From Janibacter anophelis NBRC 107843 (GTDB lineage: Bacteria; Actinomycetota; Actinomycetes; Actinomycetales; Dermatophilaceae): 41,206 bases of DNA. The position numbers and the translations under genes are program-made. The notes beneath the pieces were generated by a model. That model had not been told where the DNA came from, made no database searches, and worked only from the letters and a program-made list of their open reading frames with translations. Below, piece by piece: positions 1-41,206 of the stretch (the stretch's first letter is position 1; every line of letters starts with the position of its first letter). The DNA is taken from assembly GCF_001570945.1 (NCBI RefSeq), contig NZ_BCSQ01000030.1, positions 1 to 41,206 of the forward strand. The letters run 5' to 3'.

Positions 1-240
1 ACGACCACGCCGGACCCGACGACCACCCCGGCCCCGACCACCCCGGAGCCCACCGCCACGGTCGGCGACGGTGACGACGACGCCACCGACCCCGAGACCC
101 CGGGCGTCGTCCAGACGGACGACTCGTCGGTCCTGCCCGGTGGCAACGACGCCGCGCTCCTGCTCGGCGGGGTCCTCCTCGCGGGTGTCGGCGCCGGTGC
201 CGTGACGCTGGCCCGCCGCCGCAACGGCGCCCAGCACTGA
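1..240 (+). CDS. C-terminal end of a wall-stalk or surface protein (partial)
   Basis: Frame 1 is open from the window edge to the TGA at 238-240, giving the last 79 residues of a protein whose start lies outside. It begins with a Pro/Thr-rich stretch (repeats of the type TTPDPTTTPAP), followed by an acidic segment rich in Asp. A short LPGGN sequence, one hydrophobic helix (ALLLGGVLLAGVGAGAVTLA) and a basic tail (RRRNGAQH) complete it. Stalk, hydrophobic helix and positive tail is the layout of Gram-positive sorting signals. LPGGN is not a canonical LPXTG motif, so sortase anchoring is an inference, supported by the class F sortase encoded next. The N-terminal function cannot be seen. Two small hairpins follow the stop. 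Confidence 0.75.
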   Translation, partial: TTTPDPTTTPAPTTPEPTATVGDGDDDATDPETPGVVQTDDSSVLPGGNDAALLLGGVLLAGVGAGAVTLARRRNGAQH

Positions 241-248
241 GCGCACCG

Positions 249-286
249 CTGACCGCCCGGTCAGCACACTGACGGCACGGGCCGTC
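249..286 (+). terminator. two adjacent hairpins after the stalk gene
   Basis: CTGACC-GCCC-GGTCAG (249-264) is followed at once by GACGGC-ACGG-GCCGTC (271-286), both perfect 6-bp stems with 4-nt loops. They lie 9 bases after the stop of the upstream gene and well before the sortase start. There is no T-tract, as is common in high-GC actinobacteria, so terminator function is a guess. Confidence 0.4.
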
Positions 287-401
287 GGGTCGGGGTTCAC
301 CCCGCGCCCGGCGGCCCGTACCGTTGTCCTCAGGGGGAACTCCTGCGCGACCACGCTCGTTCTCCCCCTCGACCGGCTCATGACCCTGCAGGGAGGGAAC
401 A

Positions 402-1253
402 GTGACGAACCCACCGACGCGCCGACAGCGCTGGCGGGAGCGCAAGCGGTACCGCCGTACGACCGTCATGCTCGCCGCGGGAGCCGCGGTGCTGCTCGGC
501 GGCGGTGTCGCGGCCGGCACCTGGTGGACCCAGCAGGACGAGGAGTCCGCGCGGGTCTCCCCCGGCACCTATGTCCCGCCGAGCAGCATCATGCCGCCGT
601 CGCAGACCGACACCGCGAGCTCGTCACGCAGCAAGAGCTCCTCCACGACCTCATCGAAGAGCTCCTCCACGACCTCATCGAAGAGCTCCTCCACGAGTTC
701 CTCGAAGAGCACGTCCTCGAGTCGGTCGGCCTCACCCTCCGGCACGAGCACGAGCCAAGCCGTGACCCCCGCCCGCGACGGCCGGGCTCCCCGCGGCAAC
801 CCGACCCGGGTCCAGGTGACCTCCGGCGGTCGTGAGCTCGTCGACGCCTCGCTGGGCGCGACGATGCTGGATGCCCAAAAGGTGCTGGCTCCCCCCTTCG
901 GCACCGCGGGCTGGTACGCCGAGCCCGGCTGGCCCAAGCCGGGTCACCAGGGCGCCAGCATCCTCGTGGGCCACATCAACCACAGGGGCGCCCCCGACGT
1001 CTTCTGGAACCTGCCGAGCGTCAAGCTCGGGGACATCGTCACCGTCTCCTACGGCTCCGGCGACCAGGTGAAGTTCAAGATCACCCGCTCCGAGCCCGCC
1101 CCCAAGACGGGTGTGCCGCAGGACGACTCGATCTGGGACTGGGACAACCCCAAGCCGGTGCTGCGCCTCATCACCTGCGACCCCGGCACCCCACTGAGCG
1201 GTGGCCACTACGAGGGCAACTGGGTCGTGTGGGCCGACCAGATGGTCAGCTGA
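402..1253 (+). CDS. class F sortase with Ser/Thr/Lys-repeat linker
   Basis: Sortases are membrane transpeptidases that join surface proteins to the cell wall. The GTG start at 402 is preceded by GGGAGGG. The 283-residue protein has a very basic N-terminus (residues 7-19), a membrane anchor at about 22-42, a low-complexity linker rich in Ser, Thr and Lys at about 71-120, and a C-terminal sortase domain at about 145-283. The domain shows the catalytic His in ILVGHINHRGAPDVFWNL (H191) and the Cys in LRLITCDP (C259), a class F pattern. After the Cys the sequence is GGHYEGNWVVWA with no Arg, so the residue completing the usual His-Cys-Arg triad is not obvious; R255 just before the Cys is the nearest. 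The preceding gene may encode a substrate. The 3' end overlaps the convergent DUF3180 gene by 8 bp. Confidence 0.88.
   Translation: MTNPPTRRQRWRERKRYRRTTVMLAAGAAVLLGGGVAAGTWWTQQDEESARVSPGTYVPPSSIMPPSQTDTASSSRSKSSSTTSSKSSSTTSSKSSSTSSSKSTSSSRSASPSGTSTSQAVTPARDGRAPRGNPTRVQVTSGGRELVDASLGATMLDAQKVLAPPFGTAGWYAEPGWPKPGHQGASILVGHINHRGAPDVFWNLPSVKLGDIVTVSYGSGDQVKFKITRSEPAPKTGVPQDDSIWDWDNPKPVLRLITCDPGTPLSGGHYEGNWVVWADQMVS
633..719 (+). repeat. 24-bp tandem repeat coding the sortase linker
   Basis: A unit starting AAGAGCTCCTCCACGACC is present at 633-656, 657-680 and, with changes near its end, 681-704, followed by a degenerate partial unit to about 719. It encodes KSSSTTSS-type octapeptides. In-frame 24-bp units could change linker length by slippage without a frameshift. 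Confidence 0.85.
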
Positions 1254-1722
1254 CCTCGGACCGCCCCGACTCCTCGTCGTCGTGGTCGCGGTCGATCCGG
1301 CACCACGCCTGCACGACCAGGCCCGCGGCGACGAGCACGAGCGCCCCGAGCCCTGCGACCGCCCACTTCACGGCCAGCTCTCCCCGCCCGGCGAAGCCGG
1401 CGTCGGGCGCCAGGGCGATCGCCTGACCGAGGTCGAGGCCCGCGATGACCGCGCCGGTGAGTGCGCTCGCCTGCGCCAGGCCGAGGACCCGGGCCGCGAC
1501 GAGCGGCTCGACGTGGGTGCGGCCGTGGCGCATCCGCCACATCCGTCGCCCGGTGACGAGCACGATCGCACCCATCGCGACGAGCAGGACGCCTGCGATC
1601 CAGCCGACCCGCAGGGGCGCGTTGCCGCCGGCGATCCACCACCGCCCGAAGGACCAGCTCAGGGCCCCGCAGGCGACGAGCACGACGAGCACGGTCGGCA
1701 GCCGCAGGCCACGCTCGAGCAT
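1246..1722 (-). CDS. DUF3180 membrane protein
   Basis: This 158-residue protein has four predicted membrane helices (near LPTVLVVLVACGALSWSF, VGWIAGVLLVAMGAIVLV, VLGLAQASALTGAVIAGL and WAVAGLGALVLVAAGLVV) and a short acidic and basic C-terminal tail. Sequence style and place after the folate genes match DUF3180, an actinobacterial family of unknown function. The ATG at 1722 overlaps the folBK stop as ATGA, so it is probably translationally coupled to folate synthesis. A longer upstream reading in this frame only runs through folBK in another frame. No catalytic motif is visible and no enzyme role is claimed. Confidence 0.85.
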   Translation of the reverse strand: MLERGLRLPTVLVVLVACGALSWSFGRWWIAGGNAPLRVGWIAGVLLVAMGAIVLVTGRRMWRMRHGRTHVEPLVAARVLGLAQASALTGAVIAGLDLGQAIALAPDAGFAGRGELAVKWAVAGLGALVLVAAGLVVQAWCRIDRDHDDEESGRSEVS

Positions 1723-2576
1723 CAGACCTCCTCGATGTCGCTCGTGTCGACCGCAGCGAGCAGCTCGGTGACGGGCACGACGCGCTCCCCCACGCGCAGC
1801 ACGGCCTGCGGGTCCACGCGCGACCACGGCTGCAGCACGAAGCCACGCTCGTGGGCTCGTGGGTGCGGCAGCGTCAGGCTCGGCTCGTCGCTCACGACGT
1901 CGGTGCCGGCGGTCGGGTCGCCGTACTGGACGAGGTCGAGGTCGAGGGTGCGGGCGCCCCAGCGCACCTCGCGCACGCGGCCGTACCGCGCCTCGACGGC
2001 GTGCAGGCGGGCGAGCAGCTCGTGCGGGGTGAGCGGAGTCGTCGCCACGACGACGGTGTTGGTGTAGCGCGGCTGGTCGGGTCCGCCGACCGGCTCCGTG
2101 CTGACGAAGGGGGCCCGCCGCACCTCGTGCAGCGTGTCGCCGAGGTCGTCGATCGCGGACTGCAGGGTGGCGGTCGCATCGCCGAGGTTGGCGCCGAGTG
2201 CGATGACGACCGGCACGGCCCGCGTGCGGGTGATCGTCACCGCGACGTCGCCGAAGGGCACCCCGACCGGCGCGGACGGCTTGTGGACGGTGACCTCGAC
2301 GGCCCGCACCCCGTCGCGGGCGAGCGCATCGGTGGCGACCTGCTCGGCCAAGGACTCGATGAGGTCGAGGGAGGGCCCCTCGATGCGCCGGACGACGTCG
2401 GCTCCGACCTCGGCGTAGTTGATCGTCCGCGCGAGGTCGTCCGTGGCGCCGGCGGGCGCGAGATCGACGTGCAGGACGACGTCCACGACGAACTCCTGGC
2501 CGTCACGCTTCTCGTCCGCGAGCACCCCGTGGTACCCGGTGGCGCGCACCCCGAGGAGGCTGATGCGGTCGCTCAC
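1722..2576 (-). CDS. folBK: fused dihydroneopterin aldolase / HPPK (FolB-FolK)
   Basis: One open frame of 284 residues carries two consecutive folate enzymes. Residues 1 to about 118 are FolB ([18 protein letters not shown] at the start, then INYAEV and the catalytic-region Lys of VTVHKPSAPVG), which turns dihydroneopterin into 6-hydroxymethyl-dihydropterin. From about residue 120 comes FolK (VIALGANLGD, STEPVGGPDQPRYTNTVV, RWGARTLDLDL, LPHPRAHERGFVLQPW), which pyrophosphorylates that product for FolP. The join runs straight through TITRTRAVPVVIALGAN with no stop or frameshift. The GTG at 2576 overlaps the folP stop as GTGA, and the 3' end overlaps DUF3180 as ATGA, so the whole folate run looks translationally coupled. 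The fusion passes an intermediate between consecutive active sites. Confidence 0.93.
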   Translation of the reverse strand: MSDRISLLGVRATGYHGVLADEKRDGQEFVVDVVLHVDLAPAGATDDLARTINYAEVGADVVRRIEGPSLDLIESLAEQVATDALARDGVRAVEVTVHKPSAPVGVPFGDVAVTITRTRAVPVVIALGANLGDATATLQSAIDDLGDTLHEVRRAPFVSTEPVGGPDQPRYTNTVVVATTPLTPHELLARLHAVEARYGRVREVRWGARTLDLDLVQYGDPTAGTDVVSDEPSLTLPHPRAHERGFVLQPWSRVDPQAVLRVGERVVPVTELLAAVDTSDIEEV

Positions 2577-3439
2577 GACGCGGTCCCGGGCAGGTCGCCG
2601 AGGGCCGCGGCGACGTCGATCGCGTCGACGGTCGCGGTGACGTCGTGCACGCGCACGCACCACACGCCGGCGCGGGCCGCGCGGGCGCTCGTCGCGGCGG
2701 TGACGACAGCGCGCGCGTCCAGGGGACGCTCCTGCCCCGGGAGCCTGCCGACGCTGCCGAGGAAGCCCTTGCGCGAGGTGCCGAGCAGGACCGGGTACCC
2801 GAGCGCGACGACCTGCTCCAGGCCGGCGAGCAGCTGCCAGTTGTGCTCCGCGGTCTTGGCGAAACCGATGCCCGGGTCGAGGACGAGCTGCTCGGGCGAC
2901 GTACCGGCGGCGAGCAGCACCTCGACGCGCGCGCCCATCTCCGCGCACACCTCGGCGACGACGTCGTCGTAGTGGGCCCGGGTCTGCATGTCGTGCGAGT
3001 GGCCGCGCCAGTGCATGACGACGAAGGGGGCTCCGCTCGCCGCGACGAGGGCCGGCATCTGCGGGTCGGCCAGACCACCGCTCACGTCGTTGATGATCGC
3101 GCCACCGGCGGCGAGGGCGGCCTCGGCGACCGAGGCGCGCATCGTGTCGACCGAGACGATCACGCCCTGTGCGGCGAGGGCCTCGACGACCGGCACGACG
3201 CGGCGCAGCTCCTCCTGCTCGGAGGGTCGCTCGGCGCCGGGGCGGGTGGACTCGCCGCCCACGTCGACGATCGCGGCCCCCTCGGCGACGAGATCGAGTC
3301 CGTGGGTGACGGCGGCGTCGGTCTCGACCCAGCGGCCACCGTCGCTGAACGAGTCGGGCGTGACGTTGACGACCCCCATGACCGTCGGTCCCGGCCGCTC
3401 GTGCACGGCCGCGACCCGGTCGAGGACCGCGTGGGTCAC
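2573..3439 (-). CDS. folP: dihydropteroate synthase
   Basis: FolP condenses hydroxymethyl-dihydropterin pyrophosphate with p-aminobenzoate to make dihydropteroate and is the sulfonamide target. The 288 residues show the family signatures in order: [16 protein letters not shown] near residue 20, [11 protein letters not shown] near 59-69, the TIM-barrel segments VSVDTMRA and [18 protein letters not shown], and GTSRKGFLG for pterin-phosphate binding. The GTG start at 3439 overlaps the folE stop as GTGA and the stop overlaps folBK as GTGA. It acts between FolBK and dihydrofolate synthase, which is not in this window. Confidence 0.97.
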
Positions 3440-4011
3440 CGGGCGGCCCCGGTCAGCAGGGCCATGGCCTCGGCGCGGGTCGTCGAATCACGCAGCTGTC
3501 CGCGCACGGCCGAGGTGATGGTCGTGGCGCCCGGCTTGCGCACCCCGCGCATCGACATGCACAGGTGCTCGGCCTCGACGACGACGATGACGCCGGCGAC
3601 GTCGAGGTGCTCGACGAGCGCGTCGGCGACCTGGCTGGTCAGGCGCTCCTGGACCTGCGGCCGCTTGGCGAAGAGGTCGACGAGCCGCGCGATCTTGGAC
3701 AGCCCGGTGACCTTGCCGCTGCGCCCCGGCGTGTACCCGACGTGGGCGACCCCGTGGAAGGGCACGAGGTGGTGCTCGCAGGTCGAGTACAGGGGGATGT
3801 CACGGACGATGACCAGCTCGTCGTGGTCGAGGTCGAAGGTCGTCGCGAGCAGCTCCGCCGGGTCTCCCTGCAGGCCGGCGAAGACCTCGGCGTAGGCCCG
3901 GGCGACCCGCCCGGGGGTCTCGAGGAGTCCGTCGCGGTCGGGGTCCTCGCCCACGGCGATGAGGATCTCGCGTACGGCGGCCTCGATGCGCGCCAGGTCG
4001 ACGTCGGCCAT
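3436..4011 (-). CDS. folE: GTP cyclohydrolase I
   Basis: FolE converts GTP to 7,8-dihydroneopterin triphosphate, the first committed step of folate synthesis. The 191-residue length is typical of the type IA enzyme. Zinc ligands are visible as C78 and H81 in YSTCEHH and C151 in [11 protein letters not shown]. The substrate-binding segments [20 protein letters not shown] and [11 protein letters not shown] follow the family pattern. The ATG at 4011 lies three bases after the ftsH stop, so ftsH and folE are probably one transcript, and the gene overlaps folP by 4 bp. Chromosomal clustering with ftsH is common in actinobacteria. Confidence 0.97.
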
Positions 4012-4014
4012 GGG

Positions 4015-6120
<2,106 letters not shown>

Positions 6121-6280
6121 ACGGGTACGGGGGCTTCCCGGACTTCCTGACTCGACGACGTGGCGACCCCCGGAAACTGCGGGGACATCAGGACGAAACT
6201 ACCTGAACCCTTGCCTCCAGCGGTCACCAGACCAACGACCACCTGCGTCCCGGTGTTCCCGCTCCCTCCGGGCCCACGCT

Positions 6281-6320
6281 GGTCGAGGTGCGAGGAGCGC
6301 CAGCGACGAGCCTCGAGACC
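6281..6320. repeat. REP-like imperfect palindrome, copy 1
   Basis: The sequence runs GGTCGAGGTGCGAGGAGCGC then CAGCGACGAGCCTCGAGACC. Its ends are inverted copies of each other (GGTCGAGG / CCTCGAGACC, with GCGAG / GCTCGTCGC inside). A related palindrome with the same ends and spacing lies at 13111-13151. Short dispersed palindromes of this style are familiar from Micrococcales intergenic regions; copy number elsewhere cannot be seen here. Confidence 0.6.
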
Positions 6321-6348
6321 ACGACCACGACGGAGGGACCGAGAGGGA

Positions 6349-6458
6349 GACGCAAGGAGCGCGCGGCGCGAATCAAGGATGAAGCCCCGCCTCACGACCA
6401 GGTGACGTGCAGGATCGCGAGCGGGGCTTCATCCCCAGCGCCGGGTGCTTCTTGCGTC
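6349..6458 (+). repeat. structured two-helix element, copy A
   Basis: An outer helix pairs 6349-6369 with 6438-6458 over 21 positions: 18 Watson-Crick pairs, two G-T wobbles and one mismatch. Inside it lies an asymmetric internal loop, GAATCAAG (6370-6377) opposite CCCA (6434-6437). A perfect 13-bp inner helix follows (GATGAAGCCCCGC at 6378-6390 with GCGGGGCTTCATC at 6421-6433), closing a 30-nt loop. A second copy at 21623-21720 has the same internal loop but different, still pairing helices. Both G-T pairs would be A-C mismatches on the other strand, so a plus-strand transcript is favoured. It lies between minus-strand genes hpt and ftsH. Function is unknown; it may be a structural RNA, a mobile-element remnant or a single-stranded DNA substrate. 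Confidence 0.7.
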
Positions 6459-6520
6459 GACCACCCGGGGCCCAGCGAGCGGTCGAGCGGGCTCGGGAGA
6501 GCGAGCGGGCGCCCGCAGAC

Positions 6521-7072
<552 letters not shown>

Positions 7073-7100
7073 AGCTCTCCTCATTCGGTTGCGGCGGTCC

Positions 7101-8105
7101 TCATTGTCCACCAGTCGGCGGCCCGATGTGCACCCGGTCACCGACGCGGTGCACGCGCAGGTCGCCGGGCAGGTGGAGCGGCCCCTGGCCGTGCCAGTCG
7201 GTGACGAGGCGGTCGCAGCCGGCGACGTGTCCGGCGGTCAGCGCACCGGTGGGCGCGCCCGCGCGGGTCAGCAGGCGGCGCCACACCCGGGAGCGAAGGG
7301 CGGGGGCCAGGTCCGCGAGCTCCCCCACCCGGACCCCGGCGGGGTCGTCGTCGGGCACGGCCCGCTCGGCGAGCTCGTCGAGCAGGTCGGCGTCGTCGCG
7401 CAGCAGGTCGGCGCTGCGCGCCAGCGCCTGGGCCAGCCCGGGGCCGAGGTCGGCCTCGAGGGCCGCCAGGGCCTCCCGGGCACGCACCCGGGCGAAGGCG
7501 CGGTCGGAGTTCATCGGGTCCTCCCACGCGACCAGCCCCCAGGCGGCACACGCGGCCGCGGTCGTCTCACGGGGCAGGTGGAGCAGCGGCCGGACGAAGG
7601 GGGTCGCGCCCCGCACGACGAGGTCGGACATCCCGGCGAGCGACCGGGCGCCCGATCCGCGGGCGAGGCCGAGGAGCACCTGCTCGGCCTGGTCGTCGCG
7701 GGTGTGGCCGAGCAGCACGGCGTGGGCGGGGTGCTCCTCCCCCATTGCGGCGGCGGTCTCGGCCAGGGCCGTGTAGCGGGCCTCGCGCGCGTCGGCCTCG
7801 AGTCCGGCACCGGTCGTCGACACGACCGCCTGCACGACCGCGACCGGGGCGAGCCCGAGGTCGGCGCACTGCTGCGCGGCCAGCAGGGCCGTCTCGGCGG
7901 AGTCGGGCTGCAGCCCGTGGTCGACGATGATCGCGCCGACGGTCACGTCGTGGGCGGGTCCTTCGGCGGCCAGTGCTCCGGCGAGGGCGAGGGAGTCGGT
8001 GCCGCCGCTCACCGCGGCGAGCGCCAGCGAGCCGGCCGGGAGCCCCGCGAGGGCCGCGCGGACCCCCCTTCGGCAGTCGGCCTGGGAGGGGTGGCCGGCG
8101 CCCAC
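7101..8105 (-). CDS. tilS: tRNA(Ile)-lysidine synthetase
   Basis: TilS changes C34 of the CAU-anticodon tRNA-Ile to lysidine so that it reads AUA. The ATP-pyrophosphatase P-loop SGGTDS is at residues 33-38, followed by the N-type ATPase segments VGAIIVDHGLQ and LLGHTRDDQAEQVLLGLARGSG. The protein is 334 residues; the C-terminal region matches the shorter actinobacterial form without the long E. coli C-terminal domain. The GTG at 8105 lies one base after the stop of the DUF2342 gene, which indicates coupling. It is expected to be essential. Confidence 0.94.
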   Translation of the reverse strand: MGAGHPSQADCRRGVRAALAGLPAGSLALAAVSGGTDSLALAGALAAEGPAHDVTVGAIIVDHGLQPDSAETALLAAQQCADLGLAPVAVVQAVVSTTGAGLEADAREARYTALAETAAAMGEEHPAHAVLLGHTRDDQAEQVLLGLARGSGARSLAGMSDLVVRGATPFVRPLLHLPRETTAAACAAWGLVAWEDPMNSDRAFARVRAREALAALEADLGPGLAQALARSADLLRDDADLLDELAERAVPDDDPAGVRVGELADLAPALRSRVWRRLLTRAGAPTGALTAGHVAGCDRLVTDWHGQGPLHLPGDLRVHRVGDRVHIGPPTGGQ

Positions 8106-8106
8106 C

Positions 8107-9150
8107 TCAGCCGTGCACCCGACGCACCCACACGTCGGGCTGGGTGATCTCGAGGGCGGACGGCAGGGTCTCCGGGGAGGTCCACACGGCGTTGAACCCG
8201 TCGACCCCCACCCGCTCCTGCACCGCGCGGACGAAGACGGCGCCGTCGCGGTACTGTCGCATCTTGGCCTCCAGGCCGAGCAACCTGCGCAGCAGTCGGT
8301 CGACGGCCCCCGCCCCCTTGCGCCGCTTGGTGAAGCGCTCCCGGATCGTCGCCACGGACGGCACGTGCTCGGGCCCCACGTCGTCCATGACGACGTCGGC
8401 GTGGCCCTCGAGCAGGGACATCACGGCCGTGACCTCGGCCATCCGCTCCCGCTGCTCGGGGGTGATGACCAGCTCGGCCAGCCCCTGCCCGTCACCGCTC
8501 AGCACCCGCGGCAGCTGGGTCGTCACCTGCTCCAGGCGCGAGCGCAGCGACTCGGCGTCGGGCATGAGGTCGGTCGCCAACCCCCGGGCCCGGCCGATGA
8601 TGTGCTCGCGCAGCCACGGCACGGCGGTGAACTGCACGCGGTGGGTCTCCTCGTGCAGGCACACCCAGAACCGGAAGTCCCGCGAGTCGACCGAGAGCTC
8701 CCGCTCGGTCGAGGCGATGTTGGGCGCGACGAGCAGCAGAGCGGGCGTGCCGTCGGGGGCGATGTCGTACTGCCCGAGCACCTTGGTGGAGAGGAAGGCG
8801 AGCATCCCGCCGGCCTCCGCGCCGGTGAGCTTGGACCCGATGGCCTGGGCGGCAGCCCACGGCTCCTTGTCGCGGCGCTCCGCCATGACCTTCAGCGCCG
8901 GGTCGAGCAGCGCCGCCATCGAGTCGGCGTTGACCTCGATCCACGTCGGCCGGTCGACGACGAGGGCCGCCGGGGCGTCACCGGGGGCGGTCATCCGGGA
9001 GGTCGCCGCGACGGGGGCGACCGAGGCCGCGGCGAGCTCACGGATCTGCGCGACCGTCTCGGCCGCCTCCTCGTGGCTCACGTCCGGTCCGGGCGGCACG
9101 AGTCGCGCTCCGGCGGTCTTGGCGAACTTCCAGTCCACGTATTGGGTCAC
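8107..9150 (-). CDS. DUF2342 zinc-metalloprotease-like protein
   Basis: This 347-residue protein matches the actinobacterial DUF2342 family, often labelled 'coenzyme F420 biosynthesis-associated' and conserved beside tilS and dacB. The zinc-protease motif HEETH (166-170, within CLHEETHRVQF) is intact. A further acidic segment, LLEGHADVVMDDVGPEHVPS, could supply the third ligand. There is no signal peptide or membrane helix, so it is cytoplasmic. The GTG at 9150 gives the family N-terminus (TQYVDWKFAKTAGARL). It sits 47 bp after dacB and one base before tilS. Protease activity is inferred only from the motif; no substrate is known to me. Confidence 0.9.
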   Translation of the reverse strand: MTQYVDWKFAKTAGARLVPPGPDVSHEEAAETVAQIRELAAASVAPVAATSRMTAPGDAPAALVVDRPTWIEVNADSMAALLDPALKVMAERRDKEPWAAAQAIGSKLTGAEAGGMLAFLSTKVLGQYDIAPDGTPALLLVAPNIASTERELSVDSRDFRFWVCLHEETHRVQFTAVPWLREHIIGRARGLATDLMPDAESLRSRLEQVTTQLPRVLSGDGQGLAELVITPEQRERMAEVTAVMSLLEGHADVVMDDVGPEHVPSVATIRERFTKRRKGAGAVDRLLRRLLGLEAKMRQYRDGAVFVRAVQERVGVDGFNAVWTSPETLPSALEITQPDVWVRRVHG

Positions 9151-9197
9151 GGGCCCAGACTACGGAGGGGACCCCCTTCGCCCAACCGGATCGACGC

Positions 9198-10589
9198 TCA
9201 GGCGCAGCCGCAGGCGGTCAGGTCCGCGACGATCGTGTCGAGCGCGGCGCGGGCGCCGAGGGTGCCCGTCGTCGACGGGACGCGGTCGGCGAGGAGCACG
9301 TAGGTGAGCAGCCGTCCCTCCTGTGTCGTCGTCGTGCCGGCGAGCGCGGAGGTGCCCGTCAGGGTGCCCGTCTTGGCCCGGGCGATGCCGGCCGCGCCCC
9401 GCGAGGCGTCGGAGTGGAAGCGGTCGTGGAGCGTGCCGGTCAGCCCGGCGATCGGCAGCTCGGAGAGCACGTGGGTCATGGTCTGCGCCGAGCCGGTGAT
9501 GCCCAGCTGCATGACGTCGGCGACGACCCGGGCGGGCACGAGCTGGCCCGAGCTGAGGCCGGAGTTGTCCTTGAGCCTGACGCCTGTGAGATCGACGCCG
9601 GCCGCTTCGAGGGTCGAGCGGACCCAGGCGGTCACCTCGGCGAAGGAGGTCCCGGCACCGTCGGCGAGCGCGGCCTGGCGGGCCACGTTCTCCGTGAGCG
9701 CGTTGTCGCTGTCGTCGAGCGCGAGGGCGAGCACGTCACCGAGGGGCGCGGACTCGACGGCCCCGACCTCTTCGGCGCCGTCGGGGGCCGCCTGCAGCCA
9801 GGACTTCGACGAGTCGTCGACCGTGACGTCGACGCCCGCCCTGTCGAGCTGTTCGGCGAAGGCGGTGAGCGTGGCGCGCTCGGGGAACTTCGGTGACGGG
9901 TTGAAGGGGGTGGGCCGGTCGCCGGCCAGCCCGATCATCGACACGCCCTGCGTGTATCCGGCCGCGACGTCGGCCATCGCCCACCCCGGGGCATAGCGCT
10001 CGCCCCGGGCGTACGTCGCGTCGAGACGAAGGGAGAGCTTCGTGCCCCCCTGCGTCCCGACGGAGTCCGCGACCTGCCGGGCGAGGTCCGCCAGGCCGGC
10101 GCGGCCCTCGACCGCGGTGGGGTCGCCCGCGCCCTTGGCGAGCATCGTGTCGCCGGAGGCTACGAGGACGAGCTCGTCACCGTCGCGCACGACGGTGGTC
10201 TGCATCGTGCGGCTGAGGTCGGCGCGCTCGGCGACCGCTGCCGCCGTGAGCAGCTTGGCCGTCGAGGCAGGGATCTGGGGGCGGTCGGCTCCCCGCTCGT
10301 AGAGGGTCTCGCCGGTGAGGGCGTCACGCACGACGACGCCGACGCGCGGACCGAGCTGCGGGTCGCGGACGTCCTTGGCGAGCGCCTGCTCCAGGCCGGC
10401 GGCGCTGGGGACGGGGGCCTCCTCGGACGCCGGGGGCAGCACGAGGGTCGGCTCGCGCGGCTCGGGGGCCTGCTCGGCCACCGCCTCGTCGATCGTCAGG
10501 ACCCCGGGGACGCGGTCGTGGGCGTCGGCGAAGCCGTAGCCGACCGCCAGGGCTGCGACGGAGGTCACGGCGATCAGAGTGCGTCGCAC
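9198..10589 (-). CDS. dacB: D-alanyl-D-alanine carboxypeptidase/endopeptidase (PBP4, S13)
   Basis: This is a secreted or membrane-tethered class C penicillin-binding protein that trims or cleaves peptidoglycan stem peptides. The 463 residues begin with an uncleaved-type signal or anchor (RRTLIAVTSVAALAVGYGFA) and a Pro/Glu-rich spacer. The three penicillin-binding motifs are STAK (109-112, nucleophile S109), SDN in DDSDNALTENVARQ, and KTG in ARAKTGTLTGTSALAG. The long insert between the first two motifs is typical of family S13. The GTG at 10589 faces ppa across an 88-bp divergent promoter region. It heads the dacB-DUF2342-tilS-hpt run. Confidence 0.95.
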   Translation of the reverse strand: MRRTLIAVTSVAALAVGYGFADAHDRVPGVLTIDEAVAEQAPEPREPTLVLPPASEEAPVPSAAGLEQALAKDVRDPQLGPRVGVVVRDALTGETLYERGADRPQIPASTAKLLTAAAVAERADLSRTMQTTVVRDGDELVLVASGDTMLAKGAGDPTAVEGRAGLADLARQVADSVGTQGGTKLSLRLDATYARGERYAPGWAMADVAAGYTQGVSMIGLAGDRPTPFNPSPKFPERATLTAFAEQLDRAGVDVTVDDSSKSWLQAAPDGAEEVGAVESAPLGDVLALALDDSDNALTENVARQAALADGAGTSFAEVTAWVRSTLEAAGVDLTGVRLKDNSGLSSGQLVPARVVADVMQLGITGSAQTMTHVLSELPIAGLTGTLHDRFHSDASRGAAGIARAKTGTLTGTSALAGTTTTQEGRLLTYVLLADRVPSTTGTLGARAALDTIVADLTACGCA

Positions 10590-10618
10590 GCGGCCCCCTG
10601 TGCGGTCATGTGGCTGAG

Positions 10619-10646
10619 TTGGTGGAACACTGACCCCGAGAATAGT
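10619..10646 (+). promoter_or_regulatory. possible ppa promoter
   Basis: TTGGTG (10619-10624) and AATAGT (10641-10646) are separated by 16 bases and lie 31 bases before the ppa start. This is one of few A/T-rich spots in the divergent dacB-ppa spacer. The match to the housekeeping consensus is weak. A good ribosome site (AAGAGGAG) follows near 10663. Confidence 0.35.
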
Positions 10647-10677
10647 TCACCCTCACCCAGCCAAGAGGAGTCCACCT

Positions 10678-11310
10678 GTGGAGTTCGACGTCACCATCGA
10701 GATCCCGAAGGGTCAGAAGAACAAGTACGAGGTCGACCACGCGACCGGTCGCATCCGCCTCGACCGCATGCTCTTCACCTCCATGGCCTACCCGAGCGAC
10801 TACGGGTACGTCGAGGACAGCCTCGGCGAGGACGGCGACCCCCTCGACGCGCTCGTCCTCCTCGACGAGCCGACCTGGCCCGGCTGCCTCGTGCGCGCCC
10901 GGCCCATCGGCATGTTCCACATGCGCGACGAGGCCGGCGGTGACGACAAGATCCTGTGCGTCCCCGCGGGCGACCCGCGCAAGGAGAGCATCAAGGACCT
11001 CGAGGACATCAGCGAGTTCTGGCGGCTGGAGATCCAGCACTTCTTCGAGACCTACAAGGACCTCGAGCCCGGCAAGTCCGTCGAGGGCGCCCACTGGGTC
11101 GGCCGCGAGGAGGCCGAGAAGACGGTCCTCGAGGCGATCGAGCGCGCCAAGGCCAATGGTGTGAGCACGGCCCGGTGGACCATGCCCTCCTCCGGCCACA
11201 TCCCGGAGCAGGGCGACGTGACCCACTCCGAGGAGGACATCAAGGCCGCGGCCGCCAAGGCGCGCGAGGAGCTGGCCACCAAGGACAACCCGCTCAGCGA
11301 CGACGACTGA
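10678..11310 (+). CDS. ppa: inorganic pyrophosphatase with acidic C-terminal extension
   Basis: Ppa hydrolyses pyrophosphate released by biosynthesis. The core is a family I enzyme: [15 protein letters not shown] at the N-terminus, [20 protein letters not shown] with the metal-binding Asp cluster, and the [13 protein letters not shown] and KDLEDISEF segments. The GTG at 10678 has AAGAGGAG eight bases upstream. The protein is 210 residues; a bacterial core ends near 165, so about 45 residues form a C-terminal extension that is Glu/Asp/Lys/Ala-rich and ends LSDDD. The extension is probably disordered or helical and its role is unknown. The 3' end overlaps the convergent SRPBCC gene by 17 bp. 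A membrane pyrophosphatase is encoded elsewhere in the window. Confidence 0.96.
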
Positions 11311-11752
11311 CGAGCTGGCGCGCCAACCCGCGGCGGCCCTGCCGCATCATCCACGCGTGGTTGGCCCGCAGCACCCAGGGCGCGAGGGTCGCCGCACCGG
11401 ACCACGGTGCGGCGACCCTCACCTCTTGGTCGAAGACCGCGACCGTGCGCTCCCCCGCGGCGTCGGCGGTGTCGATCGACCACCCGGCCCACCCCACGAG
11501 GTCACCGTCGATGCCCACGCCCAGGCGGCCCCCTTCGCGGTCCTCGGTCTCGCGGGTGAGGACGAGGTGGAGCGTCAACGGCAGGACGCTGCGCACGACG
11601 GCGCGGCCGGAGTGGTCGTCGATGCGGTGCACCTGCCGGACCTGCGGCCACCACCGCGGGTAATGCTCGATGTCCGCCAGCGCCTCCACGACCAGCCCCG
11701 GCGGCCCCGGCAGGGACCACTCGTGGTGGAAGGCGAAGTCCCCCGCGCTCAC
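11294..11752 (-). CDS. SRPBCC-fold protein (polyketide cyclase/dehydrase-like)
   Basis: The 152-residue product starts [19 protein letters not shown] and continues with [20 protein letters not shown], the classic helix and WW turn of the START/Bet v1-like SRPBCC superfamily, which binds hydrophobic ligands. No catalytic residues can be assigned. The GTG at 11752 overlaps the stop of the upstream HARE-repeat gene as GTGA. A longer frame begins at 11797 but would run through that neighbour. The stop overlaps the end of ppa on the other strand by 17 bp. Ligand and pathway are unknown. Confidence 0.8.
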
Positions 11753-12144
11753 TCCTCGTCCGCAGGTGCCATGGCCGCCTCGAGGACCGCCGTCCACGTG
11801 CCGAAGGTGTTGCGGATCGTGTTGGCGGACGGGGCATCCGGCTGCTCACGCAGCCAGGCGCTGAGGCGCCCGTACGAGGGCTGCCCGTCCGTGGCCAGGT
11901 AGTCGCGGACCCAGCCGAGGAGGTCCTCCCGGCTCCAGCGACGGCGGTAGGTGCGCGCCGCCTTGTTGGTCTCGACGCCCGCCGCGGCGCAGGCCTCGCG
12001 CCACGACCCGCTGCGCTGGATGATCCGCGCAGCCGTCAGGGCACCCTCGGCGCGGTGCTCGTCGTAGAACTTCACGGACAGCGGTGCGCCACCCGTCAGC
12101 GCGGCCACTCGCCGCAGCTCGGCATCGACCGGCTGCTCGCCCAT
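11749..12144 (-). CDS. small protein with homing-endonuclease-associated (HARE-type) repeats
   Basis: The 131 residues hold two repeats of the 'homing endonuclease associated repeat' style, in which a small helical unit ends in a G(S/T)W-x-A motif: RIIQRSGSWREACAAAGV (about residues 41-58) and TIRNTFGTWTAVLEAA near the C-terminus, preceded by a WSREDLLGWVRDYL helix. Such repeats usually accompany HNH or other endonucleases and probably bind DNA. No nuclease motif is present here. The ATG at 12144 is a simple choice. It overlaps the SRPBCC gene by 4 bp and so is co-translated with it. A DNA-binding or regulatory role is inference. Confidence 0.65.
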   Translation of the reverse strand: MGEQPVDAELRRVAALTGGAPLSVKFYDEHRAEGALTAARIIQRSGSWREACAAAGVETNKAARTYRRRWSREDLLGWVRDYLATDGQPSYGRLSAWLREQPDAPSANTIRNTFGTWTAVLEAAMAPADEE

Positions 12145-12206
12145 GCAGCCATCATGGCGCAGACCGGCCCCGCATGCGGTCGAGTGCCGCCGGGTAGGTT
12201 CGACCC

Positions 12207-13097
12207 GTGCGCTACTACTCCCATGACGGCCTGACCTTCGACGTCTCCGACGACGGCCCCGCGGACGGCGAGCTCGTCGTCCTCCTCCACGGCTGGCCGC
12301 AGGACCGCACCGCCTGGGACAAGGTGACGCCCCACCTCACCGCGGCCGGGCTGCGCGTCATCGCGCCCGACCTGCGCGGCTACTCCCCAGGCGCCCGACC
12401 GGGCAACCACCTCGACTACGAGATCACCCAGATGGTCGGCGACGTCGTCGCGCTCCTCGACGAGGTCGGCACGGAGCGGGCGCACGTCGTCGGGCACGAC
12501 TGGGGCGGAGCGCTCGCCTGGGCGATCGCGGCCCGCGAGCCCGACCGGGTGGACACGCTCACCGTGCTCTCGACCCCCAGCCCATCGGCGATGGCGCAGG
12601 GCTTCCGGGCCGGCGACCAGCACAAGCACAGCTGGTACATGGCGATCTTCGCGCTGCCGGTCGTGCCGGTGCTCTTCTTCCGCCTCTTCGCCCAGCAGAT
12701 CCTCGAGCGGATCGGCATGCCCCGCGAGCGGGCCGCCCACGACGCCCGTCGCCTCAAGACGCCGGGAGCGGCCGAGGGGACCTTCGCGTGGTACCGGGCG
12801 GCCCTCTCGCCGACCCTGTGGTGGCGCAAGCGCCGGGCGAAGGGGGGTCCCCGCCGCAGCGTGCACCGCCGCCCCATCCCGACCGCATACGTGTGGGGAG
12901 CCAAGGACCCCGCCTTCGGCGAGGTGTCCACCAAGGCAACCGTCGAGCAGCTGCGGCGTCGGGCGGGCGACCAGCCCGGGCTGGCGATCACCCGTGAGCT
13001 GCAGACCGGCCACTGGCTGATGGAGACCCACCCGGAGACCATCGCCGAGGTCGTGCTCGAGCGGATCGGCACGCAGGTCGACGAGTCCGTGGCCTGA
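12207..13097 (+). CDS. alpha/beta-hydrolase, epoxide-hydrolase-like
   Basis: This 296-residue alpha/beta-hydrolase has the oxyanion motif HGWPQ (28-32), DLRGY, and a nucleophile elbow GHDWGG with Asp (D98) rather than Ser. That Asp is the signature of epoxide hydrolases and haloalkane dehalogenases. The catalytic His is probably H269 in QTGHWLMETHPE. The cap domain (about 130-215) has a hydrophobic helix, WYMAIFALPVVPVLFFRLF, suggesting a greasy substrate pocket. The HGWPQ and GHDWGG combination fits epoxide hydrolase better than dehalogenase. The GTG at 12207 starts the family N-terminus (YYSHDGLTFDV). It is a lone gene before the tRNA; substrate unknown. Confidence 0.85.
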   Translation: MRYYSHDGLTFDVSDDGPADGELVVLLHGWPQDRTAWDKVTPHLTAAGLRVIAPDLRGYSPGARPGNHLDYEITQMVGDVVALLDEVGTERAHVVGHDWGGALAWAIAAREPDRVDTLTVLSTPSPSAMAQGFRAGDQHKHSWYMAIFALPVVPVLFFRLFAQQILERIGMPRERAAHDARRLKTPGAAEGTFAWYRAALSPTLWWRKRRAKGGPRRSVHRRPIPTAYVWGAKDPAFGEVSTKATVEQLRRRAGDQPGLAITRELQTGHWLMETHPETIAEVVLERIGTQVDESVA

Positions 13098-13110
13098 CGC
13101 ACGACCCCGC

Positions 13111-13151
13111 TGGTTGAGGTGCGAGCGCCACCGGGCGCGAGCCTCGAAACC
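13111..13151. repeat. REP-like imperfect palindrome, copy 2
   Basis: The sequence begins TGGTTGAGGTGCGAGCGCC and ends GCGCGAGCCTCGAAACC. The two halves pair as an imperfect palindrome, with ends matching the element at 6281-6320. It lies 14 bases after the epoxide-hydrolase-like gene and upstream of the tRNA promoter, so it may also act as a 3' hairpin for that gene. Confidence 0.6.
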
Positions 13152-13165
13152 CGCGGTCCGCCCGA

Positions 13166-13195
13166 TTACGCGACTCGGGCGCTCATCCGTATACT
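13166..13195 (+). promoter_or_regulatory. promoter of tRNA-Thr
   Basis: TATACT at 13190-13195 is a near-consensus -10 box, with TTACGC (13166-13171) 18 bases upstream as a weak -35. The spacing places transcription start shortly before the tRNA at 13220. In this G/C-rich background the -10 stands out. Confidence 0.6.
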
Positions 13196-13219
13196 CGTGC
13201 CTCGCGTCCACGGGCGCAT

Positions 13220-13296
13220 GCCGCCTTAGCTCAGTCGGCTAGAGCGTCTCACTCGTAATGAGAAGGTCGTCGGTTCGATTCCGACAGGCGGCTCCA
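13220..13296 (+). tRNA. tRNA-Thr (anticodon CGT)
   Basis: The cloverleaf is complete. The acceptor stem GCCGCCT pairs with AGGCGGC, and the D-arm has TAGCTCAGTCGGCTAGAG. The anticodon stem TCTCA/TGAGA encloses CTCGTAA with anticodon CGT at 13254-13256, and the T-arm is GTCGG TTCGATT CCGAC. The discriminator base is T and CCA is encoded (13294-13296). It reads ACG threonine codons. A hairpin follows four bases after the CCA. Confidence 0.97.
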
Positions 13297-13299
13297 CCT

Positions 13300-13330
13300 G
13301 AAGCCCCCGACCTCACCGGTCGGGGGCTTC
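13300..13330 (+). terminator. hairpin terminator after tRNA-Thr
   Basis: GAAGCCCCCGAC (13300-13311) and GTCGGGGGCTTC (13319-13330) form a perfect 12-bp stem with a 7-nt loop, directly behind the tRNA. Strength and position fit an intrinsic-type terminator, without a T-tract. Confidence 0.8.
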
Positions 13331-13344
13331 GTCGTACCCCGGCC

Positions 13345-13442
13345 GGCGTGTCGTACTGCAGTTCGTGCCCCGTGCCCGCCGGGTCCCTTGATACGCCGGG
13401 GTGCTTCCCCCTTCGTCCGGGTGAACTGCAGTACGACACGCC
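13345..13442. repeat. 20-bp perfect inverted repeat with structured spacer
   Basis: The arm at 13345-13364 (GGCGTGTCGTACTGCAGTTC) is the exact reverse complement of 13423-13442. The 58-bp spacer itself can pair (CCCCG near the left arm with CGGGG further right) and contains CCTTGATACGCCGG. No gene fits in this tRNA-amidase spacer of about 300 bp. The element may be a transposon-derived miniature element, a structured RNA or a large operator. The remainder of 13443-13592 holds the amidase leader and nothing recognisable. Confidence 0.75.
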
Positions 13443-13592
13443 TGGGGAACCATCAAACGGCCAGCGCACTGCATCGGTACGGCAAGGAGCGACTTGCGGT
13501 TTGGCAAGGAGGGGCCGGTCGCGCTGCACGGTGACCGGAGCGCACCTAGCGTGGCCGGGCCAGCCGGACCCCGATCCCCTGCGAGGTGTCTC

Positions 13593-15020
13593 GTGAGCTC
13601 CCTTCGTCGTGCTCTCTCCCGCCTGACCACTGCCGCCCTGACGGCCTCACTCATCACGGTCGTGCCCGTCGTGGACACAAGCGCGAAGCCCACACCCGTT
13701 CCGGCGCAACGCGCCTCGATCGCGATCCCGGCCGTCGACCGGTCTGCCCTCACGGCGGCACCCCGGGTGCCGTCGATCGGCATGTCCGGCGACGACGTCG
13801 TCGGGATGACCGCTCCCCTGGACACCCAGGGGTTCCGCGTCGCGGGTGTCACGTGGAGCGGCGACCGCACCGACGTCGAGGCCTTCGTGCGCACCCGGGA
13901 CGCCGAGACCGACCGGTGGACCGAGTGGAGCCTGCTGGAGTCCGAGGCCGGTCCGGACGCGGGCACCGCCGAGGCGGCACACGCCCGCGGCGGCACCCAG
14001 CCGCTCATCACCGGGGAGTCCGACGGCATCCAGGTGCGGGTCGAGTCCGGCGGAGTGCGCCCCGACGACCTGCAGGTCGACCTGGTCGCCCCGGGCACCT
14101 CCGACGCCGACGCCGATGTGGGCTCCACGCCCCCGGCGAGCGCCCAGGGCGTCCAGGCCAAGCCCTCGGTGCACAGCCGGGCCTCCTGGGGCGCCGACGA
14201 GTCGATCCGCCGGGGTGAGCCCGAGTACGGCGAGGTCCGCGGCGCCGTCGTGCACCACACTGCCGGGACCAATGCCTACACGGCGGAGGAGGTGCCGCAG
14301 ATCCTGCGCGGCATCTACGACTTCCACGTCAACGGACGCGGGTGGAACGACATCGGCTACAACGTGCTCGTCGACAAGTGGGGCCGTCTGTGGGAGGGCC
14401 GCGCCGGAGGTCTCGACAAGGCCGTCATCGGCGCGCACACGCTGGGGTTCAACGACGAGACCTTCGGCATCTCGGCGATGGGCGACTACGACCGGGCGGC
14501 CGCCCCGCAACGGATGGTCTCCAGCATCGAGAGCTTCCTGGCGTGGAAGCTCGGCAAGCACCACATCGATCCCGCGGCCACAGGGACGATCAACGGCGCG
14601 CAGCGCCCGACGGTCATCGGCCACCGCGACGGCGGCGAGACCGCGTGCCCGGGTCGCTACCTCTACGCCAAGCTCCCCGAGATCCGCACCGACGCCAAGG
14701 AGCGGCAGGGCTCGGCCTTGTACACGCCCCGCACGACACCGCGGACCGTGCCCTACGCCAGTGGCGGGTCCGCCCTGACGGCCAGGACCGCTGGTGAGGT
14801 GACCTGGCGGGTGCGCATCTCGAGCGAGGAGTACGGCATGATCTCCGACCGGTCGAGCACGCGCTCAGGCGACACCGACCTGACCGTGACGTGGAAGGGT
14901 CGCATGCCCGATGGTGGGTGGGCGCCTCCGGGCGAGTACCAGGTGCTGCTGAGCGGCAAGGACACCGAGACCGGGGCGTGGATCCCCAGCTGGCGGGACA
15001 CGATCACCGTGACGGGCTGA
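13593..15020 (+). CDS. secreted N-acetylmuramoyl-L-alanine amidase (PGRP/Amidase_2)
   Basis: This zinc amidase cuts the bond between muramic acid and L-alanine in peptidoglycan. I chose the GTG at 13593, with GAGGTG upstream, because it puts a Sec signal (SSLRRALSRLTTAALTASLI) at the N-terminus; the frame is open further upstream but without signal-like sequence. Of 475 residues, about 40-190 are an N-terminal extension of the kind common in actinobacterial amidases. About 193-370 are the PGRP domain: HSRASWGADES, VVHHTAG (H221/H222), GHRDGG (H344) and TACPG (C352) give the zinc ligands. The last 90 residues form an Ig-like FlgD-style fold ending PPGEYQVLLSG...ITVTG. It precedes a glycosyltransferase cassette and may act on the same wall. 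Confidence 0.92.
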   Translation: MSSLRRALSRLTTAALTASLITVVPVVDTSAKPTPVPAQRASIAIPAVDRSALTAAPRVPSIGMSGDDVVGMTAPLDTQGFRVAGVTWSGDRTDVEAFVRTRDAETDRWTEWSLLESEAGPDAGTAEAAHARGGTQPLITGESDGIQVRVESGGVRPDDLQVDLVAPGTSDADADVGSTPPASAQGVQAKPSVHSRASWGADESIRRGEPEYGEVRGAVVHHTAGTNAYTAEEVPQILRGIYDFHVNGRGWNDIGYNVLVDKWGRLWEGRAGGLDKAVIGAHTLGFNDETFGISAMGDYDRAAAPQRMVSSIESFLAWKLGKHHIDPAATGTINGAQRPTVIGHRDGGETACPGRYLYAKLPEIRTDAKERQGSALYTPRTTPRTVPYASGGSALTARTAGEVTWRVRISSEEYGMISDRSSTRSGDTDLTVTWKGRMPDGGWAPPGEYQVLLSGKDTETGAWIPSWRDTITVTG

Positions 15021-15021
15021 G

Positions 15022-15045
15022 CCGCCGGTCCCTCCCGGCCGGCGG
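15022..15045 (+). terminator. possible hairpin after the amidase gene
   Basis: CCGCCGG (15022-15028) and CCGGCGG (15039-15045) flank a 10-nt loop one base after the amidase stop. The stem is short and there is no T-tract, so read-through into the glycosyltransferase cassette is possible. Confidence 0.35.
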
Positions 15046-15133
15046 GCGGGGGATGAGTCCCTGCGCTGCGGGTACACGTGCCGAGGAGGGAGTGCACCCC
15101 GCAGCACGTCTCCCGTATGCCGAGAGGAGACGC

Positions 15134-16267
15134 ATGACTCAGCAACCGTCAGCGACGAGGGAGCGCACCCGCCCGGGTGCCGGCGAGGACCGGCCCATCA
15201 CGGTGGCCTCCGTCCCCGGATCGCACGTCTACGTCCGACACATCGCCCACGAGGGCAAGCCCTCGGACGTGCGACGGCTCGAGGACCCGGACCCGCAGTC
15301 CCCCGACCGCTCTGCGCAGCAGCAGTGGTGGCCGCCCGTCATGCTGGACCCCGCGTGGTTGGCCGACGCCGACTACGACCTGCTGCACGTGCAGTTCGGC
15401 TTCGACGCTCGCGACCCCTCCCAGCTGGAGGAGGCGCTGTCTGTCGCCCGCCTGCGGGGAGCGCCGATCGTCTACACCGCCCACGACCTGCGCAACCCGC
15501 ACCACCCGGACAGCACGACGCACGCCCGCCAGCTGGACGTGCTCATGCGGCACGCGGACGCCGTCGTCACCCTGACCCCCGGCGCAGCCGACGAGATCCG
15601 TCGTCGGTGGGCGCGGGACGCCATCGTCCTGCCTCACCCGCACGTCGTCGACCTGGCGACCATGCGGGCCCACCGCGCCCGCCGTGCACGCTCCTCCGGC
15701 ACCCGCGACGAGTTCCGCGTCGGCGTGCACGTCAAGAGCCTGCGGGCGAACATGGACCCGCTGGCACTCCTGCCCGTCCTCGAGGAGACCGTCGCCGACC
15801 TGCCCGGCGGAGTGCTCCAGGTCAACGGCCACCGTGACGTGCTGGCCCCCGACGGCGCACGACGCGACGCCGCCCTGGCCGACCACCTCGAGGAGGCCGC
15901 GTGCCGGGGCCTCGTGGACCTGCGTGTGCACGACTACCTCGACGACGCAGCGCTGTGGGACCACCTCGGCTCACTCGACGTCTCCGTGCTGCCCTACCGG
16001 TTCGGTACCCACTCGGGGTGGCTGGAGGCGTGCCGGGACCTCGGCACCACGGTCGTGGCCCCGACCTGCGGCTACTACGCCGAGCAGGGCCCGGTCCTGA
16101 CCTACGAGATGGACGAAGGGCGCTTCGACCCCGAGAGCCTCGCCGAGGCCGTCCGGAGCGCGTACGTCCACGGTCCGCTCCCCGCGCCCACCGTCGAGGA
16201 ACGTCGCCGTCAGCGTCTGGAGGTCGCGACCACGCACGAGACCCTCTACCGACGGCTGCTGTCATGA
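15134..16267 (+). CDS. GT-B-fold glycosyltransferase, first gene of a four-gene cassette
   Basis: The ATG at 15134 has GAGAGGAGA just upstream and gives 377 residues. It begins with a charged leader and then DRPITVASVPGSHVYVRHI. The middle has DLLHVQFGFDARD and IVYTAHDLRNPHHPD, typical of the N-terminal domain of GT4-like enzymes. The C-terminal half has VGVHVKSLRANMDPLALL and DVSVLPYRFGTHSGWLEACRDLGT, the donor-binding domain of a GT-B glycosyltransferase, though the E-x7-E motif is not canonical. No membrane segment is present, so it works at the cytoplasmic face on an unknown sugar donor. It overlaps the next gene as ATGA. A role in a cell-surface glycan is inferred from context only. Confidence 0.8.
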   Translation: MTQQPSATRERTRPGAGEDRPITVASVPGSHVYVRHIAHEGKPSDVRRLEDPDPQSPDRSAQQQWWPPVMLDPAWLADADYDLLHVQFGFDARDPSQLEEALSVARLRGAPIVYTAHDLRNPHHPDSTTHARQLDVLMRHADAVVTLTPGAADEIRRRWARDAIVLPHPHVVDLATMRAHRARRARSSGTRDEFRVGVHVKSLRANMDPLALLPVLEETVADLPGGVLQVNGHRDVLAPDGARRDAALADHLEEAACRGLVDLRVHDYLDDAALWDHLGSLDVSVLPYRFGTHSGWLEACRDLGTTVVAPTCGYYAEQGPVLTYEMDEGRFDPESLAEAVRSAYVHGPLPAPTVEERRRQRLEVATTHETLYRRLLS

Positions 16268-17349
16268 GTCGCCCACGCAGCAGCCTGCGGATCTGCCTGA
16301 TCGCGTCGAGCCGGTTCCCCGTGCGTGAGCCCTTCGCCGGCGGACTGGAGGCGCACACTCACGCGTTGGCCAAGGAGCTGCGCAGCCGCGGCCACCACGT
16401 CACGCTCTTCGCCCGGGCCGGCTCGGACCCCGACCTGGACGTGCACGAGCTGCCGCTCGCGGTCTACACCCCCGACGACACGGCTCGCAAGGACGTCGCC
16501 GCCCCGCCGGAGGTCTGGATGGAGGAGCACCACGCCTACCTGGGACTCATGCTGGACCTGATGCACGCCGGTCGGGCCCGCTACGACCTGGTGCACAACA
16601 ACAGCCTCCACCACCTGCCGGTCGCGATGTCGTGGGCGCTGGACCTGCCCGTGGTGACCACCCTCCACACGCCACCCCTGCCGTGGCTGACCTCCGCCGC
16701 GGAGTTCGCCGGACCGAACTGTCACTTCGTGGCGGTGAGTGACGCCACCGCTCGCGCCTGGGCGAACGTCGTCCCGAGCGTTGCCGTGCCCAACGGGGTC
16801 GACCTCGACCACTGGCGTCCGGGTCCGGGCGGCGGCCCCGCGATCTGGTCGGGCCGCATCGTGCCGGAAAAGGCGCCCCACCTCGCGATCGCCGCCGCGC
16901 GGCGTGCAGAGGTACCGCTGCGGCTGGTCGGCGAGGTGCTCGACCGCACCTACTACGAACGAGAGGTCGCGCCCCTGCTGGGCGAGGACGTCGAGTACCT
17001 CGGGCACGTGACCCACGGCGAGCTGGCGGAGCTGGTCGGCGGCGCGAGCGTCGCCCTCGTCACTCCGGCCTGGGACGAACCCTTCGGCCTCGTGGCCGCC
17101 GAGGCGATGGCGTGCGGGACACCGGTCGCCGCGTTCTCCCGCGGCGCGCTTCCGGAGCTGGTCACGGCCGGGACCGGCGCCCTGGCGGATCCCGGTGACG
17201 TGCAGGGCCTGGCGGAGGCGGTGCGCGCCGCACTCGCGCTGGACCGGCGAGAGGTCCGGCGTGAGGCCGAGGAGCGCCTGTCCCACCGCGCGATGGTCGA
17301 CGGCTACGAAGGGGTGTACAGCCGGGCCCTGGAGGCGTCCGCCGCGTGA
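16264..17349 (+). CDS. GT4-family glycosyltransferase
   Basis: This 361-residue enzyme is a clear GT4 retaining glycosyltransferase. The N-terminus LRICLIASSRFPVREP and GGLEAHTHALAKELRSRGHH form the acceptor-side Rossmann domain. VAVPNGVDLDHWRP and WSGRIVPEKAPHLAI form the linker and donor domain. The E-x7-E motif is EPFGLVAAEAMACGTPV, which binds the nucleotide sugar. It starts at the ATG overlapping the previous stop (ATGA at 16264) and ends overlapping the next gene as GTGA, so all three are translationally coupled. Sugar and acceptor are unknown. Confidence 0.92.
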   Translation: MSRPRSSLRICLIASSRFPVREPFAGGLEAHTHALAKELRSRGHHVTLFARAGSDPDLDVHELPLAVYTPDDTARKDVAAPPEVWMEEHHAYLGLMLDLMHAGRARYDLVHNNSLHHLPVAMSWALDLPVVTTLHTPPLPWLTSAAEFAGPNCHFVAVSDATARAWANVVPSVAVPNGVDLDHWRPGPGGGPAIWSGRIVPEKAPHLAIAAARRAEVPLRLVGEVLDRTYYEREVAPLLGEDVEYLGHVTHGELAELVGGASVALVTPAWDEPFGLVAAEAMACGTPVAAFSRGALPELVTAGTGALADPGDVQGLAEAVRAALALDRREVRREAEERLSHRAMVDGYEGVYSRALEASAA

Positions 17350-18326
17350 TCGGCTACTACGTGCACCACCACGGCTCCGGTCACCTCCACCGCGCACGGT
17401 CCGTCGCGTCCGCGTGGCCGGGCGAGGTGACCGGCCTGTCCACACTTCCACGCCCAAAGGGGTGGACCGGCGACTGGGTCCACCTGGACGACGACGCGCC
17501 CGCGGACGGCCACCACGACGTCACGGCGGGCGGGCACCTGCACTGGGCACCGGTGGGCCACCCGGGACTCTCGAGCCGAATGGCCCGGATCGCGTCCTGG
17601 CTGGAGGCCGCTCGTCCGAGCCTGCTCGTGAGTGACCACTCGGTCGAGATCACCCTGCTCGCCCGGCTGCACGGCGTGCCGGTGGTCGCGGTCGTGCTGC
17701 CCGGTGACCGGTCCGATCCGGCGCACCTGCTCGGGTACGGCGTGTGCGAGGCCCTCGTGGCGATGTGGCCCGCCACCGCCCGGGTGCGCACCGGGCTTCC
17801 GCCGGACCTCCTCGCCCGCCTGCGGTGCGTGGGTGGGCTCTCGCGCTTCGCCCCCACCGAGCCCCGGCCGCGACGGACCGAGGAGGCGCACGTGGCCGTC
17901 CTGTGGGGGCGCGGTGGCGACGGACCCCCGGAGCACGAGCTCACCGCAGCCCGCAGCCGGACCCCCGGCTGGACGTGGACGGTGCTCGGCGGGGACCAGT
18001 GGGTGGAGGACCCCTTCGCCGCGCTCCTCAGCGCCGATGTCGTGCTCACCCACGGCGGTCAGAACGCCGTCGCCGAGACCGCCGCCGCCCGCCGCCCCGC
18101 GATCGTGCTCCCCCAGGCTCGCCCCTTCGACGAGCAGCACGCCATGGGGCGCGCCCTGGACGACGACCGGTGGCCGGTCATCGTGTGCCGCTCGCTGCCG
18201 GAGGACGGCTGGTCGACCCTGCTCGAGCGGGCGCGTCGGCTCGACGGCCACCGCTGGCAGGGCTGGTGCGACGGGCACGCGGCCGACCGGTTCGTCGCAG
18301 TCCTGCAGGAGGCGGGTGGAGCATGA
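17346..18326 (+). CDS. GT28/MGT-like glycosyltransferase
   Basis: The GTG start at 17346 overlaps the previous gene as GTGA and gives 326 residues. The N-terminus IGYYVHHHGSGHLHRARSVA carries the GxGHxxRA motif seen in MurG-like and macrolide-type glycosyltransferases. The C-terminus has ADVVLTHGGQNAVAETAAA and LPQARPFDEQHAMGRALDD, the family 28 C-terminal donor site with its HGG and Q-x-x-x-DEQ elements. The substrate is probably a lipid- or peptide-linked acceptor, but this is inference. It ends in an ATGA overlap with the next gene. Confidence 0.85.
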   Translation: MIGYYVHHHGSGHLHRARSVASAWPGEVTGLSTLPRPKGWTGDWVHLDDDAPADGHHDVTAGGHLHWAPVGHPGLSSRMARIASWLEAARPSLLVSDHSVEITLLARLHGVPVVAVVLPGDRSDPAHLLGYGVCEALVAMWPATARVRTGLPPDLLARLRCVGGLSRFAPTEPRPRRTEEAHVAVLWGRGGDGPPEHELTAARSRTPGWTWTVLGGDQWVEDPFAALLSADVVLTHGGQNAVAETAAARRPAIVLPQARPFDEQHAMGRALDDDRWPVIVCRSLPEDGWSTLLERARRLDGHRWQGWCDGHAADRFVAVLQEAGGA

Positions 18327-19132
18327 GCACCGTCGCCACGATCACGATCGCCCACGGTCGACATCGCCACCTGCTCAACCAGGGACGCACCCTGTGGCGC
18401 GGCACCCGGGTGCCGGAGCACCGGGTCGTCGTCGCCATGGACGACCCGGCTCTCGAGGCGCCGGGAGCGCACGTGGTGCCTCTCGGGCGCGGTCCGGAGG
18501 GGCTCCCGTTGGCCGCCGCGCGCAACTTGGGCGCCGCAGCGGCCCGTCAGCTGGGCGCCGACGTCCTCGTCTTCCTCGACGTCGACTGCCTCGCCGGGCA
18601 TCGCCTCGTCGAGGACTACGCGGCCGCCGTGACCGACGAGCCGGAGGTCGTCTGGTCCGGGCCGGTGACGTACCTCCAGCCTCCGCCCCCGCTCGGCTAC
18701 GACCTGGCCTCGCTGGAGCAGGTCGACGATCCCCACCCCGGACGTCCTGCACCCGAGCCAGGGCAGCGGCTCCCGAACCCTCGTCCCGAGCTCTTCTGGT
18801 CGCTCTCCTTCGCCCTCTCCCGGCACACGTGGTCGCACATCGGCGGATTCTGCGAGGACTACGTCGGCTACGGCGGCGAGGACACCGACTTCGGCCGGCT
18901 CGTCGTGGCCCGGGGGTCACGGCACGGCTGGGTCGGCGGCGCCCGCGCCTACCACCAGCACCACGAGGTCGAGTCGCCACCGGTGAGGCACGTGGACGCC
19001 ATCCTGCGCAACGCGGCGATCTTCCACCGACGGTGGGGTGAGTGGCCGATGACCACGTGGCTCCACGACTTCGAGGACCTAGGACTGGTCGAGTACGTCG
19101 ACGGTCAGTGGCGACGCGTCGCGTCAGCCTGA
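18323..19132 (+). CDS. GT2/Glyco_transf_7C-like glycosyltransferase
   Basis: The 269-residue product has a GT-A fold. STVATITIAHGRHRHLLNQ starts it, VLFVFLDVDC-type sequence (LVFLDVDCLAG) gives the metal-binding DxD, and GYGGEDTDFGRLVVARG matches the GGEDxDF motif of galactosyltransferase C-terminal (Glyco_transf_7C) domains. A third part, YHQHHEVESPPVRHVDAIL, follows. It uses a nucleotide sugar and inverts at the anomeric carbon by family analogy. The ATG at 18323 overlaps the previous stop. It closes the cassette, 59 bp before the convergent acyltransferase gene. No polymerase, flippase or initiating sugar-phosphate transferase is nearby. Confidence 0.88.
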   Translation: MSTVATITIAHGRHRHLLNQGRTLWRGTRVPEHRVVVAMDDPALEAPGAHVVPLGRGPEGLPLAAARNLGAAAARQLGADVLVFLDVDCLAGHRLVEDYAAAVTDEPEVVWSGPVTYLQPPPPLGYDLASLEQVDDPHPGRPAPEPGQRLPNPRPELFWSLSFALSRHTWSHIGGFCEDYVGYGGEDTDFGRLVVARGSRHGWVGGARAYHQHHEVESPPVRHVDAILRNAAIFHRRWGEWPMTTWLHDFEDLGLVEYVDGQWRRVASA

Positions 19133-19161
19133 CCCGCCGACCTGACCTTGTCCGGCGATAC

Positions 19162-19183
19162 GGCGGCAGAGGTCTGTGCCGCC
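19162..19183. terminator. hairpin between convergent genes
   Basis: GGCGGCA (19162-19168) and TGCCGCC (19177-19183) form a 7-bp stem with an 8-nt loop in the 59-bp gap between the last glycosyltransferase gene and the convergent acyltransferase gene. It could serve both strands. Confidence 0.5.
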
Positions 19184-19191
19184 CACCGGGC

Positions 19192-19938
19192 TCAGCCGTC
19201 CCGGCGCTCGCGCCACATCTGCTGGGCGTACCCGATCTCGGTGCGGATGGCCGTCATGATCTCGTCGGTGACCTCCCTGGCCGCGGCGTCGTCGGTGCGG
19301 CCGGCCCAGGAGGACAGGTCGAGACGCGGGCCGACCGACAGGCATGCAGTGTGCCGGTGCCAGATGTGGTGGTGTCCCTGCTGGGGCCCCCAGGTACCGA
19401 TCGGGATGACCGCCGCGTCCGGGTGGCGCAGGGCCAGACGGGCGGCGCCGGTACGAGCAGGGCCCGGCATGCGATCGGGTTCGGTGGTCAGCCGCCCCTC
19501 CGGGTAGAGCGCGACGAGTGCGCCGGCATCGAGCCGCTCCGACGCGCGGTCGAGAGCCTCCGCCGCCGACGCCGAGCCGCGAGCGACCGGGATCTGTCCG
19601 GTGACGCGGGCGAGCCAGCCGACACCCGGCCAGCCGAAGACCTCCTGCATCGCGAGGAAGTGCGGGAAGCGGCGGTGCCCGATGGCCACGCGCGCCACGG
19701 CGAGCGGGTCGGTCATCGTCAGGTGGTTGGCCACGAGGATCACCGGACCCCGGCGAGGGATCTCCCCCGCGCGGTATCGGACCCGGTGGGCCACCTTGGC
19801 CACCAGCCACACGAGGACGAAGCCGGCGGCATTCTTCAGGTGCTGACGCGGTGAGATCACCCCCGCAGTCTGGTGCACGCGCCGCGCGCGACGACTGAGC
19901 AAGGTGACCCAGACGGGTGACCGACCCCGGCTGCTCAC
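19192..19938 (-). CDS. 1-acylglycerol-3-phosphate acyltransferase-like (PlsC family)
   Basis: The 248 residues contain the acyltransferase block I motif NHLTMTD (71-77; His and Asp catalytic dyad), block III YPEGR (145-149) and block IV AVIPIGTWGPQQ. A hydrophobic segment (AAGFVLVWLVAKVAH) near residues 37-51 anchors it to the membrane. It should acylate lysophosphatidate or a related glycerolipid. The GTG at 19938 overlaps the stop of the TAP-like hydrolase gene as GTGA, which decides the start and implies coupling. Actinobacteria often carry several paralogues, so the acceptor is uncertain. Confidence 0.9.
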   Translation of the reverse strand: MSSRGRSPVWVTLLSRRARRVHQTAGVISPRQHLKNAAGFVLVWLVAKVAHRVRYRAGEIPRRGPVILVANHLTMTDPLAVARVAIGHRRFPHFLAMQEVFGWPGVGWLARVTGQIPVARGSASAAEALDRASERLDAGALVALYPEGRLTTEPDRMPGPARTGAARLALRHPDAAVIPIGTWGPQQGHHHIWHRHTACLSVGPRLDLSSWAGRTDDAAAREVTDEIMTAIRTEIGYAQQMWRERRDG

Positions 19939-21494
19939 TCCTCGCAGGTCATCTCCCCGCCCTCGGGCAGCTCGCCGGTGAGCCAGTAGCGGTCGACGGC
20001 CTCGTCGACGCAGTCGTTCTGGCGCATGTAGGCGGTGTGGCCGTCACCCTCGTGGGTGACGAGGGCGGAGTCCGCGAGCTGTTCGTGCAACCGTTGCGCC
20101 CACTCGTAGGGGGTGGCCGGGTCTCGGGTGGTGCCGACGACGAGGATCGGGTCGGCCCCCTTCGCGTCGACCTCGTGCGGCACGTGGTCGGACTCGACCG
20201 CCCACTGCGGGCACGGGGACTCGTACGCCAGCGCGCGTCCCCAGATCGGCGCCACCTTGCTCGCCCGCTCGGCGAGGGCCTCCGGGTCGGAGGTCTCCTC
20301 CGGGCGGTCGAGACAGTTGATCGCCGGCAGGGCCTCGAGGAGGTTGGACGCGTACCCGCCGTTGGCATCGCGCCCGGCGTAGGCACGGCCGAGCTCGCTG
20401 AGCGGACCGCCGTCGCCGTCGCGGGCGCTGACGAGCGCATCGGTCAGCTGGGACCACATGCCCTGGTCGTACATCGCCTGGGCGATCCCCCACGTCGCCC
20501 ACCCCTCGGTCAGCTCGATGCCCGCGGTGGCGGGCAGGGGCTGTTGGTCGAGCTCCTCGAGCTGCTCCTGCACGCTCCGCACGACGTCGTCGACGCTGTC
20601 GCCGAGCGGACAGGAGTCGTCGACGCAGTCCTGCGCCCAGGCCTTGGTCGCGGTGTCGAACCCCTTCGCCTGGCCGATCGCAACCTCCTCCCCCGTCAGG
20701 TCGGGCGGGATGACGCCGTCGAGGACGAGGCGGCCGACGCGGTCGGGGAAGAGCTCGGCGTAGGTCGTCCCGAGATAGGTGCCGTAGGACTTGCCGAGGT
20801 AGGTCAGCTTGCCGTCGCCCAGCGCGGCGCGGAGCACGTCCATGTCCCGTGCGGCGTCGGCGGTGGACACGTGCTCGATCACCTTGCCGCTCTTGGCCAC
20901 GCAGCCCTCGGCGAGGTCCGTCTTGTCCTGCACGTCCTCAGCCCGCTCCTCGTCGGTGTCGGGCGTGGGGTCCTTGGCGAGGTAGGCGTCGAGGTCGGCG
21001 TCGTCCAGGCAGTCGACGGGCGCCGAGCGCCCAACACCCCGCGGGTCGAAGCCCACGACGTCGAAGTGGTTGCGGATCTGCCCGCTGACGATGACGTCGG
21101 CAGCGGCCGCGTACTCGACCCCGGAGCCGCCCGGCCCACCCGGGTTGACGACGAGCGAGCCCGCAGCGTCCTTCTTGGACGGGACCCGCAGCACGGCGAT
21201 CTCGATCGTCTCGCCGTCGGGGTCGTCGTAGTCGACGGGCACCTCGAGCTGCGCGCACTCGCCGGTCCCCTGCTCGCACGTGCCCCACTCGAGCGTCTGC
21301 CCGTAGAAGGGCTCGAGCCCCGTGGTCCCCTCCGGGGGCGTGCGGTCCCCCGCCGTCAGTCCCGTCGGCTGCACGTCGGGCTCGAGGAGCGAGCACCCCG
21401 CCACCGGCAGCAGCACCGCCATCGCGGCGGACCCGGCAGCGACCCTCCGCGCCGACGTGCGAAGGGAGCGGGGCCGGCCGACACGAGAACGCAT
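19935..21494 (-). CDS. TAP-like alpha/beta-hydrolase lipoprotein (tripeptidyl aminopeptidase type)
   Basis: This exported peptidase-like hydrolase has a signal with a lipobox, LPVAGC, lipidated at C34. The catalytic Ser is S236 in GKSYGTYLG; the oxyanion region is VVNPGGPGGSG; the C-terminal TAP-like domain carries LVVGTTRDPATPYEWAQ with the Asp and THEGDGHTAY with the His. Several Cys pairs (for example DDSCPL and the ECGNDC-type end MRQNDCVDEAV) suggest disulfides outside the cell. The ATG at 21494 gives 519 residues; a longer frame to 21554 would start inside a palindrome and spoil the signal. In many actinobacteria this gene lies between holB and a tRNA-Thr. Confidence 0.92.
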   Translation of the reverse strand: MRSRVGRPRSLRTSARRVAAGSAAMAVLLPVAGCSLLEPDVQPTGLTAGDRTPPEGTTGLEPFYGQTLEWGTCEQGTGECAQLEVPVDYDDPDGETIEIAVLRVPSKKDAAGSLVVNPGGPGGSGVEYAAAADVIVSGQIRNHFDVVGFDPRGVGRSAPVDCLDDADLDAYLAKDPTPDTDEERAEDVQDKTDLAEGCVAKSGKVIEHVSTADAARDMDVLRAALGDGKLTYLGKSYGTYLGTTYAELFPDRVGRLVLDGVIPPDLTGEEVAIGQAKGFDTATKAWAQDCVDDSCPLGDSVDDVVRSVQEQLEELDQQPLPATAGIELTEGWATWGIAQAMYDQGMWSQLTDALVSARDGDGGPLSELGRAYAGRDANGGYASNLLEALPAINCLDRPEETSDPEALAERASKVAPIWGRALAYESPCPQWAVESDHVPHEVDAKGADPILVVGTTRDPATPYEWAQRLHEQLADSALVTHEGDGHTAYMRQNDCVDEAVDRYWLTGELPEGGEMTCEE

Positions 21495-21531
21495 GGCCCG
21501 CACGCTACCCGCGCCGACCGAGACGCCCCCG

Positions 21532-21563
21532 GAGGCTGCATTGCCATGGGGCAATGCAGCCTC
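21532..21563. repeat. perfect 14-bp palindrome with 4-nt loop
   Basis: GAGGCTGCATTGCC (21532-21545) and GGCAATGCAGCCTC (21550-21563) are exact inverted copies around ATGG. It lies 38 bases upstream of the minus-strand hydrolase start and downstream of holB. It could be an operator or leader hairpin for the hydrolase, or a terminator for tmk-holB; there is no T-tract. Confidence 0.8.
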
Positions 21564-21622
21564 AGGACGAAGGGAGCGCCGGGCCCGGGGCCAAGACGAG
21601 GGTGCGACACGAGCGAAGCCGT

Positions 21623-21720
21623 CGGACGGAGGGCGTGGCGCGAATCAAGCCGAAGTCGAGAACGACAACGTGACCACGCGACGACGAAGGACTTCGGCCC
21701 AGCGCCACGTCCTTCGTCCG
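21623..21720 (+). repeat. structured two-helix element, copy B
   Basis: The outer helix pairs 21623-21641 with 21702-21720: 19 consecutive pairs, of which two are G-T wobbles at the same positions (9th and 13th from the inside) as in copy A. The internal loop is again GAATCAAG (21642-21649) opposite CCCA (21698-21701). The inner helix is CCGAAGTC (21650-21657) with GACTTCGG (21690-21697), unrelated to copy A but fully paired, closing a 32-nt loop. Relative to copy A, outer-helix positions 6, 10, 15 and 17 show compensatory base-pair changes. Conservation of shape over sequence indicates selection on structure. Confidence 0.7.
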
Positions 21721-21759
21721 TCGGCGCACCAGCGCCACGTCCTTCGTCCGTCGACGCAC
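21700..21759 (+). repeat. 30-bp tandem duplication
   Basis: Units 21700-21729 and 21730-21759, both beginning CAGCGCCACGTCCTTCGTCC, differ at one base (G21724 versus A21754). The unit contains the right arm of the structured element, so the element has an alternative right arm at 21732-21750. Confidence 0.9.
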
Positions 21760-21775
21760 CCAGCCCCTTCGAGAC

Positions 21776-21790
21776 GGTCGCTGCGCGACC
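21776..21790. repeat. small hairpin after holB
   Basis: GGTCGC-TGC-GCGACC, set in GAGAC...TCCTC, lies 19 bases past the holB stop on the minus strand. It resembles short dispersed hairpins of Micrococcales and might end the tmk-holB transcript. Confidence 0.4.
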
Positions 21791-21808
21791 TCCTCAGAGC
21801 GCGTGGCG

Positions 21809-22990
21809 TCAGCGCGGCAGCTGCAACGACACCGCCATCGCCTCGAGCGCGAGCAGCGGCGCGACGTTCGCGGCGATCCGCTCCCGGGCGGTGGCGATCG
21901 CCTCCATGGCGATGAGCAACCCCTCACCGCTGAAGGCACGGGCGACCTCTTCGACGACCGGCCGCGCGTCCTCGTTGACCAGGGCCACGGGCGAGCCTGC
22001 GTGCAGGACGAGGGCGTCACGGTAGACCGACAGCAGGTCCACCAGCGCCCGGTCGATCATGTCGCGGGTGAAGCGGGTGGCGCGGGTCTTCTGGTCCTTT
22101 TCCAGTGCGGTCACCTGCGCGCGGATGTGCGGCGGCTGGGTGCGGGCGCTGGGGTCGGCACCGAGCGTCTCGAGGAGGCGCTGCTTCTCCGCGGCGCCCC
22201 GGGCCTCGAGGGTGCGGTCGCGCTCCTGCTCGGCGATCTGCAGCAGGTCAGCGGCGGCCCCGACGGCGTCGGAGACCCCGCGGATGCGCGCGGCCATGGT
22301 GATCGTGTCGCGCCGGCGGATCCGGGCACCCTCGTCGGTGGCCAGCCGCTTGGCCAGGCCGATGTGGCTCTGGGCGGCGCGGGCGGCATAGGTGGCCATG
22401 CCGGGGTCGATGCCGTCGCGGCGCTGCAGCAACCGGGCGACCTCGGCGACCGGAGGTGTGCGCAGCCGCACGTGCCGCGAGCGCGAGCGGACGGTGATGA
22501 GCACGTCCTCGAGGCTGGGGGCACACAGTAGCCACACCGTGCGGGGCGTCGGCTCCTCCAGCGCCTTGAGCAGGGCGTTGCCCGACTGCTCGGTCAGTCG
22601 GTCGGCGTCCTCGACGAGGATGATCCGGTAGCGGCCGACGCTCGGCGAGCGCCCGGCGAGCTGGACGAGGTCGCGGGCGGCGGCCACACCGATCGACAGC
22701 GCCTCGGTGGCGAGCACGTCGACGTCGGCATGGGTGCCGTCGACGGCGGTGCGGCACTCGCGGCACTCACCGCACCCACCGGTCGGGCACAGCAGCGCCC
22801 CGGCGAAGGCCCGCGCGGCCGTCGAGCGACCGGACCCCGGGGGGCCGGTGAAGAGCCACGCGTGCGTCATGGCAGCGGGGTCGGCGACGGCCCGCTGAAG
22901 GGTCGCGACCGTCTCCTCCTGGCCGACGACGTCCCGCCAGACGGGGGCCCGGGCGGAGGGCGCCGAGCCGGCGGCGGTCGGCACACTCAC
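21809..22990 (-). CDS. holB: DNA polymerase III subunit delta' (clamp loader)
   Basis: HolB is part of the clamp loader that places the beta clamp on DNA. The 393 residues have the AAA+ layout: VWRDVVGQEETVATLQRAV, a P-loop GPPGSGRST (49-57) in which the usual Lys is Arg, four Cys for the zinc module (C68, C73, C76, C79 in CPTGGCGECREC), a Walker B-like segment ILVEDADRLTEQSGNALLKALEEP, and SRSRHVRLRTPP. The Lys-to-Arg change is in line with delta' not needing ATP hydrolysis in well-studied systems. The GTG at 22990 overlaps the tmk stop as GTGA; the longer open frame to its right lies inside tmk. Confidence 0.95.
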   Translation of the reverse strand: MSVPTAAGSAPSARAPVWRDVVGQEETVATLQRAVADPAAMTHAWLFTGPPGSGRSTAARAFAGALLCPTGGCGECRECRTAVDGTHADVDVLATEALSIGVAAARDLVQLAGRSPSVGRYRIILVEDADRLTEQSGNALLKALEEPTPRTVWLLCAPSLEDVLITVRSRSRHVRLRTPPVAEVARLLQRRDGIDPGMATYAARAAQSHIGLAKRLATDEGARIRRRDTITMAARIRGVSDAVGAAADLLQIAEQERDRTLEARGAAEKQRLLETLGADPSARTQPPHIRAQVTALEKDQKTRATRFTRDMIDRALVDLLSVYRDALVLHAGSPVALVNEDARPVVEEVARAFSGEGLLIAMEAIATARERIAANVAPLLALEAMAVSLQLPR

Positions 22991-23604
22991 AGCAGGCCCT
23001 CCTGCTCCAACCGCTCGCGCACCTGTGCGGCGATCTCCTCGGCCGGCGCGGAGCCGTCGACGACGAGATACCGGGCGGGCTCCCCCTTCGCCATCGTGAG
23101 GAAGTGCTCGCGGACCGCCGCGTGGAAGCCGTCGGCCTCCGACTCCATCCGGTCGTGCGTGTCGCCGCGGCGCTGCCGACCGGTGGCCGGGTCGACGTCG
23201 ACGACGACGGTCAGGTCGGGGGTGAGCCCGGCAACGGCCCACGACTGCAGGTCGGCGACCTCCTGCGCGCCGAGCGCGCGGCCCGCACCCTGGTAGGCGA
23301 CGGACGAGTCGACGTAGCGGTCCGTCACGACGACCGCTCCGCGGCGGAGCGAAGGGAGGATGACCTCCTCGACGTGCTGGGCCTTGTCGGCCGCGAAGAC
23401 CAGCGCCTCTGCGCGCGCGGTGATGTGCTCACCGTGCAGCACGAGGTTGCGCAGAGCGGCACCCAGGGCTGTGCCACCGGGCTGGCGGGTGACGACGACC
23501 TCGCGGCCGGCGGCCTCGAGCGCGGCGACGAGGTGCCCGACCTGGGTCGACTTGCCCGCGCCGTCGCCACCCTCGAAGGCGATGAAGTACCCGCTGTCCG
23601 TCAC
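22987..23604 (-). CDS. tmk: thymidylate kinase
   Basis: Tmk phosphorylates dTMP to dTDP. The 205 residues begin TDSGYFIAFEGGDGAGKST with the P-loop at 12-19, then VTRQPGGTALG (TMP-binding region) and VVVTDRYVDSSVAYQGAGR (the DRY and LID-adjacent segments). The GTG at 23604 gives the normal N-terminus; the frame stays open rightward past a divergent gene start, which is not coding. It overlaps holB by 4 bp. The tmk-holB pair is a standard actinobacterial arrangement. Confidence 0.96.
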   Translation of the reverse strand: MTDSGYFIAFEGGDGAGKSTQVGHLVAALEAAGREVVVTRQPGGTALGAALRNLVLHGEHITARAEALVFAADKAQHVEEVILPSLRRGAVVVTDRYVDSSVAYQGAGRALGAQEVADLQSWAVAGLTPDLTVVVDVDPATGRQRRGDTHDRMESEADGFHAAVREHFLTMAKGEPARYLVVDGSAPAEEIAAQVRERLEQEGLL

Positions 23605-23665
23605 GCCGTCGACCCTATGGCACGGCACGGACGGCGGGTGACGCAGCGGCGATACGTTGGGGATC

Positions 23666-25006
23666 ATGACCTTCAGCGACGACACCGCCCGTGCCCTGAC
23701 CCTCCGTGCGCTCACCGCGCAGACCGACGGGAGGGTCCCGGGACTGGCTGCCGGGGTGGCGCGCGCGGGTGCGCTGGAGTGGTTCGGCGGGATCGGCACC
23801 ATCGACCTGGCGACCCCGGGCGACACCCCGGACGCGGACACCCAGTACCCCGTCGCGAGCAACTCCAAGACCTTCACCGCGGTCGTGGTCATGGCGCTGC
23901 GCGACGAGGGCCGCCTCGACCTCGACGACACCGTCGAGCAGCACCTGTCGGACAGCTCGCACGCCCGCGTGACGGTCCGCCAGTTGCTCTCGCACTCCTC
24001 GGGGATGCAGCGGGAGCCGGTCGGCGACGTCTTCGACACGATGGTCATGCCCTCCCGCGAGGAGCTGCTCGCCGGGTGGTCAGGGGCCGAGCGGGTCGGC
24101 CGCCCGCACCACCGGTGGCACTACTCCAACCTCGCCTACGCGGTGCTCGGCGAGATCATCCAGCGCCTCGACGGCTGCACGTGGGAGGAGTCCGTGCGGC
24201 GACGGATCCTCGACCCGCTCGGCATGACGCGCACGGGCACCGCCCCGAGCGGCCGGCAGGCGAAGGGGTACTACGTTCCCCCCTTCGCCGACGTGCCGGT
24301 GGAGGAGCCGGTCTTCGACGCGGCGGCCATGGACCCGGCCGGCGGTCTGCGCTCGACGGCCACCGACATGGCGCGCTGGGGCGGCTTCGTCGCCGACCCC
24401 GTGGACGAGGTCCTCTCCCCCGACACCCTCGAGGAGATGTGCCAGCCGCAGGTCATGGCCGACGCCGTCGGCTGGACGTCGGCGTGGGGCCTGGGCTTCC
24501 AACTCGTCCGGCACGAGGGCCGCACCTGGGTGGGGCACACCGGCGGCTGGCCGGGATCGATCACCGGGGTCTTCACGGAGCGCTCGTCGGCGACGACGGG
24601 ACTGATCCTGATGAACAAATCCTCGCCCGTCCCTCCGGCCACCGCCGCCATCGAGCTCGGCACGATCGCGATCGAGCGCGAACCCGTGGTCCCCGAGCCC
24701 TGGGAGCCCGGCACCGCGGTCCCCGAGGAGCTCGTCCCGCTCCTCGGCCACTGGTACTCGGAGGGGACCCACTTCGTGCTGTCGGTGCGCCGAGGCACGC
24801 TCGAGGCCCGCATCGCCGGTCAGCCGAAAGAGCAGCCGGCATCCGTCTTCGAGCCGGACGGGACCGACCGCTACCGCACCGTCTCCGGGCGGGAGGCGGG
24901 TGAGCTGCTGCGCGTGCAGCGTGACGCGAAGGGAGAGGTCAGCCACTTCAACTGGGCCACCTATCGCTTCACCCGGGAACCGCTCGCCTTCGGCGCTTGG
25001 CTCTGA
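23666..25006 (+). CDS. serine hydrolase, beta-lactamase/PBP class C family
   Basis: The 446-residue protein has the class C layout: SNSK (65-68, nucleophile S65) in PVASNSKTFTAVVVM, YSN (153-155) in HYSNLAYAVLGEI, and an HTG-type third motif in WVGHTGGWPGSITG. These make a penicillin-recognising or esterase active site. No signal peptide is seen, so a cytoplasmic esterase or peptidase is more likely than a true beta-lactamase. The C-terminal 120 residues form the lipocalin-like domain found in many such proteins (LLGHWYSEGTHFVLSV). The ATG at 23666 was preferred to a TTG three codons earlier; the ribosome site is weak. It faces tmk across a 61-bp divergent spacer. Confidence 0.88.
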   Translation: MTFSDDTARALTLRALTAQTDGRVPGLAAGVARAGALEWFGGIGTIDLATPGDTPDADTQYPVASNSKTFTAVVVMALRDEGRLDLDDTVEQHLSDSSHARVTVRQLLSHSSGMQREPVGDVFDTMVMPSREELLAGWSGAERVGRPHHRWHYSNLAYAVLGEIIQRLDGCTWEESVRRRILDPLGMTRTGTAPSGRQAKGYYVPPFADVPVEEPVFDAAAMDPAGGLRSTATDMARWGGFVADPVDEVLSPDTLEEMCQPQVMADAVGWTSAWGLGFQLVRHEGRTWVGHTGGWPGSITGVFTERSSATTGLILMNKSSPVPPATAAIELGTIAIEREPVVPEPWEPGTAVPEELVPLLGHWYSEGTHFVLSVRRGTLEARIAGQPKEQPASVFEPDGTDRYRTVSGREAGELLRVQRDAKGEVSHFNWATYRFTREPLAFGAWL

Positions 25007-25024
25007 GGCGTCCCGGCTCCTGGG

Positions 25025-25462
25025 TCACGGCGCGGCGGCGCGCTCCCAGCCGGCGACCGGTCCGGTCACGACGTCGAAGACCGGGTGTGGTCGGGCGGGC
25101 TCGGCCTCGAGCCGGGCGGCCCACTCGGGCGCGCGCACCCGGCACTTGGCCAGCAGGTGCGCGCGCTCGAGGTCGAGTTGCCCGTCGGTGACGGTCATCC
25201 GCAGGGTCGGGTCGGGCTCCCCCGCCAGCCGGGTCCGGTCGAAGCGGTATCCCCGCCGGTCGGCCTCGTCCGCGAGGCCGACCAGCCAGGTGATCACCCC
25301 GGTCGCCGGATGGCCGAGCTCACGGAACCGCTCGAGCTGCGGGTGGCGGGTGTACCCCCGCGTCCGGCCGAGCAGCACGGCCTGGGCGAGCAGGCCCTCC
25401 CGCCAGCCCGAGACCAGCGCCGCCCGGTCCAGCTGGGCGGGGTGCAGGCTCCACAGCCTCAT
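25025..25462 (-). CDS. pyrimidine-dimer DNA glycosylase/endonuclease V-like
   Basis: The 145 residues match the T4 endonuclease V-like family (Pyr_excise): MRLWSLHPAQLDRAALVSGW, REGLLAQAVLLGRTRGY, and HPQLERFRELGHP. In the phage enzyme the N-terminal Thr amine attacks the sugar and a Glu near residue 23 is required. Here E22 is present, but residue 2 is Arg, so the nucleophilic amine would be that of Met1 or Arg2. Repair of UV dimers is therefore likely but not certain. The ATG at 25462 overlaps the acyl-CoA synthetase stop as ATGA, an unexpected operon partner for a repair enzyme. It ends 18 bp from the convergent serine hydrolase gene. Confidence 0.82.
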   Translation of the reverse strand: MRLWSLHPAQLDRAALVSGWREGLLAQAVLLGRTRGYTRHPQLERFRELGHPATGVITWLVGLADEADRRGYRFDRTRLAGEPDPTLRMTVTDGQLDLERAHLLAKCRVRAPEWAARLEAEPARPHPVFDVVTGPVAGWERAAAP

Positions 25463-27027
25463 GCGAAGTGCTTGCGCAGCTCCCGGTTGAGGATCTTGCC
25501 CGTCGCGTTGCGCGGGAGCTCGTCCATGAAGACGACCTCGCGCGGGATGCAGTGGCGGGCGCGGTGGGCGCGGACGTGCTCCTTGACCTCGTCCTCGGTG
25601 AGCGTGTGGCCCTCGGTGAGTGCGACGAAGGCCGCCAGCCGCTGGCCGAAGTCCGGGTCGGGGACGCCGATGACCGACACCTCGCGCACGGCAGGGTGCT
25701 CGGCGAGCAGGCCCTCCACCTCGATGGGGTAGACGTTTTCGCCACCGCTGACGATCATGTCGTCGTCGCGGCCGTCGACGAAGTACAGGTCGCCCTCGAC
25801 GTGGCCCATGTCGCCGGTCGAGACGAGCCCGTCGACGAAGTCCTTGGTGTTGCCGTTGGTGTAGCCGTCGAAGACGAGCTCGTTGCCGCAGAAGATCCGG
25901 CCGGTCTCGCCGGCGGGGACCTCACGGCCGTCGTGGTCGAGGATCTTGACGACCGTGCCCAGGGGCGGCGTGCCGGCGGTGTTGGCGCTGCGCCGCATGT
26001 GCTCCGGCGTGGCGATGCACACCCACGACGCCTCGGTCGAGCCGTACAGGTTGTAGAGCACGTCGCCGTACTCGTCCATGAACCTCGTCGTGAAGCCGGA
26101 CGGGAAGGCGGAGCCGGAGGTGGCGACGACCCGCAGCTTGCGGCGCGAGCGCGCGGCCGGGTCGCTCGGCAGCTCCATCATCCGCTGGAGCATCACGGGG
26201 ATGGCGAACATCGCGTCGGGCTGCAGCTCCTCGAGCGCGGCGCGGGCCGCCTCGGGCTTGAACCTGCGCTGCAGGATGATCGTCGCGCGCAGCGCCATCG
26301 ACAGCTGCATCGCGGCGTAGCCCCAGGTGTGGAAGATCGGCGCCGAGATGAGGATGCGGTCGTGCGCGTGCAGCGGGATCCGGTCGATGATCGAGATCAG
26401 CGGACCGAAACCGCCGGGGGTCTTGCGCGCCGCGCCCTTGGGCGTACCCGTGGTCCCGGACGTGAGGATGATCGTGCGACCCCCCTTCGCCGGGACGGGC
26501 AGGGGCTCGGGCCGGGGAGCCTGCTCGACCCTGCGGGCCAGCTCGGTCTCGGTGATCCTGGGCATCGACGCGGGCAGGTGCGAGACGACCTCGGCGAACT
26601 CGTCGTCGTGGATCAGCGCCTTGATCCCCTGCTGCTCCGCGACGACCGCGAACTGGGGCCCGGCCAGACCGGTGTTGCCCAGGACGAGATCGACGCCGAT
26701 GGCCGAGGTGGCCGTCATGACCTCGATGGCCTGCACGTGGTTGCGGGCGAGCAGGCCGACGCGGTCGCCGGGCCCGAATCCCATGTCGCGCAGGATGACC
26801 GAGATCTTCTCGGAGTTGGCGAGCAGCTCGGCGTAGGTCGTCGCGCCCCGGGTCTCGTCGATGACGGCGACCGTCTTGGGCGAGCGGTTGGCGGCCTGGC
26901 GCAGCTCACCGGCGAGGCCGAAGCCCCACTTCTTCAGGGCGGTGAGCTGCTTGACCTGGGCGGCCGGGGGCCCGGGATTGAGCATCCCGCGCTTGGCCAT
27001 GGTCTTGGCGATGATCAGTGGGTTCAT
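25459..27027 (-). CDS. long-chain-type acyl-CoA synthetase (AMP-forming)
   Basis: This ANL-superfamily enzyme activates a carboxylate through an adenylate to its CoA thioester. The 522 residues show the AMP-binding P-loop TSGTTGTPKG (189-198), NLYGSTEASWV (motif A5 region), STGDMGHVEGDLYFVDGRDD (A7-A8), NVYPIEVEGLL, and the catalytic Lys in NATGKILNREL (K511). The pattern is closest to FadD-type fatty-acyl ligases. The ATG at 27027 is six bases after the SCP2-domain gene, which implies an operon and a lipid or sterol-like substrate. Chain-length preference cannot be judged from sequence. Confidence 0.93.
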   Translation of the reverse strand: MNPLIIAKTMAKRGMLNPGPPAAQVKQLTALKKWGFGLAGELRQAANRSPKTVAVIDETRGATTYAELLANSEKISVILRDMGFGPGDRVGLLARNHVQAIEVMTATSAIGVDLVLGNTGLAGPQFAVVAEQQGIKALIHDDEFAEVVSHLPASMPRITETELARRVEQAPRPEPLPVPAKGGRTIILTSGTTGTPKGAARKTPGGFGPLISIIDRIPLHAHDRILISAPIFHTWGYAAMQLSMALRATIILQRRFKPEAARAALEELQPDAMFAIPVMLQRMMELPSDPAARSRRKLRVVATSGSAFPSGFTTRFMDEYGDVLYNLYGSTEASWVCIATPEHMRRSANTAGTPPLGTVVKILDHDGREVPAGETGRIFCGNELVFDGYTNGNTKDFVDGLVSTGDMGHVEGDLYFVDGRDDDMIVSGGENVYPIEVEGLLAEHPAVREVSVIGVPDPDFGQRLAAFVALTEGHTLTEDEVKEHVRAHRARHCIPREVVFMDELPRNATGKILNRELRKHFA

Positions 27028-27033
27028 GTCGGA

Positions 27034-27486
27034 TCAGGCCTTCGGGATGTCGAAGAGGGACGGGAACGTGGCGGCCGTGGCGATGTCGCCCTTGACCTTG
27101 ATCTTGCCGCGCATGACGAGCATCGTCGGGTTGCCCCGACCGGTCACCATCTTGGTGAACTCCGGAGGAGCCATCATCAGCGAGACGTCGTACGTGTCGC
27201 CGGGCTGCTCCGAGACGGTGCAGGTGCCGTCGTCGACGACGATCTCGTAGGTGTCGTGCGGGTGCTCCTCGGGACCGCCGGTGATGCGGAACTGGATGGT
27301 GCTGTTGACCCCGACCGCCTTGTCGGGGCGGAAGAGGTCGGGGAAGCGCCCGAAGATCGTGTCGAGGATGGCCACGCGGTGCTCCCCGCGCATCACCTCG
27401 GAGATCTCCGCGTCGGACATCTTCTTGACGGTCTGGGCGAACTCCTCCGGAGTCATCGACTCGAATGTCGACGGGTCCAGGTCCAT
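27034..27486 (-). CDS. SCP2 sterol-carrier-domain protein
   Basis: The 150-residue protein has the SCP2 fold pattern: VNSTIQFRITGG, DDGTCTVSEQPGDTYDVSLMMAPPEFTKMVTGRGNP (quoted in parts: ISLM-type strand then TKMVTGRGNP), and LVMRGKIKVKGDIATAATFP at the end. Such domains carry acyl chains or other hydrophobic ligands. The ATG at 27486 follows GGAG by eight bases; the longer frame beyond it runs into topA spacer and is not coding. It is the first gene of a three-gene run with the acyl-CoA synthetase and the pyrimidine-dimer glycosylase, and could deliver the synthetase its ligand. Confidence 0.9.
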   Translation of the reverse strand: MDLDPSTFESMTPEEFAQTVKKMSDAEISEVMRGEHRVAILDTIFGRFPDLFRPDKAVGVNSTIQFRITGGPEEHPHDTYEIVVDDGTCTVSEQPGDTYDVSLMMAPPEFTKMVTGRGNPTMLVMRGKIKVKGDIATAATFPSLFDIPKA

Positions 27487-27577
27487 GGGGCAGCTCCTTC
27501 GGTGCACGGGGTCCCGGCGACCATACCCACGGGTAACCAAGGGGGCAACGGCGTCCGTGCGCCAGACGCGCCACACC

Positions 27578-30367
27578 TCAGGACTTCTTGGCGGCCGCCT
27601 TCTTGACCGTCTTCTTCGCCGTCGACGAGGCCGCGGCCTTCTTCGTGGCCTTCTTGGCCGTCTTCTTCGTCGTCTTCTTCGCCGACTTCTTGCGGGTGGA
27701 CGGGCCCTTGGCGCGCTTCTCGGCGATGAGCTCGTAGGCGCGCTCGGCGGTGAGCGTCTCGGGCTCGTCACCACGGCGCAGCGTGGCATTCGTCTCACCG
27801 TCGGTGACGTAGGGACCGAAGCGACCGTCCTTGACGACGACCTTCTTGCCGCTCACCGGGTCCTCGCCGAACTCGGCGAGCGGCGGCTTGGCCGCGGCCC
27901 GGCCGCGCTGCTTGGGCTGCGCGTAGATCGCCAGGGCCTCCTCGAGCGTCATGGAGAAGATCTGCTCCTCCGTCTCGATGGAGCGCGAGTCCGTCCCCTT
28001 CTTCAGGTAGGGGCCGTAGCGGCCGTTCTGCGCCGTGATCGGCACCTCGACGCTCTTCTCGGTGCCGTCCTCGGCGGTCGTGGTCTCGGTGACCGTGCCG
28101 ACGGTGCGCGGCAGGGACAGCAACCGCAGCGCCTGCTCGAGGTCGATGGTGGCCGGGTCCATGCTCGTGAAGAGCGAGGCCGTGCGGGGCTTGACCTTGG
28201 CCTTGCCGCGCTTGGGCTTGTCGTCGCCCTCCTCGAGCACCTCGGTGACGTAGGGGCCGTAGCGACCGTTCTTGACGATGACGTCTCGGCCGGTCTCGGG
28301 GTCCTGCCCGAGGACACGACCGTCGTCCGCCGCGGCCGCGAGGAACTCGCGCGCCATCGCCGGGGTCAGCTCGTCGGGGGCGACGTCGTCGTTGATGGTG
28401 GCCCGCTTGGGGGCCGGCGTCGTCTTCGTCTCGTCGGTGACCTCACCGGTGGCCGGGTCGACCCCCTTCGGCACGACCTCCTCGACGTACGGGCCGTAGC
28501 GCCCGACGCGCACGACGACGCCGTCGCCGATCTCGATCGTCGACAGGGCGCGGGCATCGATGTCACCGAGGTCGGCGACGAGCGCCTGCAGGCCCTCGTG
28601 CCCCCCTTCGCTGCCGTAGTAGAAGCGCTGCAGCCAGGCCACCCGCTCCGCGGAGCCGGACGCGATCTCGTCGAGGTCCTCCTCCATCGACGCGGTGAAG
28701 CGGTAGTCGACGAGCCGACCGAAGTGGACCTCCATGAGCCGGGTGACGGCGAAGGCGAGCCAGGTCGGGACGAGGGCGCTGCCCTTCTTGCGGACGTACC
28801 CGCGGTCCTGGATCGTGCTGATCGTCGAGGCGTAGGTGGAGGGGCGGCCGATGCCGAGCTCCTCCATCTTCTTCACGAGCGAGGCCTCGGTGTAGCGCGC
28901 GGGCGGGGAGGTCTCGTGACCGTTCGCGTTGGCGTCGACGACGTCGACGGCCGCGCCCTCTGCGAGCTTGGGCAGCCGGGCCTCGCCACCCTTTGCGGCC
29001 TCACGCGGCTCGTCGGTGCCCTCCTCGTACGCGGCGAGGAAGCCCTTGAACGTGATGACGGTGCCCGAGGCGGAGTACTCGGCGGTCTTGGCGACCTCGC
29101 ACCCGCCGAGGTCCGCGGCCAGCTTGATCGTCGCCGTCGACCCCTTGGCGTCGGCCATCTGGGAGGCGATCGTGCGCTTCCAGATCAGCTCGTAGAGGCG
29201 GAACTCGTCGCCGCGCAGCTCACCGGCCACCTGCGCCGGGGTCCGGAAGCGGTCACCGGCGGGGCGGATCGCCTCGTGCGCCTCCTGCGCGTTCTTCGAC
29301 TTCTTGCCGTAGACGCGCGGCGCCTCGGGCACGAAGTCGGCGCCGTACATGTCGCGCGCCTGGCCGCGGGCGGCGGAGACCGCCGAGCTCGACAGGTTGG
29401 TGCTGTCGGTTCGCATGTACGTGATGTAGCCGTTCTCGTACAGCTTCTGCGCCACGCCCATCGCCGCCTTGGAGCCGAGCCCGAGCTTGCGACCGGCCTC
29501 CTGCTGCAGCGTGGAGGTGGTGAAGGGGGCGTACGGCCGGCGGGTGTAGGGCTTCTCCGAGACGGACGAGACGGTGACGGCCGCGGCGATGGTCGCCTCG
29601 GCGACGGCGGTGGCCGCGCGCTCGTCGAGCTGGCGGGCGCTGCCCTTGAGCGCGCCGGTGTCGTCGAAGTCGCTGCCGGTCGCGACCTTGGTCCCGTCGA
29701 GGGAGGCCAGCCGGGCGGCGAAGGGAGCGGAGGTCGAGGAGAAGGTCCCCTCCACGCTCCAGTACGAGGCGACCTTGAAGGCCATCCGCTCGCGCTCGCG
29801 CTCGACGACGATGCGGGTGGCGACCGACTGCACGCGGCCGGCGGACAGGCCGGCCTTGACCTTGCGCCAGAGCACCGGCGAGACCTCGTAGCCGTAGAGG
29901 CGGTCGAGGATGCGGCGCGACTCCTGCGCGTTGACCAGGTCGAGGTCCAGCTCGCGGGTCTCCTCGACGGCGCGCTGGATGGCCTCCTTGGTGATCTCGT
30001 GGAAGACCATCCGCTTGACGGGGACCTTGGGCTTGAGGGTCTCGAGGAGGTGCCAGGCGATGGCCTCGCCCTCGCGGTCCTCATCGGTGGCGAGGTAGAG
30101 GGTGTCGGCGTCCTTGAGCAGGCGCTTGAGCTCGGCGACCTTCTTCTTCTTGTCCGGGTCGACGACGTAGAAGGGCTCGAAGCCCTCCTCGATGTTGATC
30201 CCGAAGCGGCCGAAGGGCCCCTTCTTCATCTCCGCGGGCATCTCGGAGGGGGTGGGGATGTCGCGGATGTGACCGACCGACGCCTCGACCGCGTAGTCGC
30301 TGCCGAGGTACCCGGCGATCGTCTTGGCCTTGGCGGGTGACTCCACGATGACGAGCTTGCTGGCCAT
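27578..30367 (-). CDS. topA: DNA topoisomerase I
   Basis: TopA relaxes negative supercoils by a transient 5'-phosphotyrosine. The 929 residues start ASKLVIVESPAKAKTIAGYL (Toprim) with the metal-binding DEDREGEAIAWHL segment. The active Tyr is Y317 in YITYMRTDSTNLS, nearly the E. coli position. Instead of zinc fingers the C-terminal part has four topoisomerase C-terminal repeats, each with G-R-(Y/F)-G-P-Y (VGRYGPYVEEV, NGRYGPYVTEV, NGRYGPYLKKG, DGRFGPYVTDG). The tail of about 35 residues is Lys/Ala-rich (KKTTKKTAKKATKKAA) and should bind DNA, as in other actinobacterial TopA. The ATG at 30367 was chosen over a longer open frame without homology. Confidence 0.98.
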   Translation of the reverse strand: MASKLVIVESPAKAKTIAGYLGSDYAVEASVGHIRDIPTPSEMPAEMKKGPFGRFGINIEEGFEPFYVVDPDKKKKVAELKRLLKDADTLYLATDEDREGEAIAWHLLETLKPKVPVKRMVFHEITKEAIQRAVEETRELDLDLVNAQESRRILDRLYGYEVSPVLWRKVKAGLSAGRVQSVATRIVVERERERMAFKVASYWSVEGTFSSTSAPFAARLASLDGTKVATGSDFDDTGALKGSARQLDERAATAVAEATIAAAVTVSSVSEKPYTRRPYAPFTTSTLQQEAGRKLGLGSKAAMGVAQKLYENGYITYMRTDSTNLSSSAVSAARGQARDMYGADFVPEAPRVYGKKSKNAQEAHEAIRPAGDRFRTPAQVAGELRGDEFRLYELIWKRTIASQMADAKGSTATIKLAADLGGCEVAKTAEYSASGTVITFKGFLAAYEEGTDEPREAAKGGEARLPKLAEGAAVDVVDANANGHETSPPARYTEASLVKKMEELGIGRPSTYASTISTIQDRGYVRKKGSALVPTWLAFAVTRLMEVHFGRLVDYRFTASMEEDLDEIASGSAERVAWLQRFYYGSEGGHEGLQALVADLGDIDARALSTIEIGDGVVVRVGRYGPYVEEVVPKGVDPATGEVTDETKTTPAPKRATINDDVAPDELTPAMAREFLAAAADDGRVLGQDPETGRDVIVKNGRYGPYVTEVLEEGDDKPKRGKAKVKPRTASLFTSMDPATIDLEQALRLLSLPRTVGTVTETTTAEDGTEKSVEVPITAQNGRYGPYLKKGTDSRSIETEEQIFSMTLEEALAIYAQPKQRGRAAAKPPLAEFGEDPVSGKKVVVKDGRFGPYVTDGETNATLRRGDEPETLTAERAYELIAEKRAKGPSTRKKSAKKTTKKTAKKATKKAAASSTAKKTVKKAAAKKS

Positions 30368-30508
30368 GTGTGCCTCGTTTCCTGATCCCGCGTGCAGCGG
30401 ATTCGTCGCTGCTTCGACGTCGGGCTCATCTGGCGCCGACCGTACTACGGGCCGGGGACGCCCTCCGCATGGCAGGGTGGTCGCGAGACGTTCCACGCTT
30501 GTTTTTAA

Positions 30509-30520
30509 TTGTAGATACAA
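30509..30520. promoter_or_regulatory. AT-rich palindromic operator upstream of the dioxygenase gene
   Basis: TTGTA-GA-TACAA is a perfect 5-bp-arm palindrome, extending imperfectly to AATTGTA / TACAAGT. It lies in an A/T-rich island (about 30500-30526) that is striking in this genome and ends 13 bases before the start codon at 30534. Size and position fit a MarR- or HxlR-type repressor site. No such regulator is encoded in the window. Confidence 0.55.
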
Positions 30521-30533
30521 GTATTGTGAGGTC

Positions 30534-31319
30534 ATGACCACTCCTCCTGTCCTCTTCCTCTCCCACGGCGCACCGCCCCTGGCCGACGACGCGCGCTGGA
30601 CCGCCGAGCTGGCGCGGTGGTCCGCCTCCTTCGACAAGCCGACCAACATCCTCATGGTCTCCGCCCACTGGGAGGACGCCCCCGTCACCGTCAGCCCCAC
30701 CCAGCGCAAGGTGCCGCTCACCTATGACTTCTGGGGCTTCCCGCAGAAGTACTTCGAGGTGCAGTACGACGCCCCGCTCGCGCCCGAGCTCGCCGACGAG
30801 GTGGCCGGCCTGCTGAGCACGAAGGGGGTCGAGGTCCAGCGCGACGAGACCCGTGGCCTCGACCACGGCGCCTACGTACCGCTCGTCGAGATGTACCCGG
30901 ACGCGGACGTGCCCGTCCTGCAGATGTCGATGCCGACCCTCGACCCGGGCGAGCTGGTCGAGCTCGGCCGCGCCCTTGCGCCACTGCGCGACCAGGGCAC
31001 GCTCATCGTCGGGTCCGGCTTCACCACCCACAACCTGCGCTGGTTCAACCCGCGCGCCGGCGCGGACTCGACGCCGCCCTCGGTCTCCAGCGAGTTCGAC
31101 CACTGGGCCGCCGAGACGGTCGAGTCGGGTGACCTCGACCTGCTCGAGCGCATGCTCGAGGTGGCCCCGGCCGCGCACGAGGCGCACCCGCGCACCGAGC
31201 ACTGGGCCCCGCTCTACATCGCGGCCGGTGCGGCGGAGGCCTCGGGCGCCACGCAGCGCGCGACCGCGGTCGACGGCTTCTGGTTCGGTCTGTCGAAGCG
31301 GTCCTGGCAGTTCGACTGA
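30534..31319 (+). CDS. ygiD: 4,5-DOPA dioxygenase extradiol-like (LigB family, YgiD type)
   Basis: The 261 residues match the YgiD/DODA family of metal-dependent extradiol ring-cleaving dioxygenases. VLFLSHGAPPLADDA carries H11, MVSAHWEDAPVTV carries H45, and GLDHGAYVPLVEMYPDADVP and GSGFTTHNLRWFN supply further His. The order and spacing follow E. coli YgiD. Physiological substrates of the bacterial enzymes are uncertain; a catechol or quinone detoxification role fits an inducible gene. The ATG at 30534 was chosen over a longer open frame because it gives the exact family N-terminus and follows GTGAGG. An AT-rich palindrome directly upstream suggests repressor control. Confidence 0.9.
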   Translation: MTTPPVLFLSHGAPPLADDARWTAELARWSASFDKPTNILMVSAHWEDAPVTVSPTQRKVPLTYDFWGFPQKYFEVQYDAPLAPELADEVAGLLSTKGVEVQRDETRGLDHGAYVPLVEMYPDADVPVLQMSMPTLDPGELVELGRALAPLRDQGTLIVGSGFTTHNLRWFNPRAGADSTPPSVSSEFDHWAAETVESGDLDLLERMLEVAPAAHEAHPRTEHWAPLYIAAGAAEASGATQRATAVDGFWFGLSKRSWQFD

Positions 31320-31339
31320 GCCGACCGCTCTCGGTGGCG

Positions 31340-31363
31340 GGACTCACCCCCGTCGGGGAGTCC
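31340..31363 (+). terminator. possible hairpin after the dioxygenase gene
   Basis: GGACTC (31340-31345) and GAGTCC (31358-31363), with CCCC/GGGG pairing inside, form a bulged hairpin 20 bases after the stop. It may end the dioxygenase transcript before the lipoprotein gene. No T-tract. Confidence 0.4.
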
Positions 31364-31447
31364 TCCCCGTCGCGCCGGCACCGACCCGTCGCTAGGGTCG
31401 GTACCAGCAGACCCGGCGCGCCCGCCGGGCAGGACGGGAGGACACCC

Positions 31448-31834
31448 ATGAAGAAGCTCGCCACCATCGTCGCCACCAGTGGTCTCGTGCTCGGCCTCGC
31501 CGCGTGCGGCGCCAGCCCGGAGGACGAGGCGGAGCAGGCCGTCACCGACTTCGCCCAGGCCTTCGAGGACAAGGACTACGAAAAGATCTGCGACTCCATC
31601 GACCCCGAGATGGTCAAGACGATGGAGCAGGGCGGCATGAACTGCGTCGACGGCATGAAGGAGAGCGGCGAGGAGGTCGCCGAGGAGGTCAACGCCGACG
31701 ACATCGAGGTCATCTCCTCCGAGGTCGCCGAGGACGAGAAGACCGCGACCGTCAAGGTCAAGAACAAGGAGGGCGAGGAGAACGACGTCAAGCTCATCAA
31801 GGTCGAGGATGAGTGGAAGCTCTCCATGCAGTGA
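31448..31834 (+). CDS. small lipoprotein, NTF2-like/DUF4878 style
   Basis: The 128-residue product starts KKLATIVATSGLVLGLAACG, a lipoprotein signal with lipobox LAAC (C20). The rest is acidic: SPEDEAEQAVTDFAQAFEDK and DYEKICDSIDPEMVKTMEQG begin a helix pair, and the end VKVKNKEGEENDVKLIKVED then EWKLSMQ forms strands. The pattern resembles DUF4878-type NTF2-like lipoproteins of actinobacteria. Two Cys outside the lipobox (in KICDSI and MNCVDG) could form a disulfide. The ATG at 31448 follows GGGAGGAC. Function is unknown. Confidence 0.85.
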   Translation: MKKLATIVATSGLVLGLAACGASPEDEAEQAVTDFAQAFEDKDYEKICDSIDPEMVKTMEQGGMNCVDGMKESGEEVAEEVNADDIEVISSEVAEDEKTATVKVKNKEGEENDVKLIKVEDEWKLSMQ

Positions 31835-31869
31835 CGCTCCCCCACGTTCCCTCCGGAGCGTGAGCACGA

Positions 31870-31901
31870 CGCAGGGCGGCCGGGTCTCCGGCCGCCCTGC
31901 G
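31870..31901. terminator. strong bidirectional hairpin terminator
   Basis: CGCAGGGCGGCCGG (31870-31883) and CCGGCCGCCCTGCG (31888-31901) form a perfect 14-bp stem with loop GTCT. It lies between the convergent lipoprotein (plus) and methyltransferase (minus) genes and is well placed to stop both. Confidence 0.8.
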
Positions 31902-31914
31902 CCGTCCCCGGGGG

Positions 31915-33426
31915 TCAGCCCGGCAGGAGCAGCCCGTCGGCCGCGAGTCGCCGCACGAGGCCAGCGCCGGCCGCGAGGGCCTCGCCGGTGGGCACGTCGA
32001 GCAGCGCCGAGATCGCGGTGAGCGCCTGGCGTGCGGTCAGCTCGCCGTCGCAGACGGAGACCAGGGCGGCGTCGAGGGTGTCCAGGCGCACCGAGCGGGC
32101 CAGTCCGCCGCCCTGGCGCAGGACGATGACGTTGGGGTCGGTGGCGCCGGGCGCCGCGTGCGTCTCGGTCGTCACGTCGTCCGCGCACCGCCAGGGGCGG
32201 TCGAGCAGCTCGTCGTCGTCGAGGGCGGCGAGGCGGTCGCGTGCGGCGAGCCCGGCGGCGATGGTCGGCCCCATGGGTGAGGCGACCGGACCGCTCACCT
32301 CGACGAGATCGACGAAGGGAGCGCGCTGGGTCGTCGGGCGGTGCAGCGTGATGATCCCGAAGCCGATCTGCTCCACACCCCGCGCGGCGAAGTCGTCGAG
32401 CCAGGCGCCCACGAGCGCCTCGTGCCCCGGCGTGCCGGGCAGGTGCCCGCCGTCGCGGGACCACAGCTCCGCGTACTCGGCGGGGTCCTGCACGTCACGC
32501 TGCACGACCCAGGCGTCGAGCCCGCTCGCCGCGATCCACTCCCCCAGCCGCTCGCGCCAGTCCTGGCCGGCGACGGTCTCCCAGGTGCCGAGCAGCTGGG
32601 CGATGCCGCCGGGTGCGAGGTGGGCGCCGACCCCCTTGGTCAGCGCCTCGACGACGGCGTCCCCGGCGGCGCCGCCGTCGCGGTACTCGTAGAGCGGCAC
32701 CCCCTCGGCGCGCGGCGTGATGACGAAGGGGGGATTGCTCACGACGAGGTCGAAGGCCTCGCCCGCGACCGGCTCGAGGAAGGACCCGGCGCGCAGGTCC
32801 CAGTCGACCCGGTTGAGCGCGGCGTTGAAGGCCGCGTAGCCGAGCGCGCGGCGGGAGAGGTCGGTCGCGACGACGCTGTCCGCGTGGGTGGACAGGTGCA
32901 GGGCCTGGACCCCGCAGCCGGTGCCGACGTCGAGCGCCCGGGGCACCTGCGCGCGCGGGGTCCACGACGCGAGCGTCGAGGAGGCGCCGCCGATGCCCAG
33001 GACGTGGTCGACGGGCAGCGGCTCGGTGCGGGCGTGCTCGGTCGGGTCGGACGCGACCCACCACGCGTGGCCGGCGTCGTCGCCGTAGGGCCGCAGGTCG
33101 CACGTGGCGACGACGTGCGCGCCGTGCGGCTCGACGATCCCGAGCGCGACGGCACCGGTGACCCCGGTGCGGGGCAACGCCCCCGCGAGGTCGTCGGCAG
33201 AGGTCGGCAGCCCGAGCCCGAAGCACCCGATGAGCACACCGAGCGGGTCGGTGGCCCCCGCGACAGCGCGGCGCGCGGGCAGCACCTGCTCACGACCGAG
33301 CGCTCGCGCGGCCAGGTCACCCAGCCGCTCGTGCACCTCGTCGACGCCGAAGGGGGCCGCGGCCAGGTCCTCCCGCAGCGCGTCGAGCAGGGCCGGGTCG
33401 GTGCGTGGGGTCGCCGTGGAGGTCAC
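31915..33426 (-). CDS. class I SAM methyltransferase (HemK/RsmC-like core, DUF7059 type)
   Basis: The 503-residue protein has an N-terminal region of about 150 residues ending before SSTLASWTPRAQVPRALDVG. Then comes the SAM motif I ALDVGTGCGVQALHL, an acidic motif II VVATDLSRRALGYAAFNAAL, and the NPPF motif (VVSNPPFVIT) typical of N-methyltransferases acting on Gln or on bases. The C-terminal third has no motif I recognise. The arrangement agrees with actinobacterial DUF7059/DUF7782 methyltransferases; the substrate is not known to me. The GTG at 33426 is ten bases after the hppA stop, so it is probably cotranscribed with hppA. Confidence 0.88.
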   Translation of the reverse strand: MTSTATPRTDPALLDALREDLAAAPFGVDEVHERLGDLAARALGREQVLPARRAVAGATDPLGVLIGCFGLGLPTSADDLAGALPRTGVTGAVALGIVEPHGAHVVATCDLRPYGDDAGHAWWVASDPTEHARTEPLPVDHVLGIGGASSTLASWTPRAQVPRALDVGTGCGVQALHLSTHADSVVATDLSRRALGYAAFNAALNRVDWDLRAGSFLEPVAGEAFDLVVSNPPFVITPRAEGVPLYEYRDGGAAGDAVVEALTKGVGAHLAPGGIAQLLGTWETVAGQDWRERLGEWIAASGLDAWVVQRDVQDPAEYAELWSRDGGHLPGTPGHEALVGAWLDDFAARGVEQIGFGIITLHRPTTQRAPFVDLVEVSGPVASPMGPTIAAGLAARDRLAALDDDELLDRPWRCADDVTTETHAAPGATDPNVIVLRQGGGLARSVRLDTLDAALVSVCDGELTARQALTAISALLDVPTGEALAAGAGLVRRLAADGLLLPG

Positions 33427-33436
33427 GACGTCGAGC

Positions 33437-35773
33437 CTAGGCCCGCTCGACGACGGGTTCGCTGTCGGTGTCGGTCATCGCCACGTCGTCCCGGCGGGTG
33501 ATGACCAGGGCGACGGTGACGATGAGCAGGGCCACGATGGCGATGGCCCACCGGATGAGCTGCTGGGTGTCGTCACCGAGGTAGAGCGTGATGACGGCCG
33601 GGGCGATGAGGACGGCGACGAGGTTCATCACCTTGATGAGGGGGTTGATGGCCGGGCCGGCGGTGTCCTTGAAGGGGTCGCCGACGGTGTCGCCGATGAC
33701 GGCGGCCTCGTGGCCGGGTGAGCCCTTGCCACCGTGGTTGCCGTCCTCGACGATCTTCTTCGCGTTGTCCCAGGCGCCGCCGGAGTTGGCGAGGAAGACG
33801 GCCATCAGGGCACCGCAGGCGATCGCCCCGGCGAGGAATCCGGCGAGCGCGCCGATGCCGAGGCCGAAGCCGACGACGATCGGGGTGAGCGCGGCGAGCA
33901 GGCCGGGGGTGGCGAGCTTGCCGAGCGAGTCGCGGGTGCAGATGTCGACGACCCGGGCGTACTCGGGCTTCTCCGTGCCCGCCATGATCCCGGGGTGCTC
34001 GCGGAACTGGCGACGCACCTCGTGGACGATCGAGCCGGCCGCGACGGTGACGGCATTGACCGCCAAACCGGAGAAGAGGAAGACGACGGCCGCACCGATG
34101 AGCACGCCCACGAGCACGTTGGGCGAGACGATCTGGGTGTTGACCATCTGCTCGAGGTCGGCCACCCGCTCGGGGCTGACCGTGGCCTCGTCGATGCCGT
34201 TGAGGGCCGAGCGCCAGGCGTCGGTGTAGCTGCCGAAGAGCGCGGTGGCGGCGAGCACGGCCGTCGCGATCGCGATGCCCTTGGTGATCGCCTTGGTCGT
34301 GTTGCCCACGGCGTCGAGCTCGGTGAGCACCTGCGCCGCCTCGTCGTCGACGTCCCCGGACATCTCGGCGATGCCCTGGGCGTTGTCGGAGACGGGGCCG
34401 AAGGTGTCCATCGCGACGATGACGCCGACGGTCGTCAGCAGGCCGCAGCCGGCGAGGGCGATGAAGAAGAGCCCGAGGACGACCGAGGACCCGCCGAGGA
34501 GGAAGGCGAGGTAGATGACGACCGCGATCGTCACGACCTTGTAGACCGCGGACTCCAGGCCGAGGCTGATGCCGGAGAGGATGACCGTCGCGGCGCCGGT
34601 CTCGGTCGTGCGGGCCACGTCCTTGGTCGGGCGGCTGTCGGTGCCGGTGTAGTAGCCGGTCATCCGCAGGATGACGGCGGCGAGCACGATGCCGAGGACC
34701 ACGGCGAGCAGCGCGGCGCGGCGCGGGTCGCCGACGAGCTGGGCGACGGCCTCGTCCGGGGAGCCGAGGTCGGCGTAGCTGCCGGGCAGGTAGGTGTAGG
34801 CGGCCACCGCGCACAGGACGGCCGAGATGACGGCGGAGATGTAGAAGCCGCGGTTGATCGCGTCGAGGGCGGACTCTCCCCCCTTCGCCCGGGTGATGAA
34901 GATGCCGAGCATCGCCGTCACGGCACCGATGGCGGGGATGAGGAGGGGGAAGACGAGGCCGTGCGCGCCGAAGGCGGCGGAGCCGAGGATGAGCGCGGCG
35001 ACGAGCATGACGGCGTAGGACTCGAAGAGGTCGGCGGCCATGCCCGCGCAGTCGCCGACGTTGTCACCGACGTTGTCGGCGATCGTCGCCGCGTTGCGCG
35101 GGTCGTCCTCCGGGATGCCCGCCTCGACCTTGCCGACGAGGTCGGCGCCGACGTCGGCCGCCTTGGTGAAGATGCCGCCACCGACCCGCATGAACATCGC
35201 GAGCAGGGCGGCGCCGAAGCCGAAGCCCTCGAGCACCTTGGGCGCGTCCCCGCGGTAGGCGAGGACGACGACCGCGGCGCCGAGCAGGCCGAGGCCGACG
35301 GTGAACATGCCAACCGTGCCGCCGGTGCGGAAGGCGATGCGCATCCCGTCGTCGCGGCCGGTGGAGCGGGCCGCCTCTGCGACCCGGACGTTGGCCTTGA
35401 CCGCCAGCGACATGCCCAGGTAGCCGATCGCTGCGGAGAAGGCGGCGCCGAGGACGAAGAAGCCGGATCGACCCCACCGCACGGCCTGGGAGTCGGCGGG
35501 CAGGAAGAGCAGCAGGACGAAGACGAGGGCGACGAAGATGACCAGCGTGCGGAACTGCCGTCGCAGATAGGCGTGTGCGCCCTCCTCGACCGCGCCCGCG
35601 ATCTCCTGCATGCGCTCGGTGCCGGCCCCCGCAGCGAGCACCTGCCCGCGCAGGACCACCCCGAGGACGAGGGCGACGAGTCCGATGACCGCCACCCCAC
35701 CGACGAGGGTCAGGTTGGTGCCGTCGAGGTCGATCGCCGACGCGGTGGTCAGCGTCCCGTACGTGACTGCCAT
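33437..35773 (-). CDS. hppA: membrane proton-pumping pyrophosphatase, K+-independent type
   Basis: HppA uses pyrophosphate hydrolysis to pump protons across the membrane. The 778-residue protein has about 16 hydrophobic helices. The signature DVGADLVGKVE is at 207-217, followed by the catalytic Asp motifs IPEDDPRNAATIADNVGDN and VGDCAGMAADLFESYAV; a second Asp motif, AVIGDTVGDPFKDTAGPAIN, is near the C-terminus. At the residue that sets K+ dependence the sequence is GNTTKAITKG with Lys (K494), the K+-independent form. The ATG at 35773 has AAGGAGGATGGC before it. It may be the first gene of an hppA-methyltransferase transcript. A soluble Ppa is also encoded in the window. Confidence 0.97.
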   Translation of the reverse strand: MAVTYGTLTTASAIDLDGTNLTLVGGVAVIGLVALVLGVVLRGQVLAAGAGTERMQEIAGAVEEGAHAYLRRQFRTLVIFVALVFVLLLFLPADSQAVRWGRSGFFVLGAAFSAAIGYLGMSLAVKANVRVAEAARSTGRDDGMRIAFRTGGTVGMFTVGLGLLGAAVVVLAYRGDAPKVLEGFGFGAALLAMFMRVGGGIFTKAADVGADLVGKVEAGIPEDDPRNAATIADNVGDNVGDCAGMAADLFESYAVMLVAALILGSAAFGAHGLVFPLLIPAIGAVTAMLGIFITRAKGGESALDAINRGFYISAVISAVLCAVAAYTYLPGSYADLGSPDEAVAQLVGDPRRAALLAVVLGIVLAAVILRMTGYYTGTDSRPTKDVARTTETGAATVILSGISLGLESAVYKVVTIAVVIYLAFLLGGSSVVLGLFFIALAGCGLLTTVGVIVAMDTFGPVSDNAQGIAEMSGDVDDEAAQVLTELDAVGNTTKAITKGIAIATAVLAATALFGSYTDAWRSALNGIDEATVSPERVADLEQMVNTQIVSPNVLVGVLIGAAVVFLFSGLAVNAVTVAAGSIVHEVRRQFREHPGIMAGTEKPEYARVVDICTRDSLGKLATPGLLAALTPIVVGFGLGIGALAGFLAGAIACGALMAVFLANSGGAWDNAKKIVEDGNHGGKGSPGHEAAVIGDTVGDPFKDTAGPAINPLIKVMNLVAVLIAPAVITLYLGDDTQQLIRWAIAIVALLIVTVALVITRRDDVAMTDTDSEPVVERA

Positions 35774-35929
35774 GCCATCCTCCTTGATGGACGCGGGTCA
35801 CGGCCGCGATCGCTGTGACGCGGACCACAGCCGTGGCCACACCCTAGCGCCGGAAGTCCTCCCGGGTGGGGGACGCAGAGCCGTTGTCCCGCTGGGCCCC
35901 CCGTCGGACGAAGGGGGCGTCGCCCCTCG

Positions 35930-36619
35930 TCAGACCGGCTCCACCTCGCGGTCGGTGACCTGCGGCTGAACGTGCCTGGCACGTGCCCCCAGTTCCTCGA
36001 GCATCCCCAGCAGGCGCAACGCGACGGCCCCGAGGAAGGCCAGGCCCGCGCCGAGCTCGAGCACCTCCTCGAGTGTCTGCTGGACGCGTTCGCCCTCCAC
36101 CGACCAGGTGTGCGGGTCGATCGAGTCGGTCCCCACGGTGATGCAGGCCAGGAGGACCCCGACCACGAGCAGCGCCGTGGCCCACCGGTCCTCCCGCATG
36201 CTGCGCAGGACGACGGGCAGCAGCACGAGCCCGACCACCCCGACGAGCAGGAGCAGGAAGTCCCCGGGGGCGATCCACGTCAGCAGGGGCAGGCGCACGT
36301 CCCGGGGGGCGAGGTACCCGTCGCGCAGGCGCTCGTGGACGGCGAAGCGCTCGTCGAAGGCGAGCGCGCAGAAGCCCACGGCCAGCAGCGCCAGCCCGCG
36401 GCGATGGCGCAGGTCGAGCAGCCCGGTCACGAACCACCCGAGGCCGGCGACCACCCCCGCCACGACGAGGGTGACCGACTGGAACCACGTCATCGGGACC
36501 TGCTCCTGGGCGATCCACACCCACCACGTCGGGTACTGGGCAGCGAAGAGCAGGGCGGGGACGACCAGCCAGGTCAGGCCCAGCGCGAGGAGCAGCAGCG
36601 TGCGGGCGCGCGCGGTCAT
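35930..36619 (-). CDS. six-helix membrane protein of unknown function
   Basis: The 229 residues contain about six hydrophobic helices (for example TLLLLALGLTWLVVPALLFA, VTLVVAGVVAGLGWFVTGLL, FLLLLVGVVGLVLLPVVL and ALLVVGVLLACITVG). Conserved-looking charged residues lie at helix ends: DERFAVHERLRDG after the third helix and SIDPHTW, then QQTLEEVLELGAGLAFLG before the last. The clustered Asp, Glu and His could bind a metal, which is speculation. The ATG at 36619 overlaps the stop of the hydroxyacid dehydrogenase gene as ATGA. It is separated from hppA by 156 bp that must hold the hppA promoter. I cannot name a family. Confidence 0.8.
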   Translation of the reverse strand: MTARARTLLLLALGLTWLVVPALLFAAQYPTWWVWIAQEQVPMTWFQSVTLVVAGVVAGLGWFVTGLLDLRHRRGLALLAVGFCALAFDERFAVHERLRDGYLAPRDVRLPLLTWIAPGDFLLLLVGVVGLVLLPVVLRSMREDRWATALLVVGVLLACITVGTDSIDPHTWSVEGERVQQTLEEVLELGAGLAFLGAVALRLLGMLEELGARARHVQPQVTDREVEPV

Positions 36620-37605
36620 GCGATCTGCTCCGTGCGCTCGGGTCGGGCCGTCACGACGTCGACGGGTTCGTCCCGCACCGCGGCGAGGATGGCCCGGCCG
36701 AAGTGGTGCGCTCCGCGCTCGAGCACCTCGTCACGCCACCAGGCGCTGTGGTCGGTCTGCAGGACCCGCCCCTCGGTGACCAGGTCGCAGTCCGGGTCGA
36801 AGACGGCGTCGTCGATCCCGTAGCCGCGCAGGTGCCCGGTGCGGATCGCTGCGGCCACCGCGTCGTGGTCGACCAGTGCCGGCCGGCCGATGTTCACCAG
36901 CAGCGCTCCGGGGCGCAGTCGCGCCACCTCCGGGGCACCCACGACGAGGGGCGCGTGCGGGTCGGTCGAGCAGCACAGGGCGACGGCGTCCGCACGCTCG
37001 AGCAGCCTCGGTGTGTCCACCATGGGGATCCCCTGCTCCCGCGCGACGGCGCAGGCCACCTCGTCGGTGTCGCTGCCGATGACCCGCATGCCCACCCCTG
37101 CGGCGATGCGTGCCAGGTGCCCGCCGATCCGACCGACGCCGATGATGCCGAGGGTGCGTCCACCGAGCTCGATCCCGCGCAGGGAGGTGGATGGGGGCAC
37201 GAGGCGACGGGATCGGTCGTTGGCGAGGTGGACCCGGGTGGCGAGCCCGAGCAGGAGTCCGAGTGCGTGCTCGGCCACGGCGGGGGTGGCGTACTCCGGC
37301 AGGACGGTCAGGCCGACTCCGTGGTCGTCGAGGACGTCGAGATCGACGTGCTCGTACCCGGTCGCGTAGAGGACGACGTGCCGCAGGCGCGGGCAGGCCC
37401 GCAGGAGCTCGGCGTCGAGACGTGGCAGGGTGACATTCGTCGTCGCCAGGACCGTGGCCGAGCGCAGCAGCTGCGCCGCCTCGCGTCCGTGCGGTGCCTC
37501 CTGACGGGTGACGAACTGCAGCGTCCCGTGCTCCTCGATGCACGCCTGCAGCGGGGTCGGCACCGATCGGGTGCCCGCTCGGCTGAGAACGACGACGGTG
37601 TCCAC
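36616..37605 (-). CDS. D-isomer-specific 2-hydroxyacid dehydrogenase family protein
   Basis: This 329-residue NAD(P)-dependent enzyme has the Rossmann motif GVGRIGGHLARIAAGVGMRV, and family segments VVLYATGYEHVDLD and LPEYATPAVAEHALGLLLGL. The catalytic Arg is in LVNIGRPALVD. The catalytic His is in QTDHSAWW, where most relatives have TPH. The Glu expected 29 residues after the Arg is Asp (VFDPD), a conservative change. The divergent active site suggests an unusual substrate or altered activity. The GTG at 37605 follows GGAGGAG. It overlaps the membrane-protein gene by 4 bp, so they are coupled, and starts 59 bp after the BldG-like gene. Confidence 0.88.
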   Translation of the reverse strand: MDTVVVLSRAGTRSVPTPLQACIEEHGTLQFVTRQEAPHGREAAQLLRSATVLATTNVTLPRLDAELLRACPRLRHVVLYATGYEHVDLDVLDDHGVGLTVLPEYATPAVAEHALGLLLGLATRVHLANDRSRRLVPPSTSLRGIELGGRTLGIIGVGRIGGHLARIAAGVGMRVIGSDTDEVACAVAREQGIPMVDTPRLLERADAVALCCSTDPHAPLVVGAPEVARLRPGALLVNIGRPALVDHDAVAAAIRTGHLRGYGIDDAVFDPDCDLVTEGRVLQTDHSAWWRDEVLERGAHHFGRAILAAVRDEPVDVVTARPERTEQIA

Positions 37606-37664
37606 TGCTCCTCCAACTCTCCGGCTGTGCGCAGATAGACGCCCGAGGCGGACGCGCGGTTGCG

Positions 37665-38018
37665 TCAGGCGACGGGCTCCTTCGCGGCCGTGACCGCGGC
37701 CGCGAGGGTCGGGCGGATGTCGATGAGCTGGTCGAGCCCGGTGATGGTGAAGACGCGCAGGACGCGCTCGTGGTCGGCGGCCACGGTGAGGACGCCGCCG
37801 TGACGGGTCAGCTTCTTCAGCCGGCCGACGACGATCCCGAGGCCCGTCGAGTCCATGAAGGTCACCTCGCCGAGGTCGAGCGTCAGGCGGCGGCGCCCAT
37901 CGGCGATGAGCGCCTCGAGGGCATCGCGGAGCACGGCGGCCGAGGTCACATCGATCTCGCCGCTGACGTGGACGATGTTGACCTCCCCCGTGGTGCTGGT
38001 CGTGACGGAGATCGGCAT
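37665..38018 (-). CDS. bldG: BldG-like anti-sigma factor antagonist (STAS domain)
   Basis: The 117 residues are one STAS domain. SGEIDVTSAAVLRDALEALI, then LTLDLGEVTFMDSTGLGIVV with the phosphorylatable Ser (S57 in MDSTGL), then RVLRVFTITGLDQLIDI follow the BldG/RsbV pattern closely. Such proteins release sigma factors by binding an anti-sigma kinase when unphosphorylated. In Streptomyces, bldG lies beside a divergent DEAD-box helicase gene, as here, and is followed by an anti-sigma gene. Here no RsbW-type kinase follows; a dehydrogenase and a membrane protein do. The ATG at 38018 was chosen over one six codons earlier because it gives the normal length; the helicase starts 18 bases away. Confidence 0.85.
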   Translation of the reverse strand: MPISVTTSTTGEVNIVHVSGEIDVTSAAVLRDALEALIADGRRRLTLDLGEVTFMDSTGLGIVVGRLKKLTRHGGVLTVAADHERVLRVFTITGLDQLIDIRPTLAAAVTAAKEPVA

Positions 38019-38036
38019 CCGCCTACCGTAGAACAC

Positions 38037-40361
38037 ATGTCCTCACCCCGTCCGCAGGCTCGCGAGCTGCTGGCCGCGTTGTCAGCGGGCCGGGAGGAGC
38101 GGGTGCGCCACGTCGAGGACATCCCGGCACGCCCCGCGCAGCACGTCGACGTGCCCGACTGGGTGGCACCTCCCCTGCGCCAGGCCTTGGCGGGTGCGGG
38201 CATCGAGCGGCTGTGGTCCCACCAGGCCCGCGCGGCGCAGGCCGCGCACGACGGGCAGCACGTGGTGCTGTCGACGGGCACGGCCTCGGGCAAGTCGCTC
38301 GGTTACCTCCTCCCTTCGCTCACCGCGGTGCTCGACGGCAGGTCCGCGGCCAACGGGCGCGGCGCGACGGCCCTCTACCTCTCCCCCACCAAGGCGCTGG
38401 CCGCCGACCAGCTCGCCCGCATCCAGTCGTGGGCGGTGCCCGGCGTGCGCGCCGCGACCTACGACGGTGACACCCCGACCGACGAGCGCCGCTGGATCCG
38501 GGACCATGCGGACGTCATCCTCACCAACCCCGACCTCGTCCACCACTCCCTGCTGCCGGGTCACGAGCACTGGGCGCACGTGCTGCGGCGGCTGCGGTAC
38601 GTCGTCGTCGACGAGTGCCACGTCTACCGGGGGGTCTTCGGCTCGCACGTCGCGCTGCTCCTGCGGCGGCTGCGACGGGTGGCGCGGCGCTACGGCGCGG
38701 ACCCGGTCTTCGTCCTCGCGTCGGCGACCGTCGGTGATCCGGGGGCCCACGCCTCCCGCCTCATCGGGGACGAGGTGCTCGCCGTCACCGAGGACGGCTC
38801 GCCGCGCGGTGGCGTGACCTTCGCGCTGTGGCAACCGCCGGAGGACGACGAAGGGAGCCGTCGCTCCCCCACGACCGAGGCGGCCGAGCTCATGGCGCAG
38901 CTCGTGGGGCGCGACGTGCAGACGCTCGCCTTCGCCCGGTCGCGGGCCGGGGTCGAGGCGCTCGCCTCCTCCGCCGCCCGTCAGGTCTCCGCGACGGACG
39001 AAGGGAGGATCGCCGCCTACCGTGGTGGCTACCTGCCGGAGGAGCGCCGGGTCATCGAGCGGCGCCTGCGTGAGCGCGACCTGCTCGGGCTGGCGGCGAC
39101 CAATGCCCTCGAGCTCGGGATCGACATCGCCGGCCTGGACGTCGTGCTCATGGCCGGCTGGCCGGGCCGCCTGGCGTCGGTGTGGCAGCAGGCCGGGAGG
39201 GCCGGCCGTGACGGGCAGGACGCTCTCGCCGTGCTGCTCGCCGCCGACGACCCCTTGGACACGTGGGTGGTCGAGCACCCTGAGGTGGTCTTCGATGCGC
39301 CGGTCGAGACGAATGTGCTCGACCCGGGCAATGTGCACGTGCTCGTCCCGCACGTGGCGTGCGCGGCGGCCGAGATCCCGGTGACGCTCGATGACGAGCG
39401 GTGGTTCGGCGAGGGCCTGTCCGGTGTCCTCGACGTGCTCGTGGAGCGCGGCATCCTGCGTCGGCGGCCGGGTGGATGGTTCTGGACCCGACCCGACCGC
39501 CCGGGCGAGCACGTCTCGCTCCGGGGCATCGGCGAGGTCGTGAGCATCGTCGAAGGGAGGTCCGGCCGGGTCGTCGGCACGGTCGACGAGGCGTCGGCGC
39601 ACGCACAGGTCCACACGGGCGCGGTCCACGTGCACCAGGGGCGCAGCTTCGTCGTCACGGAGCTCGACCTGGAGCAGTCGACGGCGACGGTCGTGGCGGG
39701 TGACCCGGGGTGGTCGACCCACGCCCAGTCGGTCTCCTCCTTCGACATCGTCGCCGAGGAGGTGGGCGTCGACCACGGTCCGGTGCGGGTGAGCTTCGGC
39801 CGGGTGGACGTGCGGCGACAGGTCACGGGGTTCCTGCGGCGGCTGCCCAACGGCGAGGTCATCGGCCGGCACGACCTTGACCTGCCGGAGCGGACGCTGT
39901 CGACGCGCGCGGTCTGGTGGACGATGACGCCGGAGGCGCTGGCCGCGGCCGGTGTCGCCGAGGCGGACGTCCCCGGTGCTGCTCACGCGGCCGAGCACGC
40001 CGCGATCGGGATGCTCCCGCTGCTCGCGACCTGCGACCGGTGGGACATCGGCGGGGTGTCGACGGACCTGCACCCGCAGACGGGGCTGCCGACGATCATG
40101 GTCTACGACGGCCACCCGGGCGGAGCGGGCTTCGCCGCGCGGGCCCACGACCGGATCGGTCAGTGGCTCGCGATGACCCGGGAGACGATCGCGGGGTGCG
40201 GGTGCTCCGGCAGCGGGTGCCCGGCGTGCGTCGTCTCCCCCAAGTGCGGCAACGGCAACGAGCCGCTCGACGCGCGCGGAGCCGTGGCGTTGCTCGACAT
40301 GCTCCTGGGGTCGCTCGGCCATACAGTGAGCGAGGACCCCCTGCCGGAGACCGCCGGCTGA
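38037..40361 (+). CDS. DEAD/DEAH-box helicase with Cys-rich DUF1998 end (MrfA/YprA-like)
   Basis: This 774-residue superfamily 2 helicase has Walker A in STGTASGKS (P-loop 81-87), motif Ia YLSPTKALAADQL, motif II DECH (192-195), motif III LASATVGDP, and motifs V-VI in ALELGIDIAGLD and WQQAGRAGRDGQ. The C-terminal part carries five Cys from residue 721 (CGCSGSGCPACVVSPKC), the zinc-binding end of DUF1998 proteins. The set matches MrfA of Bacillus, a 3'-5' helicase for mitomycin-type damage. The ATG at 38037 was chosen because it gives the family N-terminus; the frame is open further upstream through the BldG-like gene. The two genes are divergent with an 18-bp spacer, so their promoters must overlap or lie inside coding sequence. 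Confidence 0.93.
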   Translation: MSSPRPQARELLAALSAGREERVRHVEDIPARPAQHVDVPDWVAPPLRQALAGAGIERLWSHQARAAQAAHDGQHVVLSTGTASGKSLGYLLPSLTAVLDGRSAANGRGATALYLSPTKALAADQLARIQSWAVPGVRAATYDGDTPTDERRWIRDHADVILTNPDLVHHSLLPGHEHWAHVLRRLRYVVVDECHVYRGVFGSHVALLLRRLRRVARRYGADPVFVLASATVGDPGAHASRLIGDEVLAVTEDGSPRGGVTFALWQPPEDDEGSRRSPTTEAAELMAQLVGRDVQTLAFARSRAGVEALASSAARQVSATDEGRIAAYRGGYLPEERRVIERRLRERDLLGLAATNALELGIDIAGLDVVLMAGWPGRLASVWQQAGRAGRDGQDALAVLLAADDPLDTWVVEHPEVVFDAPVETNVLDPGNVHVLVPHVACAAAEIPVTLDDERWFGEGLSGVLDVLVERGILRRRPGGWFWTRPDRPGEHVSLRGIGEVVSIVEGRSGRVVGTVDEASAHAQVHTGAVHVHQGRSFVVTELDLEQSTATVVAGDPGWSTHAQSVSSFDIVAEEVGVDHGPVRVSFGRVDVRRQVTGFLRRLPNGEVIGRHDLDLPERTLSTRAVWWTMTPEALAAAGVAEADVPGAAHAAEHAAIGMLPLLATCDRWDIGGVSTDLHPQTGLPTIMVYDGHPGGAGFAARAHDRIGQWLAMTRETIAGCGCSGSGCPACVVSPKCGNGNEPLDARGAVALLDMLLGSLGHTVSEDPLPETAG

Positions 40362-40380
40362 CGTACCCGGAAGGACTGCC

Positions 40381-40893
40381 ATGGTCATCCTCGGCCTCAT
40401 CCTCGTGCTCGTCGCCGTCGCCCTCGGGGCTGCCCTGCTCGTGGGCACGCAGGCTCCGGACGTCGCCGGTCAGGACGTCGACATCAAGCTCTTCGAGGCC
40501 GTGACGATCAGCCTGGACCCGTTGACCCTCGTCATCGCGGGCATGCTGACGATGCTCCTGCTGTGGCTCGGGCTGGTCCTCATCAAGTGGGCGCTGACTC
40601 GCAAGGCGAAGCAGCGTCGCCTGCGCAAGGAGCAGGAGCTCCAAGCGCGCGAGCGCCTGGCGCAGCAGGAGGCGGCGCACCGCGAGGAGGTCGCCCGCCG
40701 CGACCGCGAGCTCGAGGACCAGCGCACCTCGACCGAGATCGCCCGGGAGCGGGCCGAGGCCGCCGAGCGCCACGACCCCACCCTGCAGACCCAGCGCATC
40801 GACACCCGGGACGGCGAGACCCGCCCGATCGGCCGCGAGGGTGGCCCCGCCGACGCCACCCGTCCCATCCGTCGCGACGGCGACCTGCGTTAA
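40381..40893 (+). CDS. LapA-like small membrane protein with coiled-coil tail
   Basis: The 170-residue protein has two membrane helices (VILGLILVLVAVALGAALLV and LTLVIAGMLTMLLLWLGLVL) around a short loop. A long Lys/Arg/Glu/Gln-rich coiled coil follows from about residue 73 to 135. The end is hydrophilic and holds two repeats of the type (E/D)TRPIG / ATRPIRR. The two-helix, short-loop, coiled-coil pattern is that of LapA/DUF1049-like proteins. It starts 20 bases after the helicase stop and is probably cotranscribed. It ends with TAA, and a GC-rich palindrome follows. Function is unknown. Confidence 0.8.
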   Translation: MVILGLILVLVAVALGAALLVGTQAPDVAGQDVDIKLFEAVTISLDPLTLVIAGMLTMLLLWLGLVLIKWALTRKAKQRRLRKEQELQARERLAQQEAAHREEVARRDRELEDQRTSTEIARERAEAAERHDPTLQTQRIDTRDGETRPIGREGGPADATRPIRRDGDLR

Positions 40894-40904
40894 TACAGCC
40901 GCGA

Positions 40905-40918
40905 CGCACCCGGGTGCG
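40905..40918. terminator. short palindrome between convergent genes
   Basis: CGCACC-CG-GGTGCG is a near-perfect palindrome in the 48-bp gap between the LapA-like gene and the convergent partial gene. It may act as a weak terminator. Confidence 0.35.
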
Positions 40919-40941
40919 GGTCCGGCGCGGGCCGACTCGGG

Positions 40942-41206
40942 TCAGCCCCACTCCGTCTGCTCGTCGGCCATCAACGACACGGCCTGTCCCACGTCAGTCA
41001 GGGAGGCCTGTCGCGGCAGCTCGCGCAGATCAGGGTGCGCTGGGACATCCCATATACCGGTGTCCCCGCTGATCGCCTGCGGATAGATCGTCAGACCGTC
41101 CTCATCCGCCTCGACCAGCACCTGGCGCTCCCCACCGGCGGGGTCTTCGTCACCGGGACGCAGGTCCTCATCTTTCTGCCCAAGGACCTGGGTGACTGCC
41201 CGCCCG
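40942..41206 (-). CDS. 3' end of an unrecognised gene (partial)
   Basis: On the minus strand a frame is open from the right edge to the TGA at 40942-40944, giving 87 residues of C-terminus: QVLGQKDEDLRPGDED, then QVLVEADEDGLTIYPQAISG, then PDLRELPRQASLTDVG and a final MADEQTEWG. The start lies outside the window. Third codon positions are A or T more often than in neighbouring genes (for example CTT, AAA, GAT, CGT, ATA, CCA), so the gene may have a different origin. It is acidic and soluble. I see no family signature. Competing plus-strand frames here are low-complexity Arg/Pro-rich and were discarded. Confidence 0.6.
   Translation of the reverse strand, partial: GRAVTQVLGQKDEDLRPGDEDPAGGERQVLVEADEDGLTIYPQAISGDTGIWDVPAHPDLRELPRQASLTDVGQAVSLMADEQTEWG

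Follow-up and report, generated by a model that had tools for sequence, protein, structure and literature searches.

A dispersed family of structured hairpin repeats with a fixed internal loop, found largely at gene ends in Janibacter

The stretch of DNA analyzed here (the window, 41,206 nt) is contig 30 of the 3.3-Mb draft genome of Janibacter anophelis NBRC 107843, and it carries two copies, A and B, of a hairpin-forming element. Copy A lies between hpt and ftsH, while copy B lies between holB (delta') and a gene that gives weak alpha/beta-hydrolase-type matches. All four of these neighboring genes are on the minus strand. The parts of the two copies are listed in Table 1.

Table 1. Parts of copies A and B and nearby gene ends, in positions of the window.
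Feature	Position	Strand	Basis
Copy A, outer helix, left arm (21 nt)	6349..6369	+	fold and pair-by-pair reading
Copy A, conserved unpaired GAATCAA	6370..6376	+	fold, pair-by-pair reading, column conservation
Copy A, inner helix, left arm (14 pairs)	6377..6390	+	fold
Copy A, apical part (unlike that of the J. hoylei orthologue)	6391..6420	+	fold, orthologue comparison
Copy A, inner helix, right arm	6421..6434	+	fold
Copy A, internal loop, CCA side	6435..6437	+	fold and pair-by-pair reading
Copy A, outer helix, right arm	6438..6458	+	fold
hpt stop codon near copy A	begins 6523, ends 6521	minus	gene calls
Copy B, outer helix, left arm (19 nt)	21623..21641	+	fold and pair-by-pair reading
Copy B, conserved unpaired GAATCAA	21642..21648	+	fold and pair-by-pair reading
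Copy B, inner helix, left arm (9 pairs)	21649..21657	+	fold
Copy B, apical part	21658..21689	+	fold
Copy B, inner helix, right arm	21690..21698	+	fold
Copy B, internal loop, CCA side	21699..21701	+	fold and pair-by-pair reading
Copy B, outer helix, right arm	21702..21720	+	fold
30-nt tandem repeat of 21699-21728 with a single difference, comprising the copy B CCA and right arm plus 8 nt more	21729..21758	+	sequence reading
holB (delta') gene end near copy B	21809	minus	gene calls

The original prediction held that the two copies fold alike, and a pair-by-pair reading agrees: the outer helix spans 21 positions in copy A and 19 in copy B, and the internal loop, GAATCAAG opposite CCCA, is identical in both. 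The swapped pairs described at outer-helix positions 6, 10, 15, and 17 are confirmed, as are the G-T pairs at positions 9 and 13 of both copies; position 7, absent from that description, is a G-G mismatch in copy A and a G-C pair in copy B. The inner helices, which had been called unrelated in sequence, do mostly differ, but both hold GAAG near the same place. Relative to dinucleotide shuffles, the folding z-scores on the plus strand are -10.0 for copy A and -7.35 for copy B, and those on the minus strand are weaker (-7.67 and -3.95, respectively). Two instances of the pattern GCGCGAATCAAG-N40..70-CCCAGCGC are present in the window, and 50 first-order Markov shuffles gave none; a similar pattern gives five matches in the J. 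anophelis genome, and its reversed control gives none.

Copies A and B are members of a dispersed repeat family of Janibacter, made up of hairpins of approximately 100 nt. A first covariance model, built from 10 copies, returned 28 rows in the J. anophelis genome at E ≤ 0.1, six of which repeat a place on the opposite strand, leaving 22 places; one of these (C49:220) has the motif and the helices. At E ≤ 0.01, the same model matched 17 of 39 genomes, including 15 Janibacter genomes (J. anophelis among them) and two genomes of other families, whose matches (L054 and L055) lack the motif by eye. Family matches are present in 15 of the 16 Janibacter genomes, with G001 the exception. A second model, built from 71 copies, was run on 119 genomes of the taxonomic family, representing 53 genera, and at E ≤ 1e-5 it found matches in five genomes, all of the single genus Janibacter; because its filters were stricter and scoring was confined to 33 first-look candidates in each genome, weak relatives could escape it, and under it G003 drops from five rows to one. 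The exact pattern occurs in 48 stretches of genome_contigs, nine of which have both helices and are all from Janibacter, and the other 39 were treated as chance. Among the phages of viral_contigs there are two exact matches, neither with both helices, and the plasmids gave no match to copy A. Thus, the further copies for which a covariance-model search had been suggested do exist, and they keep their helices. Subfamilies differ in the letters beside the loop (GAATCAAG, GACTCATG, GACTCAGG, and GCATCAAG), and the inner helices of the other copies likewise fall into subfamilies. For the comparisons below, a 44-copy set omits four real copies (L034, L046, L050, and L064), which are also lacking from a set of 128 distinct copies; the 44-copy set further omits L016, L054, and L055, which have no element, and L001-L015 and L039, which are repeat places.

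That no named family matches had been suspected as well, and Rfam 15 bears this out. Over the gathering threshold, only tRNA was found in the window, and a search with copy A at E values up to 10 yielded 15 matches, all under the gathering score and mostly microRNA hairpins, on which grounds a known Rfam RNA was rejected. The core sequence was not found in the full-text literature, in which subscription journals are thinly covered, and no description of the family was found in the literature on Janibacter intergenic repeats (by title), palindromic repeats, or terminators.

On the plus strand, the common fold consists of an outer helix of approximately 16-30 pairs, an asymmetric loop with G-A-M-U-C-A-A opposite N-N-A, an inner helix, and a variable apex. 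In an alignment of 71 copies (A4), which was fitted to the model and hence leans towards the structure, 94.2% of 1858 cells pair, compared with 40-53% in slid controls. Two-sided changes are seen in 24 of the 27 pairs, a value as high as which was reached in 0 of 500 shuffles, and they occupy 361 cells compared with 101.5 in the shuffles. A MAFFT alignment of 10 copies gives 95.4% paired cells and two-sided change in 20 of 27 pairs, with the structure read from those same sequences. Within the loop, the unpaired UC is invariant in the 71 aligned copies (T and C in 71 of 71), and the A and G columns are conserved in 70 and 69 copies, respectively. The proposal that selection acts on shape together with a fixed internal loop is strongly supported by this covariation and column conservation. 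A loop-loop pseudoknot pairing UCA with an apical UGA, judged by eye, showed no apparent covariation.

Gene contexts were assigned with our own gene finder, the output of which was looked over on the window. The 128 distinct copies comprise 76 between convergent genes, 23 between tandem genes to which the folded strand is antisense ('--'), 13 between tandem genes to which it is sense ('++'), 13 between divergent genes, and 3 with one gene uncalled, and at least one gene 3' end lies in the gap for 112 of the 125 copies with both neighbors called. By comparison, 3 of 29 element-free gaps of at least 60 nt in 113 kb of Janibacter DNA are convergent (Fisher p of about 1e-6 versus the copies), this being a small sample made up partly of the surroundings of copies. 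At convergent pairs, the gene that faces the 3' end of the element is the closer of the two in 58 of 76 cases, with a median distance from the match end of 47.5 nt versus 96 nt for the other gene. The excess of antisense over sense copies in tandem contexts is the reverse of what would be predicted for a simple terminator of the upstream gene. None of the 128 copies has a U-tract, on one strand or the other, in the 20 nt starting 5 nt past the match, and a terminator scan found nothing at copy A or B.

To ask which strand folds, transition-type departures from pairing in the outer helix were counted as G.T or A.C on a strand-neutral alignment. G.T exceeds A.C by 56 to 8 in 44 copies (47 other mismatches), by 166 to 40 in 128 copies (115 other mismatches), and by 80 to 14 on A4, where other kinds of mismatch are frequent as well (62 of 1058 cells); because the copies are related, computed p-values for this bias are too small. 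These counts uphold the plus-strand preference that had been proposed from the wobbles of copies A and B, and the predominance of G.T departures identifies the plus strand as the folded strand. The inner helix gives 12:4 on A4 (p = 0.08). Among the 128 copies, the direction of the bias is the same in all four gene contexts (100:22 for convergent, 24:11 for '--', 24:2 for '++', and 16:3 for divergent), and it is weaker in '--' than in '++' (p = 0.03), which is what local sense transcription would add. In the stems of terminators, too, GU intermediates are reported to be commoner than AC intermediates (PMC5381666).

An invariant loop between free-drifting helices, together with a plus-strand bias in every gene context, would be expected if a Janibacter protein recognized the GAMUCAA/NNA loop across many 3' regions to control decay or processing. 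Such an RNA regulon is unlikely in our estimation, given that the sequences scanned at copies A and B contain no sigma-70-like promoter and that the strand that folds is opposite to the mRNA in '--' contexts. Equally doubtful is its genus-wide form, in which tens of 3'-end hairpins per genome would share one loop motif bound by a single putative Janibacter factor, which would determine where the transcripts of convergent genes end or how stable they are; if this were true, a mobile repeat would have become, or would be spreading as, a set of portable regulated terminators.

The presence and orientation of the element vary between genomes. At the hpt end, 5 of 15 loci carry a match, with the element in one orientation in G000, G011, and G013 and in the other in G004 (J. 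hoylei) and G007. G000 and G004 have the same element in common there, the outer arms of G000 and G011 differ, and G007 and G013 bear another subfamily. The holB end is filled in 1 of 16 genomes, that of J. anophelis itself, and at ten other gene ends 46 of 98 orthologous regions count as filled, with a match of at least 30 bits (L263 and L264 were left unused among the 100 regions fetched). Plain hairpins of 12 bp or more were counted in the same gaps, leaving out the degenerate variants L178, L213, and L238. Over all 95 orthologous gaps, a plain hairpin is present in 17 of 46 filled and 25 of 49 empty gaps (p = 0.22), and in gaps with 40-250 unmasked nt the numbers are 8 of 28 for filled and 25 of 37 for empty gaps (p = 0.003), a restriction that is fairer but was applied after the unrestricted result. 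A larger contrast obtained with the element masked and the three degenerate variants counted as empty (8 of 46 versus 36 of 52) is inflated, since masking the element shortens the searched stretch. These counts are moderate evidence that the element and plain hairpins are exchanged at orthologous ends.

At one gene end, the copy in G009 sits between both arms of the plain terminator of G006, with flanks identical at 21 of 22 positions on the left and 16 of 22 on the right, and no target-site duplication is evident in this one clear filled/empty pair. Insertion within a terminator is seen at this one locus; in L197, the element adjoins an intact terminator. In subfamily III, GAGCGG is often found at both ends (by eye). 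The idea that the outer arms always derive from the terminator of the target holds at the one locus and is rejected by the arm identities. Among non-orthologous copies with a core identity of at least 0.88 (78 pairs), the cores are 0.90 alike and the two arms 0.69 and 0.63; among orthologues (27 pairs), the cores are 0.925 alike and the arms 0.84 and 0.81; and among pairs with a core below 0.5 (233 pairs), the arms are 0.57 and 0.49 alike. The value for the flank beyond the arms is 0.46. This pattern suggests that the arms are mostly a component of the element itself and evolve quickly, at about three times the rate of the core, with pairing kept over the whole set.

Several repeats neighbor the element or are combined with it. 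One-arm tandem duplicates lie beside a full copy in several species (window 21699-21758, L019, L245, L251, and L120), and the rapid turnover of the arms may originate in them. Shrunken forms, with outer arms and an inner hairpin that is gone or short, are seen in L238 (G009), L178 (G010), L213 (G003), and L255 (G011), and this set includes a plain terminator with GGCGCGACTCAA in its loop. At 21768-21797 of the window, a second palindrome, short in length (TTCGAGACG-N10..22-CTCCTCAG), has stems that also compensate (CTTGC..GCAAG and GTCGC..GCGAC) and gives 28 exact pattern matches in the J. anophelis genome, the reversed control giving none. It occurs inside the apical loop of main-element copies L028 (G000:C33), L038 (G000:C23), and L247 (G011:C5), and its presence in the loops of different subfamilies indicates either spread or rebuilding of the composite. 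A third repeat, also a hairpin (GAGGCTGCATTGCC-NNNN-GGCAATGCAGCCTC), lies at 21532-21563, and L264 (G006) has three consecutive units of a similar kind. Upstream of copy A there is a repeat of the GGTCGAGGTGCGAGGAGCGC..GACGAGCCTCGAGACC type (window 6262-6330; L123), and the corresponding place in G006, which is without the element, has related units arranged in tandem.

The nearest non-orthologous copy comes from the same clade for 88 of 128 copies (shuffled mean 44, maximum 64), with clades grouped by eye and not from a tree, and from the same genome for 32 of 128 (shuffled mean 13, maximum 29); nearest copies in the same clade are what lineage-wise spreading is expected to produce. These values would suit a purely selfish, non-autonomous mobile hairpin, like ERIC or YPAL, that has no host function, whose folded strand would be recognized by a mobilizing machinery, and for which gene 3' ends would merely be tolerated or targeted. 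The presence, absence, and orientation flips at orthologous sites are consistent with this, as are the match counts of 0 to 37 per Janibacter genome (opposite-strand rows included), the tandem half copies, and the paired elements in divergent arrangement, which are 26-83 nt apart in G004, G005, G006, G008, and G013 and 219 nt apart in G000. YPAL, moreover, is reported to have its targets at dyad symmetries (PMC2229807). We nevertheless regard this explanation as rather unlikely. For one inner-helix motif, all 41 of 41 exact matches lie inside short units found by the model, and a longer autonomous copy around that motif was rejected, as no extended copy enclosing a gene was found. Copies of all ages, orthologues counted together, keep their pairing. 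A search for a linked protein had been suggested, and of the two kinds looked for in 16 Janibacter genomes neither was found: Y1 (IS200/IS605-type) transposase, the sole transposase family looked for, is present in 0 of 16 (with a control positive in 5 of 14 genomes), and integron integrase over the curated cut-off is likewise present in 0 of 16, sub-threshold matches occurring also in 14 of 14 control genomes.

We consider that the family is a dispersed structured RNA which most likely acts as a transcript-end boundary, either a terminator or a 3'-end stabilizer, chiefly of convergent genes, and we give this reading a probability of about one half. The element would be transcribed within 3' regions and would mark transcript ends between neighboring genes; the unit would spread among gene ends in the manner of ERIC or YPAL, and its insertion at or next to a terminator may lead to replacement of that terminator. 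Stem sequence may be free to drift since it is pairing that matters, and recognition would keep the loop constant, presumably through a bound protein or because the loop forms a three-dimensional RNA motif. A boundary function is supported by the location of the copies, their apparent exchange with plain terminators, the strand bias, and GU compensation as reported for known terminators (PMC5381666). The missing U-tract and the antisense excess in tandem pairs argue against a textbook intrinsic terminator, and for this reason we place the boundary function at one half, with the selfish repeat and the protein-bound regulon as its main rivals. The fixed internal loop, which is not needed for termination, and the 13 copies between divergent genes also count against it. 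The original prediction offered a protein-binding RNA, a mobile-element substrate, or a regulator. Presence and absence at orthologous sites and the orientation flips support dispersal, but the 3'-end position and the apparent exchange with terminators point first to a transcript-end function, which was not named. With a stem sequence that is nearly free, a shape and one small loop that persist, and a measurable strand bias that tells which strand is folded, the family is a clean natural data set for asking whether such repeats work as RNA, and it lets one watch a repeat take over transcript ends within one genus.

The element can be compared with four known systems. Integron attC sites are folded palindromes near stop codons with conserved unpaired bases. 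The Janibacter palindrome likewise has conserved unpaired bases near stop codons and sequence-free stems, and its strand bias would fit a folded single-stranded DNA site, recombined by an integrase, on the plus strand, which is the template for the gene whose stop adjoins the site. We disfavor this explanation as highly improbable. An attC-like box pair is found in 0 of 128 copies and no integron integrase over the cut-off is present in the 16 genomes, on which grounds an integron attC was rejected, and the neighbors in the window are hpt, ftsH, and holB, not cassettes. REP palindromes with their RAYT transposases resemble the family in being short, dispersed, and extragenic. They were rejected as an identity for it given that all 16 Janibacter genomes lack a Y1 transposase, and the Janibacter stems, in contrast, are not conserved in sequence.

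The bidirectional intrinsic terminators of convergent genes have the same position as the Janibacter element and a GC-rich stem, and intrinsic terminators share with it stem compensation in which GU is reported to be the commoner intermediate (PMC5381666). Its apparent exchange with plain hairpins at orthologous sites, in the length-matched comparison, would be a further terminator-like trait. However, the Janibacter element is longer and nested, has a fixed internal loop and no U-tract, and is dispersed between loci. The ERIC (IRU/RU-1) and YPAL (RU-2) repeats of enterobacteria are described in PMC2229807 as dispersed intergenic sequences of approximately 100-200 bp whose transcripts fold into long hairpins; for ERIC the orientation is important, and YPAL has both filled and empty sites. 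The Janibacter family resembles them in being multicopy and intergenic, with filled and empty orthologous sites. It differs from them in having no Rfam match and in that its stems covary freely around an invariant internal loop.
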